This document shows, in pieces, positions 1 to 64,000 of a stretch of DNA of 64,000 nt. The notes below the pieces were generated by a model. That model ran no database searches and was not told the DNA's origin. It saw nothing but the letters and a program-made list of their open reading frames with translations. The DNA is from an uncultured Bacteroidales bacterium (GTDB lineage Bacteria; Bacteroidota; Bacteroidia; Bacteroidales; Bacteroidaceae): assembly GCA_902786925.1 (NCBI GenBank), contig CADAEK010000019.1, positions 1 through 64,000 on the forward strand. The letters are read 5' to 3'. Within the stretch, counting starts at the first letter, position 1; each line of letters starts with the position of its first letter. The translations under genes and the position numbers were made by a program.

Positions 1-54
1 CCCGGGCGCGCCGATGGTACTGCACCGCAATGCGGGAGAGTAGGTCGCCGCCTT
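1..54 (+). rRNA. rrf: 5S ribosomal RNA, 3' end
   Basis: The first bases match the conserved 3' half of bacterial 5S rRNA: a CGATGGTACTGC segment, then GGGAGAGTAGGTCG close to the 3' terminus. The 5' part lies outside the window. A strong terminator follows directly, as expected at the end of an rRNA operon. The exact 3' end is an estimate. Confidence 0.85.
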
Positions 55-60
55 CTTGAT

Positions 61-99
61 GGAGCCCTCCACATCATTTTGTGGAGGGCTCCTTTTTTT
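61..99 (+). terminator. rRNA operon intrinsic terminator
   Basis: A perfect 13-bp stem (GGAGCCCTCCACA with TGTGGAGGGCTCC) with a six-base loop is followed by seven T residues. It begins about seven bases after the 5S rRNA end and very likely stops rRNA transcription. Confidence 0.93.
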
Positions 100-378
100 G
101 TTCCGGCTTTTTGTGTACCTTTATTATCTGTATTCTTTTACAGCGCCTTTCTGATATCTTTTCGGTTTTCTCTGGCTTGCCTCTGTATTTACCTAATAGT
201 TCCCTTTATTCATTCTTCTATCCAAACTCACTCGGTGTTCTGCTTACACTTCTGACAACACTCGGTTAGTGCTCCACATCTAGAGTCCATTTGAAATTCC
301 GAGTCGAAAACTGCAAGTAGCATTTTGCCCGTTTTTTTTAGGCCTTTGTGTCATTTTGTACTTTTCATTCCTCTTTTC
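100..378. other. Intergenic stretch without a recognised gene
   Basis: AT-rich spacer between the rRNA terminator and the susC promoter. A 62-codon open frame that starts inside the terminator stem has no recognisable protein features and is probably chance. I see no RNA gene or repeat here. Confidence 0.6.
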
Positions 379-410
379 TTTGGCAAGCGTTCATTTTTTC
401 GCTATCTTTG
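379..410 (+). promoter_or_regulatory. Promoter of the SusC/SusD operon
   Basis: TTTG at 379-382 and TATCTTTG at 403-410 are separated by 20 bases, matching the Bacteroidetes primary sigma-factor consensus. The ATG of susC lies about 40 bases downstream. It is the only such match ahead of the eight-gene run. Confidence 0.75.
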
Positions 411-452
411 CGGTTCAATTTCAAGATTTTAATAGGATAATATTTTTTGAAG

Positions 453-3400
453 ATGAAGAGCACAAAGATACTTCTCGTGCTGTTATTGTTCGGACTTTTG
501 TCGATACACTCTGTAGCATCTGAATTATTGTTACAAATGAATACATCTCTCCATGCATCTGGTGAAGATGGAAATCGAGTGTTGTATGGACGAGTAACCG
601 ATGAAAAGGGTGAGCCATTGCCGGGTGTGGCAGTGTTTCCTACTAATTTTGTAGAGTTTGGTGCTGCAACGGATGAAAATGGCCGCTATGTACTGAAAAA
701 CGTTCCTTCTCAAGCTAAATCTGTTACTTTCTTGATGCTGGGCATGAAGAAAGAGATTCTCATGATCGGAAAGAAGGATAAGATGGATGTGATGTTGATA
801 GAGGATGCTAACTCTTTGGAAGATGTGGTAGTGACAGGCTATCAAAAGATAGATAGGCGCTATTCTACCAGTGCGGTTACATCCATGAAGATGGAGGATG
901 TGCATATCCCTGGTTATGCAAGTCTTGACCAAATGCTTGAAGGCAAGATTCCAGACATGGTGCTGACGACGAATAGTGGTGAGATCAATGCCACTCCTCG
1001 TTTGAGAATCCGTGGTACCTCAACTTTAATTGGTAATCGCGAGCCGTTGTGGGTGTTGGATGGCATCATCTTGACGGATCCAGTGGCCTTGAGCCCGGAT
1101 GTCTTGAATGACCCTGATTATGTGAACCGAGTGGGTAATGCGATTTCTGGTATCAATCCTCAGGATATTCTGCGTATAGACGTGCTGAAGGATGCTGCTG
1201 CTACAGCTTTGTATGGTACTCGTGCGGCGAATGGCGTGATTGTGATCACAACAAAGAGCGGACGAGAAGGCAAGCCTGTGTTCTCTTATTCAGCTACGTT
1301 TACAGGACGTCGCCGTCCCTACTATACAGACTCAAAGATCAATGTGATGAATTCGAATGAGCGTATTCGTTTCTCTCAAATGTTGGTTGATCAGCACTAT
1401 ATGTATCCTTCTAATATGCCATTGGTGGGCTACGAATATGCGCTTAACAACTTATATGCAGGGAAGTATACGCAGGCAGAATTCAATAGTGCGGTGAATG
1501 AGATGGCTGAGCTGAATACCGACTGGTTTGATATCTTGTGCCATAATTCCTTCTCCCATGACCATAGCGTATCTGTTTCAGGCGGTAGTGATAAGATTCG
1601 TTATTACGCTTCTTTAGGATATACCGATCAGGATGATGTCATCAAGAATACAACGAATCGCCGCTATACAGGTATGGCAAAGCTGGACATTCAGCTGATG
1701 AAACGGCTAGACCTAGCTCTGAACATCAATGGATATCACAATGATCGAGAGTACAATGTTGGCGAGATCAATCCTACGGATTATGCTTATAACACGTCAA
1801 GGGCCATTCCCGCATTCAATAAAGATGGCTCTTATTATTACTACAAAAAGAATACGGGTTCTTTTTCTGCAGGATATCTGAACTACAACATTTTGAATGA
1901 GCTTGATAATTCGGGTCAGACTCAGGCTGTGAACAACATTATGGCTACAGCCAATCTTCATTTCCAGCCATTGCAGTGGTTGCACTTTAACGGTATCCTT
2001 TCGCTGAACTCTTCTTCGAGCTCTACAGATATCTTGTATGGTGAAAGCACCTTCCATAGTTCATCTCTCAGAAGGAGTGAGGTAGGTGTGCAGCCTGGTA
2101 CAGATAGCGAGATGCCATATGGTGGTGAATTCACGAAATCTACAACTAGCACCAAAGGATACACAGCCCGTCTTCAGATGGATATCAATAAGTTCTTTGG
2201 CGGAGAAGACCAGCATGTCATCAATTTCTCACTCGGTGGTGAAGCGTCCTCAACCCTTTATAAGGGTTATCAGCGTACAGACCGCGGTTATTATCCTGAC
2301 CGGGGTGAAACTTTCGTTGTTAATGTGCCGTCTACTTATGCAGAATATTACAATTGGATGGGCAGCAATGTACCAACAATCACAGATCAACGTACCAATT
2401 TGCTTTCTGCATATGCTACTTTGTCGTATACTTATAAAGACCTCTTCACGCTGAATGCAAACACTCGATATGATGGCTCCAACAAATTCGGTAGTCGTAG
2501 CAATGAAAAGTTGTTGCCAATATGGTCTGTTTCGGGTAATGCAAATCTGAAGAGCATTGCCAAGTTGGATGCGGATTGGTTGGATTTCTTAACTGTGAAA
2601 GCTTCTTATGGAGAACAAGGTAATATGCTTGACGACCAAACTCCTGTTATGGTTATTAAGAAGGGAACCATGGATGCTTATTATGGTGAGATGGTGACTA
2701 CTGCAGCATATTTTGCCAATCCAGATTTGAAGTGGGAGAAAACTCATTCCACAAATGCGGGTTTTGAGTCAAGCTTGTTTGCTGGTCGTTTCCAGTTGGG
2801 CGTAGAGCTCTTCTACAAGCGGACTACAGATGCATTCATGTCTAAGACTATTAGTGATGTCAATGGCTATACTTCATATATCGTGAATTCCGGTACTGTC
2901 GTCAACAAGGGTTATAACATTACTCTTTCTGCAACTCCAATTAAGCTGCGCAACTTCTACTGGATTCTTTCTGGTAACATCTCTAAAATAAAGAATGAGG
3001 TGACTACGACGCCAGGTGGAGAAAGCTATGAGTTGAACGATTTCCTCAACGGAACAGCAGTGGTGAAAGGTCAGCCCGTGGGCACCTTCTATAGCTATAA
3101 GTTTGTCGGCTTGAGCAGCCAAGACGGAGGTCCTATTCTTGATGATTGGGAAGATAGACAGAGCGAGTTGGAAAACTTGAATAATTATGATGCTTATACA
3201 CGAGTATTGGTGCCTAGCGGAAAGCGTGAGCCAGACTTGACCGGCAGTGTAAGCAATACCTTTACTTATAAGCAGTGGCGTTTAGGTATCACCTGTACTT
3301 ATGCTTTTGGTGCTAGCACACGATTGTTCCGTCTTTATGACGGCTTTACAGGAGGTTATTCCAGCGAGGCAAATGTCAGCCGTGATCTTCTTGGCCGTTG

Positions 3401-3797
3401 GCAACGTCCTGGCGATGAATCTTACACAACAATTCCTTCCATTATGGGAAGTGGTAATAATAGCTATGGACTCTATTCAACCCATTGGAGTAGCAGTGAT
3501 CTCTATACGGGCCCTCGTTTCCATAATAATGCATGGACTATGTACGACTATTCGACAGCGCGTGTTGTGAGTGCTGATTACGTCAAGTTGCAGAACATCT
3601 CGCTTACTTATGAGTTTGACAAGAAACTCATTCAAAAGTGGCATTTAGGGCGTTTGGCTCTTACTGCTTCTGCTACGAACCTGCACACATTCTGTGATCG
3701 CCGTCTTCGTGGTCAAACTCCTACTCAAGGTGGTTTTACAGAGATTCAGTTGAGTGACACTCCTACTTATACACTTGGACTAAACGTGGAATTCTAA
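453..3797 (+). CDS. SusC/RagA-family TonB-linked outer-membrane protein
   Basis: TonB-dependent outer-membrane importer of about 1114 residues. It has a signal peptide, a carboxypeptidase-regulatory-like domain near residues 43-118 (YGRVTDEKGEPLPG), the usual SusC EDVVVTGYQ segment near 124, and a plug domain with IRGT and the DVLKDAAATALYGTRAANG signature. The long barrel ends in a terminal Phe. I prefer the ATG at 453 over the in-frame TTG at 447. susD follows after one base, so the two form a pedestal-lid pair. The substrate cannot be read from the sequence, and the operon contains no glycoside hydrolase, so a glycan is only one option. Confidence 0.93.
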   Translation: MKSTKILLVLLLFGLLSIHSVASELLLQMNTSLHASGEDGNRVLYGRVTDEKGEPLPGVAVFPTNFVEFGAATDENGRYVLKNVPSQAKSVTFLMLGMKKEILMIGKKDKMDVMLIEDANSLEDVVVTGYQKIDRRYSTSAVTSMKMEDVHIPGYASLDQMLEGKIPDMVLTTNSGEINATPRLRIRGTSTLIGNREPLWVLDGIILTDPVALSPDVLNDPDYVNRVGNAISGINPQDILRIDVLKDAAATALYGTRAANGVIVITTKSGREGKPVFSYSATFTGRRRPYYTDSKINVMNSNERIRFSQMLVDQHYMYPSNMPLVGYEYALNNLYAGKYTQAEFNSAVNEMAELNTDWFDILCHNSFSHDHSVSVSGGSDKIRYYASLGYTDQDDVIKNTTNRRYTGMAKLDIQLMKRLDLALNINGYHNDREYNVGEINPTDYAYNTSRAIPAFNKDGSYYYYKKNTGSFSAGYLNYNILNELDNSGQTQAVNNIMATANLHFQPLQWLHFNGILSLNSSSSSTDILYGESTFHSSSLRRSEVGVQPGTDSEMPYGGEFTKSTTSTKGYTARLQMDINKFFGGEDQHVINFSLGGEASSTLYKGYQRTDRGYYPDRGETFVVNVPSTYAEYYNWMGSNVPTITDQRTNLLSAYATLSYTYKDLFTLNANTRYDGSNKFGSRSNEKLLPIWSVSGNANLKSIAKLDADWLDFLTVKASYGEQGNMLDDQTPVMVIKKGTMDAYYGEMVTTAAYFANPDLKWEKTHSTNAGFESSLFAGRFQLGVELFYKRTTDAFMSKTISDVNGYTSYIVNSGTVVNKGYNITLSATPIKLRNFYWILSGNISKIKNEVTTTPGGESYELNDFLNGTAVVKGQPVGTFYSYKFVGLSSQDGGPILDDWEDRQSELENLNNYDAYTRVLVPSGKREPDLTGSVSNTFTYKQWRLGITCTYAFGASTRLFRLYDGFTGGYSSEANVSRDLLGRWQRPGDESYTTIPSIMGSGNNSYGLYSTHWSSSDLYTGPRFHNNAWTMYDYSTARVVSADYVKLQNISLTYEFDKKLIQKWHLGRLALTASATNLHTFCDRRLRGQTPTQGGFTEIQLSDTPTYTLGLNVEF

Positions 3798-3798
3798 T

Positions 3799-5385
3799 AT
3801 GCGAAACAAATATCTATTTATATTCGTGGGTACGTTGCTTTCAGTGTTGCCACTTACTTCATGTGGCGATTTCCTTGAGGAATATTCACAGGACACTGAT
3901 TATGTGCGCACATGGAAAGACCTTGACGAGCTTCTTATTGGCGACTGCTATCTTCCTGTTCATGACTCCAATTATCTCAGTTACACCTCTAATGTGGGGT
4001 CTTGGATTCATCTATTAGGCGATGAAGTGCAGGAGAGCCAGTCTGGTTATGTCAACACCTATGCCGAAGGCGACCATCGAGCTAATTCCTTTGGCTATTT
4101 CACATGGCAACAGCGAGTAGGGCAAAACGAGTCCTATACCGATTTCTATGCAGAGAATGCCACATGGACTAAGATATATTATTGTATCAATGTGGCCAAC
4201 AATATTATTGCTTCCGTAGAGAAAGTGCCTTGCGTGACAGACATTGAGCAGCAAGGAGTACATAAGGTGAGAGGCGAAGCCCACTTTTTGCGTGGTTTCT
4301 ATTATTTTTGGTTAGCTAATCTTTACGGGAAACCCTACAATCCTGCAACAGCTTCCGAAGATTTGTGTGTTCCACTTAAGACGAGTGATGTAGTTGAGGA
4401 CCGCAAGTTCACACGCCAAACAGTAGCAGAAGTCTATGCCCAGGTTCTGTCCGATCTTCAAGTGGCCGAGCGTGAGCTGCGTCTTTATACAAATCCTAAA
4501 GCTAGCATCTATCGTGCCGACTCTACAGCGTGTCACTTGCTTCTCAGCCGTGTTCATCTTTACATGCAACATTGGGAGAAAGCTTCTGTGTACGCTCAAA
4601 AGGTTCTAAAGGCGCATTCAGCCCTTTCTGACCTTAACACAGCTTCTGGCAAATTCCTCACCAAAGCAAATCCGGAGAATATCTTTTCCATGGGAGGAAG
4701 CGATGTCCACAACATCTTCAACTACATTTGCCAGTCCTACTCTGTCAGTCGTGAACTCTATGATACCTATACCACTGCCGATCTTCGCAAAACTCAATGG
4801 TATTGGCAGAAAGGAAACTTCGTGGGTCCTGTGCGAACTACGACCAATCCTCAGTACTCCTCTTATGATCCTCAATCCAGTGACTATTATGGGCGTGCCT
4901 ATTCTGAGAAGAGATATCAAGAAGAAGTCTCTGGTCAATTTCTAATGCGTTCAGCTGAAGCATATCTCAACTATGCAGAAGCTCAAGCCTATTTGGGACA
5001 GGATTCTGAGGCTCGCGATGCGCTCAATGTGTTGCGCCGTCATCGTTTTCTTTCATCTGCCAATAGCACTGTGAACTCATCTGGTTCGGAGCTTATTAAC
5101 GCTATTCGTGCAGAACGCCGTCGTGAACTTGCTCTTGAAGGTCATCGGTGGTTTGACCTTCGAAGATATCAGGTTTGTGCCGTTCAGCCCGAAAGTCATT
5201 CAATTACCCATGAATGGACGTATTATGCTTCTCACACATCTTGCAGTGTGACAGAGCGTCACCGTTTTGTATTGGAGGCAAATGATGATGCATACACACT
5301 CCCTATACCTCAAGAGGTCATTAGCTTTAACACAGGTATGCCCAACAATCCGCACCCATGGCGCAATTATACTACAGTAGAATGA
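3799..5385 (+). CDS. SusD/RagB-family nutrient-binding lipoprotein
   Basis: Surface lipoprotein of 528 residues that would close over the SusC barrel and capture substrate. A signal peptide ends in a lipobox with Cys22 (LTSCGDFLE). The N-terminal helical region and the C-terminal SusD signature (IRAERRRELALEGHRWFDLRRY split over residues about 435-456) are both present. Length is normal for the family. It starts one base after the susC stop, and its own stop overlaps the next start (ATGA), which indicates translational coupling. Ligand unknown. Confidence 0.93.
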   Translation: MRNKYLFIFVGTLLSVLPLTSCGDFLEEYSQDTDYVRTWKDLDELLIGDCYLPVHDSNYLSYTSNVGSWIHLLGDEVQESQSGYVNTYAEGDHRANSFGYFTWQQRVGQNESYTDFYAENATWTKIYYCINVANNIIASVEKVPCVTDIEQQGVHKVRGEAHFLRGFYYFWLANLYGKPYNPATASEDLCVPLKTSDVVEDRKFTRQTVAEVYAQVLSDLQVAERELRLYTNPKASIYRADSTACHLLLSRVHLYMQHWEKASVYAQKVLKAHSALSDLNTASGKFLTKANPENIFSMGGSDVHNIFNYICQSYSVSRELYDTYTTADLRKTQWYWQKGNFVGPVRTTTNPQYSSYDPQSSDYYGRAYSEKRYQEEVSGQFLMRSAEAYLNYAEAQAYLGQDSEARDALNVLRRHRFLSSANSTVNSSGSELINAIRAERRRELALEGHRWFDLRRYQVCAVQPESHSITHEWTYYASHTSCSVTERHRFVLEANDDAYTLPIPQEVISFNTGMPNNPHPWRNYTTVE

Positions 5386-6284
5386 AAAAAAATCTATATA
5401 TAGCATTGATATTGGCATCCGTTGTGGCGGTATCCTGCTCGGAAGATGATGTAACAGCTAACCTGAAGGACACCACAGCGCCTTTCTTGCCTGCTTCCGA
5501 CGATCAAAGCGAGGAAGCTCAACTTCGTCGTGACTTCTACCGTGATTATAGTTCTTTCCTCCTCTTCAATGACACTTTGCAGCACTACCCCTTGGGGCGT
5601 GATGTCAATGGCGATATATACTATTTTACGGAGGTTCTGGACCTTAACTACCAAGTAGGCATGAGCACTGCAGTCACCGAGAAGTTCTCTTATACTCTTC
5701 TTGATGACGACGCAAATAAGCAAATAGCTGTGCAATATCTCAGAGATTACTTGCTTGTTCATCTTACAGGAAAAATGAAACCTTATTCTTGGCTGTTGGT
5801 CGATAAAATTCAGCGTAATTTCTCAGGTACAATCTCATCTCCTTATGCAGCTGCAGGTCAGCGTGCAGTGGTCGTGGCATGCAATGTGCTTCCTCGCCTG
5901 TCCGATAGCCAGAAAGTTCAATACACTACTCAAGTCATGAACACAATCATTGCTCAGTTGGCGCTGGACCAGGCAGAAGCCTTCGCTGAATTCTTGCGGA
6001 TTAGTTCATCAAACTATAACGGCACATTCTCCAAGCCCGCCACAAAAGCGGAAAATACCCGAAGGCTCAATGAGGCAGGTTTTGTCTCTCGTGGCACTAC
6101 TGATTTGAACCAAGAGGAAGATGGTCTTTACCCTTCACAGGAACAAGACATCAAAGCATTCTCTCGCTTGGTAGCTGCTAACAGTGCAGAGACTCTTGCT
6201 GCGCGTTATGCGGATTACCCTTTGGTCGCTCAGAAGTGTGTCATTATGCGTGAAACCTTAAAATCTTTGGGATATGTGGAATAA
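5382..6284 (+). CDS. Lipoprotein resembling SusCD-associated zinc metallohydrolase, active site apparently lost
   Basis: Lipoprotein of 300 residues with lipobox Cys19 (AVSCSEDD). After the lipobox it shows a pattern I associate with the substrate-import-associated metallohydrolase lipoproteins often encoded after SusCD: a FLLFNDTL segment, a hydrophobic LDLNYQV stretch, then YLRDYLLVHL. Where that family carries HExxH, this protein has a region such as VMNTIIAQL, and no HExxH occurs anywhere. I read it as a non-catalytic relative, perhaps a binding subunit. Family assignment rests on pattern memory and could be wrong. The ATG overlaps the susD stop; an upstream in-frame start at 5358 would lie inside susD. 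Confidence 0.55.
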   Translation: MKKNLYIALILASVVAVSCSEDDVTANLKDTTAPFLPASDDQSEEAQLRRDFYRDYSSFLLFNDTLQHYPLGRDVNGDIYYFTEVLDLNYQVGMSTAVTEKFSYTLLDDDANKQIAVQYLRDYLLVHLTGKMKPYSWLLVDKIQRNFSGTISSPYAAAGQRAVVVACNVLPRLSDSQKVQYTTQVMNTIIAQLALDQAEAFAEFLRISSSNYNGTFSKPATKAENTRRLNEAGFVSRGTTDLNQEEDGLYPSQEQDIKAFSRLVAANSAETLAARYADYPLVAQKCVIMRETLKSLGYVE

Positions 6285-6918
6285 TAGTAAAAAGATAATG
6301 GGCGTGCAGTCGTTGGCGTTGTTGGCTCTCATTCTTAGCGTGATGGTATTAGCAGGATGCTCCGACGATGATGACATCACGATTGAGCAGCCATCATCAC
6401 AGGGTATTTTCATCGATGAACGTGATGGAAAAGAATACCACTACATTCATATTGGTGGTCTTGACTGGTCTGTAGAGAATTTGGCTTATGACTTGGGTAA
6501 TACCGAGTTGAGCTGTGTTTATCAGAGTGCAAGCGACTTCGAAAAGCAAAAGTACACGTTGGATAATCTTGAAAAGTACGGTATGCTTTATTCATACGAA
6601 GGTGCACAGCAGGCTGTTCCAGAGGGGTGGCGTTTGCCGACTGACGCTGATTGGAAAAAGTTGGAAGCCGCTCATGGTTACCTTTGCAAGCCCTTTGGAT
6701 TGCTCTATGGAGGTTACTTCACCAAGAATACTGCTGCAACAGCTTATAACGGCAATCGTTTTATGGGTTCATGGGCATACTTTTGGACAGCGACTAAAGA
6801 CTCGCATAAAGTGGGAGAGTATTATTTTGCTCGAAAGAAGTTCTACAATAACCAAGAGATGGAGCGCCTGAGCATAGAACCGACGGCCTATTTCCTTAGT
6901 GTCCGATTTGTTCGATAA
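6274..6918 (+). CDS. FISUMP (Fibrobacter succinogenes major paralogous domain) lipoprotein
   Basis: Lipoprotein of 214 residues. The signal peptide ends in LAGCSDDDD with Cys29. From about residue 50 it follows the FISUMP pattern: DGKEYHYIHIGGLDWSVENL, then GMLYSYEGAQ, PEGWRLPTDADWKKLE, a GS-Y-FWTAT segment and a final YFLSVRFVR. The fold is used by many surface proteins of Bacteroidetes and Fibrobacteres; no enzymatic role is known to me. The chosen start overlaps the preceding stop by 11 bases and supplies the basic KK of the signal peptide; ATG at 6298 is the alternative. It is likely a surface partner of the SusCD pair. Confidence 0.8.
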   Translation: MWNNSKKIMGVQSLALLALILSVMVLAGCSDDDDITIEQPSSQGIFIDERDGKEYHYIHIGGLDWSVENLAYDLGNTELSCVYQSASDFEKQKYTLDNLEKYGMLYSYEGAQQAVPEGWRLPTDADWKKLEAAHGYLCKPFGLLYGGYFTKNTAATAYNGNRFMGSWAYFWTATKDSHKVGEYYFARKKFYNNQEMERLSIEPTAYFLSVRFVR

Positions 6919-6974
6919 ATACCCTCTCCCCGATAGCTTATTAACGAAAAATTACTAGTTCTCATTTTTAGAAT

Positions 6975-8399
6975 ATGAAAAAGACGTTTATTGCCATGCT
7001 GATGCTTGGCTGCACCATGTGCATCTTTGCCCAGCAGGCTACATTTACAGGTAAGATTAGCAAGTATGTTCCCTCTGACACATTATATATATATGTACAG
7101 GGAACAGAGAAAGAGGGCTATGACACCCTCTCTATTGACCGCAAGGGAAAGTTCACCTACACAGTTAATATATCAGAACTGTCAGAGGCATTAGTGTTTG
7201 TCAACAATGGATCTGGTATAGACGGCGACGCTTTCTGTGTGCTCCTTCAGCCTGGGAAAGCCATCCATGCCGATATTAGTCTTCGTCCTTTCTCTGTTAA
7301 GTATACAGGTTACGAGGCGGCTAAGAGTGCATATGCCAATCAGTACTATCAGGCTGTTTCACGTTCATCCATTCTGTTAGGCGATACTTTGGCCGTTCGT
7401 GAGCCATCGTTTGCTGCAGCACGTTCATTCGTCGATGCTGAGATTGCAAAGATGGAAGCTACCGTCAAGACCATCGCCGACAAGACATTTGCTGAGCAGG
7501 CTCAAGGTGCACTTGATGATCAGCGAGAAAGCGCTCTTTGGGGCTATGCTATCAGCAGCGAAAAGATGGGGCACAAGATGCTCGCGGATGCAGACTTCAA
7601 GGCTTATATAGCCGGCATCAATCCGAACGATACGCTGCAAGTTTCACGCATCTATCCCTACATCGAATGGTACTATGCTGCCCATCCCAATCTTTATACA
7701 CCGATGTCTGCCGAAGGCGCGAAGGTAAAGTTCCTTTCTGAATATACCCAAAATCAAGATGTCCGCAACAAAGTGGCCAATATATACTTGATGAATGTGC
7801 TGTACTTGGCCGGATGGGGAATGGATACGGCTGGCGCAGAATTAAAAGACCTTTACGAGCAATATCTTGCAGTCTGCACAGATACCACCTATTATGCCTT
7901 TGTTCGTGAGAATCTTGCTCGTATGGAGGCACAGGCACCAGGTGAAGCGCCCATAGATTTCACCCTCGAGGCCGCCGATGGCACTCCAACTCAGTTTGTT
8001 GCTCTTATGGGTGGCGGACACGTCACTTATATTGACTTCTGGGCTACATGGTGTGGTCCATGCAAGGCCGAGATTCCTCATCTTGACAAAATGGTAGCCG
8101 AATATAAAGAGAAAGGTCTGCTCTATTCTGCAGAAAATCCACAAGGAAAGATTCGTATTATCTCTGTCTCAATGGATGCCAATCGTGACCAGTGGCTCAA
8201 CAAGCTGGAAGCCGACAACCCACAATGGGAACAATATATCATTCCAGACCTTGAGAATTGTGCGGGTCTTACAGGCTATAACATTCAGAGCATTCCTCGC
8301 TTCATGTTGTTTGATGCTCAAGGCAGACTCTATAAATCTGCTGCTCCACGTCCAAGCAGCGTAGAGACACGCGCGCTTATTGATTCCCTCATTCAGTGA
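6975..8399 (+). CDS. TlpA/ResA-like periplasmic thioredoxin-domain protein
   Basis: Exported protein of 474 residues. A signal peptide (to about residue 20) is followed by a beta-rich N-terminal segment like the DUF4369 region of Bacteroidetes TlpA proteins, a helical middle, and a C-terminal thioredoxin domain with active-site WCGPC near residues 358-362. The segments GYNIQSIPRFMLFD (with the cis-proline) and AEIPHLDKM complete the fold. It would reduce or exchange disulfides in the envelope. A 56-base gap separates it from the FISUMP gene, and the next gene starts at GTGA over its stop. Confidence 0.87.
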   Translation: MKKTFIAMLMLGCTMCIFAQQATFTGKISKYVPSDTLYIYVQGTEKEGYDTLSIDRKGKFTYTVNISELSEALVFVNNGSGIDGDAFCVLLQPGKAIHADISLRPFSVKYTGYEAAKSAYANQYYQAVSRSSILLGDTLAVREPSFAAARSFVDAEIAKMEATVKTIADKTFAEQAQGALDDQRESALWGYAISSEKMGHKMLADADFKAYIAGINPNDTLQVSRIYPYIEWYYAAHPNLYTPMSAEGAKVKFLSEYTQNQDVRNKVANIYLMNVLYLAGWGMDTAGAELKDLYEQYLAVCTDTTYYAFVRENLARMEAQAPGEAPIDFTLEAADGTPTQFVALMGGGHVTYIDFWATWCGPCKAEIPHLDKMVAEYKEKGLLYSAENPQGKIRIISVSMDANRDQWLNKLEADNPQWEQYIIPDLENCAGLTGYNIQSIPRFMLFDAQGRLYKSAAPRPSSVETRALIDSLIQ

Positions 8400-9520
8400 T
8401 TTTCCAACGCATACTTCTCTGCTGCTCATTGTTCCTCTCTGTTCTGACAATGGCGGCGCAGGAAGAGACCGCAGATACAACGGCGGCATCTCTGCCTACT
8501 GATGTGTCTGCTCACTACGTACTGGTCACGCCAGGGGAGACGGCCTCTTCCATCTTAGGGCATGCAGCCATTCGCATGTCTTGTCCTTCGCAAGGTTTGG
8601 ACTATTGCTTCACTATCAAGACTCCTGAAATCAGAGAAGAAGTTATTGATATGCTCTTTGGCCATCTCCGTATAGGACTTGTGCCCGAAGAGACCTCACA
8701 TTTTCGCCAAACATATATGAAGGAAGGGCGTGGCATCATTGAATATCGCCTTGCTCTTTCCCTTGATGACACCCGCCGTTTGTGGCAACAGCTTGATGGG
8801 CAAGTCGCACGAGGACTCTATCTTGATCTTGACTACGTAAACAACAGTTGCACGCAGGTGGCCATAGACCAACTGTATGAGCAGTTGCGCACTCGTTCTG
8901 ATTTGCAGATAGACGAGGTTATTCGCAAGACGATTCCTGTCCAGACGCGTCGTGAAGCTGTGCTTCGCTATTTTGACCAAAGCACATGGTGGGGCTTCTT
9001 GCTTCATTCGTGCTATTCTTACTATCCAGATGAAAAAGTGTCTCCGCGCCGTCTTGTTGTGATGCCGCAAGACGCAGCCGCTGTTTTCCGCGAGGCAGGG
9101 CTAGTGACAGAAGAGACCGTTGTGGCAAAACAAGAGAAATCAGCCCCTTCTTCCGGTGGTGCGTGGCTTACTCCACTTCTTGCATCGGTGCTGTTCTTCC
9201 TCCTGTGCCTGTTGCCTTTCCGCCAAGTAGATTGGCTCGCTGTGCCTTTGCAGATTCTTTCTCTGTTGTTATTCATTCTATTGTCGGTGTTTTCCCATGC
9301 TTCAGGCATCGGTTTTAACTGGCTTATTTTGGCCCTGTTCCCTTTGACTGCTCCTGTCGGCATTGTCTATATGCTCTGTCATATGGGCGACATCTACAGT
9401 CTTGCTCAATTGCTCTTCGTCTTAGGTTTCTTTGTGCGGGCGCTCTATTATTTATATCATCATCGTAATCAAGTAAAAAAAATAATATTATTCAAATTTA
9501 TTAATCATTCATCAATATGA
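8396..9520 (+). CDS. DUF4105 (Lnb-type N-terminal periplasmic) membrane protein
   Basis: Protein of 374 residues. After a signal peptide, residues about 35-230 fit DUF4105: HYVLVTPGETASSILGHAAIRM, a DYCFTIKTP segment, and YVNNSCTQVAIDQL with a conserved NSC. The C-terminal third holds about four membrane helices. The N-terminal domain is related to papain-like NlpC/P60 folds by family knowledge, with candidate His and Cys visible in the quoted segments, but activity is unproven. The start is GTG at 8396, overlapping the thioredoxin stop as GTGA. The last 15 codons become very AT-rich. Confidence 0.82.
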   Translation: MIFQRILLCCSLFLSVLTMAAQEETADTTAASLPTDVSAHYVLVTPGETASSILGHAAIRMSCPSQGLDYCFTIKTPEIREEVIDMLFGHLRIGLVPEETSHFRQTYMKEGRGIIEYRLALSLDDTRRLWQQLDGQVARGLYLDLDYVNNSCTQVAIDQLYEQLRTRSDLQIDEVIRKTIPVQTRREAVLRYFDQSTWWGFLLHSCYSYYPDEKVSPRRLVVMPQDAAAVFREAGLVTEETVVAKQEKSAPSSGGAWLTPLLASVLFFLLCLLPFRQVDWLAVPLQILSLLLFILLSVFSHASGIGFNWLILALFPLTAPVGIVYMLCHMGDIYSLAQLLFVLGFFVRALYYLYHHRNQVKKIILFKFINHSSI

Positions 9521-10887
9521 AGAAATTCTACTCATTTGTGCTTTTTGCACTTCTTAGTGTTTCTGCCTTTGCAGAGACGGATGATGCCTACTATTGGTTC
9601 TACGACAAGGTTGTTGCCGATCCAACGGGTAAAGGAAAAGTCTATATTTCAGATGGTCCCCTTGAAGATGGCGAGTTTGAGTGTCAGGATGACATGGAAT
9701 TTAAGTATGTTAACTACGGCTTAAATACACTCCCTGTATGGACTTATGAAGAGCCTGCTGAAGGTTATCAATTCGTGGGTTGGTTCACGAAGCCATCTAC
9801 AGAGGCAAGCATGGCTGATAAGGTGTCTGATGGAAATGGTTTATCTATCACCACTACAGTGTCTTCTGAAAGTAATGATGTTGAGTATTATCCATTTGAG
9901 CCAGAGGCAACCTACTATGGTGTATTTGGCAAAGTGAAGATTCAGGCAGCGTCTGCTATGGACAAGCTGGGTGCTCTGTCTATCAGCAAATTGGCGAATG
10001 ATGCTGGTGACGAAATTACTATTACTGCCACTCCTGCAAGTGCTGATGCGGAGTTTGCCTATTGGATGGATGAAGAAGGAAACATAATTACCGAGAATCC
10101 TTATACATTCACGGTGGAAGGGATAAACACCTATACGGCTTACTATACAGGAGATGCAGTTAAGTATATTGACTTCGGTGAAGGCAAATACATTCCTTTC
10201 TCAAATAGCCGTAGTGCAAGGCTTTCTGATGGCATTACCAAGTATGAAGTGAACTCAATAGTAAAAACCTTCGAAGACCTTGAGGGCCATACTATTAGTT
10301 ATGAAGCCACAGAGAATGCTTGGGGTTGGATTGATAACGAAGAATATGATGACCAATTCAATCTGATCAACTACGAATTCCATCCATATCAAGGAGAAAT
10401 TCCAAACAACATCCCCAGCTACAGTGTTTCAGGCTCGGTGGCTGATTATGTAGCAGGCAATGGTGCTGTTCTTTATGGAAAAGGTATCCTTCCAGTTGTT
10501 CTTTATGATGATGAAAACGCTTATGTTAGCGACATGGACAAACTGGTTGCCACTTGCACAGGTGCCGTTGAGATTGCAAACCTGCCCACGAAGGATGGTG
10601 ATGACAACGATATTGTTTACTATGTATTCCAGGAGAACGCCTTCGTTAAAGCCACTTCGGGTACAGTTGCAAAGGATGAGTGCTACTTGATGCTTGATGC
10701 AACTGATTATCCTTTGCCTGAGAAGATTTACCTGGAGGAAAATGATGACCCAACGGATGGCATCGCTGGTGTAGAGGCCAAGAAGGCTCCCGTGTTCAAG
10801 GGTGTGTACACCATCAATGGCCAGCAGGTAACTGCTCCTGTCAAGGGTCTTGTCATTGTCGGTGGCCAGGTGAAGTATGCAAAATAA
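9517..10887 (+). CDS. Secreted InlB B-repeat protein with T9SS-like C-terminal tail
   Basis: Secreted acidic protein of 456 residues with a clear signal peptide (cleavage near AFA). Residues about 85-215 contain two Listeria-Bacteroides (InlB B) repeat-like units, marked by GYQFVGWFTKP and EFAYWMDEEGN. The C-terminus runs IAGVEAKK, then GVYTINGQQV and GLVIVGGQVKYAK, the type of ending common on exported Prevotellaceae proteins and possibly a T9SS signal. ATG overlaps the previous stop (ATGA). Position between two thioredoxin-like genes suggests joint expression; function unknown. Confidence 0.72.
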   Translation: MKKFYSFVLFALLSVSAFAETDDAYYWFYDKVVADPTGKGKVYISDGPLEDGEFECQDDMEFKYVNYGLNTLPVWTYEEPAEGYQFVGWFTKPSTEASMADKVSDGNGLSITTTVSSESNDVEYYPFEPEATYYGVFGKVKIQAASAMDKLGALSISKLANDAGDEITITATPASADAEFAYWMDEEGNIITENPYTFTVEGINTYTAYYTGDAVKYIDFGEGKYIPFSNSRSARLSDGITKYEVNSIVKTFEDLEGHTISYEATENAWGWIDNEEYDDQFNLINYEFHPYQGEIPNNIPSYSVSGSVADYVAGNGAVLYGKGILPVVLYDDENAYVSDMDKLVATCTGAVEIANLPTKDGDDNDIVYYVFQENAFVKATSGTVAKDECYLMLDATDYPLPEKIYLEENDDPTDGIAGVEAKKAPVFKGVYTINGQQVTAPVKGLVIVGGQVKYAK

Positions 10888-10899
10888 TCCGGTATTAGT

Positions 10900-12015
10900 A
10901 TGAGAAGTAAATTATCAATACTTTCCATGCTGGCCTGCTGTTCAGTCCTATTGCTTGGGTGCAAGGAGGCTGAGCGGCAGACCTTCTGCATTCATGGCAC
11001 CATTCCTGGGCTTCAGGCTGGTGTGGAGCTGGCTCTTCTTAATTCAGAAAATCGTTCCTCGGACGAGACGCTCGCAGTGGCCATTGTCCAGAAGGATGGT
11101 GAATTTCTGCTCGAAGGCACTGCAAGCCATCCTACGCTTTGTACGTTGACCACTAATAATCTGGCAAAGCTGGGCGATGAGGCAGAGAAGGACAACTATG
11201 CAAGCGTGAAGTGGACTTATACACCCGTGTTTGTGGACAATTCAGACATGGAGATTCAGGTGCCTGCCTATGACTTGGTGCCGGATGCGCCCGAAACGAA
11301 GGATTTTCACATCGTGGGTAGTTCTTCGCACGATGATTATTGTGCTTATGTAGCACTTTGCGGGGGTGTGGAAGATTACGAACCGCGTTTCGATGTGGCC
11401 ATCCAATTTATGAAGGAGCATCCTCAGTCAGTGGTTTCGGTCTATGTGGCCAACAAGCTGCTCACTAATGGTTATAATCTTACGTCTGAACAGCTTCAGC
11501 AGTTGGAGAAGACCATTACTGGTTGTCCTTCCGATACAGCTCGATTTGCTCGTTTCCAGGAGCGTATTGCCATCGCCCATCAGACGGTGCAAGGCAATAG
11601 CATTGTCAATCTCGACCTTGTCACTCCAGAGGGTAATTCCTGCCAGCTTTCCGATGTGGTCAAAGAGCATGCAGGCAAGCTCCTGCTGGTAGATTTTTGG
11701 GCTTCTTGGTGCGGCATCTGTCGTGCTGCTACACCCGACCTGAAGGTGCTCTACGAGACTTATCCTCGCGATCAGTTCGAAATTATCTCTGTTTCCTGCG
11801 ACGAGAAAGATGATGCATGGCGGAGCGCGATGGAGAAAGACCAGATGCCTTGGGCTCAATACTGCTTGACTGCACAAGGCTATCAGGACTTCTTTTCCAA
11901 GTATCAGGTAGTAGGTGTTCCTTACTATCTTCTTCTCGATTCCAACGGTAAGGTCATCACCAGTCCTGCAGGTGTTGAAGGTGTGAAGAAGTTGGTGACG
12001 GAAAAGCTGCAATAA
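10900..12015 (+). CDS. TlpA-like thioredoxin-domain lipoprotein with CGIC site
   Basis: Lipoprotein of 371 residues; lipobox LLLGC at Cys21. The N-terminal half resembles DUF4369 (FCIHGTIPGL, then ALLNSENRSS). The C-terminal half is a thioredoxin domain with WCGIC at about residues 270-274 and VVGVPYYLLLDSNGKV carrying the cis-proline. The CGIC dipeptide differs from the CGPC of the paralogue at 6975, which would shift redox potential. It lies 12 bases after the secreted-protein gene and ends the operon before a terminator. Confidence 0.85.
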   Translation: MRSKLSILSMLACCSVLLLGCKEAERQTFCIHGTIPGLQAGVELALLNSENRSSDETLAVAIVQKDGEFLLEGTASHPTLCTLTTNNLAKLGDEAEKDNYASVKWTYTPVFVDNSDMEIQVPAYDLVPDAPETKDFHIVGSSSHDDYCAYVALCGGVEDYEPRFDVAIQFMKEHPQSVVSVYVANKLLTNGYNLTSEQLQQLEKTITGCPSDTARFARFQERIAIAHQTVQGNSIVNLDLVTPEGNSCQLSDVVKEHAGKLLLVDFWASWCGICRAATPDLKVLYETYPRDQFEIISVSCDEKDDAWRSAMEKDQMPWAQYCLTAQGYQDFFSKYQVVGVPYYLLLDSNGKVITSPAGVEGVKKLVTEKLQ

Positions 12016-12056
12016 TCATTTCCTATGAGGAGTTTCCTTAACTCCCAATATGTTAA

Positions 12057-12095
12057 AGGGGCTGCATCCACATCGGTGTAGCCTCTTCCTTTTTA
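12057..12095 (+). terminator. Terminator of the SusCD operon
   Basis: AGGGGCTGCATC and GGTGTAGCCTCT can form a 12-pair stem, counting G-U pairs, with a loop of about six bases. TCCTTTTTAG follows. It sits 42 bases after the stop of the last operon gene. Confidence 0.72.
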
Positions 12096-12109
12096 GAGGT
12101 GCTTCTTGT

Positions 12110-12146
12110 GCCTCAAAATCGGTCTGAGTCACACCGATTTCGAGGC
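12110..12146. repeat. Inverted repeat between convergent genes
   Basis: CCTC-AAAATCGGT and ACCGATTT-CGAGG form a long stem around a short loop. Neither strand shows a T-run after the stem, so it is not a standard terminator. It lies between the SusCD operon end and the convergent DUF6359 gene. Confidence 0.5.
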
Positions 12147-12214
12147 GCAGTAAGGGCGAATGTAGAAGTCCTGGCTTTGGGTTGTATTCAAAGACGGAAT
12201 GTGAGAGGAGCGAC

Positions 12215-12838
12215 CTACTCCTCCAGGTATAGAATAGCGTCCTTAACACTCTTTACGCCCATGGCGTGCATATATTCTTGTATGTGCCCGTACACCGTCA
12301 CATATCGTCCTAGGTTCTCTGGATGGTCAAACAGATTGAGTCCCTCTCTTGCCACCTTTTGGTTGGGAGTGCTCGTGGTGAGTTGGATGGCAATGCATTT
12401 ATTATAGTCGATTTCATCGGGAGAATCAGCTATTACTATGTTTGTCTTTACATGTCCTGCGGAGAATACTGTCTTGGATAGATATTGCTGACGTTGCGGG
12501 ATGTGTCCGACGATGAAACCGACAATATAGCAGTCAGTCGTTTGCTTGACGCCGTGTATCTTGAGGTAGTGAGGAATGATGTTGCGCACGTCAAAAACTG
12601 TGAACGGCGTTTCCTCTGTCATTCCTCTGCTTTCCACATAGCGAATGGTGTCCTCGCGTGTGTGTAGCCCATCGAAACTCTCTATATTCGGGCTATTTGT
12701 TGGTGTTTGTGTTTCAGGCTTTTCTGTCTCCTCTTTGTTGATTTCTTCTGGTGCCTCAAGCTTCTCACAGGCTGTTTGTGCAACCAGGCAGGCGCACACC
12801 ATCGTGATTGATACAATTTTTAACCATTGATTCCTCAT
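12215..12838 (-). CDS. DUF6359 lipoprotein
   Basis: Lipoprotein of about 207 residues starting at the ATG whose complement ends at 12838. Frames upstream lack a signal peptide, so the longer start at 12967 is rejected. The signal peptide ends in AQTACEKLE. After a Glu/Thr/Pro-rich linker, the C-terminal half matches DUF6359: CYIVGFIVGH, then NIVIADSPDE, CIAIQL, and LGRYVTVYGHIQEYMHAMGVKSV, which read as strands of an OB-like fold. Function unknown. It diverges from aroA. Confidence 0.78.
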   Translation of the reverse strand: MRNQWLKIVSITMVCACLVAQTACEKLEAPEEINKEETEKPETQTPTNSPNIESFDGLHTREDTIRYVESRGMTEETPFTVFDVRNIIPHYLKIHGVKQTTDCYIVGFIVGHIPQRQQYLSKTVFSAGHVKTNIVIADSPDEIDYNKCIAIQLTTSTPNQKVAREGLNLFDHPENLGRYVTVYGHIQEYMHAMGVKSVKDAILYLEE

Positions 12839-12890
12839 GTGTTCGTGTTTATTTGTCCACAAAATTAGAGTAAAAGATTGGAAAAAGCAG

Positions 12891-12898
12891 TATCTTTG
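12891..12898 (+). promoter_or_regulatory. Probable -7 element of the aroA promoter
   Basis: TATCTTTG matches the -7 consensus and lies 21 bases before the aroA ATG. No convincing TTTG element occurs at the expected 19-21 base distance, so only the -7 part is called. Confidence 0.5.
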
Positions 12899-12919
12899 CA
12901 CGGAAAAATAAATAGGACA

Positions 12920-14158
12920 ATGCAAATAAAGGTTACAGCCCCACAAGGTATGCGGGGGCGCATCCAACTTCCTTCATCGAAAAGCATTAGCAATCGTGCT
13001 TTGGCCATTGGTGCCTTGGCAGGTTGTGGCATGGATTTGGTGGAGAATGTGAGCGACTGCGACGATACGTGTGTGATGCGTGCTTGGTTGAAGAATCGCC
13101 CCGCTACCATAGACATTGGTGCGGCTGGTACAGCGATGCGTTTCTCAACGGCATTACTGTCGGTAAGTGAAGGCACGCACGTCATTACGGGTAGCGCACG
13201 GATGAAACAGCGTCCTATTGGCGTGCTTGTGGATGCATTGCGTCAGCTGGGAGCTAAGGTGGAGTATGTGGAGAAGGAGGGTTTCCCTCCCCTTCGTATC
13301 GTAGGAAATCCTCGGTTGGCTGGTGGCGATGTGCAGTTGTCCGGCAGCGTGAGTTCCCAGTATTTATCGGCACTGCTGATGATTGGCCCCAACTTGGAGA
13401 AGGGATTGAAACTGGTTTCGTCGGACAAAATGATAAGTCGCCCGTACATCGATATGACCTTGTCTGTCATGCGTCATTTCGGTGCTAAAGCGTCATGGGT
13501 GGATGGACGAACCATTGTAGTAGAGCCTGTTCCTTACCAGCAGAAGTCCTACAGAGTGGAGAACGACTGGAGCGCCGCCAGCTATTGGTACGAGATGGTC
13601 GCGCTGTCGCCCGATGCTGATGCTGAGATTGTGCTGCCAGGACTTTTTGTTGAGAGTCTGCAAGGCGACAGTCATGGTGCAGAGGTGTTTGGAATGCTGG
13701 GCGTCTCTACCGAACATAACGGTGAAAACGTCGTGCTGAGAAAGACAGGGCAGTGTGTGGAGCGTTTGGACTATGATTTCGTCAGTATGCCTGACTTGGC
13801 GCAGACCTTTGTGGTGACCTGTTGCATGCTCGGAGTTCCCTTCCATTTCACCGGTTTGCAGAGCTTGAAAATCAAGGAGACGGACCGCATCGAAGCCTTG
13901 AAAAAGGAAATGGCCAAGTTGGGATTCGTGCTCGAAGACCTCAATGACAGTGAACTGCTGTGGAACGGTCAGTCTTCACCAGTGGACAGCCCACTTCCTA
14001 TTGATACATATGAAGACCATCGTATGGCAATGGCGTTTGCGCCAGCAGCATTGAAGTGTGGCGCGCTGTTGGTGAATAATCCGCAAGTGGTTTCGAAGTC
14101 TTATCCAAAGTATTGGGAGGACTTGAAAGCTGTGGGATTCGAGATTGAAGAAATTTAA
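12920..14158 (+). CDS. aroA: 3-phosphoshikimate 1-carboxyvinyltransferase (EPSP synthase)
   Basis: Sixth step of the shikimate pathway: transfer of enolpyruvyl from PEP to shikimate 3-phosphate, in the cytoplasm. The 412-residue product opens with MQIKVTAPQG and the diagnostic LPSSKSISNRAL. GAAGTAMRF, the GSARMKQRPIG loop, SSQYLSALL, KIKETDRIEAL and YEDHRMAMAFAPAAL are all in order. ATG at 12920 is chosen because the longer frame from 12878 would include promoter DNA. The enzyme is slightly shorter than the E. coli protein but has every conserved block. Confidence 0.95.
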   Translation: MQIKVTAPQGMRGRIQLPSSKSISNRALAIGALAGCGMDLVENVSDCDDTCVMRAWLKNRPATIDIGAAGTAMRFSTALLSVSEGTHVITGSARMKQRPIGVLVDALRQLGAKVEYVEKEGFPPLRIVGNPRLAGGDVQLSGSVSSQYLSALLMIGPNLEKGLKLVSSDKMISRPYIDMTLSVMRHFGAKASWVDGRTIVVEPVPYQQKSYRVENDWSAASYWYEMVALSPDADAEIVLPGLFVESLQGDSHGAEVFGMLGVSTEHNGENVVLRKTGQCVERLDYDFVSMPDLAQTFVVTCCMLGVPFHFTGLQSLKIKETDRIEALKKEMAKLGFVLEDLNDSELLWNGQSSPVDSPLPIDTYEDHRMAMAFAPAALKCGALLVNNPQVVSKSYPKYWEDLKAVGFEIEEI

Positions 14159-14170
14159 GGCAGAAGTGCT

Positions 14171-14593
14171 ATGACTTATCTGATTATTGGACTGATTATA
14201 TTAGGTGCCGTTGCTTGGGTGGCAGGTTTCTTGCGTGAGAAAAAGCTGAAGCGCCAATTGAAGAACGGTGAAATCGCAGAACTCCCCACTATTCAGCAAG
14301 TGGAGAATATGGAGTGCTGCGGTCAACATGAAACGTGTGAAAAGGAAAGTCTGCTGGCAGCTGTAAGCAAGCAGATTGAATACTATGATGATGAGGAACT
14401 GGACCGTTTTCGAGGACGCGAGAGTGATGCGTATTCACCCGATGAAATCGAGGAGTTTCGTGAAGTGCTCTACACGATGAAGGACGATGAAGTGGCAGGT
14501 TGGGTGCGCTCGCTCCAGTTGCGTGCTGTGCTGTTGCCCGATGAATTGAAGGATGAAGTATTCATGATTGTAGGCGAAAGACGTGAAGGTTGA
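14171..14593 (+). CDS. Conserved small membrane-anchored protein
   Basis: Protein of 140 residues: one N-terminal membrane helix (residues about 3-20), a basic KKLKRQLK segment, a Cys-containing patch (ECCGQHETCE) and an acidic C-terminal region with repeated DDEELDRF and SPDEIEEF motifs. It starts 12 bases after aroA, so the two are probably co-transcribed. The paired cysteines could bind metal or form a disulfide, but topology would put them in the cytoplasm. I do not recognise a function. Confidence 0.68.
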   Translation: MTYLIIGLIILGAVAWVAGFLREKKLKRQLKNGEIAELPTIQQVENMECCGQHETCEKESLLAAVSKQIEYYDDEELDRFRGRESDAYSPDEIEEFREVLYTMKDDEVAGWVRSLQLRAVLLPDELKDEVFMIVGERREG

Positions 14594-14687
14594 TACAAAG
14601 ACCTTAGGTCTTCGCCGTTCAGTCCGTTGACAATAAATAAGGTGTATTTTCGTTATATAAGAGTATTGAAACAACGAGAGTTTTACC

Positions 14688-17606
14688 TTGAAACATTTGA
14701 GAAACATATTGTTCGGCGCGGTGGCACTCTTGCTACTTGTGGCGTGTTCTAATCAGAAGAATACGCCTCTCACTCGTAATATACAAGGTTTCAAGGCACG
14801 ATATAACACTTACTTCAACGGTCATGAGGCCTACAAAGAAGGGCGCCAGCAGCAGGAAGATGGTAATAAAGACAACTATACGGAGCTGATTCCCTTGTAC
14901 CTTACGGGCAATAAGGGAACGGTGAAGATGGGCTCAAGCAATTTCAGTAGAGCTATCGAAAAGTGTCAGAAGACCATCAAGACACACAGCATCACCAAAA
15001 GGCCGGAGTGGAAAAAGAACCGTCCGAAGAAACCCAAAGACAAAATATGGCTGAGCCAGAAAGAGTATAATCCGTTTTTGTGGCGAGCTTGGTTCCTGAT
15101 GGGCGAAGCACAGTTCCGCAAAGGCGAATATATGGAGGCTGCTTCGACCTACGCCTATATCCAACGTTTGTATTTTTCAAAGCCTAACTTAGTGGCTCGT
15201 GCTCGATTGTTGGAGGCACGTTGCTATGCTGAGTTGGAGTGGTTGTATGAGGCGGAAGACTTGGTGTCAAGGGCTGAGCGCGACAGCATGCCCGCTTCTT
15301 TGGCTCCCCTGAAAGCCTCTGTGATGGCCGATGTGCGCTTGAGGCAACATTCATACGGAGATGCCATAGGTCTGATAGAGACCGCATTGAAGGCGGAACA
15401 CCGGAAGCTGCCGAGAGCAAGAATGTATATGCTGTTAGGGCAGTTATGTCATAAAGTGGGTCGTGATGATGATGCCTACCGCTATTTCAAAAAGGTCATT
15501 AGCAAGAATCCACCGTATGAGATGGAGTTCAACGCTCGCATCCAAATGACAGAGGTGATGGGCAAAGGCCAGGCAAAGCAGATGGTGCGGAAGCTGAAGT
15601 CGATGGCGAAGAATCCGAAGAACAAGGAATACCTGGACCAGGTTTATTATGCCATGGGCAATATCTACTTGGCCAAGGGGGATACTACAAGGGCTATCTG
15701 GGCATATAAGGACGGTGTGGAGAAAAGCGCGCGGAATGGCATCGAGAAGGGTGTGGTGATGCTGCATTTAGGACAGCTGTATTGGGAGAAGGAGAAGTTT
15801 GTGGATGCACAGAAGTGTTATTCTCAGGTAATCGGTCTGTTGGACAAGGACCGCGAAGATTATAAGGACATCTCGGAACGGAGCAAGATACTCGATGAAT
15901 TGCTGCCTTTTTCATCGGCTGTAGAGCTGCAGGACAGTTTGCAGATGATGGTACGTTTGGACTCGGCGACTCGGATGGCGAAGATTAAGCTGATGATTGA
16001 GGACCTGAAGAAGAAGGAGCGCGAGGAAGAGAAGAAGGCAATGGAGGCAGCGAACGGTGCGCGGACGAACGGACAGCGCCCTGGTGCATCGACACAGCAG
16101 GGTGCGCAGGGTGGTGTGGGAAACCGGACAGCCCGGCAGACTGCAGTGTGGTATTTCTATAATCCTACAGCTGTGGCTGCAGGTAAGACGGAGTTTGAGA
16201 GGAAGTGGGGTAAGCGTGCGCTGGGTGACGATTGGCGCAGAAATAACAAGACCGTGCTGAATGACTTTAACCAAGAGGAATTGTCGGATAGCGCCAAGGC
16301 TGCATTGGATAGTATAGCTGCGGTGGAAGATAGCGTGGCGCAAGCCAATCGTGGCAAGAAGATGACGAAAGAGATGAAGGACTCGCTGAAGGCTGAGGAG
16401 TATGCGAACGACCCTCATAGGCCGGAGTTCTATTTGAAGGACCTTCCTTTCAGTGAGGAACAGATGGCGGCATCGAACAGCGCGTTGGTGGATGGACTCT
16501 TTGGCTCAGCTGTCATTTATAAAGACCGGATGGACAACTTCCCTTTGGCAGAAAGGACATTCCAACGCATCTTGACTTATTTCCCTGACTTCGAGAAGAC
16601 GAATGAGATTTATTATAACCTTTTCCAACTGTATGCCCGAACTCAGAGAAGTGATGAAGCGGAAGTTTATCGGCAGAAGCTGATGACAGAATACCCCGAG
16701 GATGAGCATGGAAAACGATTGGCTGACCCGGATTTCGAATTTAAGGGACGTTATGGCGTGCAAGTGGAAGATTCGGTCTATCAACTGACTTATGCTTCAT
16801 TCCAGCAAGGTGACTATTCTGGGGTAATCAATCACAGCCAGCAAATGGAGAAGGATTACCCGGATGGCAAGAACCGTGCGCGCTTCCTGTTCCTGGAGGC
16901 AATGAGCCGATTGGAATTAGGAGACCGAGAGAACTTCATGACCGACTTGAAGACGCTGATAGAGAAGTATCCACAATCAAGCGTGAGTGAACTGGCTGGA
17001 TTGTATGTGAAGGGATTGAAAGAGGGACGGCTGTTGCAAGGTGGACGCTTTGAAATGGGCAGTGTGTGGGAGCGCCGTGGAGGATGGAATGAAGAAGCGG
17101 ATTCGCTGTTGGCCGATTCAACCTTCAGCAAAGAGAAGGACGTGGATTTCGTGTGTGTGGTTGCTTATGAGCGTGACTCGGTGAATGCCAACCAATTGCT
17201 GTATGAACTGGCTCGATACAATTTCACAGCGTTTAATGTACGCAACTTCGATATCACAGAAGAGCAGGGGGAAGGCATCGACATGATGCAAGTGAGGACT
17301 TTCCTGAACTATGAGGAAGCGTATATTTATCTGCATCGTTTGTTGAACAACGCAGACATGGCTTATAAGTTACAAGGTTTGAAATGCTTCATCATCAGTG
17401 AGGAGAACTTGAAGAAGTTGTCGAGAGGACTCAGCTTTGCTGACTACTTTGACTTCTATGATGAGCATTTCGATCGCGTGGGAGCGTTGCGCGTGGATGA
17501 AGACGAGCCGACAAGTCTGGATGAACCAACTGAACTGCCTGAGCCATTGGAGGAGGAAAGTGATGAGGAAGAAGGCGACTGGGAAGAGGAAAACTACATC
17601 TTTTAA
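14688..17606 (+). CDS. porW: T9SS accessory lipoprotein PorW/SprE
   Basis: Large tetratricopeptide-repeat lipoprotein of 972 residues, matching PorW/SprE, which is needed for T9SS function and linked to the PorK/N ring. Start is TTG at 14688, which gives a compact signal peptide with lipobox Cys20 (LLLLVACSN); no ATG gives this. N-terminal features are FKARYNTYFNGHEAY and a basic RPKKPKDKIW run. TPR-like helices fill residues about 130-400, then a Lys/Glu-rich coiled segment, a second TPR region near 590-760, and an acidic C-terminus. porX follows after three bases, an arrangement that supports the assignment. Confidence 0.87.
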   Translation: MKHLRNILFGAVALLLLVACSNQKNTPLTRNIQGFKARYNTYFNGHEAYKEGRQQQEDGNKDNYTELIPLYLTGNKGTVKMGSSNFSRAIEKCQKTIKTHSITKRPEWKKNRPKKPKDKIWLSQKEYNPFLWRAWFLMGEAQFRKGEYMEAASTYAYIQRLYFSKPNLVARARLLEARCYAELEWLYEAEDLVSRAERDSMPASLAPLKASVMADVRLRQHSYGDAIGLIETALKAEHRKLPRARMYMLLGQLCHKVGRDDDAYRYFKKVISKNPPYEMEFNARIQMTEVMGKGQAKQMVRKLKSMAKNPKNKEYLDQVYYAMGNIYLAKGDTTRAIWAYKDGVEKSARNGIEKGVVMLHLGQLYWEKEKFVDAQKCYSQVIGLLDKDREDYKDISERSKILDELLPFSSAVELQDSLQMMVRLDSATRMAKIKLMIEDLKKKEREEEKKAMEAANGARTNGQRPGASTQQGAQGGVGNRTARQTAVWYFYNPTAVAAGKTEFERKWGKRALGDDWRRNNKTVLNDFNQEELSDSAKAALDSIAAVEDSVAQANRGKKMTKEMKDSLKAEEYANDPHRPEFYLKDLPFSEEQMAASNSALVDGLFGSAVIYKDRMDNFPLAERTFQRILTYFPDFEKTNEIYYNLFQLYARTQRSDEAEVYRQKLMTEYPEDEHGKRLADPDFEFKGRYGVQVEDSVYQLTYASFQQGDYSGVINHSQQMEKDYPDGKNRARFLFLEAMSRLELGDRENFMTDLKTLIEKYPQSSVSELAGLYVKGLKEGRLLQGGRFEMGSVWERRGGWNEEADSLLADSTFSKEKDVDFVCVVAYERDSVNANQLLYELARYNFTAFNVRNFDITEEQGEGIDMMQVRTFLNYEEAYIYLHRLLNNADMAYKLQGLKCFIISEENLKKLSRGLSFADYFDFYDEHFDRVGALRVDEDEPTSLDEPTELPEPLEEESDEEEGDWEEENYIF

Positions 17607-17609
17607 GAT

Positions 17610-19160
17610 ATGAATGGTACTCTCTTATGGGTGGATGACGAGATTGAGCTGTTGAAGGCTTATGTCATCTTTTTGGAAAAGAAAGAATATGAGGTCGTGA
17701 CCGCTACTAACGGGCAGGACGCATTGGATTTGTGTCGGGAACGTTCGTTCGACCTCATCTTCCTGGACGAAAACATGCCAGGTTTGAGCGGTCTGGAAAC
17801 ACTGTCGCGGATAAAGGAGTTTTGTCCGACGGTGCCTGTAGTGATGGTGACGAAAAGCGAAGAGGAGAACATCATGGATCAGGCGATTGGCTCGAAAATA
17901 GCGGACTATCTGATTAAGCCCGTCAACCCGAACCAGATATTCCTGACGCTGAAGAAGCACTTGCATAAGCGTGCCATTGAGGCTGAGGTCACGAATACGG
18001 GATATCAGCAGAACTTCTCAAAGATAGGCATGCAGATTAATGACTCTTATACGCTGGAGGACTGGATGGATGTGTATAAGCGGTTGGTGTATTGGGAATT
18101 GGAACTGTCGGAAACCGACAGCGAGATGTCGGATATGCTGAACATGCAGAAGGCTGAAGCAAACAATGAGTTTGCAAAGTTCGTCAGGAAGAATTATCTG
18201 CACTGGATACAGAATAGCGACGAACGTCCTATCATGTCGCCCGATATCTTCAAGAAGGTTGTCTTCCCTTTGCTGAATCAAGGGGAGAAGGTTTTCTTGG
18301 TGGTCTTTGACAACTTCCGCTATGACCAATGGCGCGAGATAGCGAAAGAGTTGGCTGATGACTTCAACTTTGATGAGCAGTTGTGCTTGTCCATCTTGCC
18401 TACAGCTACACAGTATGCTCGCAATGCCATTTTCTCTGGGTTGATGCCAAGCCAAATAGCAGAGATGTTCCCCGATTTGTGGGTGGATGAAGATGAGGAA
18501 GAGGGAAAGAACCTCAATGAAGAACCTCTCATTCAGACTCAATTGGACCGCTATCGGCGCAAGAATAGTTTCTCGTATTTCAAACTGAATAACTCGTCCG
18601 ATTCGGAGAAGCTGGTTGAACGTTTCAAGAATGTGATGAACAATGACTTGAATGTGCTGGTCATCAACTTTATTGATATGCTCAGTCATGCTCGTACAGA
18701 GTCGCGGATGGTTCGCGAATTGGCAAGTGACGAGAGGGCGTATCGTAGCATTACGGCTTCATGGTTCCGGAACTCGCCTGTGCGCGAATTGTTTAAGGAG
18801 TTGGCTCAAACAGATGCCCGCATTGTCGTGACTACCGATCACGGTTCTATCAGGGTGAGCAACCCCATCAAAGTGATAGGTGATAAGAATACAAATACGA
18901 ATCTGCGTTATAAGCTGGGTAAAAATCTTAGCTATAACCCAAAGCAGGTGTATGAGGTGAAGGCACCAAAAGCAGCTTTCCTCCCATCGCCTAATATTAG
19001 TACAGCCTACATTTTTGCGCAGAATGATGATTTCTTCGCATATCCGAACAATTACAACTATTATGTAAACTATTATAAGAACACGTTCCAGCATGGCGGC
19101 ATCTCTATGGAGGAGATGCTGGTGCCACTGGTGACAATGCAAAGCAAAAGGAGGAAATGA
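17610..19160 (+). CDS. porX: T9SS response regulator PorX (receiver plus PglZ domain)
   Basis: Regulator of 516 residues. Residues 1-120 form a CheY-like receiver with acidic D9/D10, phosphorylatable D53 ([11 protein letters not shown]), T82 region and K103 (DYLIKPVNP). Residues about 210-505 are a PglZ-type alkaline-phosphatase-fold domain ([23 protein letters not shown]). PorX works with the PorY kinase and affects T9SS expression and assembly; PglZ domains of this kind can hydrolyse phosphodiester signals. No kinase gene lies nearby. Stop overlaps the tsaE start (ATGA). Confidence 0.93.
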
Positions 19161-19573
19161 TTATGGAGATAAAGATAAACTCAATTGACGAAATAGGTGC
19201 CGCAGCCAAAGAGTTTGTGGCAGCTATGGGGGATAGAACGGTGTTTGCCTTTTATGGTAAAATGGGAGCTGGCAAGACAACGTTTATTAAAGCTGTGTGT
19301 GAGGAATTGGGCGTGGAGGATGTGATCAACTCACCCACATTTGCTATCGTGAATGAGTATGTGGATGGGAATGGAAGCCCTGTATACCATTTTGACTTTT
19401 ATCGAATCAAGAATATGCAAGAAGTGATGGACATGGGCTATGAGGACTATGTGTATTCAGGCAACGTCTGTTTCATGGAATGGCCTGAACTAATAGAAAA
19501 CCTCCTCCCCGATGACGCTGTGAAAGTCGTCATAGAGGAGGAGACTGATGGAAGTAGAACAGTGAAACTTTAA
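19157..19573 (+). CDS. tsaE: tRNA threonylcarbamoyladenosine biosynthesis ATPase
   Basis: Cytoplasmic P-loop ATPase of 138 residues that supports the TsaB/TsaD complex in making t6A37 on ANN-decoding tRNAs. Walker A is GKMGAGKTT at residues 34-42. [12 protein letters not shown] and [10 protein letters not shown] follow, then [14 protein letters not shown], all family landmarks. ATG at 19157 overlaps the porX stop; ATG at 19163 is an alternative. Its stop overlaps the stop of the convergent gene by a few bases. Confidence 0.93.
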
Positions 19574-19893
19574 TCTTCCAACTGTTCGTTGTATTCGAGT
19601 TCAGCGTCAATCAGAAGTATCAAGGCATCGAGTTCGTAAGGACCCATGCCTTCTTTTTTTGCCTTCTTCTGAATGTGACGGGCAATTTCCTCTGTGTCAA
19701 TGTCGATGAAACCATCTGCATCCGCCTTCTCGTTTAGTTGGTCAAGGTGTTCCAACAGTACGTCAAGGCAATAGTAGATGTCTTCTTCTGTGAACAACTC
19801 GCGGTTGTCAATGCCCATGTAGTTTTGGATGAAGGCAACCTCTTTGGCGTCTTCCTCGGCCCCTCGGAGGATCTCGTCGTCAATGCTTCCCAT
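19570..19893 (-). CDS. Acidic conserved hypothetical protein
   Basis: Protein of 107 residues, strongly acidic and predicted mostly helical, with segments [30 protein letters not shown] and [18 protein letters not shown]. No signal peptide or membrane helix. Its ATG shares one base with the trxA stop (TAATG), so it is the last gene of a dnaE-trxA operon. I do not know its role; co-location with trxA and dnaE does not settle it. Confidence 0.75.
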
Positions 19894-20204
19894 TAGAGGA
19901 GGGCTTTGAGTTTTTCCTCGAGTGTGCTTTTGGGTGCTGCACCAACAACCTTATCAACCACTTGGCCGTCTTTCATAAAGAGGATTGTGGGAATGTTGCG
20001 GATGCCAAACTCTGCCACGAGGTCGTTAGCGTCTTCTTCGATGTTTACTTTGCCTACGATGACTTGTCCTTCATACTGATCGGCAAGCTCCTGAACGATG
20101 GGGCTAACTCTTCTGCAAGGTCCACACCATGTTGCCCAGAAGTCAAGAACCATTGGCTTGTTCTGTGCCAATGCTTCGCCATAATTAGAATCGTTGATTA
20201 CCAT
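19893..20204 (-). CDS. trxA: Thioredoxin
   Basis: Cytoplasmic thioredoxin of 103 residues, the usual length. The redox site WATWCGPCRR has Cys27 and Cys30, and the cis-proline loop is GIRNIPTILFMKDG. It donates electrons to ribonucleotide reductase and other disulfide targets. It starts 36 bases after the dnaE stop on the same strand and is translationally coupled to the acidic protein that follows. Confidence 0.96.
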   Translation of the reverse strand: MVINDSNYGEALAQNKPMVLDFWATWCGPCRRVSPIVQELADQYEGQVIVGKVNIEEDANDLVAEFGIRNIPTILFMKDGQVVDKVVGAAPKSTLEEKLKALL

Positions 20205-20240
20205 AAATAAAACGTTTTAAAAGGTTAATATAATGTGCTA

Positions 20241-23200
20241 TCAGTTGATATGTATGTTGATGTCGGGATGCTCACGGATGAACTGGACGATAGGTAGCCC
20301 TACGTGCAGTTTTGTCTGGCGGGAGAGGAGGGATAGCTGAGTGTTGTCTGCTGCGTGGATGTTGAAGACAAGGTCCGCATTTCCTGGATTCTCCTTGACT
20401 ATCTCGGCCAAGTCCTCGACCATTGCAACGGTTAACTTATCAAGAGGCACTTCAAAGGTGATCTTTTGGATGAGCTGGTCCTTTATCTCTGCAAGAAGCT
20501 CGACGGAGGAAATGACCAAGTTGAACACTCCTGGCTTGAAACGATGAGGCTCGAATTTAAGACGGATGAAGAGGGAGGCTCCTTCCATGAAGAAACTACG
20601 GTAGGTGAGCCAGTCGCGTCCAAATAGCGGTATTTCACCGCTGCCGGTGAAGTCCTCCATCTTGACGATACCATATGGATTGCCTGTCTTGCTCTCGCCC
20701 ACACGTATGGATGTGACAATGCCTCCAATGGTGACATCTTCTAAATGGGACAATTCTTCTTTCTGCTCTTCAAGTTGAGGCAATTTCGTGTTGCATACGT
20801 AATCAAGAATAACGGAATATTCGTCTAGAGGGTGCGCTGAGAGGTAAATTCCAACGAGCTCCCTTTCCTTGTTGAGACGTTCAAGATTTCCCCATGTTGG
20901 TATTTCTTTGGGGATAGGAGGGTGGCTGACCGCTAGTTCCATGCCTCCAAATAAGGATGTTTGTGCCTGGAACTTGTCTTGCTGATAACTATTTCCGTAT
21001 CGTACGAGGGAATCCAGATAATTTTCGCCTTGTTTCTGTCCATCGGCAAAATAGGCTTCACGTGGAATGTCTTCAAAGCAATCGAAGGCGCCCGCAATGA
21101 TCAGATTCTCTATATTCTTCTTGTTGCATTGTGATAAGTTGACACGCTCGAAAAACTCAAATGGTGAATGGAAGATGCCACCTCGCTGTCGCTCATCAAT
21201 AATTGCTTGTACAGCTGCTTCGCCTACGCCTTTAATGGCGGCCATGCCGAAACGGATGTTGCCTTTCGCATTTACGGAGAACTTGTGGCGCGATTCGTTG
21301 ATGTCTGGTCCCAATGTGCTGATGCCCATCGCTTTGCATTCGTCCATCAACTTTCGAATCTCTGTAATGTTGTCAAGAGACCTACTCATGACTGCTGCCA
21401 TGAACTGCGCAGGGAAATTGGCTTTCAGGTATGCAGTTTGGTAGGCAACCCAAGAATAGCAGGTAGCGTGGGACTTGTTGAACGCATATGAGGCGAATTT
21501 TTCCCAGTCTGTCCATATTTTATCCAGAATCTTTGGGTCATGACCGTTCTTGACTCCTCCATTGATGAATTTGGGTTTCATGGCGTCAACAATATCCTTC
21601 TTCTTCTTACCCATGGCTTTTCGGAGAGCGTCACTCTCACCACGGGTGAAGTCTGCTAGTTGGCGTGAAAGCAGCATGACCTGCTCTTGATAAACGGTGA
21701 TGCCATAAGTGTCCTTGAGGTATTTCTCCATGCAAGGAATGTCGTATTCTATAGGCTTCCGTCCTTGCTTTCGGTCGATGAAATCGGGGATATAGTCCAT
21801 TGGACCGGGACGATAAAGCGCATTCATGGCAATCAAGTCCTCGAAGACGGTTGGCTGCAACTCACGCAGATATTTCTGCATGCCGGCTGATTCAAACTGG
21901 AAGGTTCCGACGGTGCGTCCGTCGCAATAGAGTTGATAAGTCGCAGGGTCCTGGATGTCGAACAGGTCAACATTCACGTCAATGCCAAGGCTTTCTTTGA
22001 TGTTGATGACGGCTTCCTTCAGTTGAGACAGGGTTTTCAGTCCCAGGAAGTCCATCTTGATGAGTCCGGTTTCCTCGATGACGTGGCCATCGTACTGGGT
22101 GCATCGGAGTTTCTCACCTGTTTCTTTGTCATCGGCAGTGCTGACTGGAACCCAGTCGTCTATGGCGTCACGGCAGATGATGGTTCCACAGGCGTGTACA
22201 CCTGTGTTGCGGACATTGTTCTCCAGCATCTGCGCAAAGCGCATAGTGTCTCTGAGCAATGGGTCGGGTGATGTAGCGGCATCTTTCAGTTCGGGTACGC
22301 ATTCTATTGCGTTAGCCAAATTCATCTTCTTGCCGTTTGGAAGTTTGTCGGGAATTGCTTTACAAAGAGCATTGACTACGGAAAGTGGCACTTTCTGAAC
22401 ACGTGCTACGTCTTTGATGGCGAGCTTAGTGGCCATTGTACCATAGGTAATGATGTGTGCTACCTTCTCGGCACCATACTTCTCTGTCACCCATTGTAGA
22501 ACTTTCCCTCGTCCGTCATCATCAAAGTCTGTATCGATATCAGGCAGGGAAATACGGTCAGGGTTGAGGAAACGCTCGAACAGCAGGTCGTACTTGATTG
22601 GGTCGATTTTTGTGATGCCTAAACAATACGCTACAGCACTGCCTGCCGCAGACCCACGGCCTGGTCCTACCCACACACCAAGTTCTTTTCGTGCCGAATT
22701 GATAAAGTCTTGCACAATGAGGAAATAGCCAGGGAAACCCATGGTCTTCATGACATGGAGTTCAAAGTCGAGGAGCTCCTTTACATTGTCTGGTACAGGG
22801 TCTCCATATAGCCGTTTGGCCCCATCATAGGTGATCTTCTTCAAATAGTCCGCTTCAAACTTGATACGGTATAGTTTGTCTATGCCACCAAGTTTCTTGA
22901 TTTTCTTCTCTGCTTCTTCTTGAGAGAGTACAACCTGCCCTTTTTCATCGCGGGTGAATTCGTTGAAGATGTCGTCTGGAGTGAATTTCTTTCGCCATTC
23001 TTCTTCTGTTCCGAAATCTTCCGGGATGGCAAAAAATGGCATGATGGGCGGGTGGTCTATGCTATAAGTTTCTACCTTGTCGAGAATTTCGATGGTGTTG
23101 CTCAGAGCTTCAGGAATGTCTTTGAACACCTCGTTCATCTCTTCTCGCGTCTTGAACCATTCCTGCTTGCTATATAGCATGCGTTTGGGATCATCCAAAT

Positions 23201-23945
23201 CTTTGCCCGTGGACAAACAAAGCAAACGGTCATGCGCTTCGGCATTCTCTTCGTCCACAAAGTGAGAATCATTGGTGCAAATGAGCTTTACGCTATGCTT
23301 GCGAGCAAGTTCTATAAGGGTGGGTTCAATAGCCTTCTGCTCTTTAAAAACTTCTCGGTTGGCTTTCTGCATGGGGTCTTTCACCTCGTGCCGCATCAAT
23401 TCAATATAGAAGTCTTCACCAAATATGCTTTTGAACCATTCGATGGACTTTTCAGCTTCTTCTATTTGTCCATTCTTTATGTACCGTGGAATCTCACCGG
23501 CAAGACAAGCAGAGGATGCGATGATTCCTTCATGATGTTTCTCAATCGCGTGATGATCTGTTCTTGGGCGGTGATAATAGCCATCAACCCATGCTTCACT
23601 TACGATTTTGACAAGATTGTGATAACCGACTTCATTTTTTGCTAACAAGATTAAATGCCAACCACTCTTATCAATGCCATTGTTCTCTTTAGAATGCAAG
23701 TCGCGCCGAGCACAATATACTTCACACCCAAAAATGGGTTTGAAGATTTCGTTGTCCGGCTTGCCTTTGTTCACCTTGTTGCAGTAATTGAAAAACTCCT
23801 TGATGCCAAACATGTTGCCATGGTCTGTTATGGCCATGCCGCGCATCCCGTTCTTAATAGCCTTGTCAACTAATTTAGGAATGGCTGCCTGTCCATCAAG
23901 GATGCTGTATTGGGTGTGTACATGTAAGTGTACGAAGTCTTCCAT
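20241..23945 (-). CDS. dnaE: DNA polymerase III alpha subunit
   Basis: Replicative C-family polymerase of 1234 residues. The N-terminal PHP domain opens with HLHVHTQYSILDG. The palm includes GPGRGSAAGSAVAYCLGI and the catalytic aspartates in LPDIDTDFDDDGR near residue 467; AFNKSHATCYSWVAYQTAYLKANFP marks the fingers. Tandem helix-hairpin and OB-fold regions follow (TIGGIVTSIRVGESKTG). Length and order are typical of DnaE1. It leads a minus-strand operon with trxA and diverges from rpoN. Confidence 0.97.
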   Translation of the reverse strand: MEDFVHLHVHTQYSILDGQAAIPKLVDKAIKNGMRGMAITDHGNMFGIKEFFNYCNKVNKGKPDNEIFKPIFGCEVYCARRDLHSKENNGIDKSGWHLILLAKNEVGYHNLVKIVSEAWVDGYYHRPRTDHHAIEKHHEGIIASSACLAGEIPRYIKNGQIEEAEKSIEWFKSIFGEDFYIELMRHEVKDPMQKANREVFKEQKAIEPTLIELARKHSVKLICTNDSHFVDEENAEAHDRLLCLSTGKDLDDPKRMLYSKQEWFKTREEMNEVFKDIPEALSNTIEILDKVETYSIDHPPIMPFFAIPEDFGTEEEWRKKFTPDDIFNEFTRDEKGQVVLSQEEAEKKIKKLGGIDKLYRIKFEADYLKKITYDGAKRLYGDPVPDNVKELLDFELHVMKTMGFPGYFLIVQDFINSARKELGVWVGPGRGSAAGSAVAYCLGITKIDPIKYDLLFERFLNPDRISLPDIDTDFDDDGRGKVLQWVTEKYGAEKVAHIITYGTMATKLAIKDVARVQKVPLSVVNALCKAIPDKLPNGKKMNLANAIECVPELKDAATSPDPLLRDTMRFAQMLENNVRNTGVHACGTIICRDAIDDWVPVSTADDKETGEKLRCTQYDGHVIEETGLIKMDFLGLKTLSQLKEAVINIKESLGIDVNVDLFDIQDPATYQLYCDGRTVGTFQFESAGMQKYLRELQPTVFEDLIAMNALYRPGPMDYIPDFIDRKQGRKPIEYDIPCMEKYLKDTYGITVYQEQVMLLSRQLADFTRGESDALRKAMGKKKKDIVDAMKPKFINGGVKNGHDPKILDKIWTDWEKFASYAFNKSHATCYSWVAYQTAYLKANFPAQFMAAVMSRSLDNITEIRKLMDECKAMGISTLGPDINESRHKFSVNAKGNIRFGMAAIKGVGEAAVQAIIDERQRGGIFHSPFEFFERVNLSQCNKKNIENLIIAGAFDCFEDIPREAYFADGQKQGENYLDSLVRYGNSYQQDKFQAQTSLFGGMELAVSHPPIPKEIPTWGNLERLNKERELVGIYLSAHPLDEYSVILDYVCNTKLPQLEEQKEELSHLEDVTIGGIVTSIRVGESKTGNPYGIVKMEDFTGSGEIPLFGRDWLTYRSFFMEGASLFIRLKFEPHRFKPGVFNLVISSVELLAEIKDQLIQKITFEVPLDKLTVAMVEDLAEIVKENPGNADLVFNIHAADNTQLSLLSRQTKLHVGLPIVQFIREHPDINIHIN

Positions 23946-23961
23946 CTTTCTGATTTTGGGG

Positions 23962-23969
23962 CAAAGATA
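23962..23969 (-). promoter_or_regulatory. Probable -7 element of the dnaE promoter
   Basis: On the minus strand the sequence reads TATCTTTG, 16 bases before the dnaE ATG. A matching TTG at the right distance is not obvious. It lies back to back with the rpoN promoter. Confidence 0.55.
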
Positions 23970-23991
23970 GTTATTTTTATCAATCCTTTTG

Positions 23992-24021
23992 TTGTTTTGT
24001 GAAGGTTTTTCTCTAACTTTG
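23992..24021 (+). promoter_or_regulatory. Promoter of rpoN
   Basis: TTG at 23992-23994 and TAACTTTG at 24014-24021 are 19 bases apart. The rpoN ATG follows 18 bases after the -7 element, which also argues against the longer start at 23989. Confidence 0.68.
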
Positions 24022-24039
24022 CAAGAAAAAAGTGGGAAG

Positions 24040-25551
24040 ATGCCACAGTCGTTGTCTCAAACACAAAGTCAAAAGGTAGAGCAGCAGCTCCGCCTCTCTC
24101 AGCAGCAATTGCAATTAGTGAAGTTGCTGGAGATGCCGATTGCGGAGTTTGAGCAGCAAGTGAAGAAAGAATTGATGGATAATCCTGCACTCGAAGAAGG
24201 AGCGCCGCTTGATGATTTGAACGAGGACACGAGTTCTTCTGATATGGCCGAATTCAATGATACAGGGGTGGATCCTTATGGAGATCAAGAAAGTGGCGAC
24301 TATCCCGATACTTTGGATTATGGCGATGATGATTTGCCTGTCTATTCGTCAGGTGGGCAAGAAGATGCGAGACGGGAACTTCCTATGGTTGACGAGGGGT
24401 CTTTTATTGAGTATTTGGAGTCTCAGATGATGAACTATGAATTGGCTGATGACCAGGAACGGATCTTGAAATATTTAATAGGTTCACTGGATCATAGAGG
24501 CTATATAGATCGTCCTGTCGAGGCCTTGACGGAGGAATTAACTTTCAAGGAATATTTGTATGTAACTCCTCAAGAAGTGGAAGATGTGTTGCATATCTTA
24601 CAAAGTTTTGATCCTGCCGGTATAGGCGCGCGTTCCACTCAGGAGTGCTTGCTGCTTCAAATAGATAGGCAACTAAAGAGTATAGAATCTTCAACGCATG
24701 ACTATAAGCAAAGAATGCTTCAAATAGAACGAACCATAATTTCAGAGCATTATGATTTGTTTCTTAATAAAAACAAAGAACGATTAAAGAACAAGCTCGG
24801 ATTGTCAACTTTGCAGATAGATGCTTTGTTTGCTGACATCAAGAAATTGAATGTTAATCCAGGTTTTGCATTGAATGAGGTGGCAGGAGAACGTGCCCAG
24901 ACCCAAATACCGGATTTTATCGTTGAGACAGATCCAGAAGGGGAGATCCAAATGCGTTTGAGTAATGGGGAGGTACCACGTTTGCATGTCAGTCAGGATT
25001 ATATAAATCAAGTGAAACGATTCCAGAATGCTCGGGAGAAGATGACGCGTGGCGAAAAAGAAGGCATGGCATATACGCGGCAAAAGATTGAGGCCGCGCA
25101 GATGTTCATTGAGTCGGTAAAACAGCGTAGACGGACGCTCTATGAAACAATGAAAGCCATCATTGATTTGCAACGTGCATTTTTTTTGACAAAAGATGAA
25201 AACAGCAAGGTTCGTCTTGTACTTGAGGATGTGGCAAAGCGAACAGGTTTTGATGTGTCAACAATTTCGCGTGTCTGCAACTCTAAATATGCTCTGCTAG
25301 ATGGTCGCATCTATCCGTTGTCTTCTTTTTTTAAGCTGACGCGTAAAAATGCAGAAGGACAAGAAATAGATGGACGCCAAGTCAAAATGCTATTGAAGGA
25401 GATTGTTGAAAATGAAGATAAACGGCATCCGTATTCCGATGATAAGATTGTGGAGCTGATGAAAGAACGGGGATTGACACTTGCTCGTCGTACGGTTGCA
25501 AAGTATAGAATGGATTTAGGGATACCATCCGTGAATGGCCGACATGGATAA
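24040..25551 (+). CDS. rpoN: RNA polymerase sigma-54 factor
   Basis: Alternative sigma factor of 503 residues for promoters that need AAA+ activators. It has a Gln-rich region I (LRLSQQQLQLVKLLEMP), an acidic region II, the core-binding domain, a helix-turn-helix (VAKRTGFDVSTISRVCNSKYA) and the RpoN box LARRTVAKYRMDLGIPS. ATG at 24040 fits the promoter position and begins directly with region I. No sigma-54 activator gene is in the window. The PAP2-like gene follows after eight bases. Confidence 0.95.
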   Translation: MPQSLSQTQSQKVEQQLRLSQQQLQLVKLLEMPIAEFEQQVKKELMDNPALEEGAPLDDLNEDTSSSDMAEFNDTGVDPYGDQESGDYPDTLDYGDDDLPVYSSGGQEDARRELPMVDEGSFIEYLESQMMNYELADDQERILKYLIGSLDHRGYIDRPVEALTEELTFKEYLYVTPQEVEDVLHILQSFDPAGIGARSTQECLLLQIDRQLKSIESSTHDYKQRMLQIERTIISEHYDLFLNKNKERLKNKLGLSTLQIDALFADIKKLNVNPGFALNEVAGERAQTQIPDFIVETDPEGEIQMRLSNGEVPRLHVSQDYINQVKRFQNAREKMTRGEKEGMAYTRQKIEAAQMFIESVKQRRRTLYETMKAIIDLQRAFFLTKDENSKVRLVLEDVAKRTGFDVSTISRVCNSKYALLDGRIYPLSSFFKLTRKNAEGQEIDGRQVKMLLKEIVENEDKRHPYSDDKIVELMKERGLTLARRTVAKYRMDLGIPSVNGRHG

Positions 25552-25559
25552 CATGATTT

Positions 25560-26183
25560 ATGGACGATAAGAGACTTATACAGATTGCGAAGTTGCTGTC
25601 TACGCTCTTCATGCCACTATACGCTCCATTGTGGGTGTTTGTGGGGTTGTTCATGTTCAGCTATTTGAAGATGTTGCCTTGGGGGTATAAGCTGTTTGTC
25701 TTGTGTATGGTTTATTTCTTTACAGTGTTTGTCCCTACGTTAGGCATCAGTTTGGTTAGGAAGATAAAGAAATGGACCCATCTGGAACTTAGTCACCGTG
25801 AACACCGCCATATGCCGTATGTAGTGGCATTGTTGAGTTATGCAGCATGTTTGACAATCATGACAAAAATGAACACTGCGATGTTTTTTAGGGGGATAGT
25901 AATGGCGGCGTTGATTTCGCAAATAATCTGTATTACGATTAATGCGTGGTGGAAGGTTAGCACCCATATGGTTGGTATGGGAGGTTTGGTGGGTGCATTG
26001 AATGCTTTTAGCATTTTGTTCTTTTATAATCCTGTTTTCCCCTTCTGTGTCCTGCTGCTTTTGTCGGGCGCATTGGGGACTAGTCGCATTGTCCTCCGTC
26101 AGCATAGTTTAGCGCAGGTCTTGGCTGGCTTTGGTATTGGGTATCTATGTACCATGGTGTTTGTGTTGATTAGCTGGATGTGA
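25560..26183 (+). CDS. PAP2-like integral membrane protein
   Basis: Membrane protein of 207 residues with about six helices. The spacing of VSTHMVGMGGLVGAL and then TSRIVLRQHSLAQVLAGFGIGY matches the second and third motifs of type-2 phosphatidic acid phosphatases (SxxxH, then SRxxxxxHxxxQVxxG). A clear first KxxxxxxRP motif is not evident, so activity may be altered or lost. Its ATG lies eight bases after rpoN and purE follows 22 bases later. A role in lipid phosphate or undecaprenyl phosphate metabolism is only inferred. Confidence 0.65.
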   Translation: MDDKRLIQIAKLLSTLFMPLYAPLWVFVGLFMFSYLKMLPWGYKLFVLCMVYFFTVFVPTLGISLVRKIKKWTHLELSHREHRHMPYVVALLSYAACLTIMTKMNTAMFFRGIVMAALISQIICITINAWWKVSTHMVGMGGLVGALNAFSILFFYNPVFPFCVLLLLSGALGTSRIVLRQHSLAQVLAGFGIGYLCTMVFVLISWM

Positions 26184-26205
26184 ATAGTATTGATTAACAA
26201 AATAG

Positions 26206-26721
26206 ATGAAAATGAAACCAATTGTATCAATCATTATGGGTAGCACTTCGGATCTTCCTGTAATGGAAAAAGCTGCTAAGTTCTTCGATGAAATGGAGAT
26301 ACCATTTGAGATTAATGCTCTTTCAGCCCATCGTACTCCAGATGCGGTCGAGGCTTTTGCAAAGGGTGCTAAAGAGCGTGGTATCAAGGTTATCATAGCT
26401 GGTGCGGGCATGGCCGCAGCACTTCCAGGTGTGATTGCTGCTAGTACAACGTTGCCTGTTATCGGAGTTCCGGTGAAAGGAAGTGTATTGGATGGGGTGG
26501 ATGCAGTCTATTCCATGCTTCAGATGCCTCCTGGTATCCCTGTGGCAACGGTGGCGATTAATGGTGCGCTAAATGCTGGTATATTAGCTGTGCAGATGTT
26601 GGCACTCTCTGACGAGAGCTTATCAGAACGTTTTGCAGCCTACAAAAATGGTCTGCGCCAGAAGATTGAAAAAGCTAATGCTGAACTGAAGGACGTGAAG
26701 TTCGCTTATAAGTGTAATTAA
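26206..26721 (+). CDS. purE: N5-carboxyaminoimidazole ribonucleotide mutase
   Basis: Purine biosynthesis enzyme of 171 residues that moves the carboxyl group from N5-CAIR to give CAIR. GSTSDLPVMEKAAKFFDEM, the SAHRTP motif and GAGMAAALPGVIAASTTLPVIGVP are class I PurE signatures, and the substrate loop SVLDGVDAVYSMLQMPPGIPVATV is present (split here as two adjoining blocks). No purK is adjacent. Start is the first of two closely spaced in-frame ATGs. Confidence 0.95.
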   Translation: MKMKPIVSIIMGSTSDLPVMEKAAKFFDEMEIPFEINALSAHRTPDAVEAFAKGAKERGIKVIIAGAGMAAALPGVIAASTTLPVIGVPVKGSVLDGVDAVYSMLQMPPGIPVATVAINGALNAGILAVQMLALSDESLSERFAAYKNGLRQKIEKANAELKDVKFAYKCN

Positions 26722-26747
26722 AAGTATACAACTCGAAACACTTTCTT

Positions 26748-28148
26748 ATGGCTTATCAGAGAAGGGAAACGACCGAAGTAAAAGTGGGTGGCGTGTTGCT
26801 GGGCTGTACCCATCCTATTCGTGTTCAGTCAATGGCTAATACCTCGACGATGGACACAGAGGGATCGGTATCGCAAGCTAAGCGTATTGTGGATGCAGGC
26901 GGTGAAATCGTACGTTTTACCACGCAAGGACAGCGTGAAGCTTTAAATATGCGTAATATTTCCGAGGCTTTGCGTGCAGACGGCTATTCTGTTCCGCTTG
27001 TGGCAGACGTTCACTTTAATGCTGCTGTAGCCGATACAGCTGCTACTATTTGTGAAAAAGTGCGCATCAATCCTGGAAACTATGTAGATCCTGCTCGTAC
27101 ATTTAAGAAGCTGGAATATACAGATGCTGAATATGCCGATGAAATCAAGAAAATTGATGACCGTTTTGTGCCATTTCTCCATATTTGCAAAAAGCATCAT
27201 ACTGCGATTCGTATCGGGGTGAATCATGGCTCGTTGAGTGACCGAATCATGTCACGCTATGGAGATACCCCCGAAGGAATGGTGGAATCATGTATGGAGT
27301 TTTTGCGCATCTGTGTCCGTGAACAATTCAAAGATGTAGTTATTTCCATCAAAGCTAGCAATACAGTGGTGATGGTGCGCACGGTGCGATTGTTGGTGAA
27401 GCAGATGGAAAAGGAAGGAATGGCTTTCCCTTTGCATCTTGGTGTGACAGAAGCTGGAGAGGGAGAGGACGGACGTATCAAAAGTGCTGTGGGTATCGGA
27501 GCTTTACTCTGTGAAGGAATTGGTGATACCATTCGTGTATCGCTATCAGAAGCCCCTGAGAGAGAAATCCCCGTGGCTAAGAAGCTGGTCGGTTTTATTG
27601 AGGAATGTGCTATCTTACGTGAGCAAGTTAAGGCTGCGATAGCAGATGACATGGTCACTGTAGAGTTCCATGAGAAGAGTTGGGAGGATCTGCAGCTGAA
27701 AGCGGCGATGACGGTTGGTGCTCTTTTCATCGATCATTTAGCCCATCAACTGATTATCAAAAATGAAGGTTTTACTGAAGTAAAGCTGGTGGAATTAGCT
27801 GATGCTATATTACAGGCGGCCCGAATAAAGTTCGTCAAGACCGAATACATCAGTTGTCCGGGCTGCGGTCGTACGCTTTATAATCTAGAAGATACCATTG
27901 CGCGGATACGTGCAGCTGTTAGTGAACGCGCTAAAGTTGATAAACGTTTTGCAACGTTGAAGATTGGCATCATGGGATGTATAGTTAACGGCCCAGGCGA
28001 GATGGCTGATGCTGATTATGGCTATGTAGGTGCAGGTGTTGGCAAGGTATCACTTTACAAGCAGAAAGTATGCGTTGAGAAGAATATTCCAGAAAAAGAT
28101 GCCGTGGAGCGGCTTATTCAGTTTATTGATAATGATTTGACAGTGTAA
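26748..28148 (+). CDS. ispG: 4-hydroxy-3-methylbut-2-enyl diphosphate synthase, short insert form
   Basis: [4Fe-4S] enzyme of the MEP isoprenoid pathway that converts MEcPP to HMBPP. The 466-residue protein has the N-terminal TIM barrel (IRVQSMANTSTMD, VADVHFN, RIGVNHGSLSDR) and the C-terminal cluster domain with CPGCGRT and GCIVNGPGEM. Between them, about 90 residues (including EDLQLKAAMTVGALFIDHL) stand where I expect a much longer A* insert in Bacteroidetes enzymes of about 600 residues. The frame is intact and key cysteines are kept, so it is likely active. Confidence 0.93.
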   Translation: MAYQRRETTEVKVGGVLLGCTHPIRVQSMANTSTMDTEGSVSQAKRIVDAGGEIVRFTTQGQREALNMRNISEALRADGYSVPLVADVHFNAAVADTAATICEKVRINPGNYVDPARTFKKLEYTDAEYADEIKKIDDRFVPFLHICKKHHTAIRIGVNHGSLSDRIMSRYGDTPEGMVESCMEFLRICVREQFKDVVISIKASNTVVMVRTVRLLVKQMEKEGMAFPLHLGVTEAGEGEDGRIKSAVGIGALLCEGIGDTIRVSLSEAPEREIPVAKKLVGFIEECAILREQVKAAIADDMVTVEFHEKSWEDLQLKAAMTVGALFIDHLAHQLIIKNEGFTEVKLVELADAILQAARIKFVKTEYISCPGCGRTLYNLEDTIARIRAAVSERAKVDKRFATLKIGIMGCIVNGPGEMADADYGYVGAGVGKVSLYKQKVCVEKNIPEKDAVERLIQFIDNDLTV

Positions 28149-28295
28149 ACTCCATGATGCCGCTTCTGTCTCCCATATGGCAGATAGTCTCTTTTCATCG
28201 GCAAAAAGTGCGATTGCTACGGTTCGTCACGATAGTAGCTCCGGCAGTGGTGGAGGAGGTGGCTCTTTTGGAGGCGGCGGTGGAGGAAGTAGGTA
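28141..28295 (+). pseudogene. Remnant: Gly-rich C-terminal tail of a lost membrane protein
   Basis: An open frame after the ispG stop reads AASVSHMADSLFSSAKSA, then a Ser/Gly run ending GGGGGGSR and a stop at 28294. Such tails end TPM/DUF2207-type membrane proteins. No upstream coding part exists: the frame closes just inside the ispG 3' end. I read it as the leftover 3' end of a deleted gene, not a working peptide, though an ATG at 28177 could start a 38-residue product. Confidence 0.5.
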
Positions 28296-28355
28296 AAAGA
28301 TTGCCTTAAGCAAAGCCATAGTAATTGTTGTTGAGCTACAAATGCGAAATATGCC

Positions 28356-29066
28356 ATGAAGCTACTTATAGACATCGGAAATACATCAGCTAAACTCGCA
28401 GTCATGAACCCGAATACGTGTATCGTTCACTTTGAGCGCAAGCACGAATCATGGCATGACACTTTCTGCCGGATTTTGTCAGAATACTCCATGTCCGATG
28501 TGCGTCTATCTACCGTGGCGGGTGAAGACCCTTCTTTGCAGATTGCCTTGGATTCATTAGGCCTTCCTGTCATCCGGCTTACATCTGCTACTCCTTGTCC
28601 AGTTAAGTCTGTCGTAGGAGTTCCGCTCACCTATGGCTCCGATCGTTGGGCTGCAGATATAGGTGCTTTTACGCAAGACCCTAATCACACGTTGCTGATT
28701 ATTGATGCAGGAACTTGCATTACTTACGATCTCTTTTCTTCCGACGGCCTTCTGTTGGGCGGAGCTATCTCTCCTGGAGTGCAGCTGAGGCTTAATGCCA
28801 TGCATGAGCATACTGCACTTCTTCCACAGGTTGAGGCTGTGCCGGATTCTCCATTGTTAGGACATGATACCCGTACGCATATGCTTTCGGCATCGGTAAA
28901 TGGCGCTCGTTTCGAGATTGAGGGCTATATTCGCTCCTTTTGGCACGAGTTCCCCGACCTTCATGTTTTTATTACAGGAGGGAATACGTTCCAATTCTCA
29001 CCTGACATCACTTGTCCCATCACTCATGATCCATACCTTATTTTTAAAGGGTTAGGGGCTTTATAG
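28356..29066 (+). CDS. coaX: Type III pantothenate kinase
   Basis: First enzyme of coenzyme A synthesis, phosphorylating pantothenate in the cytoplasm. The 236-residue product has the ASKHA nucleotide-binding motif LLIDIGNTSAKL at its N-terminus, YGSDRWAADIGA, IIDAGTCITYDL and GGAISPGVQLRL, and a late phosphate motif FITGGNT. Length is slightly short but all motifs are present. It converges on btuC. Confidence 0.94.
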   Translation: MKLLIDIGNTSAKLAVMNPNTCIVHFERKHESWHDTFCRILSEYSMSDVRLSTVAGEDPSLQIALDSLGLPVIRLTSATPCPVKSVVGVPLTYGSDRWAADIGAFTQDPNHTLLIIDAGTCITYDLFSSDGLLLGGAISPGVQLRLNAMHEHTALLPQVEAVPDSPLLGHDTRTHMLSASVNGARFEIEGYIRSFWHEFPDLHVFITGGNTFQFSPDITCPITHDPYLIFKGLGAL

Positions 29067-29099
29067 CGTTTATTGCCCTGATGCTGTGGCTTGGTTTTG

Positions 29100-30113
29100 T
29101 TACCTTCTGTGGCGGGTGATAATGTAGATGACGACAGGTGCGCCAATTAGGGGTGTGACAGCATTAAGAGGTATGATGCCTGCATCTCCTGGTAGCACAC
29201 AGATAAGATTGCACAGAAGAGCGATAGCAGCTCCCGTAGCCATCGTTAGTGGAAGTAATGGACGATGGTTGTCGCTTCCCAAGATGAGGCGTGAGATATG
29301 CGGTACCGCCAGGCCAATAAAGGCTACCGGACCACAGAATGCAGTGGCGATAGCGCTCAGTATGCCGGTTACAAAAAGTAGAAGATTGCGTAAGCGGACT
29401 ACGTTAAAGCCAAGGTTCGTAGCATATTGTTCACCTAAGAGCAAGGCATTGAGAGGCTTAACGAAAAGAAGAGCTACTATTAAGGCAGCAACGCTTACGC
29501 CTGCAAACCAAGGTAACTGTGCTGTGCTGACTCCACCAAAGTTGCCCATTCCCCATACCATATATGATTGGACGCCTTCTTCTGTGGCGAAGAAGTTGAG
29601 CAATGCGATAGCACTGGATGCAATATAGCCAATCATGATGCCCACGATGAGCAGCATGACATTATTGCGTACCATGGAAGAAGCTACAAGGATGAGTAGC
29701 AACACCACCATTGCTCCCATGAAAGCGGCAAAGAGAATGGCAAAAAATCCAGTAAGAGTGAAACTGCCTACTCCCACACTGCCGCCCATCAGCAGCATGA
29801 CCAAAGCCACACCTAACGAAGAACCGCTGTTGACTCCGAAGATGCCTGGTCCAGCCAAAGGATTGCGGAAAGCTGTCTGTAACATCAGTCCGCTTACAGC
29901 CAAACTGGCTCCGCAAAGCATTGCCGTTACCGCCTGAGGAATGCGGCTCTCCAGCACAATGTATTGCCAAGAGTGTTTGACGCTATCATCTCCGCAAAGA
30001 ATATGCCATACATCTATAGCCGGAATTTGTACTGCACCCACCAATAAATTGGCTGTGAATAATGCGGCTGTAACCAGTAGCGTTGCAGGAAGGAGAAGGC
30101 TGTCGAGTCTCAT
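29100..30113 (-). CDS. btuC: FecCD-family ABC permease, probable cobalamin permease
   Basis: Inner-membrane permease of 337 residues with about ten helices. FecCD landmarks include AVTAMLCGASLAVSGLMLQ, FRNPLAGPGIFGVNSGSSLG and a late FIGLAVPHISRLILG. It lies 13 bases after the binding-protein gene, within a riboswitch-controlled B12 locus, so cobalamin is the best substrate guess; iron-siderophore import is the family alternative. The expected ATPase (btuD) does not follow: coaX converges 33 bases away. Confidence 0.85.
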   Translation of the reverse strand: MRLDSLLLPATLLVTAALFTANLLVGAVQIPAIDVWHILCGDDSVKHSWQYIVLESRIPQAVTAMLCGASLAVSGLMLQTAFRNPLAGPGIFGVNSGSSLGVALVMLLMGGSVGVGSFTLTGFFAILFAAFMGAMVVLLLILVASSMVRNNVMLLIVGIMIGYIASSAIALLNFFATEEGVQSYMVWGMGNFGGVSTAQLPWFAGVSVAALIVALLFVKPLNALLLGEQYATNLGFNVVRLRNLLLFVTGILSAIATAFCGPVAFIGLAVPHISRLILGSDNHRPLLPLTMATGAAIALLCNLICVLPGDAGIIPLNAVTPLIGAPVVIYIITRHRR

Positions 30114-30126
30114 GATGCGCTGTTGT

Positions 30127-31266
30127 CTAATTTAATTTCTTGAAATAAGAGGGTTCGCCAAGTCCCAAGCGTGGATGGGCAATACAGATGAAGTCACGCA
30201 ATAAAAAGTCTGGGTGGAAAGGAGTGTCTTCGTAAAACGTCGTTGTGCCAGTATTGCAGCCGTAGACGGCTCCAGTTTGGAAAGCACGGAACTGTTTGTA
30301 TCCACTTTCCTCTGTTAAGAGAGCTTTGAGCGTGGTGGCAGTGGGTGCGTTGTATCGGAAGAACCATAGTGAGGCTTCTTCTCCTTGTTCCAAAACACTT
30401 TCGAAAGGCAATGCAAGACTTCCGCTGTGTGTGTCATCATGCCAGGGATATTGGATGTTGGCGTCCTGAATAAGCCTTCCGATAGTGCTTTGCCCTCCAG
30501 GCACATACCATACGCTGCCTGTCAGCTTATCCATGATGGTGCTCACTTTCACGGGGTCATTCTTTGCTTTCTCCTTTAGATGTAGGTAATTGGTCTCTAC
30601 TGAACTGAAAATGCTGTCAGCCTCCGTTTCTGCTCCAAAGAGCATGCCGTAGAATCGCATCCATTCAGCTCGTCCCAAAGCGCTTGTCTCCATGTAGTCT
30701 GCCGTTTCAATGATAGGGATACCAAGCTTTTCCAGTCGTCCGTAACCTCCGCTGTTTTGGAACGGTGACAAAAACATGGCGTCAGGCTGCAAGTCAAGAA
30801 TGATTTCCAGCGTTGGCTGTAGTCCACTGCCACAATTGGCAATGCGCCCGTTCTTACACCCTTGTTGGACAAAAGGAATGTTGATGTACTGCAAATCGCA
30901 TACCCCCGCTATGTTCTTCTCCTTGCCAAAAGAGTGGATTAAGCCACAGTGCACGCTTGTAGCTACCACGCTTCGTTGGAGTGGGGTACGAACGACGGTG
31001 CCTTCAGGCAGATGTGCAGGAAGGTCTATTTGCTTCCCGGAGTTGTCTTTTTGTGGCACCAGCAGATAGGTATGCAGTGTTCTTCCCTCATTCCAAGGGT
31101 CTGCCAGGCGTACTTCCGTATAGTTCTGGTGACGAATGATTTTGAGGTGTTCTGCATACTTGAGTTGAAGAGTATCGCCATCCTGCGCTCCTGCCGAGTG
31201 GCTGAAACCGCCTGAGCAGGAGCACAGAATAACGATGCTTAATAATGTCAGACAAAAATGTCTCAT
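30127..31266 (-). CDS. btuF: ABC transporter substrate-binding lipoprotein, probable cobalamin binder
   Basis: Lipoprotein of 379 residues with lipobox LCSC (Cys17). The body fits the class III periplasmic-binding fold: VVATSVHCGLIHSFG, then EIILDLQPDAMFLSPFQNSGG, a helical backbone, and a C-terminal DTPFHPDFLLRDF. It would hand substrate to the BtuC-like permease encoded directly downstream. Assignment to B12 comes from the locus. Confidence 0.83.
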   Translation of the reverse strand: MRHFCLTLLSIVILCSCSGGFSHSAGAQDGDTLQLKYAEHLKIIRHQNYTEVRLADPWNEGRTLHTYLLVPQKDNSGKQIDLPAHLPEGTVVRTPLQRSVVATSVHCGLIHSFGKEKNIAGVCDLQYINIPFVQQGCKNGRIANCGSGLQPTLEIILDLQPDAMFLSPFQNSGGYGRLEKLGIPIIETADYMETSALGRAEWMRFYGMLFGAETEADSIFSSVETNYLHLKEKAKNDPVKVSTIMDKLTGSVWYVPGGQSTIGRLIQDANIQYPWHDDTHSGSLALPFESVLEQGEEASLWFFRYNAPTATTLKALLTEESGYKQFRAFQTGAVYGCNTGTTTFYEDTPFHPDFLLRDFICIAHPRLGLGEPSYFKKLN

Positions 31267-31295
31267 GTGATAGTAAGAGCAGATGTCTCTTCTGA

Positions 31296-32372
31296 TTAGT
31301 CGTTCAAGAAGAGAATCTTGCGTGCATTGATACCTGTTGAATCAAACTTCTTGACGAATGAGCCATCGCTAGCAAAGTGGTAAATCTTGCCATTGTTAGT
31401 AAAGTCAGAAGTCAAAATGTAGAGGTCACCTGTATATGGGTTTACATTCATGCCATATACGCTTGCCGATGCCAGTTCCTCAGGAGCGTTCTTCAGAGGA
31501 GAAGACTCGCTGAGCGTTTCACTTTCTACGTCATACGTGTTGAATGTTGTAGTAGTGGCATATGTGTTCCAGTCCGTTTCGCTGTAGGCAAGGTAGAGTG
31601 TATTACCATAAGCAGCCCAAGCAGAAGCCTGTCCGATATTCTGGAAGGTGCCATCGCTCTTGAGTTCTCCCCATGGATAAGAATAGTATTGGCCATAGCC
31701 TTGTACGTAGATGTGTCCGTTTACGGCAATGATGCGGTCTGGGTTATACATGACCTCATAAAAGTCTGCTTTCTCAAATGCAGGAATCTCAACCTTTGCC
31801 ACACGGTTGTCTGAACCCCAGCCAGAGTTTGTGCAGTAGAGGTTTCCATTCTCCTTGATGATGTATTCAGGGTTCTGGCCGATAGCCACTTTGCCCGTTA
31901 CCTTCATGGTGTTGGTATTGATTCTTGCGATGTATCCGCCATAGCAAGTTACGTAAAGGTTCTCGCCATCCAGCACGCCATAACGTGGGTCACCCAACTC
32001 TTCGGGCATTTGAAGTGTAGCCTTTTCTACACAGTTCTTGTCCAGCTTAGTGATGTATCTGGAAACCGAAACAATTACATAGATGTTTCCCTTTTCGTCG
32101 GCGATGATGTCCTGTCCGACATCTCCCAACTGGTGCTTGTTTTGTGCTAAGAACAGATCTGATGAGAAGGTGGCATCTTCGGTCCAGTCAAAGTAGGTAA
32201 TGCCTGCATTGTTATTGCCTTTTTTGCCCTCATCTAAAACAAAGGCACGTGTTTTTGCTAATTCAACATTGGGTTTAGGGGTGTCGTCATTGTCGTCGTC
32301 ACTACAAGAGGTGAAACCTGCTGCGAGAGCCAGCATGCTCAGCGCACCGAAGATAAAGCTTCTAATTTTCAT
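31296..32372 (-). CDS. btuG: BtuG-like surface beta-propeller lipoprotein
   Basis: Lipoprotein of 358 residues: lipobox FTSCSDDD at Cys23, then repeated blades of about 45 residues with YV or YC strands and GNIYVIVS, GENLYVTCYGG, GNLYCTNSGWG, GHIYVQGYG, GNTLYLAYSE and GDLYILTSD. BtuG of Bacteroides is a seven-bladed propeller that caps BtuB and binds cobamides very tightly. The gene lies 70 bases after a BtuB-type receptor under a B12 riboswitch, which supports this role. I cannot confirm the binding residues. Confidence 0.78.
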   Translation of the reverse strand: MKIRSFIFGALSMLALAAGFTSCSDDDNDDTPKPNVELAKTRAFVLDEGKKGNNNAGITYFDWTEDATFSSDLFLAQNKHQLGDVGQDIIADEKGNIYVIVSVSRYITKLDKNCVEKATLQMPEELGDPRYGVLDGENLYVTCYGGYIARINTNTMKVTGKVAIGQNPEYIIKENGNLYCTNSGWGSDNRVAKVEIPAFEKADFYEVMYNPDRIIAVNGHIYVQGYGQYYSYPWGELKSDGTFQNIGQASAWAAYGNTLYLAYSETDWNTYATTTTFNTYDVESETLSESSPLKNAPEELASASVYGMNVNPYTGDLYILTSDFTNNGKIYHFASDGSFVKKFDSTGINARKILFLND

Positions 32373-32442
32373 TGCTTTGTTTTTTAAATGGTTTGTAAAT
32401 AGAGTTATATTGGTAAATAGATCCCGATTTCCATTGTGATGG

Positions 32443-34452
32443 CTATAGCGTCATAGTTGCAGACGCTACGAAATGCCGCCCCGGCATGGGGTAATAGCGG
32501 ATGATTTCATACTGCTCGTCGGTCAAGTTCTGCAGCGAGGCTTGGATATGGAGCGACGTTTTGTTCAGCTGGATATCTCGTGAGAGTGTGATGCTCTGTT
32601 CCCAATAAGGCTTGAGCCTATATTGGGGTGTGTTCTGTGCCATGCTCCAGCGTTCTCCCTGCATCAGCACCGTGTACCCCACGTTGAACCAAGGCAGGCG
32701 AAGCAGTACAGAACCGTTTCCGCTGTGTTGAGGCGTGTAGGGCAGTTGTCTTCCGTATGAAGCACTTTTTTTCAGTTCGTCTTCTGTCTTTTGGTACGTA
32801 TAGGCAGCTTGTATCAAGAGAGAAGTGTGCTTGAAGAGTACGGCTTCCGTTGCTGCGGTGATGTCCACGCCACGCATGCGCACTTTCCCAAAGTTTGCCA
32901 TCTTCCACACGTATGTTCCAGGGAAAGCCACAATCTTATCCTTCACGTTGTTGTAGTATGCATCGGCCGTAAGGCTAACACTGCGGATGAATCCTCGACT
33001 GCCATGAAACCACGTCACTCCTGCATTCCATTCTTGCGCCCGTTCTGGTAGAAGCGCTCTATTGCCCATGCGCAGATAATAGAGGTCATTGAATGAAGGC
33101 ATGCGGAACGTGTTCTTCATCATGACGCGCACATAGAGAGGCTCATTTTGCAGCAATCGGAAGTTCACAGCCACCGATGGGGAAAGGCGGCGTTTGTCTT
33201 CAGGATTGGTTCCGTTCTTCACATGCTCCGTGGCGAACGTGCCGAGAAGCGTCGCATAGACCTTTAGCCTCCACCATGAATAGTTAGCGGTTAATGCTGT
33301 GAGTGATGTGAAACGGCGTGGTGAAAGGGGTAGAAGGTTATTCCCTTGAATCACATTGCTGCGGAGCGTGTTGACGGAAAGGTCCTCGGCCACAGAAAAC
33401 TGTAGCCCGCTGAGCGGTTCCCAACCCAGTGTCGCTGAAGCGTAGTATTCGTCCTGCCGGTTGATTTCCTCATTGTGGCCTCCCGCATATTTCACGTCCG
33501 TGTCTTCGTACAGGCTCCAGGAGTGGGTGTATTTCACGCGTGTGTGGAGCTGCAGCCGTTTTGAAAGCGCCTTCTTCCAGATAGCTTGCGTGAAGAAGTC
33601 TTCGTCATGCAGGCGTTCACGTGAAATGTTGTTGTAGAGGATGACGGCGCCAGGCAGTCCTCTATTGGAATGGAACCAATAAGCCTTCACATTGAGCGTG
33701 CTGCTGTCAGCAAAGGTTTGGTAGATGTTTGCTTCTGTGTGGAATGCATTAATGTTGGAGTTGTTCCTGTGTTCGCGGGTACGGCGTGAACCGTTCACAA
33801 GCGTGAAAGGGTAGGAGCCATCTGCATGAGTGTAGTTGGCATCTAGCGACAATAAAGTAGAACCGCCCGCTTGCTGGTAGTATCGGAGAGACGGGTTCAC
33901 CATGCCAAACGAACCTCCGCTCACACGAGTGCGCAGAGCCCACGGCCTCCCGTTCTTAAACTCCGGACGTTCGGTTTCAATACTGAGAATGCCTGCTGAA
34001 GCCAAATGGCGAGCGCTCTGCATGTAGTCAGAGTGGTGGCCAATAGAGAAAGACAAAGTCTGCACGTTGTCAAGCGAAAGTCGTCCTACGTCTATCTGTC
34101 CGGCTTGTGTGTTGCTCATGCAGATGTCATCATAACTCACAGCCGTATGATGGGCGCCGATGTTTCGTACCGACACGGTCTTCATGCCTCCTATGCCACC
34201 ATAGTCTCGCACGTTTGTTCCAGCGAACCGTTTGGCAGCATCGGCAATGGAGGTTACTCCCAACTGCTCCATCTGCTCACGGTCCATTTCCTGTTGTGGA
34301 TGCGTTACAGCCACGTTGACGGGTGTACGATGCCCCTCCACTACCACTTGGTGTAGAGCTCGACTGTCGGAGTTGAGAGAATCTGTTGTGTTTTGTGCTG
34401 AAATATAGAGCGCCCCCAAGCACACGACTCCCGTGAAAACAATTCGCTTCAT
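32443..34452 (-). CDS. btuB: BtuB-type TonB-dependent cobalamin receptor
   Basis: Outer-membrane receptor of 669 residues. A signal peptide ends near ISAQ. The TonB-box-like QVVVEGHR is at about 34-41, followed by a plug domain (SIADAAKRFAGTNVRDYGG, VRNIGAHHTAVSYD) and a 22-strand barrel ending in YPMPGRHFVASATMTL. It lacks the N-terminal extension of SusC proteins. The upstream B12 riboswitch fixes the likely ligand as a corrinoid. First gene of btuB-btuG-btuF-btuC. Confidence 0.88.
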   Translation of the reverse strand: MKRIVFTGVVCLGALYISAQNTTDSLNSDSRALHQVVVEGHRTPVNVAVTHPQQEMDREQMEQLGVTSIADAAKRFAGTNVRDYGGIGGMKTVSVRNIGAHHTAVSYDDICMSNTQAGQIDVGRLSLDNVQTLSFSIGHHSDYMQSARHLASAGILSIETERPEFKNGRPWALRTRVSGGSFGMVNPSLRYYQQAGGSTLLSLDANYTHADGSYPFTLVNGSRRTREHRNNSNINAFHTEANIYQTFADSSTLNVKAYWFHSNRGLPGAVILYNNISRERLHDEDFFTQAIWKKALSKRLQLHTRVKYTHSWSLYEDTDVKYAGGHNEEINRQDEYYASATLGWEPLSGLQFSVAEDLSVNTLRSNVIQGNNLLPLSPRRFTSLTALTANYSWWRLKVYATLLGTFATEHVKNGTNPEDKRRLSPSVAVNFRLLQNEPLYVRVMMKNTFRMPSFNDLYYLRMGNRALLPERAQEWNAGVTWFHGSRGFIRSVSLTADAYYNNVKDKIVAFPGTYVWKMANFGKVRMRGVDITAATEAVLFKHTSLLIQAAYTYQKTEDELKKSASYGRQLPYTPQHSGNGSVLLRLPWFNVGYTVLMQGERWSMAQNTPQYRLKPYWEQSITLSRDIQLNKTSLHIQASLQNLTDEQYEIIRYYPMPGRHFVASATMTL

Positions 34453-34498
34453 GAACTATAGCGCTAGTCAGCCTTTCCTCGAAGCTGATGATTAACCC

Positions 34499-34698
34499 AT
34501 TTGTGGTAGGTCTTCTGGCTTGCTGGCGGTTGCGAATGCCTTCCCAAAGCTGGACGACACAAACGAATGGTTTCTGTTGCCTTTCGCTTCAGTGGCTTTT
34601 AGAGTTTCGCAATCTGTGTAAAATCAGCTTACAGCAGCGGGACTGCTCAGGATTTTCACCTGATTCCCTTTTCATCACTCGAAGGAGTGAACCACAAA
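34499..34698 (-). promoter_or_regulatory. Cobalamin riboswitch
   Basis: Read on the minus strand, the leader holds the conserved B12 blocks in order: GGTGAAAATCCTG, GCAGTCCCGCTGCTGTAAG, AAGCCACTG, GGGAAGGC and GCCAGAAGACCTACC. The closing P1 stem is formed by TTTGTGGT and ACCACAAA at the two ends. About 46 bases separate it from the btuB ATG, so control of translation or of early termination is possible. Bound cobalamin should turn the locus off. Confidence 0.95.
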
Positions 34699-34705
34699 AT
34701 CTGTG

Positions 34706-34713
34706 CAAAGTTA
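34706..34713 (-). promoter_or_regulatory. -7 element of the btuB riboswitch transcript
   Basis: The minus strand reads TAACTTTG just before the riboswitch P1 stem, matching the -7 consensus. No clear TTTG is seen at the right distance upstream. Confidence 0.62.
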
Positions 34714-34766
34714 CGTCTTTTTCTTAAGAAAAGAAATATTGTGTTGGATTTTTGTCTATTAGCCGT

Positions 34767-35510
34767 TTATAAGATGGATGGGGTGTTGTTCTTGCTCGAG
34801 GGTACGAGGAGGATGCTCAGCTCGTAGAGCAGGTACATGGGCAGGCTCACAACAGCGAGAGTGACAGCGTCAGATGTCGGGGTGATGATGGCGGCAATAA
34901 TGAGAATCGCCACGAGGGCATGACGTCTGTATTGCTGCATTTGTCCGCGATGAAGAATACCGATGCGCCCCAGGAGCCATGAAAGAATGGGAATCTCGAA
35001 AACAATGCCCATGGCGAGGCAGAGGAAGACGAGTGTGTCAATGTAGCTTTCGAGCGAGATGAGGTTCTGCACAGAAGCGTCCACCTGATAGCCTGCAAGG
35101 AAGCGGAACGTGATGGGGAAAAGGATGAAATAACAGAAGAGCACTCCTGTCATGAACATCAGATAGGAGGACAGGACGAGTGGCGTTGCGTAGCGCCGCT
35201 CGTTTTCGTATAATGCGGGTGAAATGAACCGGTACAGTTCGTAGATGATGTAAGGGGCTGCCACGATGAGGCCTGCGTAGAAGCTGGTCATCATGTGGAC
35301 AATGAACTGGCGTGGCAATTCGGTGTTGATGAGTTGCACGTCAGGGGTGTTGCCGAAGATGTCGTGCAGGAAGTGTGGGCTTTTCGGGAGGAAGACGATG
35401 GTGAAGACCTCGTCCTTGAACACAAAGGCGAGGATGGCGAAGAGTGCTACCACGATGATACATCGCAGCAGCACCCGGCGCAGTTCTTCAAGATGATCCC
35501 AAAATGTCAC
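34767..35510 (-). CDS. tatC: Twin-arginine translocase subunit TatC
   Basis: Inner-membrane receptor for twin-arginine signal peptides; 247 residues with six helices. The N-terminal FWDHLEELRR, a periplasmic LISLESYIDTLVFLCLAMG block and the conserved late ITPTSD are typical. Start is GTG at 35510, overlapping the tatA stop (GTGA). No tatB is seen, as expected for TatAC systems with a dual-role TatA. Both neighbours further upstream encode proteins with RR motifs. Confidence 0.95.
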   Translation of the reverse strand: MTFWDHLEELRRVLLRCIIVVALFAILAFVFKDEVFTIVFLPKSPHFLHDIFGNTPDVQLINTELPRQFIVHMMTSFYAGLIVAAPYIIYELYRFISPALYENERRYATPLVLSSYLMFMTGVLFCYFILFPITFRFLAGYQVDASVQNLISLESYIDTLVFLCLAMGIVFEIPILSWLLGRIGILHRGQMQQYRRHALVAILIIAAIITPTSDAVTLAVVSLPMYLLYELSILLVPSSKNNTPSIL

Positions 35511-35698
35511 TCTTTCGTGTCCTTTTCAGCGTCTTCGTCGGTGGTTGTCTCTTTCATCCCGTCCTTGAAGGCACGGACACCCTTGCCGGCACCACGCATG
35601 AGTTCGGGGATTTTCTTTCCGCCAAAAAGGAGAAGGATGACAAGGAGGATAACGATAATCTCAGGCATGCCGAGACCGAGAAATAGAGGTGGTATCAT
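35507..35698 (-). CDS. tatA: Twin-arginine translocase subunit TatA
   Basis: Pore-forming subunit of 63 residues: one N-terminal membrane helix (EIIVILLVILLLF), the conserved FGGKKIPELMRG hinge and amphipathic helix with FKDGMKE, and an acidic tail. It is followed at once by tatC with overlapping codons. The methionine at residue 11 would start closer to the helix, but residues 1-10 are the short periplasmic segment seen in many TatA proteins. Confidence 0.93.
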   Translation of the reverse strand: MIPPLFLGLGMPEIIVILLVILLLFGGKKIPELMRGAGKGVRAFKDGMKETTTDEDAEKDTKE

Positions 35699-35764
35699 GT
35701 TCGTCTTTTGATTGTTTATGAGTTGTTTGTCATTGATTGCTTGAGTGGCTCAGTGCAAGGCTGT

Positions 35765-37186
35765 TCAAAGCGTGTTCTGTTTGAGTTTCTCTACAAAATC
35801 GTCAATGCGCCGCAGTTCCTGTGGAATACGTATATTTTGAGGGCAGTGCGGGACGCACTTGCCGCAGGAGATGCAGTGACTGGCTTGGCGAAGCTTGGGC
35901 ACAGCGCGGTCGTAGCCAACGAGGAAGGCACGTCGTGCCTCACGGTAGTTCGCGGCTTGCTGGCTCTCTGGCACATTTCCCTTGTTCACGCACTTGTTGT
36001 AGTGCACGAAGATGGCTGGGATGTCGAGTCCATAAGGACAAGGCATGCAGTATTTGCAGTCGTTGCAGGGAATCGTAGGGTAGGAAACGTAGAGGTTGGC
36101 TATTTCGTTCTCAAGCCATTCGCATTCTTCTTCACTGACGGGCACTAACGGGCTGTATGTACGGATGTTGTCCTGTAGGTGCTCCATATAGGTCATGCCG
36201 CTTAAGACCGTGAGTACACCAGGCTTGGTGCCTGCATATCGGAATGCCCACGATGCGACACTGTCTTCTGGGCGTTGCTGCTTGAGGGTGGCGACGATGT
36301 GGTCTGGCATCTTCGAGAGGCGACCGCCGAGCAGTGGCTCCATGATGACAGCGGGGATGCCGCGTCTTTCCAGTTCTTTGTAGAGGTATTTCCCGTCAAC
36401 GTTGCTGGGGTTGGTCTCGTTTGCCAAGTTCCAGTCCACATAGTTCATCTGAATCTGTACGAAGTCCCAGTGGTAGGTGTCTTGGTTCGCCAATAAGTAA
36501 TCGAATACTTCCACATCACCGTGGAAGGAGAATCCGAGGTTGCGGATGAGTCCCTTCTTGCGCTGCTCCATCAGGTAGTCGAGCACACCGTTTTTGAGGA
36601 AACGCTGGTTGAGGTTCTCCCAGCCGCCTCCTCCCACAGCGTGCAGCAGCAGGTAGTCGATATAGTCCGTCTGCAGGTACTTGAGCGAGTTCTGGAATAT
36701 CTTTACGCTTTCCTCGTATGTCTGCTGCTGTGGCGCAAAGTTGCTCAGCTTGGTGGCAATGTAGTATTTGGAGCGGTCATAGCCAGACGCTTTCAGCGCA
36801 ATGCCGGTGCTCTCTTCAGAGTGTCCTCGGCAATAGGCTGGGCTGGTGTCGAAGTAGTTGACACCGTGGTCGAGAGCATACTTCACCAGCTTGTTGACCT
36901 GCTCCTGGTCTATCTCTTCAATGGGTGGAGCACTTGGGTCTTTGGTGGGAGCCACGGGCTTGTTGGGCAGACGCATCATGCCATAACCGAGAATAGAGAC
37001 CTTATCGCCTGTGTTGGGGTTGGTGCGATAGGTCATTTTGTCCGTTGGAATGGCGCCAGTGTGGTGTCCAGCGGGGTCTGTGTCACCGATTTCGAGGCCC
37101 GTCTTGCCAGCGCATGCTGCCAGCGTGGCTGTTGCAGTGGCGGTGCCTGCTATCTTGAGGAAGTCTCTTCTATTTAAGTCTTTCAT
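35765..37186 (-). CDS. Tat-exported aldo/keto reductase with 4Fe-4S domain, lipoprotein
   Basis: Protein of 473 residues. The N-terminus NRRDFLKIAG is a clear twin-arginine signal (RR at 6-7) and LAACAG gives a lipobox Cys25, so it is probably a Tat-exported lipoprotein. Residues about 50-350 are an aldo/keto reductase barrel with YFDTSPAYCRGHSEE, IATKLSNF and LLLHAVGG supplying the Asp, Tyr, Lys and His set. The C-terminus has CNDCKYCMPCPYGLDI and CISCGKCVPHCPQNI for two 4Fe-4S clusters. NADPH is absent outside the cytoplasm, so export of the folded, cofactor-loaded protein is notable. Lies 40 bases after the membrane ferredoxin gene. Confidence 0.88.
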   Translation of the reverse strand: MKDLNRRDFLKIAGTATATATLAACAGKTGLEIGDTDPAGHHTGAIPTDKMTYRTNPNTGDKVSILGYGMMRLPNKPVAPTKDPSAPPIEEIDQEQVNKLVKYALDHGVNYFDTSPAYCRGHSEESTGIALKASGYDRSKYYIATKLSNFAPQQQTYEESVKIFQNSLKYLQTDYIDYLLLHAVGGGGWENLNQRFLKNGVLDYLMEQRKKGLIRNLGFSFHGDVEVFDYLLANQDTYHWDFVQIQMNYVDWNLANETNPSNVDGKYLYKELERRGIPAVIMEPLLGGRLSKMPDHIVATLKQQRPEDSVASWAFRYAGTKPGVLTVLSGMTYMEHLQDNIRTYSPLVPVSEEECEWLENEIANLYVSYPTIPCNDCKYCMPCPYGLDIPAIFVHYNKCVNKGNVPESQQAANYREARRAFLVGYDRAVPKLRQASHCISCGKCVPHCPQNIRIPQELRRIDDFVEKLKQNTL

Positions 37187-37226
37187 GAGCGAATGTGGAG
37201 AGATAAAAAGGGGTGGAACCTTGTTT

Positions 37227-38837
37227 TTAGATTTCTCGATGCTGTTCGTGCCCTTCTACATAGATGGCGCTGAAGGGACGGACGGGGCAGAGATACTCGC
37301 ACTTGCCGCAGCCGATGCACTTCTCGTCGTTGATGACGGGTATCATGGGCAAGTCGTTCAACGCGCGCCAGTCCAGTTGGTTGCCCTCGCCGTCATACCA
37401 TTGTCCGTCTTTGGCATTCTGCTTGATACTGCTATCAACTGGCACCATCTGAATGGCTCCTGTCGGACAGTGGGCTGCACAGCTGCCACACTTCTGGTTT
37501 TGTGAGGCTGGCAGACAGTTCTGTCTGATCCACACCGCATGGCCAATCTGGATGGCCGTCTTTTCTTCTTTGGTGATGGGCCGGATGGCTCCTGTGGGAC
37601 AGATGTCGGAACAGCGTGTACATTCAGGCCTGCAGTATCCTTTGTTATACTCCATAGTAGGTTGCAGGAAGTGCGCCAGTTCGGTGGAGGGGCGCAGCAC
37701 TTCGTTCGGGCAGTTGGCAATGCAGAGCTGGCATGTCGTGCAATGCTGCTGTAGATTGGCTGCAGAGAGCGACCCTGGAGGGGTGAGTGCGGTCATGCGT
37801 ATAAGGGGCTGCTTGTCCTCGATGGCAGCGAGTCCTCCGTCCGTTGTTTTCTCTTGTGATTTGAGGGTGGCGGCAGCTACAGTGGCGCCTGTGATGGCCA
37901 GGAATGACCGGCGTGAGAGGTCCGACTTGTCTGTCTGACCTGCTTTTTTGTTGTTCTCGGATGGGGTTTCTGCCTTTTGAGAACGCTTTGGAAGCGCCAG
38001 ATGCAGCGCTCCGGTGCTGCACACTCCTTGGCAGTCTCCACAAGTTACGCAGCGGGTGTAGTCTATCGTGATAGGCTTTCCTGTCTCCACTTGGATGCAT
38101 GCAGCCTTGCAGTTCTTGGCGCAGAGTCCACATTTAAGGCACTTCTCACGTTGCACCCGCATCTTCAGCAAAGAGCACTTGGCGATGTAGCCGAGCACGG
38201 TGCCCACGGGACAGATGGTGTTGCAGTAGGTGCGTCCGTGCATGAAGGCCAGGACAAAGAGGATAAGCATGGTTGCAGCCGAGATGATGACCAGCAGGGT
38301 GGGGTTGTTGTGCGGTTCCACCTGATAGAACATGAAATTGTCATTGGCTTCTGACCACAGCGCCAGCAAGTTGTTGATGCCGATGTAGATAGGCTGCAGG
38401 AGCGATGCCACCATGCGGCCGTACGTGCTGTAAGGCGCCAAGAAAATGGCTCCGGCATTGAACCCCGTTTCCAGCATGATGATGAAGAGCAACAGCACGC
38501 CCAGTCGTAGCCAGGTCTTGGGCTTCGAGTAGCTGTACCGGTTGGCGAATTTTGCCCTTTTGCTTTTGCGGAAAATGCGCCAGTTGCCAATCCACGCGAA
38601 AAAGTCCTGGAGAACGCCCAGAGGACAGACCACGGAGCAATAGATGCGACCCAGCAACAGTGTGGAAATGAGCACGATGCCGATGGAAACAAAATTGAGA
38701 GCCAGTACGCTGGGCAGGAATTGCAGTTTGGCCATCCAGCCTATGAACGGCTGGACGGTTCCTGTGAAGTCAAGAAACAAAAGAGTGATTCCCAGCACAA
38801 AAACAATGGCGAGAATCCTGCGGGTTTGCTTTAGCAT
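37227..38837 (-). CDS. NapH-like membrane polyferredoxin with internal twin-arginine segment
   Basis: Protein of 536 residues from ATG at 38837. About five membrane helices in residues 1-230 carry the NapH-type GRIYCSVVCPLG and GRTYCNTICPVG motifs. Two cytoplasmic-type clusters follow (CLKCGLCAKNC, CVTCGDCQGVC). Near residue 308 comes LSRRSFLAITGATVAAATL, a twin-arginine motif plus hydrophobic stretch. Beyond it lie four more Cys-rich motifs (CTTCQLCIANC, CTRCSDICPTGA, CGSCAAHCPTGA, CIGCGKCEYLC). The layout reads as a NapH-NapG fusion in which the C-terminal half is moved across by Tat. Electron donor and acceptor are unknown. Confidence 0.85.
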   Translation of the reverse strand: MLKQTRRILAIVFVLGITLLFLDFTGTVQPFIGWMAKLQFLPSVLALNFVSIGIVLISTLLLGRIYCSVVCPLGVLQDFFAWIGNWRIFRKSKRAKFANRYSYSKPKTWLRLGVLLLFIIMLETGFNAGAIFLAPYSTYGRMVASLLQPIYIGINNLLALWSEANDNFMFYQVEPHNNPTLLVIISAATMLILFVLAFMHGRTYCNTICPVGTVLGYIAKCSLLKMRVQREKCLKCGLCAKNCKAACIQVETGKPITIDYTRCVTCGDCQGVCSTGALHLALPKRSQKAETPSENNKKAGQTDKSDLSRRSFLAITGATVAAATLKSQEKTTDGGLAAIEDKQPLIRMTALTPPGSLSAANLQQHCTTCQLCIANCPNEVLRPSTELAHFLQPTMEYNKGYCRPECTRCSDICPTGAIRPITKEEKTAIQIGHAVWIRQNCLPASQNQKCGSCAAHCPTGAIQMVPVDSSIKQNAKDGQWYDGEGNQLDWRALNDLPMIPVINDEKCIGCGKCEYLCPVRPFSAIYVEGHEQHREI

Positions 38838-38906
38838 CAGTTTTATCTTGGTAGAGGTTCTATAATCAGTTTGTTTTGATAAAAGATATATAATGTGCTT
38901 GGGGCA

Positions 38907-38914
38907 CAAATGTA
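38907..38914 (-). promoter_or_regulatory. Possible -7 element for the Tat-substrate operon
   Basis: The minus strand reads TACATTTG, fitting TAnnTTTG, about 70 bases ahead of the polyferredoxin ATG. No matching -33 element is clear, so this is a weak call. Confidence 0.42.
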
Positions 38915-39028
38915 GCAACTATTTTTCGAATACAGGCATAAACGCGCGTTTTTTTTGCTAAAACGCTATGGAACGTCTTGGCACCCCCCCCCCGCAATCG
39001 GAATAGAGAAGGTGCCGATGCGGATGTC

Positions 39029-39112
39029 TTTCTAAACTTTCAAAATAAATTTCTAAACTTGGAAATAATTTTTTCAAACTTAGGAAAAATTTTTTTAAAC
39101 TTTAGAAATTTT
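39029..39112. repeat. Tandem array of four 21-bp palindromic units
   Basis: Four imperfect units start at 39029, 39050, 39071 and 39092, exactly 21 bases apart. Each follows the pattern TTTCTAAACTTTAGAAA, a palindrome centred on C, with AT-rich filler. The 21-base period places every unit on the same face of the helix. The array ends about 148 bases before the cysS -33 element. Confidence 0.88.
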
Positions 39113-39260
39113 GTTCGTCAGTTATGAATCTTGATTCGCAACCTATGAATAAGCTTGTCGAGCAGAATGAAGAGAGACTTTTGTGAGTGTGTCTGTAAGC
39201 GTTTCTTTATACCATATATAGGGTACTTTTTTTGCTGCTGCGTAAAAAAGGCGGGCTTTT

Positions 39261-39292
39261 TTTGGTGCTGTGCGCTCTTAGTTGTACCTTTG
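39261..39292 (+). promoter_or_regulatory. Promoter of cysS
   Basis: TTTG at 39261-39264 and TACCTTTG at 39285-39292, spaced by 20 bases, match the consensus closely. The cysS ATG lies 28 bases further on. Confidence 0.8.
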
Positions 39293-39320
39293 TAGCTGAT
39301 TTAGTATAAGAAAAGAAAGA

Positions 39321-40823
39321 ATGGAACAGGCACTTTACGTCTACAACACCCTGACCAGAAAGAAAGAGGTGTTCCGCCCACTGCATGCGCCACACGTGGG
39401 CATGTACGTCTGCGGACCTACAGTATATGGTGACGCACATCTTGGACACGCACGTCCAGCAATTACATTTGATATCGTTTTCCGCTTCCTCAGCCACATT
39501 GGCTACAAAGTGCGCTATGTGCGCAACATCACCGATGTGGGCCATCTGGAGCATGATGCCGACGAAGGCGAGGACAAGATTGCCAAGAAGGCACGCTTGG
39601 AGCAGCTGGAGCCTATGGAAGTGGCACAGTATTACACCAACCGCTACCACGAGGCAATGGAGGCCCTCAACTGCTTGCCACCCAGCATCGAACCGCATGC
39701 TACGGGCCACATCATCGAACAGCAGCAGCTGGTGAAACAGATTCTGGATAATGGCTTCGCCTACGAAAGCAACGGCTCCATCTATTTCGATGTGGAAAAA
39801 TATAACAAGGTGCATAAGTACGGCATCCTCTCAGGACGCAATCTGGAAAATGTGAAGGACGCAAGCCGTGACTTGGCAGGAGTGGGCGAGAAGAAGAATC
39901 AAGCCGACTTCGCCCTCTGGAAGGCTGCGCAGCCTGAGCACATCATGCGCTGGCCATCGCCCTGGAGTGATGGTTTCCCAGGTTGGCACTGCGAGTGCAC
40001 CGCCATGGGCAGAAAGTATCTCGGCAGCCACTTTGATATTCACGGTGGCGGCATGGACCTGATTTTCCCTCACCACGAGTGCGAGATAGCCCAATCTGTA
40101 GCCAGCCAGGGCGATCAGATGGTGACTTACTGGATGCACAACAACATGATTACCATCGACGGACAGAAGATGGGCAAATCGCTCGGTAACTTCATCACTT
40201 TGCCTCAGTTCTTCAGCGGCGACCACCCGAAGCTTGACCGTGCCTACTCGCCTATGACCATCCGCTTCTTCATCCTGCAGGCACACTACCGCTCTACGGT
40301 GGATTTCAGCAATGATGCGCTTCAGGCTGCAGAAAAGGGATTGGAACGCCTGCTCGATGCATGGAAGGCGTTGCAGAGCATCCAGCCTGCAGCGAATGGC
40401 TCTGTGGGCACAGACTTTGTGGAGACGCTCAAGCAAAACTGCTACGACGCGATGTACGATGACTTTAACACGCCTATCGTCATCTCTCACCTCTTTGAGG
40501 CCACGAAGACCATCAATTCTATTGTGGACAAGAAAGAAACCATCACGGCTGAAGCACTCGAAGCCCTCAAAGAGACATTCAAACTTTTTGCCTTCGACCT
40601 GCTGGGCATCAAGCAGAGCACCTCGGCTGCTGCAGGCGCCGGTGTGAGCGATGCTCGCGAAGAGGCTTTCGGCAAGGTGGTAGATATGCTGCTCGAACAG
40701 CGCTCAAAGGCCAAGGCCAACAAGGACTGGGCTACCAGCGATATGATTCGCGACAACTTGGCTGCGCTTGGCTTTGAGGTGAAGGACACCAAGGACGGTT
40801 TCACTTGGAAACTGAACAAGTAA
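39321..40823 (+). CDS. cysS: Cysteinyl-tRNA synthetase
   Basis: Class I synthetase of 500 residues that charges tRNA-Cys. The N-terminus has [16 protein letters not shown], combining a zinc-ligand cysteine with the HIGH motif; [15 protein letters not shown] and HHECEIAQS supply the other zinc ligands; KMGKSLGN near residue 283 is the KMSKS motif. A C-terminal DALR-like helical region completes the usual length. Confidence 0.97.
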
Positions 40824-40830
40824 TAGAAAG

Positions 40831-41010
40831 ATGGATAAACTGAAAAAAGTGTTCATGACCATATCGCTCGTGTTCATCGTCATTTGCTTTGGCGCGTGCG
40901 TATGGCTCTATTCTGTGCTGCAGGACAACATGTCCCTGACGCTGATGGTAGCGTTCTTCTTGGCGCTGATATGGTTCGGCATCAATGTCAGAAACATCTA
41001 TAAAAACTAA
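40831..41010 (+). CDS. 59-residue two-helix membrane protein
   Basis: A short frame starting at ATG 40831, seven bases after cysS, encodes MDKLKKVFMTISLVFIVICF, a short loop, and a second hydrophobic stretch SLTLMVAFFLALIWFGIN ending RNIYKN. A basic start, two helices and a stop in good register with the next gene 17 bases on make it likely real. No family is recognised. Confidence 0.62.
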   Translation: MDKLKKVFMTISLVFIVICFGACVWLYSVLQDNMSLTLMVAFFLALIWFGINVRNIYKN

Positions 41011-41027
41011 TTATAACTCTATTAACA

Positions 41028-41480
41028 ATGAAAAAACTTACTATCCTATGTCTTCTGTGCCTGGCTTCAATGGGAGCAATGGCCAAAAGCCTTGTGCTCA
41101 CGTTGAGTGATGGCACACTTGTTTATTATTTGTTAGGTGGCGAAACAGACCCTCGCATGCGTTTTGTGGAGGGAAAGATTGAGGTCAACACAGATGTGTA
41201 TGAGATTTCAGGCATCAAGAACTTTTACATCTCTAACGAGGATGACCCCGTGGGCATTGACGATGCGCAAGCACCGGCAGGCGCTCGCTTCAGCGCAAAC
41301 ACATTCATCATCAATGCTGAAGCAGTAAAGGCTGTGAAAGTGTATGCAGACAACGGCACCGAGGTGCAGGCGAACGTGACAGAGGCGAATGGCCTCGTAT
41401 CTGTGGGGCTCAACGGCTTGAAGCGTGGCGTTTACATTATCAGTACGGGAAAGGCATCCTTCAAGGTGATGAAGAAGTAA
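41028..41480 (+). CDS. Small secreted protein with T9SS type A-like sorting domain
   Basis: Protein of 150 residues with a signal peptide (cleaved near GAMA). The N-terminal half has the SLVLTLSDGTLVYYLLGGE pattern seen in many Prevotellaceae secreted proteins. Residues about 75-150 fit a T9SS type A sorting domain: VKVYADNGTEVQANV, VSVGLNGLKRGVYII and a final FKVMKK. It is therefore probably passed through the PorKLMN machine and modified at the surface. Little is left for a functional domain besides the sorting signal. Confidence 0.72.
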   Translation: MKKLTILCLLCLASMGAMAKSLVLTLSDGTLVYYLLGGETDPRMRFVEGKIEVNTDVYEISGIKNFYISNEDDPVGIDDAQAPAGARFSANTFIINAEAVKAVKVYADNGTEVQANVTEANGLVSVGLNGLKRGVYIISTGKASFKVMKK

Positions 41481-41513
41481 TCCCCAAAGGCAATAAAAAT
41501 AAAATACGGCTAT

Positions 41514-43628
41514 ATGAAGAAGTTGTTTTCAGTGCTGGCTGCAGTTGTGGGCTTGACCGTCAGCATTGTTGTGAATGCTCAGGAGAAGCCTCAGGCATTG
41601 TGGATTCAGTTTGATGACCGCTTTACAGCGAATGAGGTGATAGACCTCTCTAATGTCGATTCTATCGACTTCAAGAAGGCGACGATGAAGTTCTATAAGC
41701 ATTCGGAGAATACAGGCCAAGTGACAACCTCGTCGCGTACTTACCGTTCGGGTGCGGCATATCAGCTGGGCACCCCCGAACGCTACTTGGTGAAGCCTTG
41801 GACATATAACTCTAACGACTATACGAACGAAAATTCTCAGTTCTGCTTTCAGCGCAGTGCCGAGAGCGAGCACTTTGTCATCTTTTGGGCAAAGGGCTTG
41901 ACACTGCAGAAGAACGGCAATCTGACAGGTGGCGCATCCACTTCTGTGTGCAATGTGAACACGCTGCTGAAGAACGCAGAGAAGATTTGGGATGTGTATG
42001 TGAAGGATTTGGGCTTCTTAGAGCCTGGCAATTCCACGACCGACAACGTGAAGATTCACATGTATGTAGTGAATCAGTCTGAATGGCGTGCTGACGGCAG
42101 TGGCGTAGGAGGTCAATACTGGGTAGCTGGTTCAGGTTCGACAAAGACCGCTAAGGAATACAGGACAGGTATGTTCCACTGCAATGCATGGGCGGCCAGC
42201 AACAATGTGACGGTGGCACACGAGATAGGTCACACCTTCCAGTATCTGGTTAGCGCCGACTTGGGCGACACCCATGGACTGAACTATGGTTTTGGTGCGA
42301 ATGCTTCTGGAGGTAACGAATGGTGGGAAGACTGCGCCAACTGGCAGGCTCACAAGGTGTATCCCGCTGAGCAGTTTACTACGAACTGGGGCAACAATCA
42401 GGAAATGCACCACATGAACATCATGAGCGAGAATGCTCGATATAACAACTGCTACTATCATGACTGGTGGTGCCAGCAGCACGGACTGAATACTATCGCC
42501 CGTGTGTGGCGCGAATCCATCAAGCCAGAGGACCCGATTGAGGCTTATATGCGCATTTTCGATTTGACACCCGAGACATTCGCTGATGAGCAATACATGG
42601 GTTATGCGCACATCGCCAGCATGGACATTGACCGCTGGAAACAATACGGACAAGGACTGATTGGCAGTGAACGTCAGCGTCTGATAGGGGCATCAGCATC
42701 TATCTTGGAGAATTTCCTTGATGGTGACAACGACTATTGGGTAGTGGACCCGCAATTCTGCCCAGAAAACTATGGTTATAATGCTAATCCCATGAAGGTG
42801 CCTGCAGCGGGTACGGAGATTAAGGCCCATTTCAAGGGAATCGTCCGTGCTGAAGGCTACCGCTCAGTCAACAGGCTTAGAGCAGGCTGGCGCTATGGCT
42901 TTGTGGCTTACAGCAGCAATGGTGCTCGCACGTATGGTGAAATGGGACGCGATGCGGAAGGCGATGTGACGCTGACTGTACCGGAGAATTGCACTCATCT
43001 GTGGTTTGTGGTGATGGGCGCACCGACAAGCTATTGGCGCCATCCATGGGATGAGGATACCAGCAACGACGAACAGTGGCCCTATGCTGTGAAGTTCGAT
43101 GGCACCGATCCTTTTGGCGCTAACAAGTTCTATGGCGACTATCCAGAAGACTATGCACGCAAGGATACAACGGTGGTGATTCACGCTAACTTGGCGTATA
43201 ACTCAACCCAGTACACTAGCATACAGGTACCATATGATATGGATGCCATCAGCAAAGCGCTCGGTGTGAGCACTCAGCAGATGAAGGCGCTCAAATGCAG
43301 CTCTACCAGCAAGGGGGTACCAGGAACAATTGACTTTGTAGGTACAAGTACCAATGGAAATGATACGTATGGCCCTACAACTTCAACATCGAACGATAAA
43401 GTGTATGGTCATTGGTTCAAGACGACGGGTGACGTGATTAATTATAATACCACTACATCTGCTATCTACGCTGAACTCTCAACAGAGAACTACAGCTGCA
43501 AGGTGGGGCAGTATCCTGGCCATCTGCGCAAAGGGAAAAGCTATGTGTTCCGTCAGGCCTTCATTTACACGCACACCGATGGTAAGCAGTATAAGGCGAC
43601 GATGGAGGTGCATCTGAATGTGGTCTGA
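41514..43628 (+). CDS. DUF6055-type secreted zinc-peptidase-like protein
   Basis: Secreted protein of 704 residues with a signal peptide ending near VNAQ. An N-terminal FDDRFTANEVIDLSNVDSID segment is followed by a metallopeptidase-like domain with SEHFVIFWAKG, VAHEIGHTFQYLV (HEIGH at residues 236-240) and GGNEWWEDCANWQA, where Glu or Asp could be the third zinc ligand. The C-terminal region is beta-rich. Substrate unknown; no sorting domain is seen at the end. It follows the small secreted protein by 33 bases. Confidence 0.77.
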   Translation: MKKLFSVLAAVVGLTVSIVVNAQEKPQALWIQFDDRFTANEVIDLSNVDSIDFKKATMKFYKHSENTGQVTTSSRTYRSGAAYQLGTPERYLVKPWTYNSNDYTNENSQFCFQRSAESEHFVIFWAKGLTLQKNGNLTGGASTSVCNVNTLLKNAEKIWDVYVKDLGFLEPGNSTTDNVKIHMYVVNQSEWRADGSGVGGQYWVAGSGSTKTAKEYRTGMFHCNAWAASNNVTVAHEIGHTFQYLVSADLGDTHGLNYGFGANASGGNEWWEDCANWQAHKVYPAEQFTTNWGNNQEMHHMNIMSENARYNNCYYHDWWCQQHGLNTIARVWRESIKPEDPIEAYMRIFDLTPETFADEQYMGYAHIASMDIDRWKQYGQGLIGSERQRLIGASASILENFLDGDNDYWVVDPQFCPENYGYNANPMKVPAAGTEIKAHFKGIVRAEGYRSVNRLRAGWRYGFVAYSSNGARTYGEMGRDAEGDVTLTVPENCTHLWFVVMGAPTSYWRHPWDEDTSNDEQWPYAVKFDGTDPFGANKFYGDYPEDYARKDTTVVIHANLAYNSTQYTSIQVPYDMDAISKALGVSTQQMKALKCSSTSKGVPGTIDFVGTSTNGNDTYGPTTSTSNDKVYGHWFKTTGDVINYNTTTSAIYAELSTENYSCKVGQYPGHLRKGKSYVFRQAFIYTHTDGKQYKATMEVHLNVV

Positions 43629-43683
43629 ATCGGAGAATAAGTCCATATTTTGTGTAGAGAAAGGCTACAAAGGCGTTTGAAAG

Positions 43684-43715
43684 TTTGGAGGAGAAGTTGA
43701 AATGCCATATCTTTG
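43684..43715 (+). promoter_or_regulatory. Promoter of the OmpA-family gene
   Basis: TTTG at 43684-43687 and TATCTTTG at 43708-43715 are 20 bases apart. The leader to the ATG is about 50 bases and AT-rich, common for abundant Bacteroidetes outer-membrane proteins. Confidence 0.8.
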
Positions 43716-43768
43716 CACATAGGTACATATAAAAAGGTATTTAATTCATTAAAATCAAACTGAGAGTT

Positions 43769-44917
43769 ATGAAAAAGATTCTTCTATCAATCGTCGTTGC
43801 TGCTTCTTCTATTGCAGCAAACGCTCAAGTAGCGGTTGAGGAAAGCAAGTTCCTTGACAACTGGTCATTAGGTATTCAGGGCGGTGTCTTTGAGCCAACC
43901 GTAGGACAGAATGTCTTTAACACCATGCGTGCTGGCGTGAATGTTGAAATCGCAAAGCAGATTTCTCCAGTCTTTGGCATCAGCGCCAACTATTTCGCTG
44001 GCATCAATGCCAATAACGCAACTCCTACTTCTTATGTGTTCTGGGGAAAAGAAAACGCATGGGGCGATGTGACTCCTAAGACTGCTTTCGACTTTGGCAA
44101 CCTTGGTGCTAACGCTCTGATTAACCTCCACAATCTCTTCTATGGTTACAAGGGACAGCCTCGCGCGTTTGAACTCGTTGCACGTGCTGGCGCAGGCTGG
44201 GGCTACATCATGGGCAACTGCTATCCTCAAGGAGAAGGTTCTGAGGCATACAATACTGTAACAGCCAACTTCGGTCTCGACTTCAACGTGAACGTGGGTA
44301 AGGCAAAGGCTCTTTCTGTGAACGTAAAGCCTGCCATCTCTTTCTGGGATGTGGCTGCTGGTCTTCATGCCAATAAATCAAACCTTCAGTTGCTTGCAGG
44401 TCTGACCTACCACTTCAAGAACGCGAATGGCCTCCACTACTTCAAGACATACAATGTCGGTGAGATGCAGGCTACAATCGATCGCCTGAATGCAGAGCTT
44501 GCTAAGAAGCCAAAGGAGGTTATTAAGGAAGTTGAGGTCATCAGAGAAGTAGAGAAGCCTGTTGAGGTCGTCAAGACGGTTAAGGAGACTACTCAGCTTG
44601 CTCCAGTAGTGATTTTCCAGCTTGGCAAGAGCACAATTGATGCTTCACAGCGTCCATCTGTAGCCATGATTGCCACATACATGAAGAACCACCCAACAAG
44701 CAAGGTGGCTGTTTATGGCTATGCTTCTCCTGAGGGCAATGCTGAACTCAACCAGAAACTTTCTGACGCTCGTGCTAAGGCTGTGTACGACATGCTGGTC
44801 AACACTTACAAGATTTCTCCAGAGCGTCTTTCTCACAAGGGACTTGGTGTAACAGACGAACTCTTCGACGAGAACGACTGGAATCGTGTGGCCACCTTCA
44901 TTGAGGAGAGCAAATAA
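43769..44917 (+). CDS. OmpA-family outer-membrane protein
   Basis: Protein of 382 residues with signal peptide (ANAQ), an eight-strand-like barrel in residues about 25-215, a Lys/Glu/Val linker (PKEVIKEVEVIREVEKPVEV) and a C-terminal OmpA peptidoglycan-binding domain (VAVYGYASPEGNAELNQKLS, DARAKAV, SHKGLGVTDELF). It anchors the outer membrane to the cell wall. Strong promoter and dedicated terminator point to a monocistronic, abundant product. Confidence 0.92.
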   Translation: MKKILLSIVVAASSIAANAQVAVEESKFLDNWSLGIQGGVFEPTVGQNVFNTMRAGVNVEIAKQISPVFGISANYFAGINANNATPTSYVFWGKENAWGDVTPKTAFDFGNLGANALINLHNLFYGYKGQPRAFELVARAGAGWGYIMGNCYPQGEGSEAYNTVTANFGLDFNVNVGKAKALSVNVKPAISFWDVAAGLHANKSNLQLLAGLTYHFKNANGLHYFKTYNVGEMQATIDRLNAELAKKPKEVIKEVEVIREVEKPVEVVKTVKETTQLAPVVIFQLGKSTIDASQRPSVAMIATYMKNHPTSKVAVYGYASPEGNAELNQKLSDARAKAVYDMLVNTYKISPERLSHKGLGVTDELFDENDWNRVATFIEESK

Positions 44918-44951
44918 GCGGGTAGTTCCACATTATTATATATAAAGAGCA

Positions 44952-44992
44952 AATGGCCGTATCCTTTTTTTGGGGTACGGCTATTTTTTTTT
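44952..44992 (+). terminator. Terminator after the OmpA-family gene
   Basis: GCCGTATCC and GGGGTACGGC form a stem with one mismatch around a T-rich loop, followed by a run of nine T residues. Confidence 0.8.
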
Positions 44993-45101
44993 ACATATTC
45001 ATTAAACCATTTTATTTCTTTGGCGTCATATAGACTGAAAACTCGTATTGTGCGAGGATGAAGAAACAAAAACGTCAATCCTTTCAAGCCACAACGCAAG
45101 C

Positions 45102-45641
45102 ATGAAAAAGAACCTGGTATTAGCAGCTGTGTTAGCACTTGTGTCACTGACGACAATGGCACAGAACCCCAATAGAGGACAGCGGCAACGCTTTGATCCG
45201 ACAGAGATGTATAACCGAATGGCAGAGCGTCTTGCTAAACAGTTGAAGCTTGATGACGACAAGGCAGAAGCATTCAAGGTGCTTTACCTTGATTATCAGA
45301 CTGCACGGCAGAATGCGGAGAAGCCCCAAGGAGAGAATGCAAATCAGACGAACCCTGATTTTAAGAAGATGACAGATGAGGAGGCAACCGCTTTGATTGA
45401 AAAGCAATTCGCTGCACAGGAGGCGCAGCTGGCTGTAGATAAAGACTATTTGCCCAAGTTCCTGCAACTGCTCACGCCGGTACAGGCGGCACAAGTCTAT
45501 CTCCGGCGCTCGGGCATGCAGTCCACTCGCTCTCAACAAGGGGGTACGGGACGTCCTGCTGGAGGCTTCGGAGGAGGCTTCGGAGGAGGCTTTGGCGGAG
45601 GTTTCGGAGGCGGCAACTTCGGTGGTGGTAATGCCTTCTAA
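45102..45641 (+). CDS. Spy/DUF4890-like periplasmic protein with Gly-Phe-rich tail
   Basis: Secreted protein of 179 residues from ATG at 45102, which starts a clean signal peptide (MKKNLVLAAVLALVSLTTMA). The mature N-terminus is Arg/Gln-rich with YNRMAERLAKQLKLDDDKAEAF, a helical LTxxQ-like pattern recalling Spy/CpxP and DUF4890 proteins. The C-terminus is a GGFGGGF repeat (about 45560-45640). Chaperone-like function is a guess. Possibly also read from the region after the OmpA terminator, but no consensus promoter is clear. Confidence 0.68.
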   Translation: MKKNLVLAAVLALVSLTTMAQNPNRGQRQRFDPTEMYNRMAERLAKQLKLDDDKAEAFKVLYLDYQTARQNAEKPQGENANQTNPDFKKMTDEEATALIEKQFAAQEAQLAVDKDYLPKFLQLLTPVQAAQVYLRRSGMQSTRSQQGGTGRPAGGFGGGFGGGFGGGFGGGNFGGGNAF

Positions 45642-45768
45642 CGCCTTGCGGTAACTACGAATAGGTGACATTTTTCACCAAAAGTAACAAAAGAAGTGCA
45701 ATAATACGTAAAAGAATACATATTTTTAGTTTTTTTGAAATTTGTTATGAAAATCTTCTCTCAGAAAG
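45642..45768. other. Spacer before the T9SS promoter
   Basis: AT-rich. A short GGTGA / TCACC stem at about 45664-45679 lacks a T-run. No gene seen. Confidence 0.5.
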
Positions 45769-45799
45769 TTGACGGAATGGTTCTTATTCCTTAACTTTG
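45769..45799 (+). promoter_or_regulatory. Promoter upstream of the porPKLMN leader
   Basis: TTG at 45769-45771 and TAACTTTG at 45792-45799 are 20 bases apart. It is the only consensus match before porP, yet lies about 330 bases from the porP ATG, which gives a long leader. Confidence 0.7.
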
Positions 45800-45850
45800 C
45801 AACAAGATAAGTACCTATGATTGGATATTAACTAACTCTGTTTTTTAGTG

Positions 45851-45888
45851 GGGAGTCTGAGATGTGAATCTAGGGCTTCCTTTTTTTA
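45851..45888 (+). terminator. Terminator-like hairpin in the porP leader (possible attenuator)
   Basis: GGGAGTCT pairs with GGGCTTCC, using G-U pairs, and an inner AGAT/ATCT helix extends the stem; seven T residues follow. It lies about 45 bases after the expected transcription start. It could end a short RNA or attenuate the T9SS operon. Confidence 0.6.
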
Positions 45889-46126
45889 TGTACTTATTCT
45901 CCTATCTCTCTAATCACAATTTTTCAAGCGTTTCCACGATTATCTTTATCCTTGCATTGCCTGAATTGCTGATGGCATGTTGGTGTAGTTCTCCAAACAG
46001 TCAATGTGTGGGTGCTTACGAGCATCGGTGTGTGGACATCTGTTGTTTTTCCAGGGATAGCACTCATGGGAAGATTTCTTTACCCTTTCACACAATAAAA
46101 CGCGAGAAAAAGAGTTATTTCTAATA
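45889..46126. other. Distal porP leader
   Basis: Transcribed leader if RNA polymerase passes the hairpin. An 86-codon frame (45864-46124) covers it, but it begins inside the hairpin, has atypical composition (many Cys and Ser) and no recognisable features, so I do not call it a gene. No second promoter is evident. Confidence 0.5.
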
Positions 46127-47068
46127 ATGAACAAGCGTTTTAGTGCGTTGTTGCTCCTCTTGACAGCATTGGTGCTGGAAGTGAGGGCACAGTGGGATGT
46201 GCAGTTTACGGACTACACAGCCCTGCGTTCGTTTTATAATCCTGCTGTGTCGGGTACGGATGGCATGCTGAATGTAAGTGGTGTCTACTCGATGCAAATG
46301 GTAGGTTATGACGGTGCGCCTGCTACCATGTATGTCAGCGCTGATATGCCTGTGTATTTCATGAGCCCTCGTCATGGTGCGGGTGTGAGTCTTTTCAATG
46401 ACAACATCGGCATGTTTACTACGACGAAGATAGCCTTGCAATATGCTTATAATTTGAAAGTGAGCCGGCGTGGGCGCTTGGCTGTGGGCTTTCAGGGTGG
46501 CTTGCTGTCGGAGAAGATAGATCCGAGTGGTGTGAAACTGGAAATGGACAATGACCCTGCTTTCCCTAAGTCGCAGCAGGATGGCAACTGCTTTGATTTG
46601 GGTGCAGGACTGTATTATTATCATCCTAAGATGTGGCTGGGTCTCTCGAGCCAGCACTTATTGGCCCCTACCATAGAACTTGGTGAGACCAATGAGATAG
46701 AAGTGCCTCGAGTCTTTTATTTGATGGGTGGATGCAATATTAAGTTAAAAAATTCGTTAATCCTTTTACAGCCCTCTTTCCTTGTGCAGTCTGATTTGGA
46801 CTCTTGGCGTGAGGATGTGCAGTGTAAAGTGTGGTATGAGTATGAGGGGCGTAAGTTCTATGGCGGCTTAGGGTATAGTCCCGAAACATCGGTGACCTTT
46901 ATGGCTGGAGGCGTTTTTCACGGCGTCAGCTTAGGTTACAGCTATCAGATGTACACCTCAGGTGTAGGTATGGTGAACGGTAGCCACGAATTGGTAGTCG
47001 GGTATCAAACGGACTTGGATTTGTTCAAGAAAGGACGTAATCGCCATAAGAGCGTGCGTTGGCTCTGA
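46127..47068 (+). CDS. porP: T9SS outer-membrane protein PorP/SprF
   Basis: Outer-membrane beta-barrel of 313 residues. After the signal peptide, FTDYTALRSFYNPAVSGTDG is the family hallmark; repeated GVSLFNDNIG, LGLSSQHLLAP and GGLGYSPE strands follow. PorP/SprF acts with the PorK/N ring in type IX secretion and substrate anchoring. It leads the five-gene operon. Confidence 0.92.
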   Translation: MNKRFSALLLLLTALVLEVRAQWDVQFTDYTALRSFYNPAVSGTDGMLNVSGVYSMQMVGYDGAPATMYVSADMPVYFMSPRHGAGVSLFNDNIGMFTTTKIALQYAYNLKVSRRGRLAVGFQGGLLSEKIDPSGVKLEMDNDPAFPKSQQDGNCFDLGAGLYYYHPKMWLGLSSQHLLAPTIELGETNEIEVPRVFYLMGGCNIKLKNSLILLQPSFLVQSDLDSWREDVQCKVWYEYEGRKFYGGLGYSPETSVTFMAGGVFHGVSLGYSYQMYTSGVGMVNGSHELVVGYQTDLDLFKKGRNRHKSVRWL

Positions 47069-47129
47069 CCGACTCAGGTATTGGATGAAACTCGTATGTG
47101 TATTAGATAATGTATAATCTACAATAAAG

Positions 47130-48563
47130 ATGAAAAAGATTCTCTTTGTAATATGCTTGGTATTGGTTGCCGCCGCTGTGGCTTCCTGCTTCTCTAGTCA
47201 GGGAGGCTCGAGTGCGTCAGGTGGCGAGGTGACTGGTGTGGGCGGCACGTCAATGGCGGAGCCTGCTCCTTATGGCATGGTGCTGGTGAAGCGTGGTAGC
47301 CTCAAGATGGGTACGGACAAGACCGATAGTCTGTGGGGCAAAAATGTTCCTACTCGTGACATCAGTGTGGATGCTTTCTGGATGGACGAAAAGGAGGTGA
47401 CGAACTCCATGTATAGGCAGTTTGTCTATTGGGTTCGTGACTCAATCATCCGTGAGCGCTTGGCAGATCCTGCTTATGGCGATGATGAGACATATAAGAT
47501 AACAGAGGACAAGAATGGTGACCCCGTCACTCCTCATCTGAATTGGAACAAGCCATTGCCGCGCAATCCTGATGAAGATCAGCAGCGTGCTATAGAGAGT
47601 GTGTATATTACACATCCTGTAACAGGTGAGAGAATGCTGGATGCAAGTCAGTTGAACTATCGCTATGAGGTGTTTGACTATGTGATGGCTGCCAAGCGCA
47701 AGTATCGTCTCAATCCTTCGGAGCGCAATTTGAACACAGATTTTGAGACCGATCCTAATGAAGTGGTGATGATTTCAAAGGATACGGCCTATGTGGATGA
47801 CGAGGGCCTTATTCATCGTGAGACCATTACGCGTCCGCTCAGCAGCATGTGGGACTTTGTCAACACATACATTGTGAATGTCTATCCTGACACCACTTGC
47901 TGGATTAATGACTTCCAGAATGCTGAGAATGAGGTGTATATGCGACTTTACTTTACTCATTCTAACTACAATGACTATCCTGTAGTGGGTGTCAATTGGG
48001 AGCAAGCTAATGCTTTTTGCAATTGGCGTACAGACTTCTTGATTAAAGGTCTGGGTTCGCAGGCTAAGTTTATTCAGCGCTATCGCCTGCCCACCGAAGC
48101 AGAATGGGAGTTTGCAGCTCGTGGTAAAGAGGGCAATGAACTTCCCTGGCAGCAGGATGGCGTGGCGAGCGATAAGGGGTGCTATTATGCCAATTTTAAG
48201 CCCGACCGTGGCAACTATACCAAGGATGGTAACCTCATTACTTCTAAAACGGGCATCTATAGCGCCAATTCCAATGGTCTTTATGATATGGCGGGCAATG
48301 TTGCTGAATGGACAAGCACGATATTTACAGAGGCTGGTGTACTCTCGATGAGTGATATGAACCCAACGCTGACTTACAACGCGGCTAAGGAAGACCCCTA
48401 TGCGTTGAAGAAGAAGAGTGTCCGTGGCGGTTCTTGGAAAGATCCAGAGAGTTTCATTAAGAGTGCATGGCGCTCGTATGAGTACCAAAATGTGGGCCGT
48501 TCTTTCATTGGCTTCCGTTGTGTGAGGTCGCAAGTAGGGACTGCTTCAAGGGCGAAGAAATAA
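47130..48563 (+). CDS. porK: T9SS lipoprotein PorK/GldK
   Basis: Outer-membrane lipoprotein of 477 residues that forms the periplasmic ring with PorN. Lipobox Cys20 (AVASCFSS). The rest has the formylglycine-generating-enzyme-like fold: MVLVKRGSLKMGTDKTDS, DAFWMDEKEVTNSMYRQFV, YRLPTEAEWEFAARGKEG, YDMAGNVAEWTS, VRGGSWKD and FIGFRCVRS. It is not expected to be catalytic. A 140-base gap with inverted repeats precedes porL. Confidence 0.95.
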   Translation: MKKILFVICLVLVAAAVASCFSSQGGSSASGGEVTGVGGTSMAEPAPYGMVLVKRGSLKMGTDKTDSLWGKNVPTRDISVDAFWMDEKEVTNSMYRQFVYWVRDSIIRERLADPAYGDDETYKITEDKNGDPVTPHLNWNKPLPRNPDEDQQRAIESVYITHPVTGERMLDASQLNYRYEVFDYVMAAKRKYRLNPSERNLNTDFETDPNEVVMISKDTAYVDDEGLIHRETITRPLSSMWDFVNTYIVNVYPDTTCWINDFQNAENEVYMRLYFTHSNYNDYPVVGVNWEQANAFCNWRTDFLIKGLGSQAKFIQRYRLPTEAEWEFAARGKEGNELPWQQDGVASDKGCYYANFKPDRGNYTKDGNLITSKTGIYSANSNGLYDMAGNVAEWTSTIFTEAGVLSMSDMNPTLTYNAAKEDPYALKKKSVRGGSWKDPESFIKSAWRSYEYQNVGRSFIGFRCVRSQVGTASRAKK

Positions 48564-48703
48564 TAAATCTCCTCTCACCCTTTCTTGTGAGGGAGTGGTA
48601 AATAGAAACAAAAGTATAAAGTCAAGAAATAGTAAGTAGAATTCTCTCCCACTAATTTTCTACTCCTCCCATTTAGTTTAGTGGAGGCGGGGGATGTGTC
48701 TTT

Positions 48704-49543
48704 ATGGCAACACAATATACAGGCATACAGAAGTGGCTCCGTACAAAGCGCGGACAGACTTTCTTGAACTATGCATACAGCTGGGGTGCATCTGTCGTAA
48801 TTGCAGGTGCCCTGTTCAAACTCACTCATATAGATGGCGCAGATATCATGCTTTTCTTAGGTATGGGTACCGAGGTCATTGTGTTCTTTTTGGCAGGTTT
48901 TGAACCTCAAGAAAGTATGGATGCGCAAGAGTTGGCTGAGGAGGTAGCTGAAAATGCAGCTATCGCAGCGCAGACTAACGCATCTCTTTCTGAAGAGACT
49001 GTGGCAGCCTTAGCCAATGCTGCTACTGGTATGGCTAATGCTCCTGTTGGTGGTACGGTGATTGTTGGTGGAGGTGTTCCGAATGGTGGTACTATCGTCA
49101 TCAATGGCGGCGATTCAAATGAAACCGGAAAAGCGGCGGGAACAGCTGGTGCAAGCTCTGTATCTTCTGTTGATGCGGCACAGTTGGCTGAAAATATATC
49201 TTCTGCTCCTGTCTTTAACTCTGCGCAGTTCCAAGGCATGGCTCCTGAAATGCAGGCTGCAACCCGTGCTTATGTAGAGCAATTGACCGACTTGACAGAT
49301 ACGCTTAAGAAAGTGGCTGAGCAAAGTGCACGTCTCACGCGTGATTCCGAGGAGATGGAGAATATGAACCGCACGCTTACGGGAATAAACCGCTTCTATG
49401 AGATGCAGTTGAAGAGTGTTGGAACACAGTCTGCCACTATCGATGAGGTGAATGACCAGACGAAGAAACTTGCCATCCAATTGCAGGAACTCAATGAAGT
49501 TTATGCAAAGATGGTAGAAGCGCTTAAAATGAAGATATCGTAA
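48704..49543 (+). CDS. porL: T9SS motor protein PorL/GldL
   Basis: Inner-membrane stator-like protein of 279 residues, which with PorM uses proton flow to drive T9SS rotation. Two helices near residues 28-45 and 49-67 carry GADIMLFLGMGTEVIVFFLAGFEP, with the buried Glu. The cytoplasmic part is Ala-rich, includes a Gly-rich GGTVIVGGGVPNGGTI linker, and ends in a long coiled coil. Confidence 0.95.
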   Translation: MATQYTGIQKWLRTKRGQTFLNYAYSWGASVVIAGALFKLTHIDGADIMLFLGMGTEVIVFFLAGFEPQESMDAQELAEEVAENAAIAAQTNASLSEETVAALANAATGMANAPVGGTVIVGGGVPNGGTIVINGGDSNETGKAAGTAGASSVSSVDAAQLAENISSAPVFNSAQFQGMAPEMQAATRAYVEQLTDLTDTLKKVAEQSARLTRDSEEMENMNRTLTGINRFYEMQLKSVGTQSATIDEVNDQTKKLAIQLQELNEVYAKMVEALKMKIS

Positions 49544-49637
49544 ATTGGAAGTAATTAGTATATTAGTGGTTAGTTCATCAGGGCTTTTGAATGGCTGCTG
49601 GCAAACTAAGCGGCTAACAAACTAAACAGCTAAACGA

Positions 49638-51197
49638 ATGATTAGAAAGAAACTATCTCCACGTCAGAAGATGATTAATCTGATGTACGTTGTGCTCATG
49701 GCCATGTTGGCGCTCAACGTTTCATCTGATGTACTCGAAGGCTTCAAACTCGTGGATGAAGGTCTGAATCGTACCAAGGTCAATTCTGCCACACAGAATG
49801 AAGCCATATACAAGGAACTGGAGGCTGCCATGAAGCAGAACCCAGAGAAAACGCGCCAATGGTACAAGAAGGCTCAGCAGGTGCGTCAGATGTCCGACTC
49901 GCTCTATTCCTTCGCCGAGAATTTGAAGTGGGAAATTGTGCGTGAAGCCGATGGTGATGATGCAGACCTCAATGACATAGAGGGGCGTGACAATCTTGAA
50001 GCTGCCACTCATGTGATGCTGGCTCCTGGTATCGGTAAGGGCGGAAAGTTGAAGAAAGCTATTGAGTCTTATCGTGAGGGTATTACCGCCATGATTAATG
50101 ATGAGGCTCAAAAGAAGATGATCAAGAGCAATCTCTCTACCGATGTGCCCAAGAAAGCAAAGCTGCTTGGTAAGAATTGGCAGGAGTATATGTTTGAGAA
50201 TACACCTGTCGTGGCTGCTGTCACGTTGCTCACCAAACTGCAAACTGATGTGCGTCATGCTGAAGGCGAGATGTTGCATCAGCTCGTTGCAAATATTGAC
50301 GTGAAGGATGTGCGTGTGAACGAGATTCAGGCGCTTGTTATCCCTACATCGCAGACAGTTGTTCGTGGTGGTAAGTTCTCTGCGCAAATCATTATGGCTG
50401 CAGTCGATACGACCCAACGTCCAGAGATATATGTGGGCAATACATTGCTTAAATCGGAGAATGGCCGCTATGAGACAATTTGTGGTTCTACGGGTGACTT
50501 CTCTCTTAGAGGTTATCTCGTGATGAAGAATGGCAATGGCGAGACCATCCGTCGTGAGTTCTCTCAGCCTTATACGGTGGTAGAGCCTTCAGCAACCGTC
50601 AGTGCCACCATGATGAATGTGCTCTATGCTGGTTATCAGAACCCGATTAGCGTCAGTGTACCTGGTGTGCCTAACAATAAGATTTCTCTTTCCATGACGA
50701 ATGGCCATCTTACCAAGAAGGATGGCGGTAATTATGTGGCAGTTCCCTCCAAAGTGGGTGAAGACGTCACTTTTACCGTTACGGCACAGAATGAGGGACG
50801 CCAGCAGGAAATGGGTAAGTTTACGTTTCATGTGCGTAAACTTCCTGATCCAACAGGCTTTATTGATGTGCCCGATGGCAAGGGAAGCACTAACCGCTTC
50901 AAGGGTGGTCGCATCTCCAAGCAGGCCATTGTGTCGGCTGGAGGTATTGGAGCTGCTATTGACGATGGGTTGCTCAACATTTCTTTCCGCGTGATAGGAT
51001 TCCAGATTCGCTTTATGGATAACATGGGTAATGTAGTGCCAGAAGTCAGCAACTCTGCTTCCTTTACTGCCAATCAGCTTGCCCGCATCCGTTCCCTCAC
51101 ACGAGGCAAACTTTTCAATATTAGCGAAATCCGCGTAGTGGGTCCTGATGGTATCGAACGAACTTTGAAAACTCCAGTGGAGGTCCTTATAAATTAG
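49638..51197 (+). CDS. porM: T9SS motor shaft protein PorM/GldM
   Basis: Protein of 519 residues with one N-terminal membrane helix (INLMYVVLMAMLALNVSSDV) and the conserved LSPRQKMIN before it. The periplasmic part folds into consecutive domains D1-D4: a helical bundle to about 220, then beta-rich segments with YAGYQNPISVSVPGV and FRVIGFQIRFMDNMGN. PorM links PorL in the membrane to the PorK/N ring. Confidence 0.95.
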   Translation: MIRKKLSPRQKMINLMYVVLMAMLALNVSSDVLEGFKLVDEGLNRTKVNSATQNEAIYKELEAAMKQNPEKTRQWYKKAQQVRQMSDSLYSFAENLKWEIVREADGDDADLNDIEGRDNLEAATHVMLAPGIGKGGKLKKAIESYREGITAMINDEAQKKMIKSNLSTDVPKKAKLLGKNWQEYMFENTPVVAAVTLLTKLQTDVRHAEGEMLHQLVANIDVKDVRVNEIQALVIPTSQTVVRGGKFSAQIIMAAVDTTQRPEIYVGNTLLKSENGRYETICGSTGDFSLRGYLVMKNGNGETIRREFSQPYTVVEPSATVSATMMNVLYAGYQNPISVSVPGVPNNKISLSMTNGHLTKKDGGNYVAVPSKVGEDVTFTVTAQNEGRQQEMGKFTFHVRKLPDPTGFIDVPDGKGSTNRFKGGRISKQAIVSAGGIGAAIDDGLLNISFRVIGFQIRFMDNMGNVVPEVSNSASFTANQLARIRSLTRGKLFNISEIRVVGPDGIERTLKTPVEVLIN

Positions 51198-51204
51198 CCC
51201 GATT

Positions 51205-52329
51205 ATGAAACGTATATTATTCATATTGACAACACTCTGCGTGGTGGGCGTGCTTAATGCCCAGCCACAGAAGAGTCGAGTGCAGAACAATAACCGTCCG
51301 ACTGCTGCCAGGAATAAGGCAGTAGCTGCAGGTACGGATCGTGCAAGCCTCATGTTCCCTACAGCTGTAGATGTGCCTGAAGATCCCAGTTGGCGTCGTG
51401 ACATCTACCGTTCCATCGACCTCACCAAGGACGAGAACGCCGCCCTTTACTATCCTGTGGAGCCACAAGGTGGACAGATGAACCTCTTCACCCTGCTCTT
51501 CAAGTTGCTCAATACAGGCAAGATTCCTGCTTACGAGTATCAGTTGGATGGTGTGGAGAATTTCCAGCAGAGCAACCGCATGCACTTCAAGGATATGTTG
51601 GAGCGTCAAGGCATCTTCTACGAGGTGGACGGTAACAGCATCAAGGTGAATCAAGCGGATATCCCCTCTGCAGAGGTGCTCAGCTACTACGTGAAGGAGA
51701 GTTCTTACTACGATCAGAATACGGCAACTTATCATAGCCGTATTGTGGCGCTTTGCCCAGTGCTGCATCGTGCTGCCGACGAATTCGCTATCCGTAGTTA
51801 TGGGAATGAATACGGAGAAGAGAATTTGCAGAATCAGAACGTGCAGAAGTTCCCTCTCTTTTGGGTGAAATACGACGATGTCAAGACTTACCTGAGTGGT
51901 CAGGATGTGATGACCAGCAACCTCAACAATGCTGCCCGCATGTCCATGGATGATTTCTTCTCAACCAACCACTATAAAGGTGACATCTACATGACCACCA
52001 ACATGCAGAACAAGTCTCTCCAGCAATATTGTGCTACAGACTCTCTCTTGAAGAAGGAGCAGACACGCATCGAGAAGCAAATATCCGACTTTGAGGAGCA
52101 CATCTGGCGCACACCTGTAGATTCTCTTCAGCAGGCCAAACTCGATTCTATCGCAGCGGCTTCGGTCAAGGGCAAGAAAGCCAAAGCCGGTATTGATGGT
52201 AAGGCTTCTTCGTCTGCTGCTCGGACAGCTCGCCGTGCATCTTCAGCCTCTTCGGGTAAGTCTGAAAAGTCATCTCGATCATCATCAGGTGGCGCTCCAC
52301 GTGTCTCAGTCAGAAGGCAGCGGCATTGA
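51205..52329 (+). CDS. porN: T9SS ring protein PorN/GldN with basic tail
   Basis: Periplasmic protein of 374 residues binding PorK. Signal peptide ends at VLNAQ. Core motifs are WRRDIYRSIDLTKDENAALYYP, GQMNLFTLLFKLLNTGKIPAYEY and FPLFWVKYDDVKTYL. From about residue 320 the tail becomes low-complexity and rich in Ser, Arg, Lys and Ala. It starts seven bases after porM and ends the operon. Confidence 0.94.
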   Translation: MKRILFILTTLCVVGVLNAQPQKSRVQNNNRPTAARNKAVAAGTDRASLMFPTAVDVPEDPSWRRDIYRSIDLTKDENAALYYPVEPQGGQMNLFTLLFKLLNTGKIPAYEYQLDGVENFQQSNRMHFKDMLERQGIFYEVDGNSIKVNQADIPSAEVLSYYVKESSYYDQNTATYHSRIVALCPVLHRAADEFAIRSYGNEYGEENLQNQNVQKFPLFWVKYDDVKTYLSGQDVMTSNLNNAARMSMDDFFSTNHYKGDIYMTTNMQNKSLQQYCATDSLLKKEQTRIEKQISDFEEHIWRTPVDSLQQAKLDSIAAASVKGKKAKAGIDGKASSSAARTARRASSASSGKSEKSSRSSSGGAPRVSVRRQRH

Positions 52330-52571
52330 TGCAGGAAAGAACTGTTTTGAACCACCCAGAGAAGTATCATGTCAAACAGATTATAAAGTTCGGTGATTAC
52401 AATATAGGCAGGGAAGGACATATGTTAACTCTCCCTAGCTATGTGCAGTTCATGCTCATAATGTTTCCAAAATGTTTCCCAGATTCGCCGTAATGTGCCG
52501 ATAATCAGTATTCTTCTAGCCGCCGCCCAGGCAGCCGTAGAGGAGTAAATATCACACTGATATAATATGTA
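52330..52571. other. 3' untranslated stretch after porN
   Basis: No gene, promoter or RNA is recognised in these 242 bases. They probably form the 3' end of the porPKLMN transcript up to the terminator. Confidence 0.5.
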
Positions 52572-52604
52572 AAGGGACCTGTCCATTTGGGCAGGTCCTT
52601 TTTT
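52572..52604 (+). terminator. Terminator of the porPKLMN operon
   Basis: GGACCTG and CAGGTCC form a perfect stem, extended by A/T pairs, followed by six T residues. It lies about 245 bases after the porN stop. Confidence 0.85.
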
Positions 52605-52623
52605 GTGTCTTCAAGTATGCTTT

Positions 52624-52648
52624 CGACGTTTTGGAGACAAAAACGTCG
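52624..52648. repeat. Perfect inverted repeat
   Basis: CGACGTTTT and AAAACGTCG flank a seven-base spacer. No T-run follows on either strand; function unknown. The CGCATAATGTG just after it resembles, inverted, a TGTATTATGTCGCAC at about 52731-52745. Confidence 0.6.
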
Positions 52649-52893
52649 CATAATGTGATATTTTACGAATTTATTTGGTGATTTGACATTTTATTAGTAC
52701 TTTATGCTGCATAATCTGCGACTTTAATCACTGTATTATGTCGCACAAAGTACGAATGCGTTCTATATATACACGAAAGAGATAATTGGACAAACTACCG
52801 TTGGGAGCTTCTGAGGTGTCACTCTTTACTGGATGTATGCTCTGTCTTATGTAAAACAATGGAAGAACTTATAATAAAGGAGTACCCTCAATT

Positions 52894-52962
52894 CTTGTCC
52901 GGTAGATGTCCGGTATTTGTCCAGTATTTGTCCGGTATATGTTCGGTAAATGACCGGACAAG
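52894..52962. repeat. 11-bp tandem repeat array bounded by inverted repeats
   Basis: Five full units and part of a sixth of TGTCCGGTATT-type sequence recur every 11 bases (starts at 52896, 52907, 52918, 52929, 52940, 52951). The array begins with CTTGTCCGG and closes with CCGGACAAG, a perfect nine-base inverted pair. It makes an open minus-strand frame reading repeated YRTSTGQ-like residues, which I take as an artefact. Confidence 0.88.
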
Positions 52963-53106
52963 TACCGATGATATAACGAGCAAATAGCGGACAGTGATAG
53001 AGGGAACATCGAAGCAACACCGAGGCTATTATATGGATAGAGTGTAGTTGGATATAAGAAATAACAAATAACAAAGAATAACATATGTATGAATCATGAT
53101 GAATCA

Positions 53107-53200
53107 TGATCAAGGGACGGTTCTCTGATCCGTCAGAGAGGCCCCGCGCACGGCGGAACCCCGCCCGCACAGCTCCCACGGAGAGGGCGGCCGCCCATTG
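53107..53200. other. GC-rich island with hairpins
   Basis: Composition jumps well above the surroundings. It holds TCTCTGA-TCCG-TCAGAGA (53121-53138), a compact REP-like hairpin, and the 12-base perfect palindrome GGGCGGCCGCCC (53185-53196). No gene is seen. Confidence 0.5.
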
Positions 53201-53263
53201 AATGGCAAGCCAACCAAGGCAGGTGTCTATGTAAAGAACGGCAAGAAGGTCGTGATTAAGTAA
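53201..53263 (+). pseudogene. Fragment: C-terminal tail of a secreted (T9SS-like) protein
   Basis: The frame reads NGKPTKAG, then VYVKNGKKVVIK and a TAA at 53261-53263. This is the standard ending of many Prevotellaceae exported proteins. Upstream in frame lies the GC-rich island, which encodes nothing similar, so only the last 20 codons survive. Confidence 0.7.
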
Positions 53264-53328
53264 ACATTCTTACACCCAATATCATTCGGGGACCTTTTCT
53301 TTTGCCTTTTGTAACACGATTTTGTGCG
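53264..53328. other. Spacer
   Basis: Short spacer between the gene fragment and the 23-bp repeat array. It includes GTAACAC at 53311, a possible outlying half-site of the array. Nothing else is seen. Confidence 0.4.
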
Positions 53329-53420
53329 GGTTGTGTTACAAGTGTTACACACGGTGTGTTACAAGTGTAACATACGGTGTGTGACAAATGTTACAGCGGG
53401 TGTGTGACGGATGTAACAGG
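53329..53420. repeat. Four tandem 23-bp units with internal palindrome
   Basis: Units start at 53329, 53353, 53376 and 53399 (steps of 24, 23, 23). Consensus is GGTGTGTTACAAGTGTAACA plus a few bases. The second unit holds the perfect palindrome TGTTACA-AG-TGTAACA (53357-53372); the others keep the half-sites with one or two changes. It ends about 150 bases upstream of the BASS transporter promoter. Confidence 0.88.
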
Positions 53421-53567
53421 CCTCCCCTTAGGGAAGGAGAAAAAGCCTCCTCCCAACCTCTCCTTCTCGTCTATCTAAACGTCAATTCTCGTCAATTATT
53501 TGTATGGTTCGCTGTTGTAAACACACGTTTTTAAATTGATGATGTGATTTGGAAGAAAAAGAATGAC

Positions 53568-53575
53568 TAACTTTG
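53568..53575 (+). promoter_or_regulatory. -7 element of the BASS transporter gene
   Basis: TAACTTTG lies only ten bases before the ATG, so the transcript would have almost no leader. A TTTG at 53548-53551 is 16 bases away, shorter than usual. Confidence 0.6.
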
Positions 53576-53585
53576 CAGGCGAATT

Positions 53586-54437
53586 ATGAATACAATTTTT
53601 ATAGTATTACCGATATTGACCCTGTTGATGTTTGACTTGGGGTTGGCATTGAAACCACACGATTTTGCGTTGATTGTGGCACGTCCGAAGCCTGTTGTGA
53701 TTGGGCTTGTGGGCCAAATTGTTTTGTTGCCGTTGATTGCATGGGGGGTGGGGCACCTGTTTCACTTGTCGCCCTTGTTCATGATTGGTATCATGCTGGT
53801 GGCATGTAGTCCAGGAGGCAGCTCGAGCAACGTCTTCTCGATGCTGGCGAAAGGTGATGTGGCGCTGTCAGTCACCTTAACAGCGTGCAGCAGCATTATC
53901 ACCTTGTTTTCCTTGCCTTTGGTCATGGCATGGGTGACGCAGCAAGTGGGTGAGGCAGCGCAGATTGAGTTGCCCGTAGGCAATCTGCTGGTGCAGAACC
54001 TGGTGCTGATGGCGGTGCCGATAGGTATTGGCCTGTGTGTGTCGGTTTATAAGCCTCGGGTCGCCTCAAAAATACACAGTGTTCTGCGCCGTTTGGCAAT
54101 GCCTGCATTGATGTTGCTAGCTACGGTGTTCTTTATTCAGCATCGTGATACGATTGTGGCTGAGTTTGGAGCATTGGGATTGGCCATGACCGTGCTGATT
54201 TTGGTTGCCACGTCCAGTGGCGCTTTGCTTGCGTGGTTGACTCGACTGACTGCTCAAGAGAGGAGAACCCTGGTGATAGAGGTGGGTATGCAAAATGCAG
54301 CCCAGGCAATAACGATTGCATGTAGTCCTCTTATTTTCGGGAATGAGGTCATTGCTATCCCTGCTATTGTGTATGCATTGATGATGAATGTGATATTGCT
54401 GCTGTATGTGGGTGGAGTTAAATGGATAAAAATATGA
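53586..54437 (+). CDS. Bile acid:sodium symporter (BASS) family transporter
   Basis: Inner-membrane protein of 283 residues with about nine helices. LMFDLGLALKPHDF, the cross-over motif ACSPGGSSSNVFSMLAKGDVALSV, and later EVGMQNAAQAITIA are BASS landmarks that shape the sodium and substrate sites. The family moves bile acids, pantoate, pyruvate and other organic anions, and the substrate here cannot be told. Single gene with its own promoter and terminator. Confidence 0.9.
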   Translation: MNTIFIVLPILTLLMFDLGLALKPHDFALIVARPKPVVIGLVGQIVLLPLIAWGVGHLFHLSPLFMIGIMLVACSPGGSSSNVFSMLAKGDVALSVTLTACSSIITLFSLPLVMAWVTQQVGEAAQIELPVGNLLVQNLVLMAVPIGIGLCVSVYKPRVASKIHSVLRRLAMPALMLLATVFFIQHRDTIVAEFGALGLAMTVLILVATSSGALLAWLTRLTAQERRTLVIEVGMQNAAQAITIACSPLIFGNEVIAIPAIVYALMMNVILLLYVGGVKWIKI

Positions 54438-54513
54438 AAAACGGTTTCTGTTTGAATCTTGTTTGATGCGATGCCGTGCCCGATATAGCACTAATTTATA
54501 GTACAAACGTGTG

Positions 54514-54550
54514 AAAAGCCCCGGAGTCAAGTGACTTTGCGGCTTTTTCT
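54514..54550 (+). terminator. Terminator after the BASS transporter
   Basis: AAAAGCC pairs with GGCTTTTT and an inner AGTC pairs with GACT, with internal mismatches; a T-rich tract follows. Its end abuts the thrA promoter. Confidence 0.72.
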
Positions 54551-54582
54551 TTTTGCCATGATACGAAAATGGTGTACCTTTG
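54551..54582 (+). promoter_or_regulatory. Promoter of the threonine operon
   Basis: TTTTG at 54551-54555 and TACCTTTG at 54575-54582 are 19 bases apart. The thrA ATG lies 33 bases on, too close for a leader peptide or attenuator. Confidence 0.8.
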
Positions 54583-54615
54583 TACCCGATTGTTATAACT
54601 CTTAATAGTAAGTAG

Positions 54616-57102
54616 ATGAAGGTATTGAAGTTTGGCGGAACATCCGTAGGTTCCGTGGAGAGTATCCTGAACTTAAAGAAGATTGTAGAGTCGCAGAAAG
54701 AACCTGTTATTGTCGTGGTGTCGGCACTGGGCGGCATCACCGACAAATTGATTGGCACATCGAAGATGGCGGTGGCAGGCGATGCAGCGTACTTGACAGC
54801 ATATAATGAAATGGTGGAGCGTCACCACCAGATGATTGACGCAATTATCACAGACACAACCAAGAAGAATGCATTGCTGGCTACAGTGGACGAACTGTTA
54901 GGGCAGTTGAAGAGCATCTATCAGGGTGTCTATTTGATTGGCGACTTGAGTGAAAAGACAAGCAATGCCATTGTGTCGTATGGTGAGCGTATCAGCAGCA
55001 ACATTGTGGCAACACTGATTGAAGACGCTCGTTGGTACAATTCATTGGAGTTTATTAAGACTAAGCACAAGCAAGGTCGTAACCTCTTCTCGAATTCCAT
55101 TAGTAACCCTTTGATTCTTGAGGCATTCAAGGATTTCAAGAACGGCACAGCCAATCACAAGGTTTGTTTGGCGGGTGGCTTCATCTCAACAGACAGTACG
55201 ACAGGCGAGGTGACCAACCTCGGTCGTGGTGGCTCTGACTATACAGCGGCTATCTTGGCTGCAGCATTGGATGCCGATGTCTTGGAGATATGGACGGACG
55301 TGTCGGGCTTCATGACCGCCGACCCACGTGTCATCAACACGGCATATCCTATAGATAAGCTTTCATACGTAGAGGCAACAGAGCTCTGCAATTTCGGTGC
55401 GAAGGTGGTATATCCTCCAACGATTTACCCTGTGTGCATCAAGAATATCCCCATTCTGATTAAGAATACGTTCCGTCCTGAAGACGAAGGCACCATCATC
55501 ACAAATCTGGCAGAAGGTGATGATAATGGACGTGCCATCAAGGGTATCTCTTCCATCAACAACACGAGTCTGATTACCGTCAGCGGTCTTTCGATGGTGG
55601 GTGTGATTGGCGTGAACCGCCGTATCTTCACTACATTGGCGGAGAATGGCATCAGTGTGTTTATGGTGAGTCAGGCATCCTCGGAGAACAGTACATCTAT
55701 TGGTGTGACCGATGATGATGCGGACCGTGCTTGTGAGGTGCTGAACAAAGAATTTGCCAAGGAGATAGAAATGGGCGCAATGTACAAGATGAAGTTGGAG
55801 CGCGATTTGGCAACCGTTGCTATTGTGGGTGAGAACATGAAGCATACTCCTGGCATTGCCGGCAAATTGTTCGGCACGTTGGGACGTAATGGTATCAGCG
55901 TCATCGCTTGTGCACAAGGTGCTAGCGAAACGAACATCTCCTTTGTGGTGGAAAGAAAGAGCCTGCGCAAATCGCTGAACGTCATTCATGACAGTTTTTT
56001 CCTGTCTGAATACCAAGTGCTGAACGTGTTCCTTTGTGGCGTCGGTACGGTGGGCGGCAGCTTGTTGGAGCAGATTGCTGGTCAGCGTGCCAAACTGATG
56101 AAGGAACGTAATTTGCAGGTGAATGTGGTTGGTATAGCCAGTGGACATAATGCCATGTTCGACCGCAACGGCATCGATTTGTCTCAGTATGTTGAGGACG
56201 GCAAGTTCTCTATCGCGATGCTTCGCCAAGGGCTGAAGGCAGCTCCTTCAAGTAATATTCAGCGTCTGAAGGATGAGGTTATAGGGATGAACATCTTCAA
56301 TAGCGTGTTTGTGGATTGTACAGCAAGTGCTGATGTCGCTGGGCTGTATGAAGACTTGCTGAGCAACAACATCTCTGTCGTGGCAGCCAACAAGGTGGCC
56401 GCATCAAGCGATTACGATAATTATGCCAAGCTCAAGGCCACAGCTCGCAAGCGTGGTGTGAAATACCTCTTCGAGACCAATGTTGGTGCTGGCCTTCCCA
56501 TCATCAACACCATCAATGACCTCATCAACTCTGGTGACAAGATTCTGAAGCTTGAGGCAGTCCTTTCGGGTACACTCAACTTCATCTTCAATACCATTTC
56601 TGCAGATGTTCCTTTCAGCGAGACGGTCCGTCGTGCCAAGGAAGAAGGATATAGCGAGCCCGATCCGCGCATTGACCTGAGTGGCAAGGACGTGGTTCGT
56701 AAACTTGTCATCCTGTCTCGTGAGGCTGGCTACAAATTGAATCAGGAGGATGTGGAGAAGACACTCTTCATTCCACAGTCATTCTTTGAGGGAACATTGG
56801 ACGATTTCTGGAAGAATCTGCCCACCCTTGATGCTCAGTTTGAGAAAGAACGTCAGGAAGTGGAGGCCGCTCACGAACATTGGAAGTTCGTGGCAAAGCT
56901 GGAGAACGGAAAGGGTAGTGTGTCTCTGCAGCGAGTAGGGGAGCATCATCCATTCTACGACCTTGAAGGTTCTAACAACATTATCCTCATCACAACCGAA
57001 CGCTATAACCAATATCCTATGCTCATTCAGGGCTATGGTGCAGGTGCCTCTGTGACTGCAGCCGGCGTGTTTGCGGACATCATGAGTATTGCGAATATAT
57101 AA
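54616..57102 (+). CDS. thrA: Bifunctional aspartate kinase / homoserine dehydrogenase
   Basis: Fusion enzyme of 828 residues for the first and third steps from aspartate to threonine and methionine. Kinase: KFGGTSVGS at 4-12, then GRGGSDYTAAILAAALDAD. Two ACT regulatory domains lie at about 315-460 (TVSGLSMVGVIGVNRRIF, VAIVGENMKHTPGIAGKLF). Dehydrogenase: Rossmann FLCGVGTVGGSL near 472, VAANKVAAS, and the GTLNFIF catalytic region. Length fits the ThrA/MetL type; ACT domains suggest feedback inhibition by threonine. Confidence 0.97.
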   Translation: MKVLKFGGTSVGSVESILNLKKIVESQKEPVIVVVSALGGITDKLIGTSKMAVAGDAAYLTAYNEMVERHHQMIDAIITDTTKKNALLATVDELLGQLKSIYQGVYLIGDLSEKTSNAIVSYGERISSNIVATLIEDARWYNSLEFIKTKHKQGRNLFSNSISNPLILEAFKDFKNGTANHKVCLAGGFISTDSTTGEVTNLGRGGSDYTAAILAAALDADVLEIWTDVSGFMTADPRVINTAYPIDKLSYVEATELCNFGAKVVYPPTIYPVCIKNIPILIKNTFRPEDEGTIITNLAEGDDNGRAIKGISSINNTSLITVSGLSMVGVIGVNRRIFTTLAENGISVFMVSQASSENSTSIGVTDDDADRACEVLNKEFAKEIEMGAMYKMKLERDLATVAIVGENMKHTPGIAGKLFGTLGRNGISVIACAQGASETNISFVVERKSLRKSLNVIHDSFFLSEYQVLNVFLCGVGTVGGSLLEQIAGQRAKLMKERNLQVNVVGIASGHNAMFDRNGIDLSQYVEDGKFSIAMLRQGLKAAPSSNIQRLKDEVIGMNIFNSVFVDCTASADVAGLYEDLLSNNISVVAANKVAASSDYDNYAKLKATARKRGVKYLFETNVGAGLPIINTINDLINSGDKILKLEAVLSGTLNFIFNTISADVPFSETVRRAKEEGYSEPDPRIDLSGKDVVRKLVILSREAGYKLNQEDVEKTLFIPQSFFEGTLDDFWKNLPTLDAQFEKERQEVEAAHEHWKFVAKLENGKGSVSLQRVGEHHPFYDLEGSNNIILITTERYNQYPMLIQGYGAGASVTAAGVFADIMSIANI

Positions 57103-57112
57103 GAAGTTTAAA

Positions 57113-58381
57113 GTGAAACACATCATCATATTAGGCGACGGAATGGCCGACTGGCCAGTAGAGTCGCTCGGAAACAAGACGCTGCTTCAGTATGCCAACA
57201 CCCCCAATATGGACATGTTGGCGAAGATGGGGCGTTGTGGGATGCTGAAGACGGTGCAGGATGGCTTCCATCCAGGCAGCGAGGTTGCGAATAGCAGCAT
57301 TCTTGGCTATGACCAGAACGAAGTGTACGAAGGCCGTGGACCATTGGAAGCTGCCAGTATTGGAGTTGATTTGGCTCCCGATGATATGGCTATCCGTTGC
57401 AACATCATTTGTATTGAAGGAGATCACATCAAGAATCACTCGTGCGGACGTCTGGAGACTGAAGAGGGGGATATCCTCATTAAATACCTGCAGGAGCATT
57501 TAGCGAACGACCCAGAGATTCTGGCGAAGTACGGGCCTGTGGTTCATTTCTATACCGGTGTGCAGTATCGCCATTTGTTGGTCATCAATGGGGGCAGTAA
57601 GTATCTCCAGTGCACACCTCCACACGATGTACCGTTAAAGCCTTGGAAACCCCTCTTGGTGAAACCAGACCTTGAAGGCGAGGCAAAGTCCGGAAAGACC
57701 ACTCGCTTGAGCGCAACCGAGACGGCTGACCTGCTGAACTTGCTGATTGTGAAGTCGCAGGAGCTGTTGGCGCAGCATCCATTCAATGCACAACGCATCG
57801 CAGAGGGTAAAGACCCCGCAAATTCTATCTGGCCATGGGCTGGTGGCTATCGTCCTCATATGGTACCGCTCACGACCACCTTCCCGCAGATTAAGAGAGG
57901 TTCTGTCATTACCGCAGTGGACCTCATTCGCGGCATTGGTTCATTGGCCGGTTTGCGAGTGATTGATGTGCCCGGAGCTACTGGCTTGGCCGATACGAAT
58001 TACGAGGGTAAGGCACAAGCAGCTATCAAGGCTTTGGAGACGGATGATTTCGTGTATGTGCATGTAGAGGCCTCTGATGAAGCGGGACACGATGGTGACT
58101 TGGAGCTGAAGCTGAAGACTATCGAGTATTTGGACAGCCGTATGGTGGGGCCAATCTATAATGCGCTCAAGGATCAGGATGTGGCCATCGCTGTATTGCC
58201 TGATCATCCAACACCTGTGGCACATCGTACCCATACGAATGAACCTATTCCATTCCTCATGTATGCCCCAGGCATGGAGCCTGACAGCGTGGAAACATTC
58301 GATGAAGTGGCTTGCAAGCAAGGTTGCTACGGGCTGCTGGAGAAAGATGGGTTTATCAAAGAGTTTATGAAAATCAACTAA
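57113..58381 (+). CDS. ApgM-family protein, proposed homoserine kinase
   Basis: Protein of 422 residues in the alkaline-phosphatase superfamily, related to cofactor-independent phosphoglycerate mutase of the archaeal type. GDGMADWPVESLGNKT, GRGPLEAASIGVDL, IEGDHIKNHSCGRL and DHPTPVAHRTHTNEP supply metal and phosphate ligands. The subfamily found between thrA and thrC is the proposed replacement for ThrB (family model TIGR02535). No thrB-like GHMP kinase is present here, which supports this. GTG at 57113 is preferred since an ATG at 57089 would overlap thrA. An alternative is a true mutase. Confidence 0.82.
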   Translation: MKHIIILGDGMADWPVESLGNKTLLQYANTPNMDMLAKMGRCGMLKTVQDGFHPGSEVANSSILGYDQNEVYEGRGPLEAASIGVDLAPDDMAIRCNIICIEGDHIKNHSCGRLETEEGDILIKYLQEHLANDPEILAKYGPVVHFYTGVQYRHLLVINGGSKYLQCTPPHDVPLKPWKPLLVKPDLEGEAKSGKTTRLSATETADLLNLLIVKSQELLAQHPFNAQRIAEGKDPANSIWPWAGGYRPHMVPLTTTFPQIKRGSVITAVDLIRGIGSLAGLRVIDVPGATGLADTNYEGKAQAAIKALETDDFVYVHVEASDEAGHDGDLELKLKTIEYLDSRMVGPIYNALKDQDVAIAVLPDHPTPVAHRTHTNEPIPFLMYAPGMEPDSVETFDEVACKQGCYGLLEKDGFIKEFMKIN

Positions 58382-58402
58382 TAAAACGTAGATATAAAGC
58401 AA

Positions 58403-59704
58403 ATGAAATACTACAGCACCAACGGACAGGCACCTATCGCCACGCTCGAAAAAGCGGTGGTGAAAGGACTTGCAGAGGACAAAGGTCTCTATATGCCGGA
58501 ACGCATCAAGCCCCTGCCTCAGGAGTTCTTCGACAATATAGAAAACCTCTCGTTTCAAGAGATTGCGTATACTGTGGCAGACGCCTTCTTTGGCGAGGAC
58601 GTGCCAGCAGAAGATTTGAAGAAGATTGTGTATGATACGTTGGCTTTCGACTGCCCATGCGTGAAAGTGACGGACAGCATCTTCTCTTTAGAGCTCTTCC
58701 ATGGCCCAACACTTGCGTTTAAGGATGTAGGCGCACGTTTCATGGCACGCCTTCTCCAGTACTTCCTCAAGAAGGAAGGCTCTCAGCAAGTAAACGTTCT
58801 GGTTGCAACATCTGGTGATACGGGTTCTGCTGTTGCTAACGGCTTTCTTGGTGTGGATGGCATTCACGTGTATGTGCTCTATCCTAAAGGAAAGGTGAGC
58901 CCTATTCAGGAATGCCAGTTCACTACACTTGGCCAGAACATTACGGCAGTGGAAGTGGATGGCGTGTTTGACGATTGTCAGGCATTGGTAAAAAATGCCT
59001 TTATGGATGCCGACCTTAATGCGCATATGAAGCTGACCTCAGCCAACTCCATCAATGTGGCACGCTTCTTGCCGCAAGCATTCTACTATTTCTATGCTTA
59101 TGCTCAGATGAAGAAACTTGGTTTGGCCGACCAGCTTGTGGTATGTGTGCCTTCAGGCAACTTCGGCAATATCTGCTCAGCGCTCTTTGGTAAAAAGATG
59201 GGATTGCCCATTAAGCGTTTCATCGCTGCCAATAATGCCAACGACATCTTCTTCAACTACCTCCAGACAGGCAAGTATGAGCCCAAGGCATCTGTGCAGA
59301 CCATAGCCAATGCAATGGACGTAGGTGATCCTAGCAATTTTGCTCGCGTTTATGAACTCTATGGCAAGAGCCACGAAGCTATCTGTGCCGACATTAGTGG
59401 CGCTACCTATAAGGATGAGCAGATTGCAGAAACCATCCGTGAGGTGAAAGCAGAAACAGGTTATGTGTGTGATCCACACGGCGCTTGTGGCTATCGTGCT
59501 TTGAAGGAAGGTCTGAAGGCAGGAGAAGTCGGTGTGTTCCTCGAGACAGCTCATCCAGCCAAGTTTAAGGATACCGTAGATGGTATATTGGGTGGCAATC
59601 TTGAGATTCCAGCTAAGCTCAAAGCTTTCATGCAGGGCACTAAGCAGAGTGTTCCTATGAGCAAGGATTTTGCTGACTTCAAGCAATTCCTGCTAAAGGA
59701 ATGA
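58403..59704 (+). CDS. thrC: Threonine synthase
   Basis: PLP enzyme of 433 residues converting O-phosphohomoserine to threonine. The YYSTNGQAPIATLEKAVVKG N-terminus, the PLP lysine in GPTLAFKDVGARFM, the phosphate loop ATSGDTGSAVANGF, and PSGNFGNICSALFGKKMGLP are typical of the longer bacterial/yeast-type ThrC. It follows the proposed kinase by 21 bases and ends the operon. Confidence 0.97.
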   Translation: MKYYSTNGQAPIATLEKAVVKGLAEDKGLYMPERIKPLPQEFFDNIENLSFQEIAYTVADAFFGEDVPAEDLKKIVYDTLAFDCPCVKVTDSIFSLELFHGPTLAFKDVGARFMARLLQYFLKKEGSQQVNVLVATSGDTGSAVANGFLGVDGIHVYVLYPKGKVSPIQECQFTTLGQNITAVEVDGVFDDCQALVKNAFMDADLNAHMKLTSANSINVARFLPQAFYYFYAYAQMKKLGLADQLVVCVPSGNFGNICSALFGKKMGLPIKRFIAANNANDIFFNYLQTGKYEPKASVQTIANAMDVGDPSNFARVYELYGKSHEAICADISGATYKDEQIAETIREVKAETGYVCDPHGACGYRALKEGLKAGEVGVFLETAHPAKFKDTVDGILGGNLEIPAKLKAFMQGTKQSVPMSKDFADFKQFLLKE

Positions 59705-59706
59705 GA

Positions 59707-59740
59707 CTGGAGAGCTGAGAGATTCCCTCTCAGGCTCCAG
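59707..59740. repeat. Strong hairpin after thrC
   Basis: CTGGAG-AG-CTGAGAG pairs with CTCTCAG-G-CTCCAG, giving 13 pairs and a small bulge with a five-base loop. No T-run follows, so it is not a usual intrinsic terminator; it may protect the transcript 3' end or be a dispersed repeat. Confidence 0.6.
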
Positions 59741-59869
59741 CTTCAGTGGGGCAAAGGTCAAAGCGCTATTGTCATTGTATGTAGCGTGTTTCGTGCATTC
59801 CGTCTCACATCTCTTATTCTGCTTCTCACAACAGATTGTTCTTATCTCACCTCTTAATAACAGATTGAA

Positions 59870-61942
59870 ATGATATCCATCAAGCAACAAAAACGCACCA
59901 AGTGGACTCGTTTGTTGATGAAGTTCATCTTGGTGAGTGTCTCGACGGCGCTGATTGTCTATTTCATGCCTCGAGGTGATGAGTTTGGCTACAAGTATGA
60001 GTTGAATAAGCCCTGGAATTATGGCTTGTTAATTGCTAATACCAAATTCCCTGTCCTGAAGAACGACTCTACGATTAGGAAGGAACGCGAGGCAACCAGC
60101 CTTGCTTTCCAGCCTTACTATCATCGTGACAAGTTGGTGAGAGACAATATGATGAACCGCTTGTATCAGCATGACTCTAACGGGAAGCTTGGGAAAGGCG
60201 AGGTGGTGTATATGCGGCACATAGCGGCGTTGCTTGACACTATTTATAAGCATGGCGTCATGTCGATTGATGACTACGAGCGCTTGAAGAACGTAGAGAC
60301 TCGTAAGCGGATTCGTGTAGTAGACGACAACGTGGCGGTGTCTTTGAAGTTGAGTGATGTGTTCACGCCTAAATCGGCCTATGATTATATCATGACAAAG
60401 GATACTGCTCGCTACAATCCTGGAGTGTTGGGAACTTACGACATGACCGAGTTGTTGCAGCAGAACCTCACATATGACCAGAAGCGTTCGGAGGAAGAGT
60501 TGGCTGAGAACCTGCAGAACCTTTCTTATTACAATGGATTTGTGCAGGCGGGCCAAAAGATTGTAGATCGTGGTGAGACGGTGACTGATGAGGTGTATGA
60601 CGTGTTGCGTTCTTATGAGAAAGATTTTGAGCGGCGCAACACCAGCGAAGTGAATATTCCCTACAAGGTATTGGGGCAGACGCTCTATGTGTTGATTGTC
60701 TTTATTGCCTTGACGGTCTATCTGTCCCTTTTCCGTTTAGACTATTTCGAGAATGTCCGCAACGTGACACTCCTTTTTGCGTTGCCCGTTTTGTTTTGTA
60801 TAGTGGCCTCTTTGATGGTGTCACACAAGACCATGAATATCTTCATGCTGCCTTATTGTATTGTGCCTATCGTGATACGCGTCTTTATGGATTCGCGTAC
60901 CGCCTTTATGTTCCATTGCGGCATGGTGTTGATTATCTCCCTGTTCTTGACGAGCAACTACGAGTTTCTCATCTTGCAGCTGGTGGTAGGCATGGTGGCC
61001 ATACAGACCTTGCGTGAACTCTCCCAGCGTTCCCAGATTGTGCGTACGGCCTTCATTCTCTTTGTGGTATATGTTCTTGTCTATACAGGCTATTCGCTCC
61101 ATCATGAGAATGACATCAAGATGGATTCATGGATGTATGTTTGCTTCGGTGTCAACTGTCTGTTGCTGCTCTTCACCTATCCGCTTCTGTGGATGCTGGA
61201 GAAAGTATTCGGCTTCACGAGCGATGTGACGCTAGTGGAGTTGAGTAGTGTGCGCAATCCATTGCTGCAGCGGATGACAGAAGTTGCTCCAGGCACTTTC
61301 CAGCATTCTATGCAGGTGGCAAATCTGAGCGCTGAGGTGGCTAACAAGATTGGTGGCAGAGCTCAACTTGTGCGTACGGGCGCGCTTTATCATGATATTG
61401 GAAAGATTGAACGTCCCGTCTTCTTCACCGAAAACCAGAGCGGCGTGTCTCCTCACAAGCACTTGAGTGCCTTGAAGAGTGCCGAGGTGATTATCGCCCA
61501 TGTCAAGAATGGCGTTGCGTTAGCAGAGAAGAATCACATCCCAGAATCCATTAAGCGGTTCATCATGACGCACCATGGACTGGGCAAGGCCAAGTACTTC
61601 TATATCACCTATAAGAACGAGCATCCAGATGAAGAGATAGATGAGGCGGCATTCACCTATCCTGGGCCTAATCCCAGCAGCAAGGAAGAAGCTATCCTTA
61701 TGATGTGCGATGCCGTTGAGGCAGCCTCTCGTTCGTTGCCAGAATACACAGAGGACAGCATCAACCAGTTGGTGGACAAGATTATAGACGGACAGATGGC
61801 CGAAGGCTTCTTCAACGAGTGTTCCATCACGTTCAAGGAGATTTCGATAGCCAAGTCGGTACTGAAAGACAAGCTCAAGACCATCTACCACACACGCATC
61901 TCCTATCCGGAATTGTCCGAGGCGACCGAGAGCGTGCTGTAA
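59870..61942 (+). CDS. HD-domain 7TM receptor, PgpH-type c-di-AMP phosphodiesterase
   Basis: Membrane protein of 690 residues. One N-terminal helix leads to an extracytoplasmic 7TMR-HDED domain (to about 265), followed by roughly seven helices (about 270-450) and a cytoplasmic HD domain with QHSMQVANLSAEVANKIGG, GALYHDIGKIERPVFF, HHGLGKAKYF and MMCDAVEAASRSL. The HDIG set and layout match PgpH, which cleaves c-di-AMP. No cyclase is nearby. Gene follows thrC by 165 bases with no clear promoter. Confidence 0.9.
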   Translation: MISIKQQKRTKWTRLLMKFILVSVSTALIVYFMPRGDEFGYKYELNKPWNYGLLIANTKFPVLKNDSTIRKEREATSLAFQPYYHRDKLVRDNMMNRLYQHDSNGKLGKGEVVYMRHIAALLDTIYKHGVMSIDDYERLKNVETRKRIRVVDDNVAVSLKLSDVFTPKSAYDYIMTKDTARYNPGVLGTYDMTELLQQNLTYDQKRSEEELAENLQNLSYYNGFVQAGQKIVDRGETVTDEVYDVLRSYEKDFERRNTSEVNIPYKVLGQTLYVLIVFIALTVYLSLFRLDYFENVRNVTLLFALPVLFCIVASLMVSHKTMNIFMLPYCIVPIVIRVFMDSRTAFMFHCGMVLIISLFLTSNYEFLILQLVVGMVAIQTLRELSQRSQIVRTAFILFVVYVLVYTGYSLHHENDIKMDSWMYVCFGVNCLLLLFTYPLLWMLEKVFGFTSDVTLVELSSVRNPLLQRMTEVAPGTFQHSMQVANLSAEVANKIGGRAQLVRTGALYHDIGKIERPVFFTENQSGVSPHKHLSALKSAEVIIAHVKNGVALAEKNHIPESIKRFIMTHHGLGKAKYFYITYKNEHPDEEIDEAAFTYPGPNPSSKEEAILMMCDAVEAASRSLPEYTEDSINQLVDKIIDGQMAEGFFNECSITFKEISIAKSVLKDKLKTIYHTRISYPELSEATESVL

Positions 61943-62045
61943 CAAAAGAGTGGGGGAGAAACTCTTAGGTACTTCTTGCGTCCCTTCGCTTTCTTGAAAG
62001 AGATAATAGGTAAAAGGTACAAATACAGGATTAGTTGTAAGAAAA

Positions 62046-63554
62046 ATGAAGAATCGAAAATGGCAGACATTCTTGCTGACGCTGCTGGTTGTAGCAGCGT
62101 TGCTGGCACTTTTCTATCTGCCTCGTTTCAATGTAATGGGTGCTGATACGCGCCGTGTGAACATCTTAAGCGATGTACAGTATCGTGATAAAGAAGGAAA
62201 TATATTGGCAGAGAAGGTCGCCGACTCGCTCGATGGCTATGTGGAGAAAGGTGTCGATTCGGCCGCCATTCAGGTCAAGCAGCTCACCTTCGTCGACTCC
62301 GTTCCAGCAGGCATGACAGCCATTGAGGACTTTGCCGATGTCGCAGGCATCCACCGTGAGATGGACCATTTCTATGCCGCATTGGGTGAGGCGGGAAACC
62401 GTCCCGTGCGTGTGGCATACTTTGGCGACTCTTACATCGAAGGTGACATCCTGACTATCGACCTGCGCGCTTTGCTCCAGCAGAAGTTTGGTGGACGTGG
62501 TGCAGGCTTTGTCGAGATAGACTGCGTCTCTTCCGACTTCCGCCGCTCTGTCCTGACCAAGCGCAAGGGCTGGAACAGCTATCATGCCAACGAGCGTGGC
62601 CGTGGCTTCAAGCCCGACATGCAGGGCCCTGCCGGCAGTTATTTCATCCCATCGGGAACGGCTACCTACGAGATACGAGGGCAGAAGAGCACATATGGGC
62701 ATCTGCTCGATACAGCTGAAGTGGCTACCGTATTCTTTACTCCTGGTGATGGCCTGAACATCCACTATGCCCTCAATGGAAACGCTTCCAGCACCCTCTT
62801 CTCCAATGGCGAAGAGCCTGAGCCCACGACCTACGAGGAAGTGGTTACCGTGCTCGACTCAGACTCAGTAGCCCGCCAGAAGACCGTTGTCCGTACCGTC
62901 ATGCCCGAGCAGCAGGCGCCAGGCATGGTGATGGCCAAGACCGTGAGAGGACGCATCGGCAAGTTCTCGCTCGATGTAACAGGCGGCCGTGGCTCTCGCT
63001 TCTATGGCGTAGCCCTTGATGGACACCACGGAGTAGCCGTTGACAACTTCAGTATGCGCGGCAGTGGTGGACAGCACTTGCTCAAGATACCGCAGACCAC
63101 GCTCAATAGCTTCGCCTCGTTGCGTCCTTACGACCTTATTATCCTTCACTTTGGACTCAATGTGGCCAGCGAGAAGCAGAAAGACTACAGCGCCTACGTC
63201 AAGCAGTTGGGCAAGGTCGTGGACCACCTCAAGGCTGCCTATCCCCGTGCCAGCATCCTCATCGTCAGCATGGGCGACCGCGATGCACGCGGTGCAGATG
63301 GGCAGATGCACACCATGGGGGGCGTGAAGGAAATGGTATCCTACGAGCGTAAGATGGCAAGCGATCATCGTGTTGCCTTCTGGAACCTCTACGAGGCGAT
63401 GGGCGGCGATGGAAGTCTTGCGCGCATGACAGCAAAGAAACAAGCCAATCTTGATTATACACACATCAACTTTGCAGGAGGACGCTATCTGGCAGGACTC
63501 CTCTTCGATGTGCTTATGAACGGCAAAACAAACTACGACCAGCGCACACGATAG
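62046..63554 (+). CDS. SGNH-hydrolase-like membrane-anchored protein
   Basis: Protein of 502 residues with one N-terminal helix and an extracytoplasmic SGNH fold. YFGDSYIEGD carries the nucleophile-type GDS block, LHFGLNVAS the Asn block and DYTHINFAGG the late Asp-x-x-His block. A beta-rich segment (about 190-330) interrupts the core, as in cell-surface acyl-esterases that pair with MBOAT acyltransferases. Probably acts on an acetylated wall or surface polymer. The next gene, five bases on, is a second SGNH protein. Confidence 0.82.
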   Translation: MKNRKWQTFLLTLLVVAALLALFYLPRFNVMGADTRRVNILSDVQYRDKEGNILAEKVADSLDGYVEKGVDSAAIQVKQLTFVDSVPAGMTAIEDFADVAGIHREMDHFYAALGEAGNRPVRVAYFGDSYIEGDILTIDLRALLQQKFGGRGAGFVEIDCVSSDFRRSVLTKRKGWNSYHANERGRGFKPDMQGPAGSYFIPSGTATYEIRGQKSTYGHLLDTAEVATVFFTPGDGLNIHYALNGNASSTLFSNGEEPEPTTYEEVVTVLDSDSVARQKTVVRTVMPEQQAPGMVMAKTVRGRIGKFSLDVTGGRGSRFYGVALDGHHGVAVDNFSMRGSGGQHLLKIPQTTLNSFASLRPYDLIILHFGLNVASEKQKDYSAYVKQLGKVVDHLKAAYPRASILIVSMGDRDARGADGQMHTMGGVKEMVSYERKMASDHRVAFWNLYEAMGGDGSLARMTAKKQANLDYTHINFAGGRYLAGLLFDVLMNGKTNYDQRTR

Positions 63555-63559
63555 AGACC

Positions 63560-64000
63560 ATGCATCCATTGCTGCACATCATGAACGACAGACTTCTTCA
63601 GGTCAACAAGCTTCCAGCGGTATGCCGGGCGCTCGTTTTCCTGTGCCTGTTCACCAGCTCATGGTGCATGCCCTCCGCATCCGCCCAGTCGTTGTTCACG
63701 TCTTTCCCCTCCAGCTTCCGCAACACACGCAATAACGAGCTCATCGAAGCCACCTCATTAGCGCCCGTCTTCAAGGAGCTCAAACAAAACAAGGCGGTCA
63801 AGGTGATGCAGATTGGCGACTCCCATGTGCGCGGCAACTACCTGCCCCGTTCCGTAGGAAGCACCCTGCAGAGCTATTTTCCTCGGGTGCGGTTCACTTA
63901 CTATGGCATCAATGGGGCATGGGCACGCCGCTTCTACGACAACGACATGGTCAATCGCGTGGCCAACGAACGCCCAGACCTCGTCATCATCTCCTTCGGT
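63560..64000 (+). CDS. Second SGNH-hydrolase-like protein, cut by window end
   Basis: The frame starts at ATG 63560 and stays open to the end of the window (147 codons). A basic stretch and hydrophobic segment (ALVFLCLFTSSWCMPSASAQ) make a signal peptide with AQ cleavage. QIGDSHVRGNYLP is the first SGNH block, YGINGAWA the Gly block, and the frame runs off at PDLVIISFG, just before the expected Asn block. ATG at 63581 is an alternative start. Pairing with the preceding gene suggests joint deacylation of a surface polymer. Confidence 0.82.
   Translation, partial: MHPLLHIMNDRLLQVNKLPAVCRALVFLCLFTSSWCMPSASAQSLFTSFPSSFRNTRNNELIEATSLAPVFKELKQNKAVKVMQIGDSHVRGNYLPRSVGSTLQSYFPRVRFTYYGINGAWARRFYDNDMVNRVANERPDLVIISFG

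Follow-up and report, generated by a model that had tools for sequence, protein, structure and literature searches.

A conserved small RNA gene ahead of porP in Bacteroidales, probably acting in trans

The window, the whole stretch of DNA analysed here, comprises 64,000 nucleotides from an uncultured Bacteroidales bacterium (GenBank assembly GCA_902786925.1, contig CADAEK010000019.1, positions 1 to 64,000, forward strand). Between the gene of a glycine-rich protein and porP, it holds a small RNA gene. The features of this interval and its flanks are as follows:

45102-45641, + strand: upstream gene; its product is short and rich in glycine, is probably exported, and matches nothing in Pfam or NCBIfam
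45769-45799, + strand: small RNA promoter, with TTGA at 45769-45772, a 19-base spacer and TAACTTTG at 45792-45799
45805-45887, + strand: small RNA of about 83 nt, with predicted ends; conserved block in the alignment of relatives
45807-45818, + strand: conserved 5' element ATAAGTACCTAT, from the alignment; not kept in G034 (L022) and G018 (L015)
45830-45848, + strand: core AACTAACTCTGTTTTTTAG, the proposed base-pairing seed; ACTCTGTTTTT within it is invariant in 22 of 22 alignment rows
45850-45881, + strand: terminator hairpin with a GUGA (GNRA) tetraloop at 45864-45867; covariation in 9 of 12 pairs
45881-45887, + strand: run of seven T, the expected RNA 3' end; a T-run also follows the hairpin in aligned relatives
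46091-46099, + strand: CACAATAAA box just ahead of porP, conserved genus-wide with or without the RNA
46127-47068, + strand: porP (PorP/SprF, Pfam PF11751), first gene of porP-K-L-M-N; control by the RNA not supported

The genes after porP match FGE-sulfatase (PorK-like), GldL, GldM and GldN in Pfam. The name DUF4890, considered for the glycine-rich gene, was dropped for want of a database match, and a literature search on DUF4890 found nothing.

The motif TTGA-N19-TAACTTTG is by its sequence a promoter of the Bacteroidetes -33/-7 type. Canonical sigma-ABfr promoters are mentioned in PMC11697453. The pattern TTG-N20-22-TAnnTTTG occurs six times in the full 64 kb on both strands and only once within 44900-46300, at the small RNA promoter; the consensus promoter that a preliminary description had placed about 330 bases before porP is thus present and unique of its type in that region. 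A generic sigma-70 scan of the window did not detect it. From the promoter position, the RNA is predicted to start at about 45805, and downstream of this expected start lie the stem and T-run that the same description had pointed out, as part of a short RNA of about 80 bases. Both the structure and the length held up, the predicted RNA being about 83 nt long. This length follows from the seven T at 45881-45887; a T-run had been noted at 45881-45888, and the run itself is there while its span was one base too long. The 5' half of the RNA is A/U-rich and carries the invariant core. With a promoter and an intrinsic terminator of its own, the small RNA has, as read from the DNA, the makings of a separate transcription unit. 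An Rfam search gave no match to it at gathering score and none of relevance up to E 10, models of 6S RNA and other listed RNAs included. At gathering score, Rfam matched the window at a single place, a cobalamin riboswitch on the minus strand (34488-34711, 103.4 bits).

The terminator hairpin was evaluated in an alignment of 22 sequences. Identical cores were left out of it, as were L029, where the copy is incomplete, and L028, which does not represent the RNA. Bases were paired in 97.3% of the 264 cells, and double-sided changes were found in 9 of the 12 pairs. Covarying cells numbered 35 against a shuffled mean of 10.7, with 0 of 500 shuffles reaching this value, and the signal was lost when the partner strand was slid. 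The covariation in relatives that had been proposed as a check of the hairpin was thereby found. Single-sequence folding of the small RNA was only mildly better than that of shuffled sequences (z -1.5, 16 of 200 as good) and the hairpin was not listed by a generic terminator scan; it is on conservation and covariation that we accept the hairpin as real. An outer stem suggested by folding, GATAAGTAC/GTACTTAT, was rejected, its 3' arm lying outside the conserved block and differing already in the nearest relative. In the folding of five RNAs the core was only about half free, with an unpaired probability of 0.52-0.62.

To see how far the RNA extends, the region 45740-46180 was compared by BLAST with 61 genomes (its own and 60 relatives). 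Matches were obtained in 24 of them, all within the genus, and most spanned the RNA part alone (about 43-150 bases of the 441-base query, identity up to 90%). A covariance model found the RNA in 25 of 45 genus genomes, always as one copy, and in 11 of the 14 best genomes. Over 251 genomes of the family, the model returned 12 matches in the genus and 5 weak ones elsewhere. The latter have E values of 1.1e-4 to 9.1e-4, come from five further genera and look like chance: L072 and L073 read as plain terminators, and CTCTGTTT / CTCTGATT are absent from L073, L075 and L076 and present in L072 and L074 only away from the match. An exact 19-mer scan of one genome per GTDB species gave 19 stretches, 18 of which are the small RNA; one exact match, L028, is an HU-HIG leader also found in G006. 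Named records with copies of the RNA are metagenome-assembled genomes labelled Prevotellaceae, Bacteroidaceae or Bacteroidales, many of them from rumen samples. It is a small RNA gene of rumen bacteria that had not been listed before. A search of the literature, as far as its text was accessible, brought up no described small RNA that we recognised as this one, which does not establish its absence from print.

Partners of the core were sought as exact 12-base complements in the 45 genomes, the RNA itself being excluded. The complement AAAACAGAGTTA was found at 17 places, 4 of them ahead of HU-HIG start codons, and the complement ACAGAGTTAGTT at 9 places, 5 of them in this position. By number alone exact complements were not enriched (17 versus 29 for a reversed AAAACAGAGTTA control, counted without the exclusion, in 45 genomes). 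The genes concerned encode the HU-HIG DNA-binding protein family (Pfam PF18291), and eight of their leaders in six relatives (G006, G009, G015, G024, G026 and G066) carry the site. In seven genes from five genomes (G006, G009, G015 twice, G026 twice and G066), CAACTAAAAAACAGAGTTAGT-like sites end 0-4 bases before the start codon, with a shorter second copy about 30-40 bases further upstream; in G024 the strong site is the upstream copy and not the one at the start codon. Core and leader can form 22-24 Watson-Crick and 0-4 G-U pairs over 28 positions. Duplex energies for the eight genes ranged from -30.0 to -38.3 kcal/mol (z -4.6 to -7.3); for every gene, all 200 shuffles gave a less favourable energy.

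The two molecules also change together. The RNA of G024 reads AGUAG opposite CUACU in its target, versus AGUUG and CAACU in the other five genomes, and in two HU-HIG targets an A to G change lies opposite a U of the RNA. In a nine-row alignment of HU-HIG leaders, the sites are kept while much of the surrounding sequence has diverged. The RNA is present in all six genomes with good sites, and the HU-HIG genes of RNA-less G008, G027, G028, G065 and G067 have no site. Two HU-HIG leaders of G005 carry a close version of the site that lacks one base, but no copy of the RNA was found in this genome, which is 65% complete. Several HU-HIG paralogues in carriers (for example L249, L257 and L256) have no site. 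Such a site was absent from 19 of the 25 carriers, where the invariance of the core must be due to other partners; G000 has close copies of the gene without it, and the close copy in G022 is cut at a contig end. In the window's own genome the site is absent from the two close HU-HIG genes (z -0.1 and 0.4); an 18-mer search allowing up to three mismatches returned only the RNA gene itself, and the one match that tolerates wobble pairs runs antisense to part of a coding region. The remaining complements, exact or with wobble, were taken as chance, being located within coding sequence, on the strand opposite to it, or in places whose context is not conserved. Predicted complementarity to translation starts encoded elsewhere, together with compensating changes, was thus found in 6 of 25 carriers and was not found in the window's genome.

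These data argue for a trans-acting antisense RNA gene that has a promoter and an intrinsic terminator to itself and carries an invariant core that would pair in trans with other RNAs; we give this reading a probability of about 0.78. The gene, its promoter and terminator, its conservation, its complementarity to leaders and the compensation between the molecules are established at the level of sequence. The RNA would be transcribed, processed and used to repress its target as follows. Its core would pair with the HU-HIG 5' leaders in the six genomes named above, and the pairing, reaching the start codon in five of the six, should block translation. The idea of a translation block beside the start codon is modelled on FopS-10 acting on susC mRNA, as presented in PMC11697453. 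The organism of the window presumably uses the RNA likewise, on a target yet to be found. Among carriers the RNA is conserved while its genomic location changes.

In mode of action, with no claim to family membership, the RNA would resemble the Bacteroides FopS/GibS small RNAs. It differs from them in being single in each genome rather than part of a multicopy paralogous family, FopS/GibS having 14 members, and in its predicted partners, which are HU-HIG genes where those of FopS/GibS are SusC transporter genes (PMC11697453). Like Rfp18 of Flavobacterium, it is a genus-wide conserved Bacteroidota small RNA with predicted mRNA targets, the difference being that the pairing region of Rfp18 lies in its third stem-loop and that its targets are metalloproteases (PMC9723704).

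In G006 and G026, the HU-HIG gene comes after D5/DUF5906 helicase-like and CHC2-primase-like genes, and these two surroundings, the ones that were read, look like the replication module of a mobile element. In G026 a HigB-like toxin and an HTH gene lie between the primase-like and HU-HIG genes (L320, 3741-4354). A literature search on HU-HIG returned nothing that we recognised on this protein family.

A complement of the core was also found outside mRNA leaders. In G062 and G032, which are closely related to the window's genome, a complement of the core, 16 bases in a row, lies between genes in a stretch that also has a strong hairpin and a T-run:

G062, L162, about 1440-1571: candidate second RNA
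G032, L184, about 1440-1573: candidate second RNA

Here too a change is compensated, the main RNA of G062 reading AAUUAACUC and its second RNA GAGUUAAUU, where the G032 copy of the second RNA reads GAGUUAGUU. In G032 the second stretch is present and no copy of the main RNA was detected. No TAnnTTTG promoter stands ahead of the second stretch, and its terminator is absent from the generic scan. The complementary stretch is on this evidence a candidate second RNA. In G032 it lies between MORN-repeat-like and response-regulator/AraC-like genes, as named from their translations.

One could go further and imagine that a chromosomal small RNA quiets a mobile element. The pairing, over at least 22 bases and often at two sites in tandem in a leader, would involve the HU-HIG gene that ends a D5-like helicase/CHC2-primase module, while the complementary second RNA would serve as a sponge in other relatives; to the element, the host RNA would be a signal, and adjacency to type IX secretion (T9SS) genes (mostly porP-KLMN, porX-like in two) would couple the RNA to the state of the envelope. 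We regard this larger scheme as speculative and rather doubtful. The pairing with HU-HIG leaders would in itself connect the genes of an apparent replicating element with a conserved RNA of the host. To our knowledge, few Bacteroidota small RNAs have a predicted partner as clear as this one: 22-24 bases pair, in most cases where an HU-like gene begins, and changes are compensated on both molecules. The prediction is directly testable.

The RNA might instead, or in addition, repress porP by pairing with AAANNGAGTTATT ahead of the porP start. An exact 12-base match lies there in G025, porP ranks 5 of 45 in the window, and its mean z was -1.07, compared with 0.25 for porK and -0.03 for the upstream gene (25, 25 and 16 leaders, respectively). 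When the RNA was held fixed and the target shortened, however, carriers stood only slightly apart from RNA-less clades (mean z -0.64, n=25, against -0.30, n=13), and the AAANNGAGTTATT site may be upstream of the porP start point, so that we consider this action unlikely. A box containing ACAATA was present ahead of porP in 43 of 45 upstream regions, whether the RNA was near or not; of the two others, G020 shows no box and G017 was misread. The CACAATAAA box probably belongs to porP's own promoter region. In RNA-less clades it is often followed by a T-rich or TAnnTTTG stretch; carriers mostly have AAANNGAGTTATT there.

According to the preliminary description, the RNA may be a leader in which most transcripts from 45805 would end at the hairpin, with porP-K-L-M-N supplied by regulated read-through that would control expression of the secretion system. 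The hairpin and T-run are genuine, and in 18 of the 25 carriers porP follows directly on the same strand, which is short of the constant upstream position expected of a cis-acting attenuator. In six others (G009, G013, G022, G024, G033 and G068) the RNA is kept without porP downstream, and in G015 it lies at a contig end. Three of the six face convergent genes, in G009 a glutamine synthetase gene (Pfam), in G013 and G068 (L062 and L061) a response regulator gene with a PglZ domain (by Pfam in G068). This architecture is that of PorX; a PorX-like neighbour in these two genomes is again T9SS-related. No porP was found within 1.5 kb of the RNA in G033 or within about 5.6 kb in G022 (L035) and G024 (L030). 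Conversely, porP occurs in all 45 genomes, and in 20 of them no copy of the RNA was detected. The conserved block showed no conserved competing structure or leader peptide, and porP has the proximal conserved box and, in RNA-less G063 and G014, a TAATTTTG promoter of its own standing ahead of it. In RNA-less G004, G014, G029, G061 and G063 the interval between the glycine-rich gene and porP measures 137-278 bases and contains a terminator-like hairpin. Read-through control of the operon is improbable given the carriers that lack porP downstream and the genomes with porP alone, and the idea of T9SS attenuation at this locus is hereby corrected; leader control of porP may arise as a side effect in the 18 genomes with the RNA-porP order. 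The RNA probably acts by silencing other genes, and not as a switch of the adjoining secretion operon.

The RNA could also be taken for a conserved 3' untranslated region and terminator of the glycine-rich gene, its effect confined in cis to the mRNA of that gene; a 3' position with the mRNA's terminator fits 5 of 25 carriers. This reading is very improbable, because 19 of 25 have an RNA promoter of their own, the glycine-rich gene does not adjoin the RNA in G013, G033 and G068, and the complementarity to HU-HIG leaders would be left unexplained.

The trans-acting RNA may nonetheless be made in two ways. TAnnTTTG stands 40-59 bases ahead of the core in the 19 carriers with a promoter and is absent in 6. 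Five of these (G007, G021, G023, G034 and G035) have the core 32-116 bases past the stop codon of the glycine-rich gene, so that the RNA there would come from the glycine-rich mRNA, as its 3' end, rather than from a promoter of its own; G033 has neither the promoter nor the glycine-rich gene alongside the RNA. In the window the RNA promoter begins 127 bases after that stop codon. A block, GGAAAAGATTAGTGTAAATCAGTGAGTGTCAATATATGAT, is strongly conserved between the glycine-rich gene and the RNA (L047-L056 and similar) and absent from the window's interval. CpxQ-type small RNAs are enterobacterial and derived from 3' untranslated regions; the present RNA resembles them in sharing, in some relatives, the terminator of an exported-protein mRNA, and differs in that most carriers have a separate RNA promoter and in phylum. 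One FopS copy in Bacteroides thetaiotaomicron is likewise derived from a 3' untranslated region (PMC11697453). In a PorP tree of 44 rows (G017 omitted for its wrong reading), two clades with support, of 7 and 6 members, consist of RNA-less genomes. Carriers with and without their own promoter are intermixed, each carrier group needing three changes; within one genus, the same RNA would be the 3' end of an mRNA or a free-standing gene.
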